A stretch of DNA of 64,000 nucleotides from Malachius bipustulatus (Eukaryota; Arthropoda; Insecta; Coleoptera; Melyridae). The first letter of the stretch is position 1; every line of letters starts with the position of its first letter. The notes below the pieces were generated by a model that worked only from the letters and a program-made list of their open reading frames with translations, was not told the DNA's origin and did no database searches. Below, one piece after another: positions 1 through 64,000 of this stretch. The position numbers and the translations under genes are program-made. The stretch covers positions 41,865,735-41,929,734 of the forward strand of contig OU342636.1 in assembly GCA_910589415.1 (NCBI GenBank), in the 5' to 3' direction.

Positions 1-189
1 TCTCAAGTATTTGATATCAGAATGGTATTTGAATCTGTTGTAAGATATAGATGGGTTGTACACATTTTCTATTGTTAATTCTGTCTCATCAAAAGTGTCC
101 AAAGAATTGCTGGTTTTCACATTATTCTGTTCAAAATTTTGTGCAGCAATAATTTCTATTAACAATATAATCAGTAGCCTGAACATCAT
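1..189 (-). CDS. N-terminus of a secreted protein, 3' part off the window
   Basis: Read on the minus strand, two consecutive ATG codons at 189-184 open a frame of 63 codons that reaches the window edge without a stop. The first 17 residues (MMFRLLIILLIEIIAAQ) look like a classical signal peptide, so the product is probably secreted or luminal. It is followed by a polar, Asn/Ser/Glu-rich stretch and a segment ELTIENVYNPSIS ... YHSDIKYLR. That spacing faintly recalls the start of the dipeptidyl-peptidase IV propeller, where a beta strand is followed by WISDxEFLY, but this is weak and I do not name it. No splice donor is visible, so the exon may extend beyond the edge. It lies back-to-back with the GNAT gene at 700. 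Confidence 0.5.
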   Translation of the reverse strand, partial: MMFRLLIILLIEIIAAQNFEQNNVKTSNSLDTFDETELTIENVYNPSISYNRFKYHSDIKYLR

Positions 190-699
190 CTTTTAATGTG
201 AATGGATTAACTTGTTAATAATAGAATAATAATAGAAGATGAAATAGAAATGAAACATCCTAACATTTGTTGATAAGTTATCTTGTGGAAATACTATTTT
301 TGAAATGATAAATAACAATATAAACATATAGGTGATTACTGTTCCTGTCAATCAGTAATACGTGGAATGTTTCAAAAGTTCATATTCTAAAAAGAAAACA
401 ATTTTTAGGTCATTGGGAGTTCCTGTGAGTGAAGGTTAAAAATGTGATTTTTATCATTTTGGATTAAAACTGTTACGCACCTACATTTGTTGTTTCATTA
501 TCAATTTATGTACCTATTTTCTATTAACCCACAAGTGTTAAAATTCAATTGCTATTATTTAAATGAATTGACCCCTCATTGAATTTAGCAACAAACTTAA
601 CGTTATTTTAATAAAAATCACAAATTTTTTAATCTGTTGCAAACCTATTTAATTATTTTATTTTAATAATAATTACAAAATAATTTTTTATTCTCTTAG

Positions 700-1144
700 G
701 TAATTGGAACCGTAGCAGTGATGAAACATTCAATATTGGAAGATTTTGGGTGGCTTTTTCGACTTGCTGTAGATAAAAAGTATATGAACGTACTTATATA
801 AAAAAAATTAAATTGACTTTTCTATATTATGAGATATTTTAGGTACAGGAGAAAAGGCATCGGCCTTCAGTTAGTGCAAACAGTTAAGCTATGGTGTAGA
901 AATAATAAAATCAATACTTTGGAATTAGCCATGTCTGAGTGTCATGAAGGAGCAAGGGGATTATTTGCACTTGCAGGGTAACCATTCACTTCACTTTGTT
1001 TACATTAATCGCTTAACTTAAATGATTATTAATGGTGTTGTTTGTTGTAGGTTTGATATTAAACAATTGTATCATAAGAAGATAAGTGGTGTTATTACAT
1101 TACAAATGTTCCAATTGAGATGTGAAGTTAGATCGACATTTTAG
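700..1144 (+). CDS. GNAT-family N-acetyltransferase, last three exons
   Basis: Three exons join in frame: 700-779, 843-977 and 1051-1144, with acceptors ending in AG at 699, 842 and 1050 and GT donors at 780 and 978. The spliced frame reads VIGTVAVMKH, then LFRLAVDKKYRRKGIG, then a C-terminal strand ending in TAG. RRKGIG with the following LQLVQ is motif A of GNAT enzymes, the Q/RxxGxG/A loop that binds the acetyl-CoA pyrophosphate; LELAMSE and GLFALAGF fit the later strands of NAT8-like members. Such enzymes move an acetyl group from acetyl-CoA to an amine; the substrate here is unknown. The 5' exons are not identified: they would lie in 190-699 or left of the window, which would place the minus-strand secreted gene in an intron. 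Confidence is high for the family and moderate for the exact ends. Confidence 0.75.
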
Positions 1145-1479
1145 ATCAGGATGACTGGTACTGATGGAATCAGTAAGGAATCTCTTATTTATAAAGAACA
1201 CTATGAGCTGTGACTGTGAGATTGACTAATTTGAAAGTATCTATTTTTGATATTTTTACTGTAGAGAATGAAGATAATATAAATAATTATATTTGTATTA
1301 TAAAGGATTTTATAACGTGTTAATATATAAAAGTAACTGATTTGTTTTATTTAATTAAATTGCTAATGACTTTCTTTAGTCTTGAGGATACATTACAATG
1401 GTAGGTGTGGCAATATGTAATCTTTAATACTGTTGATAAAAGAAACACCGATGTTTTAAAATTTTACTTTATATTGGTG

Positions 1480-1540
1480 GATATCAATGTAACATGCGTT
1501 TCTCTACTTTTAAAGTAGCATCTTCAGACATATGTAGATC
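1480..1540 (-). ncRNA. Hammerhead-ribozyme-like sequence, diverged
   Basis: On the minus strand the order is CTGAAGA (1527-1521), a stem-loop TGCTACTTT/AAAAGTAGA, GAAAC (1502-1498), a four-base loop GCAT, then GTT (1493-1491). These match the hammerhead core CUGANGA, helix II (with one bulged G), GAAAC, a two-pair helix III and an NUH cleavage triplet. Helix I forms from ATGT before the core and ACAT after the triplet, with a possible outer GAT/ATC pairing. The triplet is GUU rather than the preferred GUC and helix II is imperfect, so this may be a decayed copy. It lies between genes. Probably derived from a mobile element that carries the ribozyme. Confidence 0.5.
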
Positions 1541-2009
1541 AATGCTAAAATTATTGATATATAATTTTATAACTCATGAACTACTCAAGTTAAACTCGAG
1601 TATGTGTGCATAGCCTAAAACAGTGAGCTGATCAATGACTCATAGTCAAAATAAGTTGCAAATATCTCTTAAACAAAGCAAATTGATAAATTAAATCAAA
1701 ATTTTACAAGAGTGAAAAAAATAGTAGAAATGAATGCTTGACCTAAATAACAATACCTTCGAACCAGAGGTGAAAGTATAAAAAAGTTGGGGGTCAACGT
1801 ATTTGCCAATCCCTGTTCCCTCTGCTCATGCTTCTACACTGTGTGTTTTCGCTATTTGAAGGAGTCGGGTTTAGAAATTATGTAGTCATGCAGACTGATG
1901 AGCCACAATTTATACGATATCTGACTGAAATTTCATTTTTAAACTCCATCCACTACGTCTTCACAAAGAGGGCCAATTATCGATATTTTGCTTCGCGTTA
2001 AAGGTATTT

Positions 2010-2395
2010 CTTACTAATTGCAATAATAAATAACCAAAAAAAGTATTGCAATAATTGTGTTATTTAAAATCATCGAAAATTCAAAAGTTTGCTTTTAAAT
2101 TACATGTTAAACTTGACGATCAGGAAGAAACTTGAAAACGACACAGTTTTTTTGAAAAATAACACGAGAAAAAAAAGTTAGAAAAGTAAGAAAATAATTA
2201 CTTTATTTTATGGGGAATTTGATTCTCAAAGTTTTTGCCCTTGTTACTTTTCAAAAATCTTTGTCGTTTTCAACATTCTTCTTGATTGTCTAGTTTAACA
2301 TTCAATTCAAAAACCAACTTTTGAATTTTCAATGATTTTAAATCACACAATTGCAACACTTTTTTTGTTATTCGGGTTTTTGTGGAAAACGATGA
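2010..2395. repeat. Imperfect inverted repeat
   Basis: The left arm (about 2010-2150: taataaataacc, cgaaaattcaaaag, gaaaacgac) reappears as its reverse complement on the right (about 2265-2395: gtcgttttcaa, cttttgaattttc). The arms are diverged and are separated by roughly 110 AT-rich bases. It resembles an old foldback or MITE copy; no target-site duplication is clear. Confidence 0.5.
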
Positions 2396-2546
2396 AGTTT
2401 TTTGAAAAATAATATGAAAAATAAAAGTTTTAGAATTAAATTCTCCATAAAATAAATTAAAAGTTCAAGTACCTATAGCTGAGATATTGATTTTTTCAAA
2501 AATTTTAACCCCTATCTCAAGGCAACTTCTCAGGGGTGCAATTTAG

Positions 2547-3067
2547 TATACAGGGTGTTTAGAAAATGACGGATAAACTCTTCAGTACATTATAGGGGAC
2601 ACTCAATAAAGTACGAGAAAAATAATTAAAAAAAATCTAGAGCTACATTTTAAAAAGATTTAAGCAAAATATTGAACAATAAATTTGGAAACGTTTAACA
2701 CGATAACTGCTGGTATTTGGTAATTTCATCTAATTTCTAACAATGTAAGTAGTTAAGGTATCACAACCGTTGTTGCCAAATGCTTTTTTTTCAGCATCTT
2801 AGAAAAGAAAAAAAATTCTTATTAAATTTTCCAAGCCTAATACAGCAATTTTTTTAATTTATAACGATTAAAGTACCCTTTTTTATATCTGTAAAATCAT
2901 CTAGTTTTTGCAAAAATCGAAAAACAAAGATAGTAAAACGTTAACTTTGGCATTTTTTATCTCACCAAATTGAAGACCAGAATTTTTTTAAATTATTTTT
3001 CCCGTACTCTACTGAGTGTCCCTTACAATGTACTGAAGAGTTTATCCGTCATTTTCTTAACACCCTT
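2547..3067. repeat. Foldback element, TACAGGGTG-type ends
   Basis: The left end reads tacagggtgttt followed by aaaatgacggataaactc. The right end carries the reverse complement (gagtttatccgtcatttt followed by a decayed aacaccc). Further pairs such as cactcaataaagtac and gtactctactgagtg extend the arms to about 100 bases, with an AT-rich centre. It belongs to the same broad type as the other TACAGGGTG elements in this window. There is no transposase. Confidence 0.7.
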
Positions 3068-3068
3068 T

Positions 3069-3525
3069 TCATTTGCTATCAAAATATGTAGATTGAGGAG
3101 TTACATGTTTCGAATTTACGCCTTCATCAACTTTATTTTTTTAAATATTGGCCCAGATTTTTTTCTTGATTTTGGAAAAAAAATGCCCTTGATTTATTCT
3201 ATTCAGTTTTTTTCTTTTCTGAGATTTAGAAATTTTATTTAAAAATAAATAAATAAAAATATAATACAGTTCTGGAATAAACTTATAAAAAAATTTCGTC
3301 ATAAAAATATGAATTTATTTGTTATTTTTTTGATCCATAACCTTTTTTTTTTAAATTAAATTCCCATATCGCAGAAAATAAAAATAACTGATAGAATGAA
3401 TTATGGGCACCATTTCCTTCCAAAACCAAGAAAAAATCAAAAATAAAGTTGATGATGGCAGCTTAAATTCGAAACGTGTAACCCTTAATCTGATTACATA
3501 TTTTGATGTGAAATAAAAAGTGGCC
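3069..3525. repeat. Second inverted repeat abutting the first
   Basis: The left arm has caaaatatgtagattgagg, gttacatgtttcgaatttac and catcaactttatttttt. The right arm holds the reverse complements in mirrored order (aaaaataaagttgatgatg, aattcgaaacgtgtaac, tacatattttg). The arms are about 90 bases, the centre AT-rich. It starts where the 2547-3067 element stops, so the two may be one compound insertion. Confidence 0.6.
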
Positions 3526-4604
3526 GTGGGATTGTGTTTTCAGTTTTTTGATATCTATTCAAATAAGCCAACTAGATAGGAATTTAAAATTTGAAAAAAA
3601 TTCAGTTTTTTTTTTACTTTTTTGAACAACTATTGGAGCTAAGAAATGTTTTTAGAGTATTATTAAACTTTAAATTTATCAACTTTGCGCCAATTTAACT
3701 GTTTTTTAATTGTCCCAATTTTCACTTAAACGGTTTAAGTAGAGAGCAAGGTCAGACACCGAATCACATTAAACATAATATAATAATAGGTATAAATGCT
3801 GGGAATGGATCAGTGGTAATCTTAAATTAGGGGACTTGTAAATAAAGTTAAAATGTGAAGAAAATCCAATAATTGTTTTCCAAATGTGTTTTTAACTATG
3901 ATTTTCGAAGTGTCGATTTACTAAACAGTTTTTGATTGTATTTCTACAGAGTAGACCAATAATTTTAAATTCTTGTGTGTAGGCTTTCGGTTTTCAATTT
4001 TTTAATAACCTAGTTGGAAAAATTCTTAAAACTCCTTTACATCTCCTAAAACATCAATTTTAACCAGATACTCTGTAGATATTAAAAATTTAGATTTTCA
4101 ATCTTAAATTGTATAATTTTCGTAAGTAGGTAACAAGATTATTTTATTTATAATTAGTAGGTAATTATTATTATTACTGTCATAACATAATAACATGTTT
4201 TTGCACTGATTGTAACATTTATTATCATATTATGCCAAATAATAATAATATGCAATTAGCTGGAAGTTCGGTCTTTACTCTTTACAAATGTAAATATTTG
4301 TTCAATCAACTACCTAGAAATATCTTTACTAGCCGGTATCTATGACCAGTAGGTAACTAACAGATAAGTACACATATAAATTCTTTAAAATATCTTGTTA
4401 TGGTGTTATTCCTAAGAAAAAGTTTAATGATACCTGCTCTTCTGGTCATTAGCTTTAGCTTATTACAGTGTTGGTCGTTACTCGCGCCTGAAGTGTTGGT
4501 TACAGATTAGGTACAACCTTTACCACCTGTTGACCTCATATTAGGTGACTACTACCTACTCAAGATTAGTATCTGACTATCTGACAACAAACCATTATCT
4601 CATA

Positions 4605-7600
4605 ATGAAAGCCCACTTCCATGTGATTTTTCTTCTTTACATACTGCCTTGTTTATTAACTGGTAAGTAACTAAGCTTGAAACATTTTTAATTTCATAAA
4701 AAGCACGGCGGTTTAGGTCGCTGACTATTGGACGCTGTTACCGCCTGGGTTCGAATCCCAGCTCGGCATGGTTGGTTGTGGTCATTAATCAAACTATTTA
4801 TAATATTTAAATGTTTCTGTGGCTAAATGAACTCGATCTCGAAGTCAAATTACGAGAGTGGAGCGAGCAGGTCTTACCTACACAATTAAGACCGATGCAC
4901 CTTTAAAAAAAATAATAAAGTTATTACCTTAAAGTGGGTCCCGTGGCGCAGTGGATAGCGCGTTGGTCCGCCGTGCCGATATACCTTGGTTCGAAACTCA
5001 CCAGCAGCCGACAACTATTTGTTGTGTTTCTCGAGCCAAGATCGGGATCCACCTTGTGGAAGGCAATGGCAAACCACCACAAGTACCCTTGCCTAGTAAA
5101 ACCTCTCAAACAGTGCCGTTCGGACTCCGGCAATAAAAAGGGAGGTCCCATATGTCTGTGTAAACTGATAGCTCGCGCACCACAGACATATGCGAGAGGT
5201 AGCCTACGCCCGATATACGGGTATGGCACTTGAAGAAGAAGATTACCTTAAAATTTGAATTAAAAAAAGTGTAGTGGTGTGTGAAAAAAAAATGAATTGA
5301 ATTCGCGCACTAAGCGTTAATCCTGTCATCGGTGTACCTAGATCATTATTATTTTTCTCGAAAACTGTCAATATTTTCCAATTTTTCAGCGATAAAGGGG
5401 GGGGGGGGAGTTTTTTTTAGAATATTTTTGGTAATATCTCAAAAGTATGTAATATATTAGTCTTGTAAAGCATTAGGTCAAGTTGTCCTATGCTGGCTCA
5501 CTTTTTGGATTTTTTAAATTTCTTCTGTGATTTAAAAAAAACAGTGTACCTTGGAGCCAGAGAAGTGCGCATTCTATAACCTTTGACAAGGAAAAAAATT
5601 CAACCACTGATTTTTTTACATTAATGTAAAACTAGAGATTTTAGAGATTATAATTTTCCTGTCAAATTTACCCGATTCCCCATAATAATTAATTTAATAA
5701 TTTCCAATTCTTGGCCCTTTTCCAATTTCTTTTGCTAATATTTCAGAAACTATACCACATAGAAAAACTAGGAAAATAGTTTCTGAATAATTCACAGATC
5801 AAGACCTTTCTCGACTTGGCCGAGAGGAAAAAAATTCTTCCCTCCCTCCCCAAGCTTTTTTGCACCCCAACAACCGATAAAACATTTCATTAATAATTTT
5901 GACATGGAAGTAAGTGCCGTGGAAGTAAGCAAGTAAATTTAGTAAATTTTAGACAGTCAAGTCTAGGCTTCGTTTTAGGTAATTCCGAGGGTAATTCTAA
6001 GTGGTAAATGACAACTGTCTATAATATAGGGGGTTGGGGGTTCCCAAAATACAGGTGTCCCAACTCAATCGAAGCAGTTTCTGTAGGCCAATAAATGATG
6101 GATTTTTTTAATTTTTGCAATTTCAAGTACAGGATCACAATGGCTGTAATTTAAAATTATTTTGGAGTATACAGAGTGTCCCATATGACAGTGGCATATC
6201 AAAGTTATGTTTTTTTAAATGGAATGCTCCTATGTTATTGAATTTTTAGATTGTCTCAGAAGAAAAAATAAGATTGGTTTTTACTGTTGGTGTTTAAATT
6301 GAGAAGTTTGTGAGTTATAAACAAGTGAAAATCGTCATTTTTGAAGTTCAAGATACTGTACAACGAAAACGGCTCAAGATACAGAAAAACGGTGGTCATG
6401 TCCCTATTTCAACTTTTCATGTACTATATCCTATGATGTAGATGAAATGTGTATACAGGGTGATAAAAAATCTGAGAATCCTCAACGCTTTGCGAATAAA
6501 AAAAATACAAAAAAAGTACAAATTTTCTGTAAATAGGATAGTACATGAAAAGTTAAAATAGGGACATGTACCTAAGCCTTTTTTCTGTATCTTGAGCCGT
6601 TTTCGTTGTACAGGGCCTTGAACTTAAAAAAATTGAGATTTTCACTTGTTTATAACTCAGAAACTTCTCAATTTGAACACCAACTGTTAAAACTAATCTT
6701 ATTTTTTCTTCTCAGGCAATCTAAAAATGCAATAACATAATATGAGCATTCCATTAAAAAAAACAACATAACTTTGATATGCCAGTGTGTAATAATTTTA
6801 ATAATTGTGTTCCTGTACTTGAATTTGCAAACATCGTTTGGCTCACAGAGACCGCTTTGAATGAACTAGGACACCCTGTATATCTAATAAAGGAAACTTC
6901 TTTTGCGAGATACTATGGACAAAGTTGGACAGAATTTGATGCCGATAAAAAATGGGGTATTTATTCAACTTTATGCAGTTATTTTGAAAAAACAAAGTCG
7001 TAAATTTTTTAAGGAAGTAAAACTAATAACTACTTTTGTAAGTTTTTACTATATACCAAAGCACGAGTTTTGTAGGTTTCATATTTTCGAAGATATAACA
7101 TAACTTTTTTAATGCAATAATGCATACCCAGCTTTACATTTTTTAGCAGCAGAAAATTGTGATAAATATGGAGTAGCTTTATATGAAGCTATGGGATGCA
7201 AAACTGTTGGTAAACATGTAAAGGACTGTCCGTCTGAATATGATTGTGAAAATCTAAAATATTATGGAGACAAATGCTACTACGGTGATAAAGTATATGG
7301 CGATGAAGAAAATATAACTACCGCTGAGCCCTCTTGTATGAAAAATTGTTATTGTAAAGTTGCTAATTTTTTCCCGTAAGTAGAATTTTTACAAATTACT
7401 AGATACCTAGGTACTGAATCAACTTTCAAAGGTGGCTCTAGGAAATTAACATTGTAAAGATTTTTAATTCCTGCATCCCATTTCAACGTATATGATTGAA
7501 GAGACTCGAGGGTAAAGGTATGGAGAGAAGGGTTTTGCACCCTAAGCGAAAAGGGCCTTCAAGGGTTAATATTATTGTTAATAATTTTACATGTCTTTCA

Positions 7601-10600
7601 TCATTTTCAAAGTAGCATATCTTCAGTCATATAAATGAATATTCAATAAAAAAGCATGTCTGAAGATGGTGCTTTCAAAGTAGTGAAAAACGTGGATCAT
7701 TACATGGAGTAAAATTAATTAATTTATGCAAGTCATGTATCTTTCTAAATTTAAACTTTCGTTTTTATCAAAATTAATAATTTTTATGGAAATTTTTTAA
7801 TATCAATTATTGGTTCAGAATTATTTTAGGTTCAATTTGATGCTATTACCGTTCGTGTACCTTGAAATGGCGGGTAGGAATTAAAAAAAAATCTTTTACA
7901 AATTCTCTTTTGTCACCTTTGATAGGTGACACCTCCTGTATACCTATACACTGTGTTGCATACGGTGTATACATATAGGTCTGAGCATTTTTTTAAACAT
8001 TTCCTCCAAGTTTTATTTTATTGTTTCAACACTTATTGGTCTTAGAAGGCTTCTAACATAATTTTAAAGTGGCAATTTTGGAGATTTTTAAATGCTCTTT
8101 TCCCATATTATTATGTTTCTTTTATCATTTTGTTTTCCAGTATAAAAATGAACATACGTACTATTCGAAATAACATAAATAAGAACACTGCTTCGTCTTA
8201 ATCATAATACCTATAAAAATTTCTTTTAGAAATACAAACGGTCCAGCATCATCGATAATAAATTGCAGAGTGCATGGTTGTCCTTCTTACCATTTGAATC
8301 CTACATTAACTGAAGAAGATAGGAACAGAGGCTGTTACAATGTATATGAAGCTGGAAATTGTTGTCCTATAGGACAGAGATGCCGTGAGTATTTAAAAAA
8401 GCCGAAAACATTAAAAAAATATATACAGGATATCCCAAGATTTCTTTATCAAGCGATACTGGCGTTATTTCAATACAGAAACAAATAAAATTTGTGAAAT
8501 TTCGAGTATACTCCTAAGGCTTTTCGGCTGCATTCTCAATACGACTTTAGGCCTTTCAACCAACCAAGTAATCATCAGTCACTACTTGTTTTTTTTTTTC
8601 AAATTACACCTCTAGTATTTTTTTCTCAGAAGGATTACTGACTTCTAAAAAAATACTCTATTTATGCGATTGATGCGCAAGAAGTTTTTTTAAATGTTTT
8701 AATTTTGTAGCTGAAGATGAAATCTTTAAATGTATTTATAATGGAGTTGAATACTTGGAAGGCAAAGAAATCAAACAAAACGAAACATGTAAATATTGTG
8801 TTTGCGCCAAAGGATTTAATGGAACATTAGAAGAGCCTTTCTGTAAAACACATACTTGTTCTTTAACTTGGCAAATTAATAATCAACTAAATTTACAAAA
8901 ATATTGTGCACCTTTATACTTGAACTCGATCGAACACAATGAAAATGGAAGACTTTGCTGTCCAACGTTCTCAGTTTGCAGTGAGTATTCTTTATAAATA
9001 ATTTCTGTATCTGTTTTCAATAATAAAGAAGCAAAGTTTGCTTACTATAAAAACAATGATTACAAAAATATTAACAAGAGTTATTTGAAGTGGATATTAG
9101 CTTTAAAAATGGTATCAGAAATCTGCCCGTTAGCTTAATGGACCTTTATAATACTGGCTGTAAGTGTTGCTTCAAGCTTAACAATCAAGCTAAATTCCTT
9201 CTGCAAAATTTAGTTTTTTTTTTCAGATAGATCACTGTTATCACTTAACTAGTTATTTAGCGTAATTATTATTAAAAAAGTGTCAATCGATATTTACTTA
9301 TTTATATCCACACTTTGAAAATCAAGCTTAGTGACTCTCTACTACTGATTAAATAGACTATGTGATTTGAGGTTTAAGGTTCTTTTTACTACTAAAACAG
9401 AAAAATAGTACTGTTGTGTGCAAGGAGGCAGCTGCTGACAACATATTGGAAGTAAAACTTTGTAGTAAATGATATTATGCTGTTTTAAACAGGGCTCACA
9501 CTCAACAACTGTCGTCAGAATGATTCAGTGACTATATTTCAAGCTGCTTTCATGCAGGAAATGTGTCATTTTTGTTCTGATTTTTAGGACTAGTTTATTA
9601 AAAATTATTTCACCTTTGAGAGTTCATTTATTAAGTAAACTTAATGCAGCAAACAGAGAAGCAAAAAATTATACAGAAGTCCAATAGATTTGGTAACATA
9701 AAAAAAAAATCCACAGCAACCCGGGACTTGAAAAAAACCGTAATATAATACTGTTTCAAAGTGTTCTTACAACACAAATTTACCACAATAGTTTTCAATA
9801 TCAGCTTTCAGGAGGACATTTTAAATTTTAATGTAATATTTAAATTTAAATCTGACTTTCTTATTATATTTCTAGGTGATGGAAGTGAAAAAATTGATAG
9901 ATCAAAAGAAAGTAGCAGTGCAGGTAAGAAAAATGTTCATGCAGATCTAAACTTTCCTCATATACATAATACCTACCTGCAGTGTGACCTATGATTTCTT
10001 TACCACATGAAAATGAGATTATTCCCCATTAACAAAGCTGCTCGTTAATATTGCTATTGTTGCCAACACAAACTTTGAGGGAGTATCCTGGTAAAACAAG
10101 TGATGCAAAAAAAATTATACTGTTAGAAATTCCTCTAAAAGTTCTACCTGAATCAAAAATTTCGTTTTGAAATCAGTAAAACAAAGCCACAACAGTAAAT
10201 TGAAAAATTTTCAGATGGCATGATAAAATAAGCGAGGATGTTTAACCCCCACCTTTAAATTCTGAGCCGAATATCTGAGCTTTGGTATAAAAACTAAATT
10301 CAATAACAATATGAATTGTAGTACTTTTGATGTAAAACTGATGTATCAAATGTCAAAGATGACTTCCCACTCAATTACAAATTGTGTCAGTTCGACAGAA
10401 AAATCCTCCAGCTTTAAGGTAGTTTGTAATTATACAAGTTATCAATATATAACCTGATTACTCTGAAGTATATATAGCATTACCACTGATAATTTTTTGA
10501 CAAAAATAACCAAGTGAAAAATTTAAACTATTAGTTAGTTTTATTATTAGATAAGTTTTTAATTTATATATTTTCTAGAAGGTGGTGGCTTTTGCAAGTT

Positions 10601-10736
10601 TGGAAACACAACGCTTGAACAAGGAGAATATTTTAAAAAAGTGTTCAACATCTACATTTATCTTCAGCAAACCCCTCTTAATATTCGATGTGAATGCAAA
10701 GTGCCTCCATTGCTGACCTGTGTAGAAGAACAGTAA
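4605..10736 (+). CDS. Secreted cysteine-rich protein with VWC-like repeats
   Basis: Six exons join in frame: 4605-4662, 7147-7375, 8230-8384, 8711-8980, 9876-9923 and 10579-10736, giving 305 residues and a TAA stop. A polyadenylation signal AATAAA follows at 10780. Exon 1 is almost exactly a signal peptide (MKAHFHVIFLLYILPCLLT). The mature protein repeats a von Willebrand factor type C pattern. Residues about 60-145 carry KCYYGDKVY, CMKNCYC and CCPIGQRC. Residues about 150-238 carry CIYNGVEY, CKYCVC, CKTHTC and CCPTFSVC. A shortened third unit holds CKFGNTT and RCECKVPP. Proteins of this layout are extracellular, and some bind BMP-type ligands; no specific ligand can be read here. Exon 5 is a 48-base Ser/Glu-rich linker. 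Intron 1 holds two SINEs and a foldback element. Family is fairly sure, function unknown. Confidence 0.8.
4704..4920 (+). mobile_element. tRNA-derived SINE, family A
   Basis: The head GCACGGCGGTTTAGGTCGC ... GGGTTCGAATCCC is a tRNA-like promoter with a degenerate A box and a perfect B box (GGTTCGAATCC). The body that follows (gtggctaaatgaactcg, agagtggagcgagcaggtc, cacaattaagaccgatgc) recurs in reverse orientation at 63784-64000, which shows it is a dispersed family. It ends in an A-rich tail. It lies in intron 1 of the VWC gene. It is not a working tRNA: no cloverleaf with an anticodon arm can be closed. Confidence 0.75.
4934..5241 (+). mobile_element. tRNA-Arg-like SINE, family B, with 11-bp target duplication
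   Basis: The element starts gtgggtcccgtggcgcagtg, a tRNA-Arg-like 5' end whose A box (TGGCGCAGTGG) is intact and whose B box is GGTTCGAAACT. The body includes gaaggcaatggcaaaccacc, a string common to arthropod SINE bodies. The 11-bp repeat attaccttaaa flanks it exactly at 4923-4933 and 5242-5252, the mark of LINE-assisted insertion. It is much richer in GC than its surroundings. An older copy of the body is at 29515-29630. The open frames through it on both strands are by-products. Confidence 0.85.
6050..6881. repeat. Long palindromic foldback element
   Basis: The ends are acaggtgtcccaactc on the left and the reverse complement with gacaccctgta on the right. The arms of roughly 370 bases mirror each other across the whole element (ctgtaggccaat against its mirrored counterpart; cttgtttataactc; gagccgttttcg; ccctatttcaacttttcatg). 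The centre (about 6430-6540) is a short loop. It has no coding capacity. It is the same family as 31591-32471 and lies in intron 1 of the VWC gene. Confidence 0.8.
7578..7722. repeat. Inverted pair of decayed hammerhead-like units
   Basis: Two facing copies of one motif are separated by about 25 bases. The plus-strand copy reads catgtctgaagatg, tgctttcaaagtag, then gaaaaacgtgg. The minus-strand copy reads atgactgaagatatgct ... gatgaaagacatg. Each keeps CTGAAGA and part of the helix-II stem, but the GAAAC and cleavage-triplet region is damaged in both. It lies in intron 2 of the VWC gene. Probably relics of the element type at 1480-1540. Confidence 0.45.
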
Positions 10737-11253
10737 TAATATTTAACAATTAAAAGCTTTCTTTATAATAAGAACAAGTAATAAAGTCTAGAAAGACAAG
10801 ATGATATTCTCCTTTTTTTTGCAATAAAATAGTTTGGTAAACATTTTTTTATTTATTATTTTGTCCTTTCATTAATTATAACGTCTTTATTGGTATGATC
10901 TCTTTTATTTTCAATTTTTTGTACCCTGTGGACAAAATTGTATTTTTTAATAAAAAAAAAACAAGTTTAAAACAATTTTAAGCATGAACGAGCTACTTCA
11001 TAACTGTTAAAATTTTGTTCTCTTAAATGAAAGTTCTGGACTGGAAAGATTGTTATCTAACTAACATTTTTTTAATAAAAAATCAGAACTTTAAAAATTC
11101 TGTTCTGTTCTCTATTCATAACTAACGATATATTAAAGTCACTTTTATTATGCATTTTTTTATTTCCGCTTATACCACTACAGATATTAGGAAAAAATGG
11201 TGGAAGACAAATTTTTTGATATGTTTGGTATCCTTCTGAAGTAATGCAAAATT
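10737..11253. other. Convergent 3' spacer of VWC gene and rod
   Basis: This 517-base AT-rich spacer holds the VWC 3' UTR with AATAAA at 10780. For rod on the opposite strand it has candidate signals seen as TTTATT near 10849 and 11143. Nothing else is recognised. Confidence 0.6.
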
Positions 11254-14200
11254 TCAAAAAACATTATTCATGACTTTTTGCCTGGCGTCAATATAAAACT
11301 GCTCATAAATAAAATCTTCATTCTTAGTAAGAAAAACATACTGACTCAGCTCGTCAATCTAAAAAAAAGTAATAATATTGAAGGACTTAATGGTAATATG
11401 ACTTTGTAATTTCACATTGCAAAATAATTACCATATTTAGTTTCATTGCACCGTTCATGATAGATTTCCAATACTTTACATCAACTATTGAGTAAATTTT
11501 GCAAACTGAGGCCATGATTTTTATTTTCATCGTAGTGTTTCCTTTGTGATTCAGTCTCCTCAACAACTCATTTTTGTTACAATTATCCAAAGTTTCAACA
11601 TCAAACTTTAAACCAATATGCTCCATATCACTTAATACAGTCAGTTTGTCAACATATTTCCTGAAAACATTCTTATTAAATTCATAAATCCAATGGATCA
11701 GTGGGAATGTGAAAATATTTTAAACACTTTTTGCTCTAATAAATTATTCTTCTATAGATAAGATAAGCAAGCTTGAAAGATTTAGTAGCACTAGCTATTT
11801 TAATTTGAATTCACTACAAATTACTTACAGGAATTCTTCATATGTGACACCTGTATATTTTTCTATTGTTTCGATATCTCCTATTGCACCAATACATTTT
11901 AAAGCTCTTGCTTTAAAATATACATTTTCCAGTTCAGCATGTTCTTCATATCCGATTTTCATGAGGTAAGATTGCCAATATTCTACATCGTCACCACTGC
12001 AGAGATAAATAGCTCTAAAAATAATATTACATTCAATATCAATGAACAACACTGAACTCATTCAAAGAAGCAATGATTTATGACTACAGATACACCACCT
12101 TTTTAAGTTATCTTCACTTAATCGAGAGTTTTCTAGAGTACGGCTGAATGATTGATTACTTGCACAAGTAATGGTCGTGTCTAAGCTACTTACAGTAGAA
12201 TTTGATAGCCAATCATTTAATAGATTTTCTTTGATTTTTTGTACATTGACCGGTTTTGATTTGAAAATATCAGCCAACTGAGAGACTGCTCTATTTATAT
12301 CTGTAATATAAAAGCGGCATCATTAATACTACTTATTCTCAACAGTCGAAAGTAGAGAATACAACAATGTAGCTTGATAGAAAAAGGCCAATGTCCAAAA
12401 ATTACTTTTATAAAAAAATAGAAAAAGGACCAAAGTCCAGATAAAGGCCCTACATATCTATAAGGTTATGAGCTACGCAGACACTGGCCGTTAGGTGTTC
12501 TAAATTTAGGGTCTTCGGTCTCATTGAGTCGCGTTTTCATTTTATTTGGAGATGAATTTAGACACCTGAAAGTTAACAATTTGTTGGATCTACTTCCATA
12601 CATTCGTGAATAATAGGCTCATTTATGAAAACTTCACTGATGAAACTAACACAATGAAAAACCTAACACCTAACCTAAGCAATTCTAAATTGCTTGTTTT
12701 CTCAAAACATTGGCGCTTTTTCTACCAAGGTCCAGAATAGAACAGAATTTTAGAGAAATTATTGAGGAAACAGCTAATCAACCTACCTGGGCAAAATAGA
12801 TCTTCTGATTTTGCAATAATCCTATTATCTTCATAAAGTGTACAAATCAATTCCAAAGGCTTTCCAACAAGTTGTAAATACTTCTCATCTGCAATCTTGT
12901 TGACGTGTAGTACATGCATTGCAGATAAACTGTAATATATATTTTCCACCTACAAATTTATACATTATTATGTAAAGGGTATAATAGTCCGAAGTAACTT
13001 TGTGGGAAAATTAAAAAATACACAAATCTGACCTGGCCGGGACCTGTGTCTCACCAAACAGCAGGTCCTGGGTAGGTTTGAGTTGTTATATTGATTGTTT
13101 TATAAGAGAAACAATGCGAAGAATTGTAATTCTCAAGTTAATGTCAATGCCATTTTTTCTGTAAGTAAAATTCACACCATGGATCTAGTGTGTTCAAATT
13201 TGAGTTTTTAAAAAGCATTAACTTATGACAAAAAAAATTAAAAACAAAAATGTTTCCACATGGTGCCAACTTTGGTGGACACTGCATTATAGGTATATTT
13301 TCTTTGGTCTTAGCTTTTATTTTGAGTACGTAAAGTTCTCTTTATCAGTATACAGGATGTTGAAAAACTTGTGGAAAAAATGAATGAAGCGTTACTCTGA
13401 AAAAGAAGAATATATCTGCTGTCAATTTTCATCTAGCTACTCTATTTTTCGAGATATAAAATTTCCCTAAGATAATCAAATCATAATTTCACGTGCACAA
13501 ATCAAAATTATGAAATTTTAATGTAAAACGACATTTTAAGACATATATGTTCAGAAGCTATGTGTTAAAATGTTGGTTAAACACAGTTAAATTAATTTTC
13601 AAAACACATAACAAATAGGGGTGGAAAAAAATTACCAACTGGCAACATTGGCACCAGCAAGCTGGGAAAGTTGATTTAGCAATAGTTTTTCAATGATTTT
13701 GCACTTTCATTGTCTGGTTTTTAGTTTTGGTTTTTGCAGGACAGTTCTAATATTGTAACCACAATAATTTGACTTATTAGTTTGACATCATCATCATGAT
13801 ATTAAATTAATATTACGTAATATCTTAAATAAATTCATTGATTTATGAAAAAATTTATACAGCTAAAAATTTAAATACTTATCACAGTCAAAATGAAATT
13901 AAGAATTAAGATTCAGTAAGTAGGTATGTCGTAAATTATGATTATATGCCCAGGTGAAACACATGATAAATTGTAATTGCTCCACAGCAGCTTTGTATGT
14001 CATTACAAACAATAAACAAAGTCTCAATATTTAAATATTTGAAAAGTTTTAATCGCATGCAAGAGATTATAACTAAATTTATTCAGAAAAAAATAATTTC
14101 TAATATTATTTATTGCACAATTAGATTTTGATAATAGACACCTCAAATTAAAATTTTCAAGACAGCTAATTTTGACAACTTGCCAAGTAGATAGGTATGA

Positions 14201-17200
14201 CTGCAACCATAGAATAGCAATATTAAAAAGAGATTGCAGGCTCGATTATCCTACCTGTAAATTCAATGCAATGTTGCCATAGTTAAAAAAAAAATTATTG
14301 CGATATCTCGGAAACAAATGAAGATAGAATTTTTGTTGTTTTTTTTTTTCAACATCCTGTATACAGTAAGTTCATTGCAATGGTAGGTACATATAGAATC
14401 ATTGCAATTTAGATTGCAAGGTAAAACATTTTGGTCAAACTAAAAAACGAAGATAGGTAGGTGTATGTTTCAAGAATAGTGGTCAGGTAAAGGAGGATGG
14501 CCAGAACTGACAGATTTCTACGATCTTATTTACTATTCGTAGTTATGTTCAACTTAAATTATAAAATGCATACAAAGATAACAAAATAGTGTAAATTTGA
14601 AAACCGTAAACCTTAAGCCTTGAAAACATATTTTGCTACTTAAAAAAACAGCCAAAACAGTAATATTATCATTTACCTTTGTAAAAATCGTCTTTACTGA
14701 ACCTTTCTTCAGAATGAATGGACAAAGGATTTTAACCAAGAAAAAATAATCAGTGAGAGTATTTCAATGACATATTTGCAAACACAGTAGTAGTTGTTCA
14801 TATTTGTCAGTTTATCTGTTTATTTGTGCAAAGACACCAATTAAACCTGCTCTATAAATCTGAACACAGCCCAGTACAGAAAGCTGAACTGTATGATTTT
14901 TATTTGCGTGTATCATCATTGAGGGAAGTGTTTGCTCATTAGTATTTGAACCATGAGAATAATGGGCTATTCCAACATTTAACATCTCAGAATAAGGCAA
15001 CAATGAAAATCGATAAGACACCCGGGTAGTAATGCTGTAGACGTAAATAAGCAATACAGTGTCTGTAAATTAGCTACACAATTCAACTTGAGCGCAAGAT
15101 CGATAAAACACTCAAAAATAGAAGGTACAAGTCATACAAATTGCAGAATTATTTAAAAATGAGAATAAGAATTTTGGTTACCAATAATGATTTAGTTTCA
15201 TTTTCTCCTATGTACACTTTTACATTTTTTTTACTCTTACAATAAACACACTGTATAATTCTTAAGCTATACTTACTTTAATAAATGCCTTCTCCACTCC
15301 AGGATCTGAAGGATTACTTTCGCGGTACATCTGGGCATACTTGTAACACGTTCGGGCTTGTTTTACTTGGTCTGCACCTAAAATATGTATCAGAATTTTT
15401 CAGTAATTCCATTAAAAAAAATCAAAAGGTAGGAAATCATGAAACTGAAAAGGTGATTTAAAATAAAATTGTTATTAAACAAGAAGCAGTAATAACCTTT
15501 TGGCATATGAGTAACGACGTGATAAGCCACTGATGTTGCCTTTTCTTTATCAGTCATGTGTTGAATGCACTCATCAATTTTCTCCAATAAATTTTTGAAT
15601 TTGTGATGAAAGCACCATTCACTGTCCCACTGCAGAAAACCACTTGTTGCCTAAAAGGAATTCCTTCATTAATAATAAAATAATTCTCACTCAGAAAGAT
15701 ACAAACTAAGGGGATGATTGCAAAAGAAATTGTTTGATTTAGGAAGTGACTAAAACTTTAATTGGTGCTAAATTTTACAAACACTTTCTGTAGAAATCGC
15801 GATTTTTTAATCAATGTTAACTTAACTTTTATTATTTACTTAATGGCAAGTACTTACGATTTGCTTGACTGCTAAACTACAGATGTCATCGACATTCAAA
15901 TGTTTAAAAATACTGATCGTTTCAAACCAAAATTTATAAGTATTTAAAGTTATTTCAGGTCTAATAATTTTCCAAACATCTTCAGTATACAATGATGACA
16001 AATACGGTAGTCTGAATTCAGAGAACACATCTAAATTCTGGGTGGTGGGAAATATGGTATGCCAGTATTCCTTTTCCTCTCTACTGGGTGTTCCAACTCT
16101 CTGGTAGTTTTTTAAAAACAATAACATCATATGCTTCACATCTTCTTCCTTTGTGGGTTTTATAAATGAAAATATTTTCAAAATGCAAATGAACACTTCA
16201 TGATGGTAGAAATTTATCTGAAAAATACCTATTGCTGTCAAAAATTAAGAGCGAGAGTAACAATCTTATAAAAACTTTCAACACATTGATAAAAAATATA
16301 CTTTAACACTGTGTTAAATGTTATACAGGTTGGAGTGTGACAAGTAAAATTAAGAAGACTACTTTTTTAATTAAAAAGATCGGTTTTTTTTATCTCTCAC
16401 CATTGAAATCTTAAGAAGTAGCAGAGATGATGATAATATTAATAATAATAATAATAATAATAATAACTAGACCATAAATACGGACTTCTCAATACACTCA
16501 TATACTCCGTATTACAGGTATCAACCTCAGCCAGTGCTAGAGAACAATTTTGCTAAACTCTACTTCGATAGAGCCCTTATCATCGACAGAAAGGTGACTA
16601 GTAATCGTCCAGATATTGTTGCAGTGGACAAGAAGAGCAAAAAAGTGGTACTTGTGGATGTTGCCATACCAAATAATAACAACCTGGTAGGTAAATACCA
16701 AGAAAAGAAGTCCAAATATATCGATCTAGTGATTGAAATCAAGCAAATGTGGCAAGTGGAGAAAGTAGAAGTAATCCCTGTTGTTTTGTCATCTACTGGA
16801 TTGATTCCAAAATCACTGCACCCAAAGCATTGCATCTCTGGGACTGGGACTTCATAAGAACACCTATATCGAGATGCAGAAAGCCACAATATTGGGCACT
16901 TGTCACATAGTCAGAAAATTTTTGTTCCTGCAGTAACAGAAGAGTGCTTCTCAAAAAATTGGAATACTCTTCCGCATGAAGAAATTTTATACACTCCACA
17001 GGCTTCTCCTCTTATACAAGGCTCAAATCCGATCATCCTTGGAGAACTGTTCACATGTTTGGAGCTCAGCTCCTAAACATATGCTAACATTACTTGACTC
17101 CATTCACATCGACATCTACTGTATGTATAGACTATCAAAAAGCCTATGACTGAATACCACAATCCTGGCCTGGCTTATACATGTGCTTGAAATTTTGGAG

Positions 17201-20200
17201 GTAAATATACAACTTATTCAATTCCTGCAAAACACACCATGAACAAATGGAAGACAGTCATCACAATCAACGCATCACAGACATAAATAATACAAACAGA
17301 GGAAATCAGCATAAAGTGCAAAACAATACAATATATAGAAAAGGAAAAATGGACAAACACCGAGAATACCACCCTAACTAACGACGAAATTATAGAACAT
17401 ATGGCAAAACGATAAACATACAAATACCTAGGATCAAACAAAATAAAAAAAAATAATCATAAAGATGTAAAAAAAAACAGCTAAGAACTCAATATACTTA
17501 AAACCAAGTATTCTCGAAACCTATTCAAACCTATTAACACTTATGCCATACCTGTTCTCACCTATTCATTCAGTGTAATAAAAAGAATAAAAACACTTAG
17601 AAGCACATAGAAGTACCACACCCAACAGAAAGAGAATATGAATAAATGGTCCAGGAAAGAACTACATGGTAGACACTATAACATAATACACCAGGAATAC
17701 AGTTACTAATGGCTACAACAAGGAAACCTACACCCAAAAACAGAAGGATTTATAATGACAATTCAAGATCAAGAAGTAATAAACACATTAAACTACAGAA
17801 AACACATAATAAAGATTAGAACCTAACAATAGACAAATGCAGAAAATGCACATCAGGCTGTAAAATTCTAGCTGGAACCGAGTATACAGAAATACACAAC
17901 AATGTCGCTAAAAATCATTCATACTGAAATTCTTAAGAATCAACAACACATACTAAAGCCAGAACCGTATTATAAACACCAGACAGAATCTGTAGTAGAC
18001 ACACCAGAATTTACATTATATCGTGTGTTCCACAAATTTTTTCATCAACCGCGAATAAAATGAAGCATGTCTTGCAGAAAAAATACAAACAAAATTGGAA
18101 GATGTGTAATACTCCAATCAATGACAAGATAGAAAAATATTTACCATTAGATGAAGAGATCAGAAGAATTTGGAAGCAAGAGAAAGTCACCATAATACCA
18201 GTCATCATTTCAGTAACAGGAATAATGCCAAAGACCATAAATAACATAAGGGCCCTCCAGGTACCCGAACAAATAATTGCACAAATAGAAAAATCAGTGA
18301 TCATAAAAACATTGCCATGCACAGTCAGGAAATGCTTGAACCAAAACAAAAAGAGTGATACAACATTATGAAATGTAGCTACAGACTTGGATTAATCCTG
18401 TCTAATGGCCAGTATGTACCATGTAAAACGGTTTGTGAATTTAAAGATTACATTTTACAGTCTAACAATAAAAAACGTACCTATGTAATAATTAATTTGT
18501 GAACTAAAAACAATATATTTATCAAATCAACTTTAACAATTTCATACACATAATATGAACTGTTCAGATATTATTTTTTTGTTCACCAAAATGAAAAGTT
18601 CCTAGAGGTATATTTAACCAAATTCGTCTCCCTACGGTTTCCAAGACACCCATGTAGTGCAACTAAAACTGGACACACTCTGTATAAATAACAATTAAGA
18701 AATAATTCTCACCAAATTCCATATGGATTCGCAGATCTTTAATACATTTTCCTTATTTTCGATAAAGCCTATTACTTGAAAGCACGCCTTCGATAAATCA
18801 TCAACACTGCTTTCAACTTTTAAATATTTCTTGCCATTCATATCACTCTCTATTTTATAATCAGGGTTCCAATTGCACAGTAATTGTTTCAGATAAATCG
18901 AATAATAAGTCTGAGCTTTTAAATTGAAGTCACGACAATAATCATTTATAATTTCTACATCAGCGTAACCAGTTTTAATTAGGAGCTCCAATCTCTTATC
19001 GGTCATTTCTTTACAAAAACTGTCATAGAAAATCACTTTGCTGTCGTACAGCTTCAATCTTTTCCACCATTTAATATCTAACCAATATTTTAAGCAGGCT
19101 TTCATTGCATATGGTGTGTTATGATATCCCATTAGTTTCATACCAATTGAAGCTATCAGAGAAAACTTCTTTGGTATTCGTTTAAACTGCTTCAAGTACT
19201 GAAATATCAGATTTTCTGCTTCCTTGGGATCCAAATTCAATAATAAACTATATAATAAATCCGCATCCAGATCGGCAGTATTTAATGAAGTAATCTTGTG
19301 AAGTAAATTAAAAAGGCTTCTTTTTAAAACTTTATTCAATTCCTGCATTATCTCCTGGTTAACACTGGAGCTCATTAGAATTCCTTTTTGTAGCATAAGA
19401 AGTAATTTGTGTGCTGTGAGTTGTTGATGTTCTCTGGCCAAATCATCAATCGTTATTGGGAGCAGCTTCATGTTGGTCTTTATACTCTAAAATAAACATT
19501 GTTACTGTTCAATTATTATATACTGTAAATTTTAATATTTACCTGTTGTTGATTCAAGGGGTAATTAATATTATTGGCAATGTGCTGCATAATGAATTTC
19601 ATATTTGAGTTATTCGAACTTTCTGAAATTGAAAATTATTAAAATTACTACAGGTCACATATCCCTAACACAGGTACGAACAATTCAGCGACTATGAAGT
19701 TTTGATCTCATGACTTTGGCAGGTAACAGCTAAAGAAGGTGTATAAAATCACTCCTCAAAATCTTGAACGTATAAAGTGTAATTTTTTTAACTAAAAGGG
19801 CATGTAGGAAATACAAAACTAGACAAAAAATTCCTGTAAATATAAGCCATTGGACCTTTAGTTTTCGAGATACAGGGTGTTAGATTTCTTCGAAAAATTT
19901 ACTATGCTTTAAATATCTAAAAATTGGCTGATCAGAATAACTCGAAATTTTGTACAGTTGTTGCACTAATAATTATTGAAGTACATGCCTTTGATACTCC
20001 CAATAAAAAAATTTAATCCAGTGGCGGAGATCTTGGTGTGTCATTACCTTTTTTTAGTCAATTAATACGCCATTGACTTTAATGGAAATGTAACATTTTT
20101 AATAGATATACGTCGTGTTGTTTAGAGGAGAAAAGTCACCTTACTTTTTTGCCGTATACTGTTTCCACGATACTTCACAATGTCCGGAACCGTACAAGGT

Positions 20201-23200
20201 AAAATATAATAAAAATCAATGCTAATGAGTAGGTACTTCCAGTACCTCAGATAATCCGAGACACTACTGTATTCATTTATGGAATGAGAGCGGGTAAAAG
20301 AGGACTTGGCCCTGGGATGGAGTAACACCGACCAAACATTTCAGAACAACAGTTAATAAAATCAAATAGGATATTATGGTGATGGCAAAAATATCCAAAG
20401 TGAATAAGGCACTTGCAAAAGAGATGATAATAATAATAATAATAAAACTTACTTATGCAGTCATAATACATCCTGGTAATTAAGCATATAGCTGAAAAAG
20501 TGTCAAATCCAGGCACGGTTATTTCAGTTTCACAATGTTGCACTTGTCTCGCTATTGTTTCACGTAATCCTGAATATTGACTTCTGATCAAGTAAAAACT
20601 AGAATTCACGCAGTTTACGACTTCCATACAGGGTGATAAATCCTCTTCGTTGGCGTTTAGAAGTGCTTTAGAACCAACTTGATTGGCCAATGTAAGACAC
20701 CTTAGAAATTTTTCCAGCTTTGAACTTGACACATCTATTTCGAATGAATCGCCACACACATTTTCTGACATTAATGTATTTTCTTGAGATATACTTTTTG
20801 AATCATCAACCTCATCTATCAAAAGAAGAGATAAAGAACACAGACCCTCTGTTGTTAAACAAGTATCACGTAAATGTTCAGCTAATTCAATTATCATTCT
20901 TAAATTTTGATTTAAACTGCAAAACCTCATAATTATTTCTTCTTTACTCTTGCCTACACAAAATGCAATTTTATCACAGGTTGAAATAATATCAGGAACA
21001 AGATTAGTATCATCTCTAAATTCTATTAACAAATCGTTAATTAAATCATCTAATAATAATTTTTTGAAACAATTATTTCTTAAATCTATCGTTTTGACTT
21101 TTTTATGAAAATATACATTTAAAGTGTAAGTTCTTTGAAGTAGCCTCAAGTGTTCTTGGTCAATGTTTTTATTTCTTGAATGATTAATCAATCTCTTATG
21201 AAGGGAAGTCAATACCTTGTAATATTTATCTCGAATAATAGGTAATATATCTTCATTGATGAGCCTTTCTGTGTATAAAAGAAAATATTCACAACACTTT
21301 ACAATTTCTTCAGAATCATTGTCATCAAGTAAAGATATTGCTTTGTCAAATTCATCGTTTTCAATGAAATGACTTATTAAAAGTAGATTTGCTTCATGCT
21401 TGTATTCATTTGTTTTACACAGCTTGTAAGTATCTGCAATTTTATCTTTACCGTTCAAATATAATATTCTACGAATGGAAAATTGTAAATCATCAATGTC
21501 TCTAATTTTTTTGTGCCTGAATTTATACACTGGGTTTTTCAAAACCATAATCATAGGCTCATCTTCTAATATATTTTTTATTGTTGCCACTGCAGGATGG
21601 GAGAATTTCAAAGCTTCCTTAGCTACATTACGAAGTTCCTCACACCAAGGCACTTGCACAGTTTCTAAAATAACTTTTATGGCTCCTAATTTCAGATCGA
21701 CAGAAAAAATATTCTTCAACAGAGCCAAAGTGGCAGGTAAGCAAATAGATTCTTTAGACCGTGTCGTATTAGCAATTTCTTCAAAGAAAATTATCTCCGG
21801 TTCTAAGTTGTTTTCCAACAATAGCGGAGAGAGATATTTTTTAAAAAGATCGTCATATTCTTCCAAACTCAAGTTCACACTTAACAAGAATCTTATTATT
21901 TCTCGGGGACCTCTCAAGCATTTAGAAATCGATATGTTCACTCTATAATTTTTCAACAACTGGATACCTTTCAAGGTACTTAATAATTCTTTCAGCTCGC
22001 TCAATTCTTTTCGTTTCAGATTACAATCTCTTTGAAACGAAACACTTTTAATTTTGTTGGATTTCAATAATTTTATTGTACTTTCAGCAAAGTTGATGCA
22101 GTTCTCAGGGAAACCATCGCTTTCATGTTTCTCAAGTTGATAAATCATGCCAAGCAACCAGTTTACTAACTTAGACATTACATGTGGAATATATGACAGT
22201 GTCAAAGGAATGAAAGTTGGTAAAAATTTTTGAAGCACGACCAGAGGCATTTGATTCAACACTAAAAGTAATTCTTCTATTTTTTTATTGTCTAGCTTTG
22301 TCAAAGCATTTTCATCAAGGCGGTTGTAAATTATTATCGCTTCATCGATTTGTAGATTTTTAAGTCGACTTTTGAGTTCGTCCAATAAACAACAACCTGA
22401 AATCTGATACCATAAGTTCATATTGTCATCGCTGTTTCCGTACACTGCAGTGAAAGTATCAAATCTCATCATCAATTTCGTTATCTCTTTTTTCAACTTG
22501 GTTGTAAAATAATTATTATTTGTTGCCTGTTTGTGATCAGAAACAACTCTACTGCCATACCGTAAAATTTTTTCAACATCTGAATGCTTGCTACAGCACG
22601 AATGCACAGAAATGCACGCATCGAGTTTAAATTCAATATCAGTAATATTGTCAAGTTGTGACATTAGCAACTCAATGTCTTCACTGTTGCACAATTGTTT
22701 ATCAATAATTATTTCCGCTTTTGCTTTGTTTATTATCTCTGTATCCAATTTAAATGTTTTAGCAAAAGTTTCAGCTTCCTCAAATTTTTTCTTCTTTAAA
22801 AGACGAGCCAATCTTTTATTTGGTTCGGTTTCATATATCATCATTAATCGAAGCTCACTGAATATTCCATTTTTACGTACGACTGAAGCATATACCAATT
22901 CATCATTTACATTTTCAGGTGACACAAAGGTAACGTTTTCAGATACTTTTATAGAATATACTACGGACAAATCTGAAAGGTACAAATTATAATTAGTAAA
23001 AAAAATAAGAGCACTAGAGATGACATAAATTATAACAACATAGAGTAACATGTGCAGTTCTTACAAAATTATACAGTCTAGAAAGTTGAATACAATAACT
23101 ATTAAAACAGTCTTATTATTATCTATTATTCAATCTTTTTGCACTAACTTGTATTAAATTGTTTTTATTCTTCTTCAGAGTCTTTAATATTTCAATAAAA

Positions 23201-26200
23201 GTTATATAATTTTAGCTAAAAATTATTGAAGAAGGTCTTACCGCACTAATCTAAATAATAGACAGCAAAAAATTTGAAAACTAACAGGAACGAATGCAGG
23301 ACTAAAAATTTGGACTTGAATTTTGAAAAATTAAAATTTTATAAATTTATTGTCAAAATGTAAAATATGAAACAAAGGAACGAAAAAATTATTCACACAC
23401 CCTTCCCTACTAACAATGATTGCCACGAAAAAGTGCGATAAAATACTAGTCCATAATGATTTTCAAGATTACTGCATCAATAACAATAGAAAGAGACAAA
23501 ATACAACACAAAATTATGGCCTATGAATTATCAAGTAAGAATCGTAACTAAGTAAGAAAACGACTTGTTATTTTTCAAATCTCGGATTAATTCTACATAC
23601 TTTCTACACATACTACGTACAAAGTAGAATTTTTAAATAAATTTCATATAATTTATAAAAACCAACAACTCGTTATAAAAATTATGCCTACCTGGATAAG
23701 ATAAACATTGCATACACGATGCATTGTCTTTATCTGGTTCCGTTATAGCCATTATATGATCAACAGCCTTGTTTTTATCTGAGATGATTATAAGGTCCTT
23801 GAATTGCATATCATTCTGCACTTCGAATTTTATCATTGTGAAAGAACATATCTTAAATAGACAGTTGTTTTCATCTAATCCACAGATCATGCTATAATAC
23901 AGAGAAACTTCAAGTTAGTTTCAGAAAATTTTCTTACGTAAGAGAGTAATTCGAGAAAGTGGACCATTAGAAATGCTTATACAGTGAGTTTCTTTTTCAA
24001 TGAAACATAGGGATTTACATACATGTAAAGATTTTGCCTTGTGTTAATGGTTTTCCACACTACCTTTTGAAGGTGGCAATGGAAGCAATTTTTTTTTAAA
24101 TAAAACGAAAAAGTGCAATATTTCCTACTGATTTTCAAAACTAGTTAGCTGTGTTTGTTCACTGACGTCTATCACATCTTTGACATTTCAACAATACATG
24201 ATTGTTTAAATCAGTTCTAAATTATCAAAATAGAATGGAAAAAATGCCAGAAGTACTGAAGAAAAGATGGGTATGGTGATTTCTTACATAAGAGGTCTTT
24301 TTGTAGATAATTTCGTGATAATTTTGCTGCTCAATTACCTAACAGACCTATTTCTAGTAAAGAAGACAGAAGGCAAGTATACTCAACGATTAATTCATAA
24401 AACAGTGAATTGTAGGTCAATGAGTATAAGCACATAGAGTGCTTATACTCATTACTAGCCTGTTAGGTGGGTTCGGAGAATTCCTCCATCGCCCATAACA
24501 GTTGTCATGCTGGCAGTGCCCGAAACTCCAACTAGAGAGTTTGCTTCCGCATCCAACAGCAGAGCCTTCCAGAGTACTTTTGTGCTTGATTTGGTACTCT
24601 GGAAGGCTCTGCTGTTGGATGCGGAACCAAACTCTCTAGTTGGAGTTTCGGGCACTGCCAGCATGACAACTGTTATGGGCGATGGAGGAATTCTCCGAAC
24701 CCACCTAACAGGCTAGTAATTGCACTCTATGTGCTTATACTCATTGACCTACAATTCACTGTTTTATGAACTATTTCTAGTATTTTGAGGTATTAGTGGA
24801 TAGCGGTTTGAGTGTATATTAGTTTGGATAGCGATAGATGATTAGAGGTTTGCTTAGTGGTAGAAGAATAGCATTCAAGTAGTTTGTCAAAAATACCCAA
24901 TCAACTGGGAGTATCTAAAAGCAGCTGTTACAGGGTTTTAAAAAAAAAGAAAAATTTTAAAGCTACAAAGTTCACAACATACAGGAATTTTTAAAAAGAG
25001 ACTTATCCGATAATGGAATTACGCGAATTCTGGATGGAAAAATTAATAAAAATCCAAATGAAGAAAATTGAATTTTGTTTTCTGAAGATAAAACATTTAT
25101 GTTGAATGGTAGTATCAATAAACAAGACACCAGAATATGGTCACGAAAAAACCTGTACATTTTTCAAGAAACTCACACAGTGGCCACAGAAACTCAATGT
25201 GTGGGCAGGAATTCTGGGGAATCATATTATGGGGCCCTTTTTTATTGGATAGTCTTTAAATAGCGTTAAATATTTTCAGCAACTTAGAGAAAATTTCCGC
25301 CTCTTCGTAGAGTTCATTTGAATGGACAAGTACTCGTGAAGTTACCCATTGCTTACTTAAGTAATAAGTTTGTCGAATTGATTGGAAGCATAAATAATTT
25401 AGAAGAACTGAAGAATCCAATTATTGAAGCTTCCAACACAATAGATATTAGACAGTTACAGAATGTTAAGCGGAATTTTCGTGAAAGATTGGGTCATTGC
25501 TTAGCAGCTTCTGGGAGACAGTTTGAACATTTGCTTTAGTTTTTTTTTTTTAATTCTTGTCTTATTAATAAATTGCTTGCTGTAAGTTGTGTATTCTTCC
25601 TTGATTTTAGTAATAATTATAAAAAGGCAGTCTTAGGTTAAGATTTAAAACTAATTTAAACAATTCATTATCTATTAATTGAAATGTCTTTGATAGACGT
25701 CAGTGAACAAACACATCTTAAACTACATAGTTAGGAAAATCAGTAGAAATCATTCCAGTTTTTTCATTTTATTTAAAAAAGTATTGCTTCCATTAGCACC
25801 AAACCTTCAAATTGTCGTGTATAATAATGTGTATCATGATCCAGAGAAAAAAAATTTCACAAATTTACTCCAGGAAAACCATTACACGAGGTAAAATTTT
25901 TACATGTATTACATTGAAAAAGAAACTCACTGTAATGATGACTTAGCAAACATAGAACTTTGAAAAAAAAGTTCAAAAATATCTAAAAAAAAAAAGAATA
26001 TAGCAGACAGAAAAATATTTTTGACATTGTTAGTAGTCTTGTATTCTTAGCTATTCTTTGGTTCCTAGCAAGATTTGCCTTGCAAGAAAGCCTAGATTTG
26101 CCTTAGATTTCTAATGGTCCACTTTTGCGTATCACTCTATATTTTAGATCAAACACTTTATATTTACTTAATTATTTGGAATTTAATTATCAAGTATTGC

Positions 26201-29200
26201 TTTCAAAATATATCAAAAATATTGGATGCATTGACGGAAGTTCAGTGGTCTTTTGTATTTCCTCTTGACTCAGTGGTGAAACCCCTATTCCCTAAACATT
26301 TTGCACATTCTTGACCCCAAAAATTCCGCCCATACTGCACCCGCCACTTTTTTTGACATTCTAATACCGGATTCTTAATCAGCGATCCCGAAGACCCCAA
26401 AATCATGTATTTTAGTAAAACGTTATGACTTGAATTAATTAATTGTGTGCAAAATTCAAAAAATTCAAAAAACATTGGGCCGGTAGGATTTGGCGCCCTC
26501 TATATTTGAACCCACCATGCAAATTTTTTTTAAAGAATGTTGATATGTTGCAGGAAAACTAAAAAACTACAACTTTTTGTAATAACTTATTTTCACCCTC
26601 GACTGATTGTTTTGTTGTAAAATCGAAAAAGCCATACCACCCCCTTATTTTGAACAATAAAAAATTTAAAAAACGTTCAAAAATTTTTCACATACAAGCA
26701 ACATTAACGAGACACGATTTCATCCCTTAAATTCAAAATGGTTGCCACCCCTTGAAGAATCCGGAGGGGGAAAGCTTGGCTGAAGTGTTCTAGTGGCAAC
26801 CCCTACCCACCATTAAAATTTTATCAACCTTCTAATTTTCTAATTAACATTCCAGATGTTTTTAATTTATAGTTAGCTGTGATATTTTTCTTAATGTAGG
26901 GTACCCTGGACAGTTGATTTGAGCTAAGAAAGTTCAAATGGTTTGCACTTTGCTCATATTACCATTAGGATTAATATTTCTACATTACATAAGTTAATTT
27001 TTTTTAAATTATGAAAACAATCAATCCAATATGTTATTGGTTTTGTTGTTATGGTTTAGTAACAAATATCTAATTATTGACTAACCATTTTTTAAAGTTT
27101 TAACTTCATTTACAAGGTTCATTACATTTTCAATATCTGTCAATCATTTTATAACAATAATTATTGGATAGTTTAATATCTCTTAAATATTATCTTATTA
27201 TAAACACAAGCTCGATTATCTGAAGTAATGTGGATATTAATAATGAGGACTTGAATGCTCTTTCAAATTTCGGATACGGATTCACAATCATTCCGTATAA
27301 ACCGGCGGTTTTAAAAATCAGTTTTGTTCCGGATAAAGCGGATTCCGGATAATCGTAATTCAGATAATCGAGCCTCTACTGTATTTAAAATACCAAAGGT
27401 AGTTAAAAAACCCACACACACACACACAAAAGGACATAATATTTATTATAAAAAATTTAAAACAATGAAGGAATGCCAAAACTCCAAATGCAACCTATTT
27501 TTAATGTAAGTTCAAAATACCTACTCCAAATAATATTTTGCTATTTTGGCAGCACAGCACACCCAAAACTCTAATTTTAAAACATCTGGTATGAGATATA
27601 CTTCCTAAATCTATATGTTTAATCGTTTCAGTCCAAGTCCTGAAGGTACATGTGGAGCATTGTTGAAATGCTTACTTAATGACAGAATGGAGCATAAATT
27701 AAGTGTAGGTATACTTACTCTCCCAAATTAAGCAGTTTCTTGACTGAACAATTTTCCACAACAGATATATCGGAATTTTCCACGTCCACTAAGACTAATT
27801 TTGGTCCACTTAATCCCAGGATAGGGTAACAGAATGAAGCCGACTGTACAGGCCTGGACAAGTTATACAGTTCTGCAACTGTGATATGTTTCTTTTCATT
27901 TTCACTCTTGAAATCAACGACTACCCTAGAAAAATTATATGTAACTAGTTACCTAAAGAAAATTATTAATAACAAATTCAAACCTCTCTATTTTTTTATT
28001 TTTAACCTAAATATCATGTAAATGAACTTTTTACATGCAGTTTTATTATTTTCTTTACATTGTAATTGAATGATCCGCGAATTTGAACTGTTAAATTTAG
28101 GGCGATCTAGAGGATGTAGGAATTTTAGAAAAAACTGCAAAACCTTATTCAATATTAGACAAAAGATATTTTGATTTCACTTAATTTTCATTTCAATAGA
28201 ATAATAATATTTTCTATACCAGAAGCAATTTTACACAAAGTGTTAGGTACTAAAAAAATGTTGTTAAATATCCTCTTAAGTCTTAAATGACCATATTTTC
28301 TTTATTACTCGTAATTAAGGAGGTATTAAGAAGGTAACCAAATTATTTTAAAATTAATTGTTATTCTTGAAGGTGTTTGAAAATAATTTTTGATTTTGCC
28401 TTTCTTGAAAATTTAAATAACTTATTAGTTTCTTTAAAACACAGCACCCTGTTTTTTATTTCTTATCTTACTCAAAATAAAATTTGGTTATTTCATGTTA
28501 CCAAAAAGACCTATACATTAAAAAAAAAAAACAACATTAAAATTTGATCCTGAATTTAATTCTAAACAAGATTTAAACATTAAAATTTATACTCAAGCCA
28601 AAAAATCCAAAAACGAAAATAAAATGGCAACATATTATTTAAAAAGAAAAATTGATAGTTGATGTCAATTACCTACTCGCGATCTTGTTAAAAATATTTT
28701 TATTAAAATGAGGTTTTTCAGTATGTTAGCGTGAGTTTTTAAGCTCTCTAGGTAGCCTTTCAAATTTAATTCCCAATGGTCCACTTTTACGGATCATCCC
28801 ATATTACATCTTAATTTTGTACCTACTTGAAACACGATTCTTAAAATATCAAGTTTTTTCAATTTATTCTAAAATAATACTGAACAGAATAAATGAATTT
28901 AAAAATTAACACAAAATTCAAGAAAAATAACATAGTTACATATTTTTTCAATTTATCTAATGGAAGACTGAAAAAAAAAGAAATAGAATACCTGTATATC
29001 TGAGAGTTCCGAGTTACTAACAAAAAGTGTTCAACATAATTGTCAGTTTCTGATTTCTCATGAAAGGATGCAACATAATTTTTACCTTCCACTGCTTCAT
29101 CAGATTCTTCAACCACGTTACTAAAAAAATAAGACAAATGTAGAATTATCTAGCTTATGCTCAATAATGAAAAACATTAAAATGCAAAAAAATGCTGCAA

Positions 29201-31058
29201 AATAAGCTATACAAAATTCATGAGTGAGGCACTTATTTAATGTCTTATCCCTTCAGGAGGCCTTCAATACTATGGAATAAGGAATCCTTGCTATTCTTTG
29301 AAGAAAACAATAGTAACCAAAGTGAAATTAAGAAAGAGTTTAAATTTTAAAGTAACTTTAATTTAATGACATCTTGTAAATACCATTTATGTTGTACGGT
29401 AAATCTTGTCAATGGTATTAGAGATCTATAAAAAAATCTATAAGCAATCTGCATCAAGTTTTTAGAAACAGCCGGGTTATGTCTGAATGGATAGTTTTCA
29501 AATCATACAAATAGAGTTATCCTCCTGAAAATAATGGCAAACTACCAGAAGTATTCTTGCTGAGTTACACTTTTCAAATAGAAATAGTGCTGCTGGCGAT
29601 ATGAATGATCCCCATGTTTGTGGGTAAAGTACGTAAAGTACACATGACAGACTTTGCGAATATAAAGTCATGATTTATTTACTTAAAATATTAAATTGTT
29701 ATTATTATTCCTCATCTTATCTAGTGGTTGAATTTTGTTTCAACAATTATAAGTCGTCATACATATGTTACTTGAGCTATAAAAAAGCTATCGACTATAA
29801 GAAATTTTTTTTTCCTCAACACAAACAAATTCACTGGAACAGCGTTCCCAATATAAAGGATCTGGTTTTATTCTCACCTGGTAAAGAGACAAGGAACATC
29901 ATTTGATCTAACATCAAATAACTTGATAACACCATTTTTCTGACAAATTAACAAGAAGAAACCATTTTGCGAAAGAGCAAATGTGTCAATGTTTGCTTCA
30001 AAAGATTTATTGTGTAAAATGCCAGAGCAACAATTATTACTAAATATCTTCAGTGAGTTGTTTATAAACAAAAAGAGCTTGCCGTTATGAACAAAAGCGT
30101 CGACCTGCGGAAGGTAATCATCCTGAAACATGTAAGAAATGTTAGAGAAAAATTTTATATCCTAGAAAGTAAAATTAAGTATATCTTATATACAAATAGT
30201 GTCCCAGTTTTTCCCAATAAAATTTCTTCTGGGTAAAAAGTTTTATATTAACTTTGTAGTTTTTTTTTTAACTCCTTGAGTAACATAACATGTTAATCAT
30301 TTAAAATAGAAATACTACACATGTAATCTTAGCTAAATAGTCTTTCAAGGTCGTATTAAATTACACTATGTTGAAACATTGAATATTATGGTGTCACGTA
30401 AAATTTGAAGGTTATTAAAACGATCATTGAACATTTTTGACATTAAAACCCCCGAGAAGCAAGATATTTAATATCTAAATGACATGTCACTGGCTTTGTT
30501 GTCATTTTTTTTTATCAAAAACACTCTGTATTTTATAATCTGTCAAAAAATTTCATTGATCTCTTACCTTCAAAGACCTTGAAAGACTATACATAAAATT
30601 AAATGTGTATGTCTCGAGATATTTGACTGTTTCCAGACTTTTTGGACACCTCTTACATTTGAATTAAAAAATTTCCTTTTTTTCTGAATTTATTACAATA
30701 TTTAATAATGAATATAAACTGAATTTCTTTAAGTCGTGCATATGTGAAAACTGAATAAAAAAGTGTCAAGACATTCCTAAAACAAGAAAAAAAAAGTGAA
30801 CTAAATATTGTAATCAATTTGATACAAAACCGAGTACAAAACTTATGATAAAAAAAAATAAAAATTTACATCCAGCGAAGAGTATTTTATGATATTATTA
30901 TGAGTAGAGAAGTAACTTACAGATAATTCTATTGATGTCTTTACTGTTGCTAAAGTAACAGTTTCGTATAAACTGTCTCCATCAGCTTGACTCCTCGGTC
31001 CGAAATTGATGGTTTCGTTATTTTTATCATACCCACATTCAACAATATCAAAATCCAT
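11254..31058 (-). CDS. rod: Rough deal / KNTC1, RZZ-complex kinetochore protein
   Basis: Rod joins Zw10 and Zwilch in the RZZ complex, which builds the outer kinetochore corona and recruits Spindly-dynein and Mad1-Mad2 for the spindle checkpoint. Sixteen exons join without a frame break: 31058-30921, 30122-29878, 29120-28992, 27925-27719, 23891-23692, 22972-20453, 19622-19543, 19486-18713, 16217-15858, 15650-15497, 15377-15277, 12949-12787, 12300-12099, 12014-11829, 11660-11432 and 11358-11254. They give 1930 residues and a TGA stop. Residues 1 to about 310 suit the N-terminal beta-propeller. Exon 6 (840 codons) starts the alpha-solenoid, with RLARLLKKKKFEEAETFAK typical of Rod. From about residue 1150 the Rod C-terminal region follows. 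Human KNTC1 is 2209 and fly Rod about 2090 residues, so a small in-frame exon could be missing. The donor of exon 10 (GTTATT) is weak. Introns 4 and 8 carry most of the transposons. Confidence 0.9.
13349..14363. repeat. Foldback element in rod intron 11
   Basis: The ends are tatacaggatgttgaaaaac (13349) and the mirrored caacatcctgtata (14350-14363). Weaker mirrored blocks lie inside, for example cgagatataaaat against atatctcgg, each near its end. There is no coding frame. A partial copy at 41880-44112 aligns to its middle and right-hand part in reverse orientation. A pogo-like end sequence (ggctcgattatcc, 14239) lies inside. Confidence 0.7.
16441..16466. repeat. AAT microsatellite
   Basis: A simple run of about eight AAT units in rod intron 8, just upstream of the LINE fragments. 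Confidence 0.85.
16500..17110 (+). pseudogene. Non-LTR retrotransposon ORF2 C-terminal fragments
   Basis: Positions 16534-16857 encode a tail module reading IIDRKVTSNRPDIVAVDKK, VVLVDVAIP and VIPVVLSSTG. This C-terminal domain (RPDI ... D ... DVAIP, resembling a PD-(D/E)xK nuclease core) is common in RT proteins of one insect LINE group. Positions 16990-17110 hold a second, unrelated RT scrap (LLLYKAQIRSSLENCSHVWS). Both are on the plus strand, antisense to rod in its intron 8. Neither has an intact ORF; both are dead fragments. Confidence 0.65.
17111..18371 (+). pseudogene. Decayed non-LTR retrotransposon copy
   Basis: In shifting frames this stretch encodes VDYQKAYDSIPQSWLAW near 17120 (RT motif A region, with the second catalytic Asp expected downstream missing). 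Around 17710-17960 it reads LHPKTEGFIMTIQDQ and CRKCTSGCKILAGTEY. The C-terminal module follows at 18120-18360 (IRRIWKQEKVTIIPVIIS, VTGIMPKT). The order matches the LINE group of the 16534-16857 tail, with internal deletions and many stops. About 85 bases near 18015-18100 are not LINE sequence but match the repeat at 60057-60150. It sits in rod intron 8. Confidence 0.6.
23941..26139 (+). mobile_element. Decayed Tc1/mariner-type transposon with long inverted ends
   Basis: The terminal arms are about 270 bases. The left arm includes gaaagtggaccattag, agtgagtttctttttcaatg and tgtttgttcactgacgtcta. The right arm carries the reverse complements up to ctaatggtccacttttgcg, and TA borders it on both sides. 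Between the arms, plus-strand frames give relics of a Tc1/mariner transposase. There is a helix-turn-helix piece (LGVSKSSCYRV, near 24910), then LFSEDKTFMLNGS and RIWSRKNLYIFQE near 25080-25160, the usual DDE region around the first catalytic Asp (here SED). Frameshifts and a nested palindrome at about 24348-24782 show it is dead. It lies in rod intron 4. Confidence 0.75.
24348..24782. repeat. Near-perfect hairpin insertion with 12-bp direct repeats
   Basis: Arms of roughly 185 bases (left about 24393-24590, right about 24594-24770) are almost identical in reverse complement, from ttcataaaacagtgaattg inward to agccttccagagtac, leaving a loop of about a dozen bases. The only clear arm differences are a nine-base insertion near 24443 and a few loop-proximal changes. 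The 12-bp string ctatttctagta flanks it at 24348-24359 and 24771-24782. About 33 unpaired bases separate the left direct repeat from the left arm. It interrupts the mariner-like element. The two mirrored short open frames here are products of the palindrome. Confidence 0.8.
26230..27200. other. Intronic stretch without recognised features
   Basis: Part of rod intron 4. It contains patches richer in C (cctacccacc, gccataccaccccc) that look like remains of unclassified repeats. No coding exon or inverted repeat can be defined. Confidence 0.4.
27202..27382. mobile_element. Short pogo/Tigger-type MITE
   Basis: The inverted ends are ctcgattatctgaa (27211) and ttcagataatcgagcctcta (27359). The right end closes with cctctactgta, the CAGTAGAGG terminus typical of pogo/Tigger elements. 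Internal ccggataaagcggattccgg-like palindromic bits occur. It is about 180 bases without coding capacity, in rod intron 4. Confidence 0.65.
29515..29630 (+). mobile_element. Old fragment of SINE family B
   Basis: aatggcaaactaccagaagt, attcttgctgagt and gatccccatgtttgtg align in order with the SINE at 4934-5241 (aatggcaaaccaccacaagt, acccttgcctagt, ggtcccatatgtctgtg). The tRNA-like head is missing. It sits in rod intron 2, inverted relative to the gene. Confidence 0.55.
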
Positions 31059-31438
31059 TTCAACCAGAAACTATCCTTTGTAGCTTGAAAAGATTACAGC
31101 ACCTGTAATATATTCGTAAACTTTTTAAACACTTGCTTTCCTGAATTATAATTAAAAAATTGATTCGTGCTTCGGGAATTCGCGAGTGATGTTGTGAATA
31201 CCATATTATTTTCTCAAATAATTTCACCTTACAAGTGAATTCTTCTGTTACTATCAAGGACTTATCACACTGCCTTGATAGCCCGGATAGCCTTATCTTT
31301 TGCATTTTATTGCTTCTCTAACAATATGATAAAATTAAAAATAAAATTTAAATTAATAACATAATATTATAATAAAACTGACATTAAATTTACCCAATTA
31401 AGAATACCCCTGACTACAGAGGTCATTCAATAAGCAAA

Positions 31439-33592
31439 ATGAGTAGCTCCCATAACCCCACATCATCCCAAACAAATCAACCACTTGAAAACACCTACGC
31501 TAAAATAACACGAAAGCAACCAGTCACTAATTTCCCTAAAAGGGAAATTATCATAATCAATGTAATTGAAGAAATTAAACTTCCTGAATATACAGGGTGT
31601 CCCAGCTTATTCGAAGCGGTCTCTGTAGGCCAAACGATGAATTTTTTCCAAAAATTTTTTGAAAATTCAAGTACAGGATCACAATGGCCATAATTTAAAA
31701 TTATTTTGGAGTATACAGAGTGTCCCATATGAGAGTGGCATATCAAAGTTATGTTTTTTTAAATGGAATGCTCCTATGTTATTGCATTTTTAGATTGTCT
31801 GAGAAGAGGAAATAAGATTGGTTGTTACAGTTGGTATTTAAATTCAGAAGTTTTTGAGTTATAAACAAGTGAAAATCGTCATTTTTCAAGTTCAAGGCCC
31901 TGTACAACGAAAACGGTTCAAGATAGAGAAAAACGGCTTACATGTCCCTATTTTACTTTTTCATGTACTATTCTATGGTATAGAAACATTTGTACTTTCT
32001 TTGATTTTTTTATTTGGCGACGCGTGGAGAAATCTCAGAATTTTTCAAATTTTTTATCACCCTGTATAAACATTTTATCTACATCATGGGATAGTACATG
32101 AAAAGTTAAAATAGGGACATGTAAGCCGTTTTTCTGTATCTTGAACCGTTTTCGTTGTACAGGGCCTTGAACTTGAAAAATGACGATTTTCACTTGTTTA
32201 TAACTCAAAAACTTCTGAATTTAAATACCAACTGTAACAACCAATCTTATTTCCTCTTCTCAGACAATCTAAAAATGCAATAACATGGGAGCATTCCATT
32301 TAAAAAAACATAACTTTGATATGTCACTGTCATATGGGACACTCTGTATACTCCAAAGTAATTTTAAATTATGGCCATTGTGATTCTGTACTTGAATTTT
32401 CAAATTTTTTTTTGAAAAAGTCCATTGTTTGGCCTACAGAGACCGCTTCGAATGAGCTGGGACACCCTGTATTGTTGCTGTAGGAAAAATCGTTAACCCT
32501 CGTAACATATTATTTGCTTCCCGTATATCGAATAATAGGATATGCATTTATCTCTCCACAAAAGAGCTTGTAGATGAGATAGTTGAAAAACATGGGAAGA
32601 TCACGATCGATGATCAACATCTAAATGTCCGTCGTCTAGTTACGCCAGCAAAGCGAATCATATTATCAAATGTAAGTCCATGTATACCACACAATATAAT
32701 CGAAAGAGCCCTAACCGACATAGGAACTAAACTGGTTTCACCAATTACATTCTTGAGGACCACATTTATCTCAGAAGAATACAGCCACATCATGAGCTTC
32801 CGCAGACAATTCTTCATACAGCCTGATGAAGATCCCCAACTGCCCTCCTCAATAATTATTGATTACGAAGAACCGACATACAGAATATTTATCACCTTTG
32901 ACGAAATTAGGTGCTTTCTTTGCAAGGAAAGTGGGCATATAACCAAGCACTGCCCCAAACAACAACAACAAGACGATATATTGCTACCACAAACACAAAT
33001 TTCCAATAACTTCCAAAGTATTCAATCTACAGAGGAGACAACTGAAGATTTTTCGGGTAGCATAGGTATTACGCCTCCTCAACATAATTCTTTTATACCT
33101 AATAGCAGGCCTACAAAAAGAACCTCTACGACCATCGAATCTACTTCCACCGAAAATTTGGCCATTTCCCAAGCTGATACTAGGGATACAGAAAAACCCA
33201 GGGACCCCATGTTCTTGATACCTAATCCATTGAAAAGGCCCACGAAAATTTCCCGAACTGACGCATCTAACAAAACCGCCCCAACAACAATAGAAATGAT
33301 GACACCGGCCAAGATTCCCTACTTAAAAACAAATCCCGTTATTCCATTTGAAACCTTATCTGACTTCCTAGATAACGCCCATGGCAATCCAGATCCACTG
33401 AGCCTTGCCAGAACATACACCGACGATATTGTTGAACTCCTTAACAGTCTGACAGCTATATACCCTTATCTCTCACATAGATCCATAAAAAATCGGTGTA
33501 TTAGAATTGCCAAAAAAATTAAAAGGAAGATAAACAACGATGAAACTGAGGACGCTGAGGACACTGACGCCTCATCAGTGACTTCCTTTTAA
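31439..33592 (+). pseudogene. LINE ORF1 (gag-like) split by a foldback element
   Basis: ORF1 starts at ATG 31439 (MSSSHNPTSSQTNQP) and reads to LPEY at 31590. It is then broken by the palindrome 31591-32471 and resumes as VAVGKIVNPRN near 32474, ending with TAA at 33590-33592. The 3' half encodes one CCHC zinc knuckle, CFLCKESGHITKHC, at 32914-32955. It is followed by a Thr/Ser/Pro-rich linker and an acidic tail. This is the nucleic-acid-binding ORF1 product of jockey-clade LINEs, which packages the element RNA. The upstream RNA-recognition-like part (IYLSTKELVDEIVEKHG) is also typical. It lies about 380 bases upstream of the rod start codon, divergent to rod. Confidence 0.8.
31591..32471. 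repeat. Long palindromic foldback element inside LINE ORF1
   Basis: The ends are tacagggtgtcccagctt and the mirrored agctgggacaccctgta. The arms of about 390 bases are close to perfect (gcggtctctgtaggccaaac; gtgtcccatatgagagtggc against gccactgtcatatgggac-like; tataaacaagtgaaaatcg; tgtacaacgaaaacggttc). The centre is near 32030. It is the same family as 6050-6881. It carries no gene and splits ORF1. Confidence 0.85.
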
Positions 33593-33629
33593 AAGATTAA
33601 CAACCTTTTCATTTTAATATTTATCTATA

Positions 33630-36600
33630 ATGCTTTTTCTCCAGTGGAATATAAATGGATTTTATAATCACTTACCGGAACTACAACATCTAATTGCCCA
33701 AGACAATCCTGCAATCATATGCTTACAAGAGACGCATTTTAAAAATGACCATTGCCACAATCTTCGGAACTATATAGGATACAAACAAAACAGGACAAAC
33801 GCACCAAAAGCCAGCGGTGGCGTCGCCACTTATACAGGGTGTCCCATAATATGTGGGCAATCTCCCGGATCTGGGTAAATTTCGTAAAAATAAATGAAAA
33901 AATAGCTATAAAATTAATTCCTCAGAGACACCCCTGCAAAGATATTAGCTGTTGAAGTTGAGGGTTGAAAATCAATTTTTTGCAATAACTTTTTTATTTC
34001 TTGAACGATTTTGATAATTTTTGGTTTTATTCTGTATTATTTTGGACTGTTTAGAATAGTGTTTCATAATCTTTGGTAGCACATACATAGACCTCGGGAT
34101 GGCATAACCCCCTCATTCACTTGAAAGAAAACAATAAAAATAATAATTTTACAGTTTTTTAAGGTTAATTTTCTTTTTATTTGATATTTTTTACATAAAA
34201 AATGTATCCTTATTTATTTCGATAGAGCGAACCGTTATCGAGATAAACGTCCTTCTAATAGGTGATGCGTCGCAGGAACTTTCCAAATTTCAAGTAAATT
34301 TAAACAAGATGGCTGACCTTTGACAGTAAATTGAGCAGAAAACAAAACAATAACTTAATTAAATACACGTCAAATAGTGTCAAAGATTTCATTTCATGCA
34401 GATTCAATTCTAACTGATTTTAAAATGAGCTACACAAACGCTGAATACGCAGAAAATCAGTTAGATTTGAATCTGCATGAAATGAAATCTTTGACACTGA
34501 CGTGTATTTAATTAAGTTATTGTTTTGTTTCCTGCTCAATTTACTGTCAAAGGTCAGCCATTTTGTTAAAATTGACTTGACATTTAGAAAGTTCCTGCGA
34601 CGCATCACCTATTAGAATGACGTTTATCTCGATAACGGTTCGCTCTATCGAAATAAATAAGGATACATTTTTTATGTAAAAAATATCAAATAAAAAGAAA
34701 ATTAACCTTAAAAAACTGTAAAATTTTTATTTTTATTGTTTTCTTTCAAGTGAATAAAGGGGTTATGCCATCCCGAGGTCTATGTATGTGCTACCAAAGA
34801 TTATGAAACACTATTCTAAACAGTCCAAAATAATACAAAATAAAACCAAAAATTATCAAAATCGTTCAAGAAATCAAAAAGTTATTGCAAAAAATTGATT
34901 TTCAACCCTCAACTTCAACAGCTAATATCTTTGTAGGGGTGTCTCTGAGGAATTAATTTTATAGCTATTTTTTCATTTATTTTTACGAAATTTACCCAAA
35001 TCCGGGAGATTGCCCACATATTATGGGACACCTGTATAAGCATCGACTACCAATCTGAGGAGTTCCCGATAAACTCTGACTATGAAGTTATATATGAGTG
35101 ATAACCAATCTCACACAAAAAATTGCCATTATCAACGTATATAGTGCAAACAATCAAACCCTCACTAATGACGGACTTCAAGCAATCCTTGACCAAATAC
35201 CACACCCGTGTATCATTCTAACTGATTCTAATGCCCACAACATACTCTGGGGCTCTCAAAACACAGATCAAAGAAAAAAACAAATGGAAACTTTTATTAA
35301 CAACAACAACCTCGTCCTTCTTAATTCAGGAGCTGGGACTCGATACAACCCCTCGACAGGTGAATTCTCAGCTATAGATTTGTCTATATGCAGCGCATCA
35401 ATCGCTTCGTACATAGCACAATGGCAGCCTTACGAATATTTATACAACAGTGACCACCTCCCCATTAAACTCAACTATATAGGCGGATCAACAAACTCAT
35501 CAGAAACTATACCTCCCAAATGGAGAATATCCTTAATGGTAATATCTGGAATTATATTAACAACTTTCTTTGTAACCGATCATTCAGGGTGAAAGCCAAT
35601 GCAACTATATCAGCAAAACATGAGTTAGAAACAGGAATTCCTCAAGGATCTACCATTAGCGTAACGCTATTCCTGATTACCATAAACGATATCTTCGAAC
35701 ACATCACCTGTCCGATAAGAACAATAATGTACGCAGATGACCTTGTGATATATGCAGTCGGGAAGAACCGGGACCATATGAAAGATCTTATCCAGAACGC
35801 AATCAGCAACCTCCAAATCTGGTCAAAATCTACAGGATATACATTCTCAGCTGAAAAAACGCAATGTATTTTATTTACAAAGAAAAAATCCCCTATAATA
35901 CCTGAGATATATCTCTATGGGAAATCATTGCAATTTAACAAATCCATCAAATACCTGGGAATCCACTTTGATCATAGACTTACTTGGAAGAACCACATCG
36001 AACACATTAAAACATCATGCAACAAGTCCCTCTGTCTCATGAGATGTGTAGCTAGCAACCAATGGGGAGCAGATACCTCTGTTCTGTTAAGCCTGTATAG
36101 AACACTAATCAGGTCCAAGACCGACTATGGTCTCCTTGTGTACTCTACCGCCAGCAAGAGGCTATTAAAACACATCAAAACTATCCTCTCCGTATAGCAC
36201 ATCAAAACTCTCCGTATAGCTCTCGGTGCTTACCGTACCAGCCCAACTGAAAGTTTATACGCCCTTGCCAACGAATTACCACCGCTACTAAGAAGTAAAC
36301 AACTGGCCCTCAACTATGCTACCTCAGTCGCCACGACACCCCAAAAACCTACATACAATAATACATTTGCTCTCCGCTTCCAAACATTATATGCAAACCT
36401 ATCCCATAATCAAGTACCCTTCTACGAAAGATTAAATCGAATCCTCCAAGAAATCGACTACAAACTCCCAAATATTTCTCCTCTCAAGTATGACCTTCTC
36501 CCCTGGAAGTCTCAGCCCATTAAGACTGATTTGATACTTTCCAAATATAACAAATCCTTCCATAATAAAAGCAGAATTTAATAAAATGTGCGAGAAGTAT

Positions 36601-37404
36601 GCCGAGTGTCAGTTCATCTATACCGACGCATCTAAAATAGAACACCGAGTTGGATCAGCATTTGTCTCACCGGAAGGCCCCAAACTATACCACCTCAACA
36701 ACTGTAGCATCTTCACGGCAGAAATCTATTCCATACTCCAGGCAATTAAATTTACCAGTATTCACCCTCACCAAAAATACGTAATTGCCAGCGATTCATC
36801 AAGTGCCATCATTGCCTGTCAGAACTTATATCCACAAAATCCAATAGTCCAAATGATACACAAAGAAATTCATCTTCACCCCGTAAAAATAAACCACCCC
36901 ACGTTCATCTATGTACCCTCACACACTGGCATAGCAGGTAATGAACAGGCCGATGAAGCTGCTCGGGAAGCAGCGCTATTAGAAGACCAAACCAACCCAA
37001 TCCATATCCACACAGATATCAGAAACCAACTTAAGCAAAAAATTATCGACCTTCACAACAGAGAATGGCAACAAACCCACAACAAACTTCTGTCAATCCA
37101 ACAAGATATCCGCAGAGTTCTACCGAAACCTAAAACCAGAAAAGCACAGGTCATTACAAATAGACTACGAATAGGACACACCAAAATCACCCACGAACAC
37201 CTCCTCAAAAGATCAGAACCACCTATTTGTGACACATGTCTAACAGCGATTACAGTAGAACACCTTCTCCTGGACTGTCACAAATTTAACAGAGAAAGAA
37301 GAGATCTCAACCTCCCCCACAATATAAAGGACGTACTTGACCCAAAGAACATCACCAATGTCCTAAACTTTCTAGAGATAACTGGGCTAGCTAACAAGAT
37401 TTAG
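33630..37404 (+). pseudogene. LINE ORF2: endonuclease, RT, RNase H, broken
   Basis: ORF2 starts at ATG 33630 (MLFLQWNINGF). The endonuclease shows LQWNING and CLQETHF (catalytic Glu). It is cut at about 33830 by a palindrome and resumes about 35040 with AIINVYSANN, LTDSNAHN, AIDLSICS and SDHLPI (catalytic Asp-His). At about 35515 a deletion removes the RT fingers and motif A. RT resumes with motif B (GIPQGSTIS, 35636) and motif C (MYADDLVIY, 35729). A 23-base tandem duplication at about 36172-36220 brings in a stop. RNase H lies at 36586-37404 with YTDASKI, AEIYSIL, ASDSSSA and GNEQADEA, so its acidic residues are kept. The missing motif A alone makes it inactive. Confidence 0.85.
33831..35039. 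repeat. 1.2-kb near-perfect palindrome inside LINE ORF2
   Basis: The left end tatacagggtgtcccataat mirrors the right end attatgggacacctgtata. The arms of about 570 bases match nearly throughout (gggcaatctcccggatctgg, aacttcaacagctaatatc, cgaggtctatgtatgtgc, cgcatcacctattag). The centre lies near 34430 (tgaaatgaaatc flanks). TA borders it on both sides. No coding capacity. The few arm differences are single bases, so the insertion is young or the arms are homogenised. Confidence 0.85.
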
Positions 37405-37689
37405 TGTCAACATACGCGCTTGATTATATCATTAATGCCTCTAATTATTAATATTAAGCAAATGTAATGTAATAACATTGGGACCGCTAATAACCTAAAT
37501 GGTTGATGCGGATTTATTAAATAAAAAAAAAAATTAAAAAATTTTATGAATACTCTATCATGGTATTGATGCCGCTGTGAGAGCAAGCAACTAGAGCTCC
37601 AAATAAAAAAGAAAAAAGAAACTAAACAGTGGAGATAATATGTGAAGTTAATTCATTATAAGTAAATAGTTTAAGAAACAATAATTGCA

Positions 37690-38280
37690 GTTCAGTTCAA
37701 AATGGCAACGAGTGCACGGGGTGTGCTCGGATAATTTTATAGTAAATTCAAAGCTGCTTTTATTGTGATGAAGATTATCATTCACAGTGTGTGTAGTTAA
37801 AAGATCCAGTGTTCAAGGCAATAAATGAATTTGTTGAGTTTTGTAATAATTGTAAGAAGTCGGCAAAGGAAAAACTCGATTTAATCAAAAGATTGGATCA
37901 GCTTTTTTAAAAAACACAGAAAGTACAGGAATATTTAGTAAAATCTGAAAATGAAGACAAAAATACCACAAAGTGGTCCACAATTGTGAAGGAGAATAAT
38001 TTTCCACCTCTTATAATCAAACCTAAAAAGAATCAAGATGCTAATTTACACAGAAACACTATCACACAAAAGATTAAGCAGAATTATCAATAGCAGTGAA
38101 TCAAATTAAACAAGCAGAACAAGGAAGTGTTGTTATCGAGTGCAATGATAGTGAATCCCTGAAAAAACTCCACCAGAGAGCGGTCATTGAATTTTCTGAA
38201 AAATATGAAATTGAAATTGCAAAAAGAGTAAATCCGAAAATTATAATGGCAATTCTCAAGTTCATGGGAATGGAACGATC
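37690..38280 (+). pseudogene. LINE ORF1 relic, second family
   Basis: The frame, broken by stops, reads NSKLLLL, DYHSQCV, AINEFVEFCNNCKKSAKEKL near 37760-37880, a PHD-like zinc-finger ORF1 type. Then VNQIKQAEQGSVVIEC, KKLHQRAVIEFSEKYEI and AKRVNPKI follow at 38096-38260. The second part is the RNA-binding segment common in such gag-like proteins. It is unrelated to the jockey-like ORF1 just upstream. Confidence 0.55.
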
Positions 38281-38780
38281 ACCGGAGATCGTTCCCATGT
38301 AAACTTTTCATTACAGCATTCCCTACTACGTTGATCAGTGATACAGTGTAACTGATAGTACTCAAAATTTCATGTGAACTCTCGCATGGGAATTGACTCC
38401 CACGAACTCGAGAATTGCCGTCCTGATATGGTGTAACCAAAAACCATTGAATGAGTCTTCTGCTTTGTGACATGACCTTACACTTATCAACATTAACCTG
38501 GCTGACAGAGTACCATTCAATCACACTATCTAAGCACCTATGGAGATACAATCATCATCTACTTCTACGTCTTAAAAGATCTTAAGATCAACTACAAACA
38601 TCAGAGCTTCACAGTTGAGCTCATCATATACGTTGTACATTAATAAAATATAAAATGAACAGAAGTGGTCCCAGATTGGGACTCCGGACACTGGAGTAAA
38701 CGCCGTTGAAGAGTACCCATTGTATGAGATAAACTGCTGACAGTCAATGAAATATGATCTCAAAAACTCAGAAGATTTTC
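38281..38780 (-). pseudogene. Reverse transcriptase fragment
   Basis: Minus-strand frames read FIDCQQFISYNGYSS, FTPVSGVPIWDHFCSF (motif B; PQG is degenerate), ALMFVVDLKI (motif C; FADD is changed to FVVD), then WYSVSQVNVDKCKVMS. This is a contiguous piece of a LINE RT palm domain in opposite orientation to the ORF1 relic beside it. The catalytic motif is lost. Confidence 0.65.
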
Positions 38781-40540
38781 GCTAAATCCAAGAGCATTCA
38801 ATCTGGTAAGCAAAATTCCCAAATGAAAGACTTAAAAGGTCATTCTTGTCTCTAGCCCCTATTTTTAAATGGGATAACCTGGGATCCCTTTTTAAATTAT
38901 GAATCAGATAGATCTGGATAGTACCTATGATAGGAAGTACTTGTAATTTGTAATTTCAATGATTTTGTTTGAGCGAGTTGAAATAGCTACAGGCGTTTTG
39001 AAATAATGTGAATCTATAGTGTTTCTTCTGATCTACAGCGTTTCTGAGTGGGGTAGGTTTCTTGAGTGGTGTGAGGTTTTGAACCCAGATCGAGGTTCAG
39101 CCTGAGGGACTCATAAGGACATTGTTATTATATTTTGCGTTGAGTAAATATAGTATAGGTAGCTATATCTACACTTGACTTATCTTCAATGATACACTGC
39201 TCGCTTTTAGAGGATCAAGTTTTCTAAAAATGAATTTTCTAGAACGTAACTACTTGAGACTTACCATCATACTAGGAGGGGCAATTTCTGTACGCCCAAT
39301 TTGATGTTTTATAGTACCTTTGAGCTAAGCCAGTGCTAACATAAATGAAGAGGTCCTAACTCGCTCTGAGTTTATTGCAAAATATGCATTGGCATCAGAC
39401 ATCAAACACCAAAATCTACCATCCAACAGTTTGCCTTTGTGCATCAAAATCAGAATCATTTAGTTCCGCATCTCAATCAATTATTTGATTTATTGACTTG
39501 ACACGATGTTCAGTTCAAACATTTTTAAGGAACGGAACGGAGTACGATTGGATTAATTGATTATGGATAGGATAGGATGGGATGGATATTGTTTAAATTG
39601 TTTATTTCTTATTTCCGTTTTAATTCAAACTTTCAAACTCATTCTCAACTCAACTGACCCATCCAAAACTCAACACTCAACTGTCCTGTCCTGTCACTCC
39701 TGTCACTCGTGTCACCCCTACCCCTTCGCTTGTTGATTTTATAGACAATTCGAACAACTGCAGCGTTCGGAAATAACATCTAGTTATATGAGCGACATTA
39801 CCATAGATTTTAAAACATCCGGAAAAAGTCTACCTTGAAACTCTCCCTGGGAGTTGCGGTTACGACTTGTGATTGTGGTGACTGTGGTGAGTTGTGACTA
39901 GAGTAGATAGTACCTGGATATTGACCGATTTTTATTGTATCAGAGTACGGAAGGTTAGTGTAATTTTCGTCAGTCATCTCTTTTTTACGTTGTAGTTACT
40001 TTCTTGCGTCAAAGTTCGGTTCGTATGCAATCGAGATTCACAACTACTGCCATTGACGTGCATTTTAATTATTACAAAAGTATCTATTTAAAAATTTCTC
40101 TGATTATATAGTCGAACCAGAAATATAACGAAATTATCTAACTGTTTAATTAAAAAAATTAAACGCAAGGAAGATATGAAGCGGCCCAACTGGAAAACTT
40201 ACCCTGAAAGACAATAATTTGTCAGGTAGGTACCTATTTTCTTATATTACTAAATCTGGATTATAACATTATATAAACATCCAGGCTCATTTTCAGTAGA
40301 AATACCACTCGTGATTGACGTCGTGTATTCTCTAAACGCGATTCTTTACGGGTAAAGAAGTAAAGAATTCATTATTTACATGGACTTTTTTGGAGGTAAA
40401 GAATGTAAAGAAGGTAAAGAACGTAAAAAATGTTAAGAAAACAAACAATAAATAATGCAAATTTATGCTTATTATTGCTTATGCAGGTAATAATAATGGT
40501 TTATGTATCTAATTAATTAATACTAAATTAATACCCACTG
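38781..40540. other. Spacer without recognised genes, up to the gap
   Basis: No coding exon can be supported on either strand. It is slightly less AT-rich than the rest around 39600-39950. The string gtaaagaa recurs at 40350-40430 as a degenerate short tandem array. An unplaced 5' exon cannot be excluded because sequence is missing to the right. Confidence 0.5.
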
Positions 40541-41040
40541 NNNNNNNNNNNNNNNNNNNNNNNNNNNNNNNNNNNNNNNNNNNNNNNNNNNNNNNNNNNN
40601 NNNNNNNNNNNNNNNNNNNNNNNNNNNNNNNNNNNNNNNNNNNNNNNNNNNNNNNNNNNNNNNNNNNNNNNNNNNNNNNNNNNNNNNNNNNNNNNNNNNN
40701 NNNNNNNNNNNNNNNNNNNNNNNNNNNNNNNNNNNNNNNNNNNNNNNNNNNNNNNNNNNNNNNNNNNNNNNNNNNNNNNNNNNNNNNNNNNNNNNNNNNN
40801 NNNNNNNNNNNNNNNNNNNNNNNNNNNNNNNNNNNNNNNNNNNNNNNNNNNNNNNNNNNNNNNNNNNNNNNNNNNNNNNNNNNNNNNNNNNNNNNNNNNN
40901 NNNNNNNNNNNNNNNNNNNNNNNNNNNNNNNNNNNNNNNNNNNNNNNNNNNNNNNNNNNNNNNNNNNNNNNNNNNNNNNNNNNNNNNNNNNNNNNNNNNN
41001 NNNNNNNNNNNNNNNNNNNNNNNNNNNNNNNNNNNNNNNN
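40541..41040. other. Assembly gap of 500 N
   Basis: Exactly 500 N, a fixed-size scaffold gap of unknown true length. The open frame spanning it is meaningless. Confidence 0.98.
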
Positions 41041-41169
41041 GGGTAATAAATAATGTATGCCCCATTTTTTATTGATTGAATGAGTATTATTATTATTCTT
41101 GGTAACCCTAACCCTACATTTTTGGTTACCTATTTATTTTAAATTTTATTGTGATTATCTGGACTGAAA

Positions 41170-41680
41170 TTAATGTTTCAAATGGGACAACTGTAATTAT
41201 TATATTTTTGCAGATTGAAAAAATGTAATAAAAACGGTGTTTATAATTCAAATTTATGAGTTTTAAACAAATGAAAATCACAAATTTCAATTTTCAAAGC
41301 AGCTCAGATCGAAAACAGGCCAAGATATCGGAGAACGGTTTACTGGTCCCTATCTTAACTTTTCACGTAGTATTCTGTGGTAAAGAAATATTTTAATTTT
41401 CTTTTCTCAAATTTTTTGCTCACCGCACTTTGTATAGAAATTTCATCCACACAATAGAATACTACATGAAAAGTTAATTATATAGGGACATGTAAGCCGT
41501 TTTCCGATATCTTGGTCCGTTTTCAAATTTTTTCCGAAATTTGCGATTTTCATTTGTTTATAACTCATAAACCACTGGAACAAATTTGAACTATAACCAC
41601 CGTTTTTTTTTCCAGATAATCTGAAAATCTAATAATATACAGGTGTCCCATTTAAAATAAGAAAGTTGATGGCAAATTCC
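41170..41680. repeat. Palindromic foldback element
   Basis: The outer blocks tttcaaatgggacaactg and aggtgtcccatttaaaat mirror each other. Inside, tataggg-type blocks (ggtccctatcttaacttttc against gaaaagttaattatataggg) and gttttaaacaaatgaaaatc against gattttcatttgtttataac continue the arms. The centre is near 41430. It is related to 48991-49848, whose internal blocks have the same order. Confidence 0.7.
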
Positions 41681-42126
41681 GGTTACACCTGAAGTGTGGC
41701 CCACACCGGAAATGGTGTGGGGTTTTAAATATTTTAGTTCAGTTCGTCAAAACTGAAATCAGACATGTACAAATTTTTAGACTTCTACTCCCAACACTGT
41801 ATAAAAATGCCCTAAGGTTCTCGCGCCTCACCCTGTATAATTCGAAAGTGAATATTAGAAATTATTATTTTTTTTATAAATAAACTTACCTGTAATTTCT
41901 TGCATGGTATTAATACGTTTCAAATATGAAACTATGCTTATTGTTTATAACAAAATACGACTTGTTGTTTGGCAGTGACAATAACAGAAAAATTTTATTA
42001 CTTTAAAATTGATTAATTCTTCTCCTGGCACAAATGACAAGTGCCTTTCACTTTAGTATCTTTCCATTTTGACTTCTATCATAATAATATTATGATGATG
42101 GGTTATTATAGTGCATGTAAAACTAA

Positions 42127-43874
42127 TAGGGTCGTATGCTAGAAAATCTCATTTGGCGTTGTTAACGTAACACCGATGTCAATCTGACGTTGTTGTTAAA
42201 ATCGATTCGGTATGCTAGAAAGAAATATTCATGATTTGACACTGCTGTTAGGTAACATCATCATGTTAAAAATGTAACATGAACAATAGCGGCAACGTTG
42301 TATATTAGCTGATTACAGGCTAAGAACAATTCACGAGCTAGATCGAACCCGAACCGAAGTTCCATTTCGTAATAAATCGGCGATCCGAGATGGTCGTGGT
42401 TGATTTTGGTCTCGCGTTGTTAGATGTTGGCTATATAGTGCCTACTGAACGCATGCGTATGAGCTAGATAAACACAAAACTCGTCTACCGTCGACCGTCA
42501 ACGAACGTCATTGCCATCCGATCCTATCATTCGCCATTATTGTTATTATTGTTGTGTTGTAACAAATAATAACAAACGTAAACGTTTCAGTTTTCTTTGA
42601 GTGAATTAATTTGATTTATTGTAAAAGTATAAATGGAAGTTGTCGTGAAATCAAGAAAGAACTTCACTGAAGTTGAGAGGCAGATTTTGCTAGAAATTAT
42701 CGACAGGTAAGTTATCAATTACCTAATTATTATGTATCTTTATTGCAGAGTGTAGAATACCTAACCAAACCTAACCGAATAGTCGGTTGAGAATTTTATG
42801 AAGAGGGAGAAGTTTTTAAAGATTATGTTCACAATGTTCTGTTTTAAAACCCCTTCAGATTGCCAGAGGTGTTGCAGACAACATTAATTTCCTTAATTAA
42901 AATTTTTTTATTATTTGTTCTGGTTTGGCTCTGCCCATGGTTATACAATAATAATTATTATTTTATTGAGTGTAATATTATCAAATAAATTATTTATTTT
43001 ACACAAATATGTCTTATGTTGTTTAACTTATTTTATTTTATTGTCACCTACCCTATTTATGCCGCCCGTGGTTATATAATTATGTTATTAAATATAAATA
43101 TAAATCAATAAAACAAATTTTGTTATTTATTCTGAATCTAAATGAAGAAAATCTAGGTAAGTAGTAAGTAGAACATCAAGCAGAAGACCTACAACATTAA
43201 AATAAATATCAACTCCACTCCACCTACCCTTATGTCTCTGACCATGATGACCTGTTATATTTTTTTGCTTAATTTCATTTTTTATATCCAAATGAAAAAT
43301 ACACATCAAGCAGGAAAAATAATTTTCTCTATTTACTCCGCCCATGATATAGTTAACTATTATATAATTTTTTGAATCTAAATGCGTCCCTGCTGTGTTT
43401 CTGTAGTTAGGACTACTTTCTCGAAGAAAAATTTTGGAAATAAATTATAGTATAAAAATACTTGGTAGGTACCTACTTTTGGTAAATTTTTAACTTATGG
43501 AACAAGATTGTTGATATTTAGTTGTAATTGCACTGTAAATAAACATAGAAAAAACACTTCACTCTGGAATAATACGGGATTTATTAAAAATCTTCCTAAA
43601 ATTTGACAGCTAATAATAATTAATCGATCCATACCCTGTGATTATTGTAACATGACCATTTAACATTGACATTCAACTGTTCCTACTCGATTTTCCTTTC
43701 TAGCATACCAAATTGGGTGATTTCAGCTTTAACGCCGTTGTCAACATGAAATTTGACATGGCGATGTTAAAGCATTTAACATGGTCACGTGACCATGTCA
43801 AAGTGATTTTTAACAACAGTGCCGTTGTTAACAGCGCTGTCAAAGGCGAAATTTAGTTTCTAGCATACCACCCA
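42127..43874 (+). mobile_element. PIF/Harbinger-like DNA transposon, non-autonomous
   Basis: The inverted ends are tagggtcgtatgctagaaa (left) and tttctagcataccaccca (right), with a second internal copy of tatgctagaaa at 42212 and of tttctagcatacc at 43699. The 3-bp target duplication TAA flanks it (42124-42126 and 43875-43877), as expected for PIF/Harbinger. No transposase is seen in its 1748 bases. Its only coding candidate is the short Myb/SANT-like exon at 42633, which suits Harbinger, whose second gene is a Myb-like DNA-binding protein. Confidence 0.7.
42633..42706 (+). CDS. First exon of a Myb/SANT (zeste-like) DNA-binding protein
   Basis: ATG 42633 opens MEVVVKSRKNFTEVERQ followed by ILLEIID, ending at a strong donor (GACAG then gtaagt, 42707). 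RKNFT-x4-R/K-x-LLLEIIxxY is the start of the Myb/SANT-like domain of zeste-type regulatory and Harbinger-associated proteins, which bind DNA through a helix-turn-helix. Only 24 codons plus two bases are present; I find no following exon before the element ends at 43874. It is therefore probably a 5' remnant left after internal deletion, with the element's promoter upstream (42480-42630). It could be transcribed as a truncated or chimeric RNA. Confidence 0.5.
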
Positions 43875-44394
43875 TAATATGTCAAATAGTGGTAACAATA
43901 TTTCAAAATAAATATTCCAAAAACCACAGACAATGTGAGTGCAAAATTATTGAAAAACTATTATTGCCGAAACCAACTTTTCTAAATTGAAGCTAACAAT
44001 GTTGATATTTGGGACATTCTGGGATATTTGGATATATTCTTCTTTTTTAAAGCCGAGTAACGACGTTGTCATTCATTTTTTTCCACGAGTTTTTCAACAC
44101 CCTGCATATAATAAAAGATCTCATTATCGGAAACAATATTTATTCGAAGTGCCACTTTCAGGTTACTTAATATAAACAGGGACAAATTATATGAGACCTA
44201 ATTACCAAAGTAGGTACATACCTAATTTGATTAAAAAATGTCGAATTTCTCATTTTTATATCTTGAAAATACAAAAGTTAACTACATTTGCATGTATCCA
44301 CAAACATTCTCAAATTAAATGAAATAATTATTATTCTGCTGAAAAGGCAGGATATTTAGTGAACCGTTTATTTCACACAACCACTCCAGTGTAA

Positions 44395-47300
44395 CTATTT
44401 GTTGGGACATTTATTCTTCATATGACCTGCAAATAAAGGAAAACAATTTTAAAAACTGAAACAGAAATTTATAGGACAATTTTTCTAATAAATTAAATTT
44501 TTTTTTATTCAATGAAAAGCAAATAAAATTTTATGTCACATTACATGTAACCTTATTAAAAAATTATGAAAGCGAAACATTATTTTTCATGATAAGTAAT
44601 GCAAAGTGACATGCCATTTAGTTTCTGTAACTTTAAATCAAAACAACGATTTTCACAACACTGCTTTGTTTCCATTCCTAATAGCTACCATTATTTAATA
44701 ATTACTTTAATTAAAAATTAAACTTTAAACTAGACAGCAATAGCAACGCCTAATGCAATCAACGCCTAATGCATTCAACGACATGACACTCGGATTTATG
44801 TTTCATAAACCTGCAGTCTTATGTATTTTACCAAGTAATCAGAGTTGAAAAAAAAATCACTCCTGTTAAAATAATAATTATTAATCCTTCCATTTGACTT
44901 GATAATATAACCTAAATATCTAGTTGACAAAATCTATGCCCCCCCACTTGAGTTAAAAGGGCGAGTTTCATTACAGTGAAACAATGATTTAAAGTTTGTT
45001 GTTTCAAAAAGTTGATGGGCTGTAAAAAATAATTATTACAGAGCACAGCATAATTTTTTACTATAAATACTGTCAGACAGCAATCAGGTTTCAAAAATTC
45101 ATAAAAAATTATTTGCAATAATTAAATATATTTTTACATACTTATCCAACATGTAAAAAAACATAAACTATAAAGCAATCCTACCTTCTTGTCCACAATG
45201 ACCACATTTTCTTTTTGCCTTTGTCTCACCGTAAGGTGCCACTCTCTTGCTAGTCTTCTTATTGCTCGTTTTAGACCTGTCATTCTTGTTTGATGGGCCA
45301 GGTTTTGGTTGCCATTTTTGCCCTCTTCCACCTCCACCTCCTCCGCCGCCGCCTCCTCCTCCTCCTCCTCCACCAGGAAAATTACTTCCACTACCACCCG
45401 CATCCTGGAATTATTTAATTATTATGACTAAGAAGATAAGTTAGCCTGTTTCCAAAAGAAACCTTTTCTTTGTTGCTTAGGGAAACACAGTTTTATTAAA
45501 AAAAAAAGACAGTTAAATGCCTATTCCCAAAGCTTTACAGCCCGGTTAAAGGCTCGAAACAAAATGAGCAAATGAAAACGGAATCAATGACCAATCTCTC
45601 TAAAATAATAATTCAAACAAAAATTTAAAAAATTAAACTTTAATTTAAATAAATAAAAAAAAAGTAAAGTAAATGCTCAAAATTCTGTCTCTGTGCTAGT
45701 TTTAATGAACAATTGGCGGATGAATGGGGTATGGGGTATGTCGAAAAACTGTGAAACGGAATTGACGGTTTAAATGCACTTTTAAAATGTCAATTTGGCC
45801 AATGACGTAGAACGTAGATAATAGGGGCAAAAAAAAACCTTCCGCAACCCTAACATCTCAGCCAGTGGAATATGAAAAAAATTAGATAGCATTAAAAAAG
45901 TAGCTACATCAATGGTACGTACAAAGTTGAGCTCTGTACCTCAAACTGAGATAATAAAAAAATGGCGAAAAAAGTTTTCTTTGACACCCTGTATCTCAAA
46001 AGCGGTGCATTTGTGAAGTAACGTTTATATAGGAATTTTTTCCCTAGAATGAGTCAAGCATAACCCTGTATAATTTTTACTTATACCCTCTTTTCCCATA
46101 CATCTGCCAATTCAACTTTTGAAATGGAAATTATCACAATTTTAACACTGACAGTTCACAATTATTACTTTATTGATGATAAATTTAAAAGTAGTAAACA
46201 ACTTCGATAATCCATCAATGCATATACAAGGTGTTGTATAAAAGTAGGTCAAGCTTTTAATAAAACTTACATCATCATCCTTCCACTTGAAGAAACCGCA
46301 AGACTGATCAATGGGTTTTGAACAGCAGTAGAACTTCCTTCCGATATTAGGCCCTGCTTTACTTACAGTCCTCTCAACTGCATCCAGGCCACAATTACAT
46401 TTCAGATTTCCGTTCACATTATTACCATGGGACTGATTATTAGTGACATTGTGGGTACTGGTGGAGCTTCCAGTGTCCTCTGATGCCCAGAGGAAAAAGT
46501 TGCAGGCACTATTCTGACATTTGTAGAATTTTCTACCTTCACTCAAAAGAAAGCATCATCAAATTCAATGTTCAACATGTTTTAGTACTCATGATGATGA
46601 AAATAAAGTTTAAATAAATTAATAAATAAACAAATCTCAACAAAGTGTTAGGTTAGGTACTTTACTATGGTGGTCACTTTCAACTGGCTCATCACTGGAA
46701 TCTCCTAAACCATAAGAGATGCAGAGTTGGTTAAATTACAGAAAAGTTGCACAATTTTATGTTTAATAAGAATCTGAAAAAAATTGGGAAAAGTCGTTGC
46801 TGGAACATCATGAAAAAACTGAAAAATAAAGATTTCTTATTTTTACCATATCTTTCCATATCAGCATAAAATTGTGCAACTTTTCTCTAATTTAACCGAC
46901 TCTGTATCTTCTATGGTATAGGAGATCCCAATGGTGAGGCTGTTGAATGTAACCACCCTGTAGTTATTCATTAAGATATCATACCTTGGTTTGCCCCCTC
47001 TTTTCTGACAGTAAGTAATATAGCTTCAACATCACAAGAGCACACTATACGATTATCATCTTCACCAATCGTTTGATTCGTAACCTGACCGTTTAGAGAA
47101 GGTCTTGGCACTGCAAGAATGAAAATTATCTATTTAACACTTTTTAAAGATCTTTTAATAATAATTATTACTTCCCTACCTGCAGTGGTTTGATTATTGT
47201 TATCTGAGCTCACTCTTCTGTTTTCGGGTCTTGTGGCAGCCTCATTATTTTGGCTTTGCCAATGATTTAATGTCGTCTGAATTCTTGCGTTGTTTGGTAT

Positions 47301-50300
47301 AACCGCATTAATGTTTCTATTTGTTTCCCGTTGCCTATCATTTGTCACTGTAGGGAATAATGTTTGAATTCTTGCATTGTTTGGTGTAATTGAATTATTT
47401 CCTCTATTCGTTTCTCCTTGCCTGTTATTTGTTACCGCAGGGACATTATTTCCTAAAAAAATATTAATACTTTAGAACGCAAGATGGAATTTTGACAAGG
47501 ATTATTTATTCAATACTTTAACAATTAAAAATTACATCAAAAAGACGAAAATTACATCACAACCAAATAAAAATAATGAAAATGACGTAATCATCCCTGA
47601 TTTTCTCAAAAATTGCCCAACACAGCTGAAAAGTACCTATTATAGCACCAGAAACAGCTATTCAATTGTAACAAATGGTACATTATAATAATAATAGCTT
47701 TATTGCCCAACAGTATTACCATATTTTTTATTGTTATTTTGAAGACTAATAAAAATATGCCCTTTCAACAATAATTACTTGACAAAGCTCTATTTTTGTT
47801 TTTGACACAGATCAATCGACTTAGTTTCCTTTCCACTCTAACAAAATAATTGTGCAGGCTACTTTTTTAATTCTCAGTAGGTTAAATCTTTCAAATTTCA
47901 ACCATCACGTTTTAACTTGCAAAATTATCGACAAAACGTTTAGATTTTTATGATTGAAGGTTCAATTTTAAAACAAGATTTTACTTTCAATTACCTGGTG
48001 TAAAAGATCTTGGATTTATATCTAAGGCTTCATAAACATTCAAGTCGCATCCTCCTAAACATAAGACATTTGGATTCGGCTCGCCTGGAAAAGGATTTTG
48101 AGTAAACTTGATCTTTACTTTTTTTGTATCAGGCCTGCACTGAAAAATATAAAAATCATATTCGAAGTAATTATTACTTACAGTTCTTGATGTATTAAAG
48201 GCATAAGTAAGCTTTCAAATTTAATATAATAAATAAAATGAAAATAAATTCAAAATTAATATAATTCAAAGAGGAAATTTATGGTATTTGTTGAAGTCTA
48301 CTTTTTTGCTCGGCTATGAGTATTTATATAACCTATGGTTTACTGGTATGCAGCAATGTTCTTTTAATTATTTGTGTTTTCCAGAAAGTGTATAAAATCC
48401 CAAATTGGTTCAAGAGTGATTTAAGAATGGAAGTATAGACAAGAGTGATAGTGGGGACTGATATAAAATGTGGCCTGAGGTTGAGGATGTAAAAGACACA
48501 TCAAAAAAGAAAATGATGACTATTAGAGGAGTTGAAACCAGCCACATAAAATCATAGAACAAAAATATTATGTGATGAAAAAAACAATGAAGTATAGGAA
48601 CAGCATCGGAAGGTCTAAATAAATACATGTAAAAAGAATAGAAACATAATTAATTAAGGTAATTTGATTTGATTGTAAGGAATTAAATGATATCCAGTTT
48701 GAAATATAGATGACATAGTGATACCATTTGATTATTTAATCTTAAAGGAAGGAAGGTTGATCACACAGGTAATTCTTGACTCCTGAACTTTTGCATACCC
48801 TATCCGAGAAGCGAGGGTGGCTACAAGAAAACAACACAACGAGAAGTGGGTCCTAGCGGCATTTTCTAGACGATCATCGGGGGTAGGGGGGTGGTTGTTA
48901 CAATATTAAAGGTTAGGAGTAGAAAAAATAATATTATGTTTTATGGTGAAATTAATAAAATAATTGTATCAAAGTATAAAAATCTACTCTTATACAGGGT
49001 GAGTCATTGATATGGGAAAGTTCGATTGCACCTACACTATTAAAGATATCGAAATGAACCAAAAAGTGCTGTAAATGGGAGGGTAAAGTGCAGTTTGTAA
49101 AATTATTTTCAGATACACAGGATGGCCCAATATCGCTGTACGCCATACAACTTTGTTATTTTAAATAGGATACCCTCTATATTATTACATTTTCATATTG
49201 TTTGCGAAAAGTCAAAAAAGAATGGTTTGTAAAGTTGAAGTTTGTAATGAACGATTTATGAGTTATAAACAAATGAAAATCGCGATTTTCCATTTTCAAA
49301 GCAGCTTATATTGAAAACGGCTCGAGATATGGAAAAACGGTTTACATGTTCCTATCTTAACTTTTCAAGCGGTATCCTATTGGATGTATGAAATTTTTAT
49401 ACAGAGTGGTGAATAAATTTGATTATTTTCATCACCCGGTATAAAAATTTCAGCTACATGATAGGATACCAAATTAAAAATTAAGATAGGGACATGTAAA
49501 CCGTTTTTCCATATCTCGAGCCGTTTTCAATATAATCTGCTTTGAAAATGAAAAATCGCGATATTCATTTGTTTATAACTCATAAATTGCTCATTACAAA
49601 CTTCAACTTTGCAAACCATTCTTTTTGACTTTTCTCAAACAATATGAAAATGTAATGATATAGAGGTGTCCTATTTAAAATAACAAAGTTGTATGGCGTA
49701 CAGCGATATTGGGTCATCCTGTGTATCTGAAAATAATTTTACAAACTGCACTTTACCCTCCCATTTACAGCACTTTTTGGTTCATTTCGATATCTTTAAT
49801 GGTATAGGTGTAATCGAGCTTTCCCATATCAATGACTCACCCTGTATAAAAAAGGCAAACACAAATAAACTAAAAAAAAAACTACTAGTAAAATTTAAAA
49901 AAATCGAAATGAAGTTATCAGTTACTACTTGCTAATAATTTAGTTAAAATCAAATGAAAAAGTACCTGAGCACACTCTTCGTCCAATACTTCTATTGTGT
50001 TCACCATTCCAGGTAACCAAAGAGCCCCTTTGCATGCTGGATAACCAACGCAGGCAATATATTTTCCGGCGTTATTCTTTTTATTCCTAACAAAACAAAC
50101 TGTAATATAGTAATTACATTTAAATTATCGATGGACATAATTCTTAATAATATGAATGACACGAAATAAAGAGAAAATACAGGGAAAAATATTTCAAAGT
50201 GTTTTTCTTTTTGCTAATGGAATTCGGGTAAGTCTAAATAATTTTATTCACAGTGTACATCTAGAACAGCTCACAATACAGAAAAACAGTTTCCGTTTTC

Positions 50301-53300
50301 TATATTTTGAGCCGTTCTCAATGTACAGGGTGGCTAAATTTCACTAATGTTTGAAATTTGTTTGCGAGATTCTTAGACATGTAGTTTTTAAAATATAGCT
50401 GGTAACCAACCTTAACCAAGCAGTCCACTTGAATTCACTACTTATTTAAACATGAATTTTTACCCTTTTATGTACCTAAGTACCATATATGAGAAAACCG
50501 TAGATGTGGGCAGGAGTAACAACAATGCATCACAGTCATCACATTCCCACACGCGGGTTGTGTATAATATTTATGGCCATTTCACTCGCCGAACATACGA
50601 TCGTGGTGTGGTGAGTAATTCAAACAGACAAATACAACCAATACAAGGATTAACAGACTAATGGACCAGTTCCATTTAACGAAAGTTAACAATTAAAAGA
50701 TTAACGGATTGACGAGTTAATGCCCACCTTTGTTGATTACCCACCTGATAACCATATCGTTTCCACACTTTCCACACTTCATGACAGGCTTGTATTCCTC
50801 CTGTCTAACATTAATTGCATCCTGCTGCAACGGCACAGGTTGTTCATTGAGGCGATTTCCGAGAGTTCCATCTATCACACCTAACCTTTCCATAACTGTT
50901 TTGAATACCTCTTTGTATTTATTTATCTGTTCTCGCCGAACCACATCTACATCTTTCACGCCATCACAAATTAGTTTCAAGTCATTCTCAAAGTTGGCAC
51001 GGAGCAAAGGTTTTGCTAGAGACACTTGAAGGCCAATATTGTTGTATCTGGAAGTAATTAAAGAATCTTACATTAAAAAACAATTACACATTAATAAGAC
51101 CAAAATCAGTGAATAATCGGGGCTAGGATGTATCGTTTATGAAAAAACTTACATAAATAATTTTAACGGGCATTTACGCTCTAACCTAGGGCTTCCTGAG
51201 GCAGACCAAACACACAGAGCCATCCAGTCACCTCGAAGCTGTAGACAACGCTGTTTCGGTCTCTTTATGACCTCATCAGTATAGCACATCGAGAAATAAC
51301 TAGAGGATGCATGCCAGGTCAGTCCAGGAAGCCAACTCTTAAATGAAAAATCGACACGGAACTCCGTGACTTCAAGAGCTGATTGCCATCTACCGATGGA
51401 GACAAGAACTAACGGCAGCACGACTGCTTGCTTGTGTCCATTCCCGATGGACTGTAATATATTATTTTACTTTTACAACTGTCCAATATGTTAACAGTTG
51501 ATAAACATCTGCTAAATATAATGTAAATAAAAGAAGAGCTCACCCTTCAACAAGACCCATTCCCAGAGTCCCAGGTACAAAGTAGGTGTTCTCGTGAAGT
51601 CCCACATATTCCCTTGATTTGATGGTATCAATGTGTTCAGCATGCGTAGCATCAGTCCCAATGCCATGCTTATCCATCAGTGCAATCAGTTCAGCTTCTG
51701 TGAGCAGTTTGGGGGCACTTGTTGAACTTTCTACCTATTCAGAAGAAGTATTATGACAAAATTATACCATGTTGGCTACATGATGCTAGGTAGGTACAGA
51801 AGAAAGACAGCTATATTCGGGTGCATGCACATTAAGAGAATATAGAGAATCAGACGTTGTCATATTGATATTGAAATTTACGAACCAACATCAATGTTCA
51901 ATGTTGACATTTTATCCGTGACCACTCAATATAATCCTGTATCTAGTACACAGATATTTCACTTTTTTTAGTCAAACATGTTTGATAATTTTTAAATTTC
52001 TACATAGTAGCTACTTACCATTTCTAAAACTGTAGGATTAAATGTATCTCCTTGTTGGTAATTATTAATTTCTTTCGTATTCCATTTTTCATACACGTAC
52101 ACATCCAAGTAGTTCCTTTCTAAAATGATCAGACCTTTGGCAATGAATTTTTCACCAGCAATGTCTACATTGACTACTGTTTCAAAGCCTTCAGCATCCT
52201 TATGGACACATGCTAAGAAATGTCTTACGATAAATTCGTACAAGCGTTGTTCATTACCAGTTAGCGAATTTGTATACTTTGTTGGATGAATTGGAGGATG
52301 GGCCTGAAAATGTGGGAAATTAATAATAAATTTTCTCTTGCAGCTAGAATCTTAACTAGAATCAGCTCTGGTGGTTTATGAACTCAATGTTTTCGTTTTG
52401 ATCACCTTTTGTCTGTATTTTTTACGAACACATATTTTCAAGTTTTATGTTTTAATTGAATAAAACAACTTAATATAATGACTTTAATTATTATTTTGGG
52501 AATTATCTGACTGCATAAATAATTTCATAGCTGCAAGAGATGTTAGGGATCAGTGTCCATGAAAAAATTGTTTGGAAATACTTTGCATAGATATGAAACA
52601 TTCAGTAGTTGTATTTATTATAATAATTTAAGGATAGATAGCTTTATATTTAGACGTCGAGGTCCCCACCCGGTTTGAAATATTGCAGACAAGAGAGGAG
52701 AGGATGCTGCTGCTGTTCAAATAGTCTTCTTGAAGAATATTTTCGTGAATACTTACCTTCATAGGTAAATTACCTTTCTATAAAATTAAATAGTCGCTGT
52801 AAAATAATTTTTACCTGATTTTTGGGTACATTTGGTAATATTGATTTATTCTTAAAATTACATTATCAAAAACACTCATAACATACACCATTAACACTTG
52901 TCAGTGTCCTGTCAAATGTATGATAACAAGCTGATCATTCTCACAATTCATAGCCTACTAGGTCTGAATAGAGTTGAAACAGAATATAACAAGTAATTCT
53001 TTAATCACCCTGCGCAAAACATACTAAATTACCTGGTCTGATTTTTTTCCTTGTCTAGGTCTTGGACCTCCTTCGTTCATTACCCTGTTAGCAAAACCAC
53101 CCCACCGTGGATCATCTCTTTGCATCTCAACTAAAGGAGTTAAATTTAGTTCTTTAGGAAAAATGTTTGTTTCTGTTCTGGGATAACTAATAAAACCTTG
53201 AGTGTATAACCTTTCAGCAATCTTCATAGCTTCTTTAGCATTAATTTTTAGCTTCTTAGAAGCGCTCTTTTCCATTTCCTGAAAAGAAAAGGGAATAATT

Positions 53301-56300
53301 CTTAGAATTATTATAATATAACGAATTGGGATTTGATATTATGGAAGATAAAAGAATGGGTTAAATAGTAGCGGATCATGGGTTTTATGACAGGTACTTG
53401 GTTTCTAGTACGTATTTTACATGACTAAAACTAATGATTTTATAATTCACATCTCGGTTGCCCTGCATGAACCAATGTGGAAGTAGAGAATGCTCTTATG
53501 TCTATCTATTTCCTGTCTACAAATCCTTCACTCAGTACTAAACACAACTCTTCTCTTTTACACTTGCACGATTGCATATCACTTCTCTAACTAAACAGTC
53601 TCACTTCACATTGACATTCCAAACAACTCTCTACTGTTCACTTACTAGCCTTCTTCTTATGAGCTTTGCTTCTGATCACTTTGGTCACTTCACTAATTAG
53701 ATTTAAATTTAGATTTAGATTCATCGTGAGTCAGTCACTGTGACACCTCCACTGCGACTTAAGGTCTATTGTGGCTCACATCTAGTCGTGCTGGTGCTAC
53801 ATTAACCCCATCAGGTCAGCCTTTTTGAGGAAGCTGATCATGTTATTTTATAATCTAAGGGTTTTAGGAATTGTGAAAGAATAATAATAATTATATGTAC
53901 TCACAATAGTGTCTAAAGGTAGAGGCCTCCATTTACTTTTTGGTTTACTTTCAACCTTTTCAACAGTCGCCAGAGGAGTTTCCTGACAAATATCCAAAAT
54001 GGCCTCACAAGAATTTTTATCGAATAACCTGTCTCTTTTCCAATTAAAGTCAGTTGTTAAATCTTTTACAGTATGATTCACTGAAATCAGAGTGTTTGAG
54101 ATGAATGAGCCAACTTTCAGTAAGCAATAATTTAGCCTACTTTTTATTCTCCAAAATGGTTCTGGAATAAAATTTTCAATTGCTTGGTAACGCTCTACCA
54201 CAAATCCCAAAGTCGGAAATTGACACGAGCCATAACTAATTAATTTATTGGCTAATTTTTGAGGAAACACTTTCTGTAAACGTAATGTTTGTAGTCGGGT
54301 GAACGCTGCTCCTGCAATACAATTTTCACAAATGTATTGAATGCTGTAGAGTACCGATTATCCGTGCATACACACAGACGAGTGCAGACCCTAATTTATT
54401 GATGGAATGCACAAATAAAAACCAGTTTGAAATATGTGTACAGTCGTGACTAAATAAAACCGGGGCAACTTTTTTGTTGTGCTGTGTTTGTGGCTTCCAG
54501 CATGTTAATGTAACTTTATTTAATTAAATCTTTTGGCGATGCTTGACAAAAGGAAATCTATCATAATTTATTGCAGTACCAAGAGGTAATATAATGTTAA
54601 TCGTAAAGAATGAACTTAAAAATGAGAAATGTAATTTTTTTTTTTAAGTTTCAATTTTTTTACAAACAAAATAGACTGTCATCTTTGCTGACAGCATGGA
54701 CACCAGATGGAAACATTGTTCAATTTAAAGCCACATTTAAACTAGAAAATTAAAACTGTCCCAGTTTTATTTGAATAGAACTGTACAGCACTTTGATTTC
54801 CATTTCAGCAGAACCTACCTATATTAGATATAAATACATATTTTATAAGAAAATGATCGTTTATGTAAGTAAAACTGTTATGTATATGTATATTTTGAAA
54901 TACGTACGACGCTTGTCATGTTCTGTACTAAGTGTACCTACTAATTTTTTATTTTTAAGCAGATATAAACAATAGATGGATTGTCCGGATTTTTCAATTA
55001 TCCGGGAGTGCTGATTTCCCAATTAACACGGATAATAGGGGTACTCTACTGTATTTACAATCTCTGAATTTAATTATTGCATGTAACATAATATTATATT
55101 GTCAAATAAAAATGAAAATACCCTGCTTAGTATCATAAGTACCATATAAAGTACAGCACTGAAAACTTAAAATGGCTCACCCAAAAGTTTCAATTTGATA
55201 ATAATTATTACAACTTTTTGTTTTTTAGTGGTAACTATTTTCTTTGTCAATCGATTTTAAAAGTTTCGGGTTGATCTTGAAGCTGAAACCTTAGAAAGTA
55301 GATACATTTTTGTTAAAAATATCCAGGCTGGGGGGATGCATCAAAAATGACCCATATGTGATATGTATTCGAGATTCTGTTTGATCCTGAATATTGACCT
55401 TCTTGCTCCAGATCATCTTCCCTTCTACGAGTTAATGTGAGTCAGTTTTACACCAAAATATTTTATTTAAATTTCAAATTGAGTTCTTTCAACGCATGAA
55501 GTGAATTTTGACTGCTTGTAGTCTGTTTTTTATTAAACACAACTTAGGATTCTGTAACGATGTAGGTCGGAAACTTGAAGTAATTTTACTAGACTTTTTT
55601 AAATTTTAGTAAACCTGTCATTGATTAATTAGTAATAGTAGCGACGATGAGTTAAATTCGAATTCTCAATAATTCTTAATTTTGGTGATGTAAAAAAAAA
55701 TAAACTATTACTTTTTTGACAATTTTATACTCATTAAAGCTCTTATTATTTCAAAATGTGTACTTTTTGCCCTTTGCCAGCTAATCTCAAATTTTAAAGT
55801 AGATCCAGTGTTGCTGGATAAACCTGTAAACATTGCTAAAAATTATTTTTATTGTCCCAGTTTTCACTTTGATGGTAGAAAGTTGGCCGCAACATGGTTT
55901 TGAAATTTGGTTCCCTCACTGAAAAATTTTGTCCCACAAGTTGTTGACATGCTCTTCAATATGATTGTGAAGAGCTGGACTTTTGTTAAATTCAGTTTTC
56001 GAAGAAATCTGAATGTATTTCGCATTTGGATCAGTTTTGATGTACCCCAACCCAAGGACCTGGAGAGGGTGCTTCACTAAAAGGATTCCACACCAGGCAA
56101 AGCACAGTAGAGGGGATACAATAGATCTTTTAGGTCGCAGTAACTAGATCACCCTCAATATACAAATACAAATAGAAATGTACCCCAACCGAGTCAGAAA
56201 TTTGTTTTTTCTTTTGTAAAATTCAATCCTCTCTTACCTAAGGTCTTAACTTCAAGATAGAATCGAGATTTAAAAAAAGGGTTGATGAATAAATCATATA

Positions 56301-58940
56301 GTTACCATTGAAAAACCAAAAAGTGTGATTTTTAAAGTAGAGCAGATGGACAAAATTTTTTTTGAATCGTTCTGATGTTTTATAGGTGTAACAATCTCCT
56401 TGGACTAGTTGGAAACAGTCCTCCAAACTTTTCAGATTTTGCAGCAACTGACCTGACGCTCTGTATAGCAGATATGTGCAAAATGAGGTTGCCAAAACAT
56501 GATAGCGTGTAAAATTAGCTCTGCAGTACAGAGAAAATAAACCAAAATGAAGATTTTTCTTGAAGAGGCGCTTCAAAAAAATTTTAGAAAATTAAAAAAA
56601 AATTTACAAGGTCGATTTTTTCTAAAAAAGGCCTTCATATTTTACTTAAAAAAAGTGGAATTTTGGCTTATTTTTGTTATAAACCAAAACGAAAACATCT
56701 TTGTTAATTTAATATTTGGATCTTATGATGAGAAATAACATTGGAAAGCTGGTTCAAAGATTTTAGTTTGAAACAAAAAACATAAAATTTTACCTGTTCT
56801 CAGGTCCAATTCTTGTCTTACATCGACTGCATCACTCACATTTTTATCAGGCTGTCCTAAATTGTTCAAAGCTCGGAATATAGAAGCAGCAGTGATTTCA
56901 GAAAACTTCGCCCTATAAATCCTCAAATTTTGCTTTATATCTTTACATACTTTGATAATTTCAAATCCTATATTCTCTCCTTCTCTGTCACAATCAGTCC
57001 ATATAATGAGACCTTGACATGATCTGATTTCTCTTTCCAATGTTTTCTGAAATGTAATACATTAATTTATTTACCTATTTAATTATTGATTCACCATATT
57101 TGATAATACAGAATCTTTTTTCCTTTTTAGTTACAAAATTTTTACAAAAATAAACAAACATTCCAGCAAGGATATGTGCCTGTACGCTGGAGTGGTGTGC
57201 TTAAAACTAAAAATATAATTTAAGAGTAAGAAAATAAATGACCAAGAATAAAAAAAACAATTATGAAGAATATATTTTTTACAGTAATGAAGATTGTACA
57301 ACTAAGGCAATAAGAATAAGAAATACTTTTATACCTACTTTAATGGGTTCGTAATCTGGAAGACAACCTTTTATAATAGGAGCATCAAATAAAGCCAAAG
57401 GACTGCAGGACATCCAACCACGAAAGTTCCCAACAAACTCATAGTTTAGTAAATGACCGGAGACTGATGTCATTGTCATTCGGCATTGCTGGCCTAAAAC
57501 GGTGGCATCGAATTCATAGATTTTATTATACTGTGACAATCCTTCTCTCTGAAAATATTAAGCAAGTAAATTACAATTATTGCTAAAAAATAAATATCAA
57601 AAATAGATTAAGTTAAAAAAAAGTTTATTTTTTTCGTTGATGTCTTTGATGATAAAAGGGCCTCAAATGCCAACCATACAAAAATGAAATTATTTGTGAA
57701 TGCAGTGTTGTTGGGATAAGATAAAATTTTAGAATATCTGTGGTTGAACTAAACATTAGTCTTCATACGTAAATAAAATAATTATGAAATGACTATTATT
57801 TAAATGAAATGGCATAATAATGTTAACAACCTGACTGATTTCATCAACTATCTCAATCATCTTAAAGATTTCCCTGGTCATAGGAGTAGGCTACTCTATA
57901 CCTCAGTCGACCAACAGATATAGTAATAAAACTGCGCAACAAACTTTTAAGGTCCAAGTAGTCACATCTGTAGGCAGATAGTGCCTTATTTATTGGTTAC
58001 CTGGTTCCGGTAAACCAATGAGAAGGGCATTCTAAGGTTTGTGTATATAATTCTTGTGTATAAGGATAAGGTCTGCCTACCTGGATTGTAAACTTACCGC
58101 GCACTTTTATTACTATATCTTTTGGCCGACTGAGGTATAGTAGCAGATAGTAAAATATGTAAATGGTGTCAAACCTTCAAAACAAAAAATTATACATAGT
58201 TACACCTTACCCACATCATGAAAAATAGTACAAAAATAAACCCCAGGAAGCAAAATTTTACAAAAATGATGGTTTCAATATAGTTTACATGTTAATGTCC
58301 AATCTTCTAGAGTTGAACTCAATCCTTTATCACTGACAACAATGAATTATCGATGTGTGTTACAGTTTGAGTCAGTTCATAAAGAGCAGTACTATTTCTA
58401 CATAAACAGACTTCACACTAATGTCTCAAAGCGGGGGATGGGTTCGAGATGAGCTGCATAAAAATTTACTCAGATGAAAAAACTAAGGTGATTGTTTACA
58501 TTAGCGGCATGGGTATAGGGCGATTTGGATACACAATTGGAGAAAGACCTTTTGCCACTTCAAATAAGAAAAATGCTCAGAGCTCTGGCTATGTTAGGGA
58601 ATATAGACCCAATTTTCGAGTTAATTATTGTCCTTTAACTATGTTCCGTTGTAGATTTATTTATTTTACTAACAGATATACCTACGTGTTTCAAACGAAG
58701 GAGTTTTGGGAGGGAAATGAAAAATTTTTAATTATAATTTACGCCCCTAGAATGCTTGCGCCCCTGGGCTATTGTAGTAGCCCTATTATCACAATGGTCA
58801 AGACGGTCCGCTTCTGATCTGAAATGTTCAGTATTTTAATTAATTCATAAAATACTTGCCCGTGTGGAATTGCCTCTCGATAGAATAGCTGCTATGTTTT
58901 TAGCAGCATCGTTTTTTTCAGCTACATTTAAATATTTCAT
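44395..58940 (-). CDS. Top3alpha: DNA topoisomerase 3-alpha
   Basis: Type IA topoisomerase; with BLM helicase and RMI1 it dissolves double Holliday junctions by passing single strands. Fifteen exons join in frame: 58940-58860, 57548-57339, 57046-56794, 54311-53905, 53278-53033, 52303-52019, 51734-51544, 51047-50745, 50086-49966, 48139-47995, 47452-47180, 47110-46985, 46536-46271, 45404-45185 and 44426-44395. They give 1052 residues (human 1001). The TOPRIM fold has VAEKNDAAK (catalytic Glu) and WTDCDREGENI (Asp-x-Asp-x-Glu). The catalytic tyrosine is in GFISYPRTETN, exon 5. HGIGTDATHAEHI is intact. The tail has MKCGKCGNDMVIR, CVGYPACKGALWLP, a GRF-type finger (GRKFYKCQ ... CNFFLW; GRKFYCCS ... 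CGFFKWKDDD), a polyglycine run, and a CCHC knuckle CGHCGQEGHMKNKC completed by the 32-base last exon. Intron 1 uses a GC donor. No mitochondrial presequence is evident before this start. Confidence 0.93.
46664..46963. repeat. 300-bp inverted-repeat element in Top3-alpha intron 12
   Basis: The left arm ctatggtggtcactttcaac ... gaaaagttgcacaatttta is mirrored by cataaaattgtgcaactttt ... gttgaatgtaaccaccctg. The arms are about 110 bases with diverged ends. It has no coding capacity. Confidence 0.75.
48991..49848. repeat. Long palindromic foldback element in Top3-alpha intron 9
   Basis: The left end tatacagggtgagtcattga mirrors tcaatgactcaccctgtata on the right. The arms of about 410 bases match nearly completely (ccattatac-type bases differ only singly; ggcccaatatcgctgtacgc against gcgtacagcgatattgggtc; cacccggtataaaaatttc near the centre at 49435). 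A fragment of this family is at 63660-63780 and a relative at 41170-41680. Confidence 0.85.
51165..51460 (-). mobile_element. GC-richer insertion carrying a hammerhead ribozyme
   Basis: About 300 bases with near-balanced base composition stand out from the AT-rich intron 7 of Top3-alpha. No protein-coding segment or inverted ends are recognised. Hammerheads in animals are often carried by Penelope-like and other small retroelements, so a solo terminal repeat of such an element is the likeliest source. The exact ends are not determined. Confidence 0.4.
51232..51293 (-). ncRNA. Type I hammerhead ribozyme, intronic and sense
   Basis: Reading the minus strand from 51293: helix I 5' strand CTCGA-TGT-GCTATA; core CTGATGA (51279-51273); helix II GGTC, loop ATAAAGA, GACC; core GAAA; helix III ACA, loop GCGT, TGT (sharing the last A of GAAA); cleavage triplet GTC (51246-51244); helix I 3' strand TACAGC-T-TCGAG, ending at 51232. 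Every invariant core base is present. Helix II is four perfect pairs opened by the G10.1-C11.1 pair. Helix III is a three-pair stem. Helix I forms 5 of 6 inner pairs, an internal loop, and five outer pairs. Self-cleavage is predicted between C 51244 and T 51243. It lies in intron 7 of Top3-alpha on the transcribed strand, so it should appear in the pre-mRNA. Activity is inferred, not shown. Confidence 0.8.
54343..55050. mobile_element. Pogo/Tigger-type MITE in Top3-alpha intron 3
   Basis: The inverted ends are ctgtagagtaccgattatcc (54344) and ggataataggggtactctac (55030), with tgta following, consistent with TA target sites. It has no transposase. A smaller element with different ends is inserted within it at 54441-54783. 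Confidence 0.7.
54441..54783. mobile_element. Mariner-type MITE nested in the pogo-type element
   Basis: The ends cagtcgtgactaaataaaac and gttttatttgaatagaactg mirror each other with a few mismatches and continue into ccggggcaac against gtcccag. TA is duplicated at 54439-54440 and 54784-54785. No coding capacity in 343 bases. Confidence 0.7.
55052..56793. other. Remainder of Top3-alpha intron 3
   Basis: No exon of Top3-alpha is missing here, since exons 3 and 4 join at a conserved position (RTG-AAFTR). I recognise no other gene or element in this AT-rich stretch. Confidence 0.5.
57896..58140. mobile_element. 245-bp MITE in Top3-alpha intron 1
   Basis: The inverted ends ctatacctcagtcgacc and ggccgactgaggtatag extend into agatatagtaataaaa against ttttattactatatct. 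It has no coding capacity. Confidence 0.75.
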
Positions 58941-60056
58941 AATAGGGGTGGATTTAAGACTGCAAAACCTTTTGTTAACTTTCCAGATTAGGGCAACAAG
59001 AAACATTTACTTAAATAACTTAGGTATTACACTCTTAAACTAGACAAACTGTCGTAACTTTAATGTGGATTAGGTAAATAATTATATTAGGTATAGTTTC
59101 TATTATTTATCAAGTTTCTGTAAATGTTATAACTTGAATAAATTTGAAAATTGTAAAATAGTGCTAGTGCTACTGAGTACTGACATTCATTATTATAACC
59201 TTTAAATTCTTGCGTTTGCCGCCTTCTTCTTCTTGACTGTTCTCTGAGTCTACTCTGTGTCTTCCTGGCTTCGCTACTTTGAAACTTGGCCAGTGCCGTT
59301 CTAAACGGTGATATACACTGCGTTCGGTTTTTGCATCTAAAAGTAGAGCTTAGCGGGTAATCAAAAAGAATCAAAAAGCAAAAAGAATCGATTCTTTAAA
59401 ATGGATTTTTCGATCTTCTTGATAAAAAATTTTCTCAAAAAATTGTTGTTCCTATTCAATTTAAAACTTTTTTTATCCAACTATATTTATACTATATTTA
59501 TAATCCAACTTAAAAAAAAAACTTAACTAAACTTTAGGTACGTCGGCTACAGGGGCGCGAAAGGAGATCGTCAAATGTCAATTGTCATTGTAAAATGTGA
59601 GGTGAAATCAAATACATACGCTAACTAACAATACCGGACACTTCGATACCTAAGTTCATATTGTAACGGCTGACGGTACAAAAAAAATCATGAAAATCAA
59701 AACTCAATAACATTAAAAAAATTTGTAAAAATTTCATTTTACTTTTTTCGAGAAAAAATAAAGATTTTTCTATAATAAATCTAGCACAAAGAAAACCACA
59801 AGCAAAAAGGATGGAAAGCAATATAATTTGACATTTATTTTATAAACAACCTCGCCGCGATTAATACTTTAAGTCAAAATAAAACCACATGACGTCATTG
59901 CCCAGTAATAACCAAAATTGTAACAGCAATCGGCATGCCGTGACCGTGTATACGTGTATGGGTAGAGTAACGTTATACTCTTTCCTGACCTTTTTTCTTC
60001 TTTGGGTCACAGCACATATTTTTTCCGACATGTTCACTACTTTAATACAGGTATAT

Positions 60057-60872
60057 TATCGTATGATCCACAAAATTTTTTGCAACTATTGCCTTGAATA
60101 AAATGAGGCATGTCTGCCAGATGAAACACAAACAATTGGTAGCAGGTGTGTAAGAACAATAAATAAAAACATGACTACTTGCATAAGTTGCATAATAAAC
60201 TTTTAAATAATGAAGTTTGTTAGCGTAACGGAACTAACCTGGAACAGTAACGACATCTGCTGAGTTTATTACTAATTTCAATTTTGCATTGGTTATATTT
60301 CAAGAAGAATTAACAACGTGAGTCGTTGTAGGGTACCTCTACAACGTACAACCCACAACCTGTATTACCGACACAGACGCTTACGAGCCTTAATGTCGGT
60401 AATACAGGTACCCTAAGTCGTGTAATCTCAGAAACTCAGAATATTCTTTCTTTCTGAATGAGGATTAAATAACATTTCAATTTGACGTTTCCGTTCGAGT
60501 TTAACTTTTTGAATGATTCAATTATCATTTACCATTTTATAATAATTTGACTTCCAAACCACAAACAATAACAGAATTAATGAAGAATGCTGGTCAAAAA
60601 TGGAATAAATAATTAAAAAGTGGCAATTAAGGTAGGTGTCTATAGTAATATACCAGTAATTTCAACAGGTTCTTATAAATTATAGTCATAAATTATGCTT
60701 TTGGAAATATCTTTAATATTTTTAGTGAAACTGACAGGAATTGAAATTTAATATGACACATGAGAATTTGAACTACTGAAGTTAATTTAAAATTATTTTA
60801 TTAAAATGAGACATTATTAAGGCACTAGTTGATGAAAAATTTTGTGGATCACAATTCACACCTCACACGATA
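60057..60872. repeat. Inverted-ended repeat element
   Basis: The left end tatcgtatgatccacaaaat and the right end attttgtggatcacaattc ... cacacgata are mirror copies, with a 14-base insertion on the right. The first 100 bases recur at 18015-18100 (tatcgtgtgttccacaaatt, atgaagcatgtcttgcag), showing a dispersed family. No protein is encoded. It contains the hairpin at 60359-60408. Confidence 0.6.
60359..60408. repeat. Perfect 15-bp hairpin
   Basis: cctgtattaccgaca and tgtcggtaatacagg pair perfectly around a 20-base loop. ggtacc lies on both sides (60332 and 60407). Role unknown. Confidence 0.7.
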
Positions 60873-61762
60873 TAAATGCCTATTTGTATTTAGTTTTGTT
60901 CAACAAAACTATCTGCCGACAAGTGCATTTAATTTAGATTAATCTTGAAGTTTAAATTACTTGTAACTAGAATGTGCAATACTAATGGCAATGACAAATT
61001 AATAATAATAAGATTGACTGGAGCTCATGCATGATACCATTAGTTCCTGCCAGGTTAGAGGAGGGCGCCAGGCGCTGTGCTGTTGCCAGTTTATCCATTT
61101 ACAATAATTCCTCTCTTATTAGCAATTTCTATGGTACCAGTTCTCTGTTTTTAAAGAAGAAGAACAGGCAAAGCAAAAATGTTGCAAAAAAAATGACAAC
61201 AAACAATCAAACAAAACTATCCAGATTCCAGATTCAGATTTCAGATTTCAGATTCCCAGACCGATCAGAAACAGGAAAGCCAAGCCACTGAATACTGAAT
61301 TAAACTAAACTAAAGGAAGAAGGAAGGGTTTTTCAATTTAAACAAATCGAAGCAGTGATAAAAACCGTGATGAAAGAAACAGAAGCACATTAATTACAAG
61401 AAAGCAAATTTCATCACTGCTACAAAATTTTATAAAGAGAACACCTGCTTTGGAAACTTTTACCCTTATTGTTGTGGTTTTAGGGTTATCTGTTATTATA
61501 TTCATATTTTTCAAAGTATTTCCCACAGTCTTCAGTATTATTTATTATATTTCAATAATTCTGATCAGCGTTTAAAAAATTGTGTTGGAGGCTAAAGGTA
61601 AGTTTCTACCAAGATTTCCATTTTGTTTCCTTGTAAATGAAGTACAAGAGTGAATTTTAATTTGTTTTCTAATTGGTAGGCAGTACTTACTACTTGTAAT
61701 TGGTAGATTTTACAACTTTATAAAGTTATAATAACAGCAAAATCATCTATAAATGAAACAGA

Positions 61763-63471
61763 ATGAGTTCTCTTTCTGGCACAAATACACAAGATTCAAG
61801 TGACGATTCATGCCCAAAAGGCGAGGCAGACATAAAACCGAAGGCTTCGCCAGGCACGGAACAGAATTCCAAACCGCAGAGGTTTTTGTCCCAAAGTGCT
61901 GAGAGCAACTCCTGTTCGAGTGTTTCCTACGAATCGACCGCTAGTCTAGATTTCAATAATGCTACTAGAAGGAGGAAAAAGAAGCCTGATCCTGCGAAAA
62001 GATTGCCACCGTTGGGTATTTTTTGGGACATCGAAAACTGTGCCATCCCAAAGTTCAGGAGTGCTTTTGCTGTTGTGCAGAAATTTAGGAGTGTATTCCT
62101 TAAAAATTATAGGGAGGCTGAATTTATTGTTGTCTGTGATGTTAAAAAGGAAAGCTCATCTGTGATAGAGGAACTACATGATGCTCAGGTAACTTAAAAA
62201 ATTTACTGTTATAGGGTCCATACTCAACAATAAATAAATATATAACCCTTAGGGTTGTATATTCGAACATGTGATTGGCTTAAAATTCGTAGGGTTTGAG
62301 TTTGAGCATTTCACCAATCAGCTGTCTGAAAATATAACCCCATATAACTATATGATGTATACGGACATAACTGTAAAATATTTACTTTCGTAGTGGTGCC
62401 CTTTCTTTTTATAAAAGATATTATGTTGTTGACGTTTATTTTTGAATTGACGTTTAAAAGTAGGGTTACCACATGTGCATTAATCTGGTTGCAGTGGTGT
62501 GGTTTGAGCCTCAAAACTAATTAATTCTTAATAAGTAGCTATGGAAATACTTCTTGTAGATTGAAAACGGTAAATGTGGGGTGTGTGCAATCACTGCAGT
62601 CGATAATAGTAAGGCGTTATATAAGTGTGACTTTTCATTGTTCTGATACTTTCTTTTATGCAGTAGAGTAGACTTATGTAGGATTTATTAACAGTAACTT
62701 TAACACATTCGCGGACACTATTAAAATATATATACATAATATATTAAAATGACACTATAGTTTGCAACTAGTATTATTTTAGATTAGTAAGGACACTACA
62801 GAAAATTGCAGTATTTGTGCTGGGACACTATAATGTAGGGTAATAGAAAATGCATGTGAACTTTGACGGCCCCAGCCGCTTTGCTGTGTATAGCAGCTTA
62901 AGTATCCGACGGCTGCTGCCGTCTTGTCCCTAGAGGTAAGACGGCTACAGCCGTCTTGTCCGCGAATGTGTTAAGATCTGGATTTTATTCATTTAATAAT
63001 AATAATTATTAGTTCATAACTGACCAGGTACCTTCTTTCTTACATTACACGAGATGACATGACATTGACAATAATTAGAGTCCCTTTCATTGATATGAAA
63101 GGATATGGGCAGTTTCCTACACTCTGATATCTTATGAGTAATGATATAATGGATTTAATTATTTATTAATTCTTTAAATTTAGGTAAACATAATTCATGT
63201 GGCAGCAGTATCCAAGAATGCTGCTGATGACAAGCTTCGACAGGCTGTAAGGCGATTTGCAGACGCATATCCTGCACCCTCGGCTGTGGTGCTTATAACC
63301 AGTGATATCAATTTTGCTTCAGAGTTATGCGATCTAAGGTATAGGAAAAAGATCAGGGTAATACTTGTTCATAACAACAATGCAGCTGATGCACTTATCC
63401 TCTGTGCCAATGAACACTACTTCTACAAGGATATTACTGATGATCTGCCTGTTCTGATGCTCAAGGATAAG
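61763..63471 (+). CDS. MARF1: MARF1 (meiosis regulator and mRNA stability factor), 5' part
   Basis: Two exons (61763-62188 and 63184-63471) join in phase and a third follows outside the window after the donor at 63472. The first 80 residues are a Ser-rich polar leader with RRRKKKP. The NYN ribonuclease domain begins at [16 protein letters not shown], whose Asp is a metal ligand, and continues with [41 protein letters not shown] and IRVILVHNN, keeping the PIN-like acidic residues (D in WDIEN, DD in AADDK, D in TSDIN). In animals MARF1 pairs this nuclease with RRM and LOTUS domains and degrades target mRNAs, notably limiting retrotransposons in germ cells. Only the N-terminal 238 residues are here. 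The start ATG is the first in frame. Intron 1 contains a piggyBac-type MITE. It is head-to-head with Top3-alpha. Confidence 0.88.
62704..62970. mobile_element. piggyBac-type MITE in MARF1 intron 1
   Basis: The inverted ends cacattcgcggac and gtccgcgaatgtg are perfect and are flanked exactly by TTAA on both sides (62700-62703 and 62971-62974), the piggyBac target. Near the right end the unit gacggctgctgccgtcttgtc is partly repeated (gacggctacagccgtcttgtc), itself a small palindrome. It is 267 bases with no gene. Confidence 0.85.
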
Positions 63472-63659
63472 GTAAGTGTCCCCGAAGTTAATTATCATAA
63501 TAAGTATTGATTAAGCTTTATCCGCTTCGTGTTTTAGAATCTTCAAGTCTAAATAGAGGTTACAGGATGCAAAATTAAAACAAAATAAATAAAAAATTTT
63601 AATATTTATCATATCGTTACCTGTCTTCATCATGATCTCAACATCCATTTTCTTATTTT

Positions 63660-63782
63660 AAATAGATCATCTTCAATATAAACTGCCTTGAAAATGGAAA
63701 ATTGTGATTTTAATTTGCTTGATAACTCACAAATCTTTCATTACAAACTTCAACAAACTATAAAAACCATTGTTTTTTTTTT
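63660..63782. repeat. Fragment of the 48991-49848 foldback family
   Basis: aatataaactgccttgaaaa, gataactcacaaatc and cattacaaacttcaac align in order with one arm of the 48991-49848 palindrome. Only one arm is present, so it cannot fold back. It abuts a T-rich run. Confidence 0.6.
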
Positions 63783-63783
63783 T

Positions 63784-64000
63784 TTTTTTAAAGAGGGAGC
63801 ATCGGTCTTAACTGTGTAGGTAAGACATAGTCGCTCCACTCTGGTAATTTGGCTTTGAGACGAACTCTTTAGCCACACACACTTTAAATTAAATATTTTT
63901 GCCTTTAAAACCTTCGATCGCTTGTTTTACTTTTCACAGACATTCGAAAATGAATCTGAAAAGTAAAGCGGGCCGAGGTGAGTTTCGAACCCGCGATCTA
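63784..64000 (-). mobile_element. tRNA-derived SINE, family A, cut by window edge
   Basis: On the minus strand the element starts at the window edge with a tRNA-like B box (GGGTTCGAAACTC) and continues into tgtggctaaagagttcg, agagtggagcgac and cacagttaagaccgatgc. These match the body of the SINE at 4704-4920. A T-run on the plus strand (63773-63790) is its A-rich tail. It lies in MARF1 intron 2. Confidence 0.75.

Follow-up and report, generated by a model that had tools for sequence, protein, structure and literature searches.

On the minus strand at positions 51293-51232 of the window, the 64,000-nucleotide stretch of Malachius bipustulatus DNA analysed here, lies a complete type I hammerhead ribozyme (HHR) motif which is probably the ribozyme of a non-coding, non-autonomous retrozyme of about 433 nt, copied in trans by the machinery of Penelope-like elements (PLEs). 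As far as its sequence can tell, the repeat carrying the motif fits the description of metazoan retrozymes and the insertion footprint of PLEs together. PLEs have been proposed as the movers of animal retrozymes from co-occurrence (PMC7229834; PMC7761336); insertion footprints can test that proposal from genome sequence alone, and here they agree with PLE mobilisation. The motif is more informative on the spread of such elements than on TOP3A, the gene in whose intron it lies.

The hammerhead motif and its host intron

The following features were located in this part of the window:
51232..51293, minus strand: complete type I HHR motif, predicted cut between 51244 and 51243 (sequence, HH9 match below cut-off, genome pattern)
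51273..51279, minus strand: core block CUGAUGA (sequence)
51255..51257, minus strand: core block GAA (sequence)
51280..51285, minus strand: 5' strand of inner helix I, GCUAUA, with base 51282 (A) opposite C at 51241 (sequence)
51048..51543, minus strand: host intron of the TOP3A gene, 496 nt (splice sites read in the sequence, flanking exons)
51544..51734, minus strand: TOP3A exon piece upstream of the intron (Topoisom_bac, E 1.3e-17); its start is that of the open frame, not of the exon

Read from 51293 to 51232, helix I is formed by the 5' strand CUCGA-UGU-GCUAUA and the 3' strand UACAGC-U-UCGAG, with outer pairing CUCGA/UCGAG and an internal loop UGU/U between its halves. Helix II is GGUC/GACC with a loop of 7 nt, helix III is ACA/UGU with the loop GCGU, and C17 falls at 51244. 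The arrangement is that of the type I definition (CUGANGA...GAA...H17, three helices, open at helix I), with one helix I mismatch, and the hammerhead is confirmed as a sequence motif. The first-pass annotation had the coordinates, core blocks, helices II and III and the GTC triplet right, and its cleavage site agrees with the one predicted here. It also correctly described helix I as long with an internal loop, but overlooked that the third pair outward from the core is an A-C mismatch (GCUAUA/UACAGC), where other copies read GCUGUA; the equivalent pair is G-C in 51 of 57 copies. The modelled energy of the HHR fold changes from -15.2 kcal/mol in a consensus-type sequence to -9.0 kcal/mol in the window copy, whose minimum-energy fold differs from the HHR fold (z -0.61). 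In the consensus-type sequence, too, the HHR fold is not the minimum (-18.7 for the minimum-energy fold vs -15.2). Because of the helix I mismatch, self-cleavage by the window copy is doubtful.

The covariance-model search, proposed earlier as a check, gave a divided answer. The window motif had no match at the Rfam gathering cut-offs, and a scan of the whole window to E 5 returned no hammerhead, while a scan restricted to 251 bases matched Hammerhead_HH9 (RF02275) at 19.1 bits (cut-off 52; E 0.022). HH9 is the best Rfam match of this copy, which differs in belonging to a high-copy mobile repeat; a consensus-like copy scored 24.7 bits. Chance occurrence was considered and ruled out by pattern counts: the core-plus-helix-II pattern matched once in the window and never in the reversed window, and the strict HHR core pattern matched 87 times in the 544-Mb genome (46 forward, 41 reverse) and 0 times in the reversed control.

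The placement of the motif on the sense strand of a TOP3A intron, also claimed in the annotation, was borne out by the neighbouring exons and the splice sites. Among six exon pieces searched against Pfam, four matched Topoisom_bac and one a GRF zinc finger, with no Pfam match for the piece at 50717-51067; one exon matched TOP3A structures in the PDB (chain 4cgy_A, E 1.6e-39). On the minus strand the intron donor GT is read at 51543/51542 and the acceptor AG at 51049/51048.

A dispersed repeat of 433 nt

The motif lies within one decayed copy of a dispersed repeat, in support of the retroelement origin at which the annotation had hinted:
51152..51441, minus strand: retrozyme copy of about 290 bp, truncated at its 5' end, with a single arm that ends untailed at site A (repeat mapping)
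51436..51452, minus strand: short inverted repeat GTCCAT-CGGGA-ATGGAC at the 5' junction of the copy (sequence)

Reverse-complemented, the first 12 bases of this inverted repeat give ATTCCCGATGGA, a sequence of the unit itself, and the repeat may possibly be what remains of a head-to-head junction. When window positions 51150-51420 were searched against the genome, 40 of 1030 candidates were scored and 55 matches listed, copy numbers in the genome being lower bounds; the best matches listed, the window itself aside, were 91-98% identical to the window copy. From 37 loci picked for likeness to that copy, 63 pieces were mapped. Between successive cut sites, as measured in locus L042, the unit is 433 nt long, with one HHR. 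Copies are 5'-truncated, single, tandem or head-to-head, and tandem copies reach up to 1.82 units in the 37 loci, with adjoining units following each other directly and with no ORF between them. Mapped 5' ends are scattered over unit positions 34 to 406, and none of the 63 falls in the interval from 27 nt before to 33 nt after the HHR cut site, in a selection that would miss the 92-nt products of cut RNA.

Per-site divergence across 59 copies was 0.024 in the HHR vs 0.053 in the other 239 positions, and 16 of 239 windows of 62 nt diverged as little as the HHR or less. The core (CUGAUGA, GAA, C17) was intact in 49 of 57 copies, 25 of which also kept all 18 pairs. The 57-copy set omits L024 as a duplicate of L017: these two loci, both on C6 and about 0.57 Mb apart, hold the same insertion with the same flanks and units 0.4% different, and are a duplication of one locus, counted once. 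The copies were too alike for covariation in the HHR, with mostly wobble changes, such as U-G at pair 13-52 in 10 of 57, and a double change at one pair only (4-59, in one of 57 copies).

In its canonical-size type I HHR and its non-coding tandem unit, the repeat resembles the metazoan non-LTR retrozymes described in PMC7229834, where they appear as tandem, non-coding repeats of 150-450 bp with low GC and a type I HHR. The likeness extends to low GC and a highly self-paired predicted circle (44.6% GC and 69% paired in the one unit computed). The 433-nt unit, however, exceeds the retrozyme RNAs of about 170-400 nt reported there (PMC7229834), and most of the copies read here are short, either truncated singles or head-to-head pairs, with at most 1.8 units in the 37 loci.

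The annotation had further suggested that the ribozyme could act on the TOP3A pre-mRNA, and a selected role of this kind, cutting the intron during transcription, would be in keeping with the intact core, the sense orientation and the apparent activity of conserved amniote HHRs in mRNA biogenesis (PMC7229834). Such a role is highly improbable and was rejected as the main reading, given that the motif is a copy of a dispersed repeat found on both strands (46 forward, 41 reverse) and that its helix I pair is broken and its modelled fold weaker. The HHR does not belong to the gene by design, though it may cleave the TOP3A pre-mRNA.

Several further hammerhead-like sequences were seen. A second HHR loop type (CTGATGAGGTCTAAGAGACC) occurs in several places in the genome as opposite-strand pairs 0.2-0.6 kb apart, and therefore appears to mark a related subfamily that also inserts head to head. 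Six HHR-like motifs lay outside units in the 37 loci, three of them 34-172 bp from a unit end and on the strand opposite to the adjoining plus arm (L019:3991, L042:3847 and L044:3884, all minus), perhaps reflecting insertion beside other HHR-bearing elements. A different hammerhead, with a palindromic helix III CGGUACCG, was read at L042:3806-3853 on the minus strand, where Rfam Hammerhead_1 matches at 28.1 bits (E 0.0024), below its cut-off of 34.

Two classes of 3' ends and their pairing

Measured from the cleavage site, the 3' ends of the copies fall into two classes about 40 nt apart. A ends follow GTTATTTATGAA near +93 and are untailed, whereas B ends carry an extra CACCGCTCTATTA and then (TTA)n, ending at about +115 to +148, near +130. 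Classing by a tail-motif score against a 99% null, with three pieces below 75% identity left out, gave 29 A, 28 B and 3 unclassed ends in 60 pieces.

Among the 18 independent head-to-head pairs with both arms classed, 16 combined an A with a B arm (P 0.0007 at equal odds) and two were A/A (L018, L025). The arm classed A is uncertain in five pairs (L014, L018, L020, L031, L038), in which the alignment continues beyond +110 in AT-rich sequence; when these were removed, 12 of 13 pairs were A/B (P 0.0017). As a test of one circular template, the inverted arms of a locus were compared: they were a median of 0.043 apart vs 0.071 between loci, but often had their nearest relatives elsewhere, so that a single template for both arms is no more than possible. 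At L018 the sequences beyond the two arms resemble each other in inverted order, and the palindrome may therefore reach beyond the element.

Taking the longest exact word common to the outer edges, with a threshold of at least 10, target duplications of 10-14 bp were recognised in 13 of 21 two-armed insertions and absent at 10 bp or more from the other eight; 3 of 16 single-armed insertions shared an edge word of at least 10. Mismatched loci reached 10 in 2.1% of 420 and in 1.8-3.6% of 56 comparisons. The 16 duplicated words are 83% A+T. No duplication of 10 bp or more was detected in any of nine B-type single insertions, nor for the window copy.

5' truncation and target duplications are features of LINEs as well, and B-type ends stop in a (TTA)n run, as copies made by a LINE-type reverse transcriptase might. 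Against this origin, which we regard as very unlikely, the (TTA)n run occurs internally in tandem copies and is missing from 29 of 57 classed ends, and the mixed A/B pairs match a PLE family resident in the same genome.

Comparison with Penelope-like elements

PLEs of the Penelope/Poseidon type are described as carrying head-to-head inverted pLTRs, one of which may bear a 31-bp tail at its 3' end, and target duplications of 8-10 bp (PMC3846280). A PLE protein studied in vitro cuts and extends both DNA strands, favours AT-rich DNA and starts reverse transcription (RT) inside the RNA at two adjacent sites which define the tail (PMC11167929). In that element the HHR cut lies 26 nt into the ORF and the RT starts lie at 111-118 nt, about 85-92 nt downstream of the cut; mutation of the HHR does not abolish insertion in vitro (PMC11167929). 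The copies described here share with these elements the head-to-head arms, the optional tail on one arm, the short target duplications, the AT-rich sites and the two start sites downstream of the HHR (PMC3846280; PMC11167929). Unlike PLEs, the unit has no ORF, and no RT plus GIY-YIG ORF joined to it was found with 150 of 775 GIY-YIG candidates scored. The sampled part of the open-access literature contained no description of retrozyme copies with tails or in A/B head-to-head pairs.

PLEs reside in the same genome. A GIY-YIG search, in which 150 of 775 candidates were scored, gave many matches in open frames of 823-855 aa, in arrays with a period of about 3.3 kb. A piece of one array unit matched the RVT_1 domain (E 2e-11); of five further PLE ORF ends, none had a Pfam match above the curated cut-off. 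One 84,009-base contig (G000:C11) carries 24 GIY-YIG matches with a period of about 3327 bp, 21 of them in 833-aa open frames; the array runs 6 minus then 18 plus, with the strand switch between 20.2 and 26.0 kb.

All six pLTR regions read contained an HHR-like motif, CTGAnGA...GAAA, with the core CTGAAGA in five of the six PLEs where the repeat unit has CTGATGA; the unit had no sequence similarity to these six regions at E 0.1. Six arm ends were fetched for one PLE family. Counted from a cut site presumed by motif reading, two of them fall in the range of about +84 to +86, one of these short arms (L054) matching poorly over its last few bases, and three in that of +125 to +128; the sixth was not located. 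Both pairs with two readable arms were mixed. An inverted repeat of 5-8 bp, about +25..+67 / +66..+116 past the cut, was present in the six pLTR regions and in the unit (combined P 0.0015, for a stem picked after seeing the folds, with two of seven tests below 0.05); it is without covariation support because a variant subfamily carries a mismatch there.

An unsampled autonomous PLE might instead have the unit as its pseudo-LTR, the copies being its truncated ends, with no separate retrozyme involved. The insertion footprint is that of a PLE, resident pLTRs carry HHR-like motifs, and the scored GIY-YIG matches are 150 of 775, all of which would suit this explanation. We nevertheless judge it unlikely: tandem units adjoin without an ORF, the 87 strict HHR sites are all at least 15.8 kb away from the 150 scored matches, and a PLE RT piece occurred in one of 37 loci only (L019), decayed and with other sequence between it and the unit. 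A mixed PLE/retrozyme insertion suspected at L019 was likewise unsupported, the RT piece being separated from the unit.

Proposed mobilisation

For a separate retrozyme moved by PLE machinery, cleavage, RNA circles and the action of a PLE protein in trans are steps that we infer. Tandem copies would be transcribed, and the HHR would cut the RNA into units, which a host ligase may circularise by analogy with published retrozymes. A PLE protein acting in trans would bind the RNA downstream of the HHR and cut AT-rich DNA on both strands. Each DNA 3' end would then prime reverse transcription within the RNA, either at site A, about 93 nt beyond the cut, or at the tailed site B, about 130 nt beyond it, and cDNA synthesis would proceed back through an uncut HHR and halt at scattered points, leaving 5'-truncated copies. 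Where both ends are extended, the two cDNAs would join head to head between short target duplications. The window would hold one single-armed, untailed insertion of this kind, in sense orientation within the TOP3A intron and with a helix I pair now broken.

More tentatively, retrozymes of this kind could be satellites of PLEs which copy a PLE template module without sharing its sequence, the HHR being kept because the PLE protein loads on that module. As part of this satellite reading, the module would consist of the HHR followed, at a set distance, by a stem framing two internal RT start sites. Were the reading true, the footprint would identify the enzyme moving animal retrozymes.

Other features of the window

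A near-perfect hairpin at 24548-24622 matched mir-296 at 37.7 bits, below the cut-off of 66; an inverted-repeat element is a likelier identity for it than a microRNA. A foldback of about 840 bp, at 49000-49839 in the TOP3A gene region, is MITE-like in appearance, with arms at 49000-49174/49665-49839 (97%) and 49215-49413/49428-49626 (89%).
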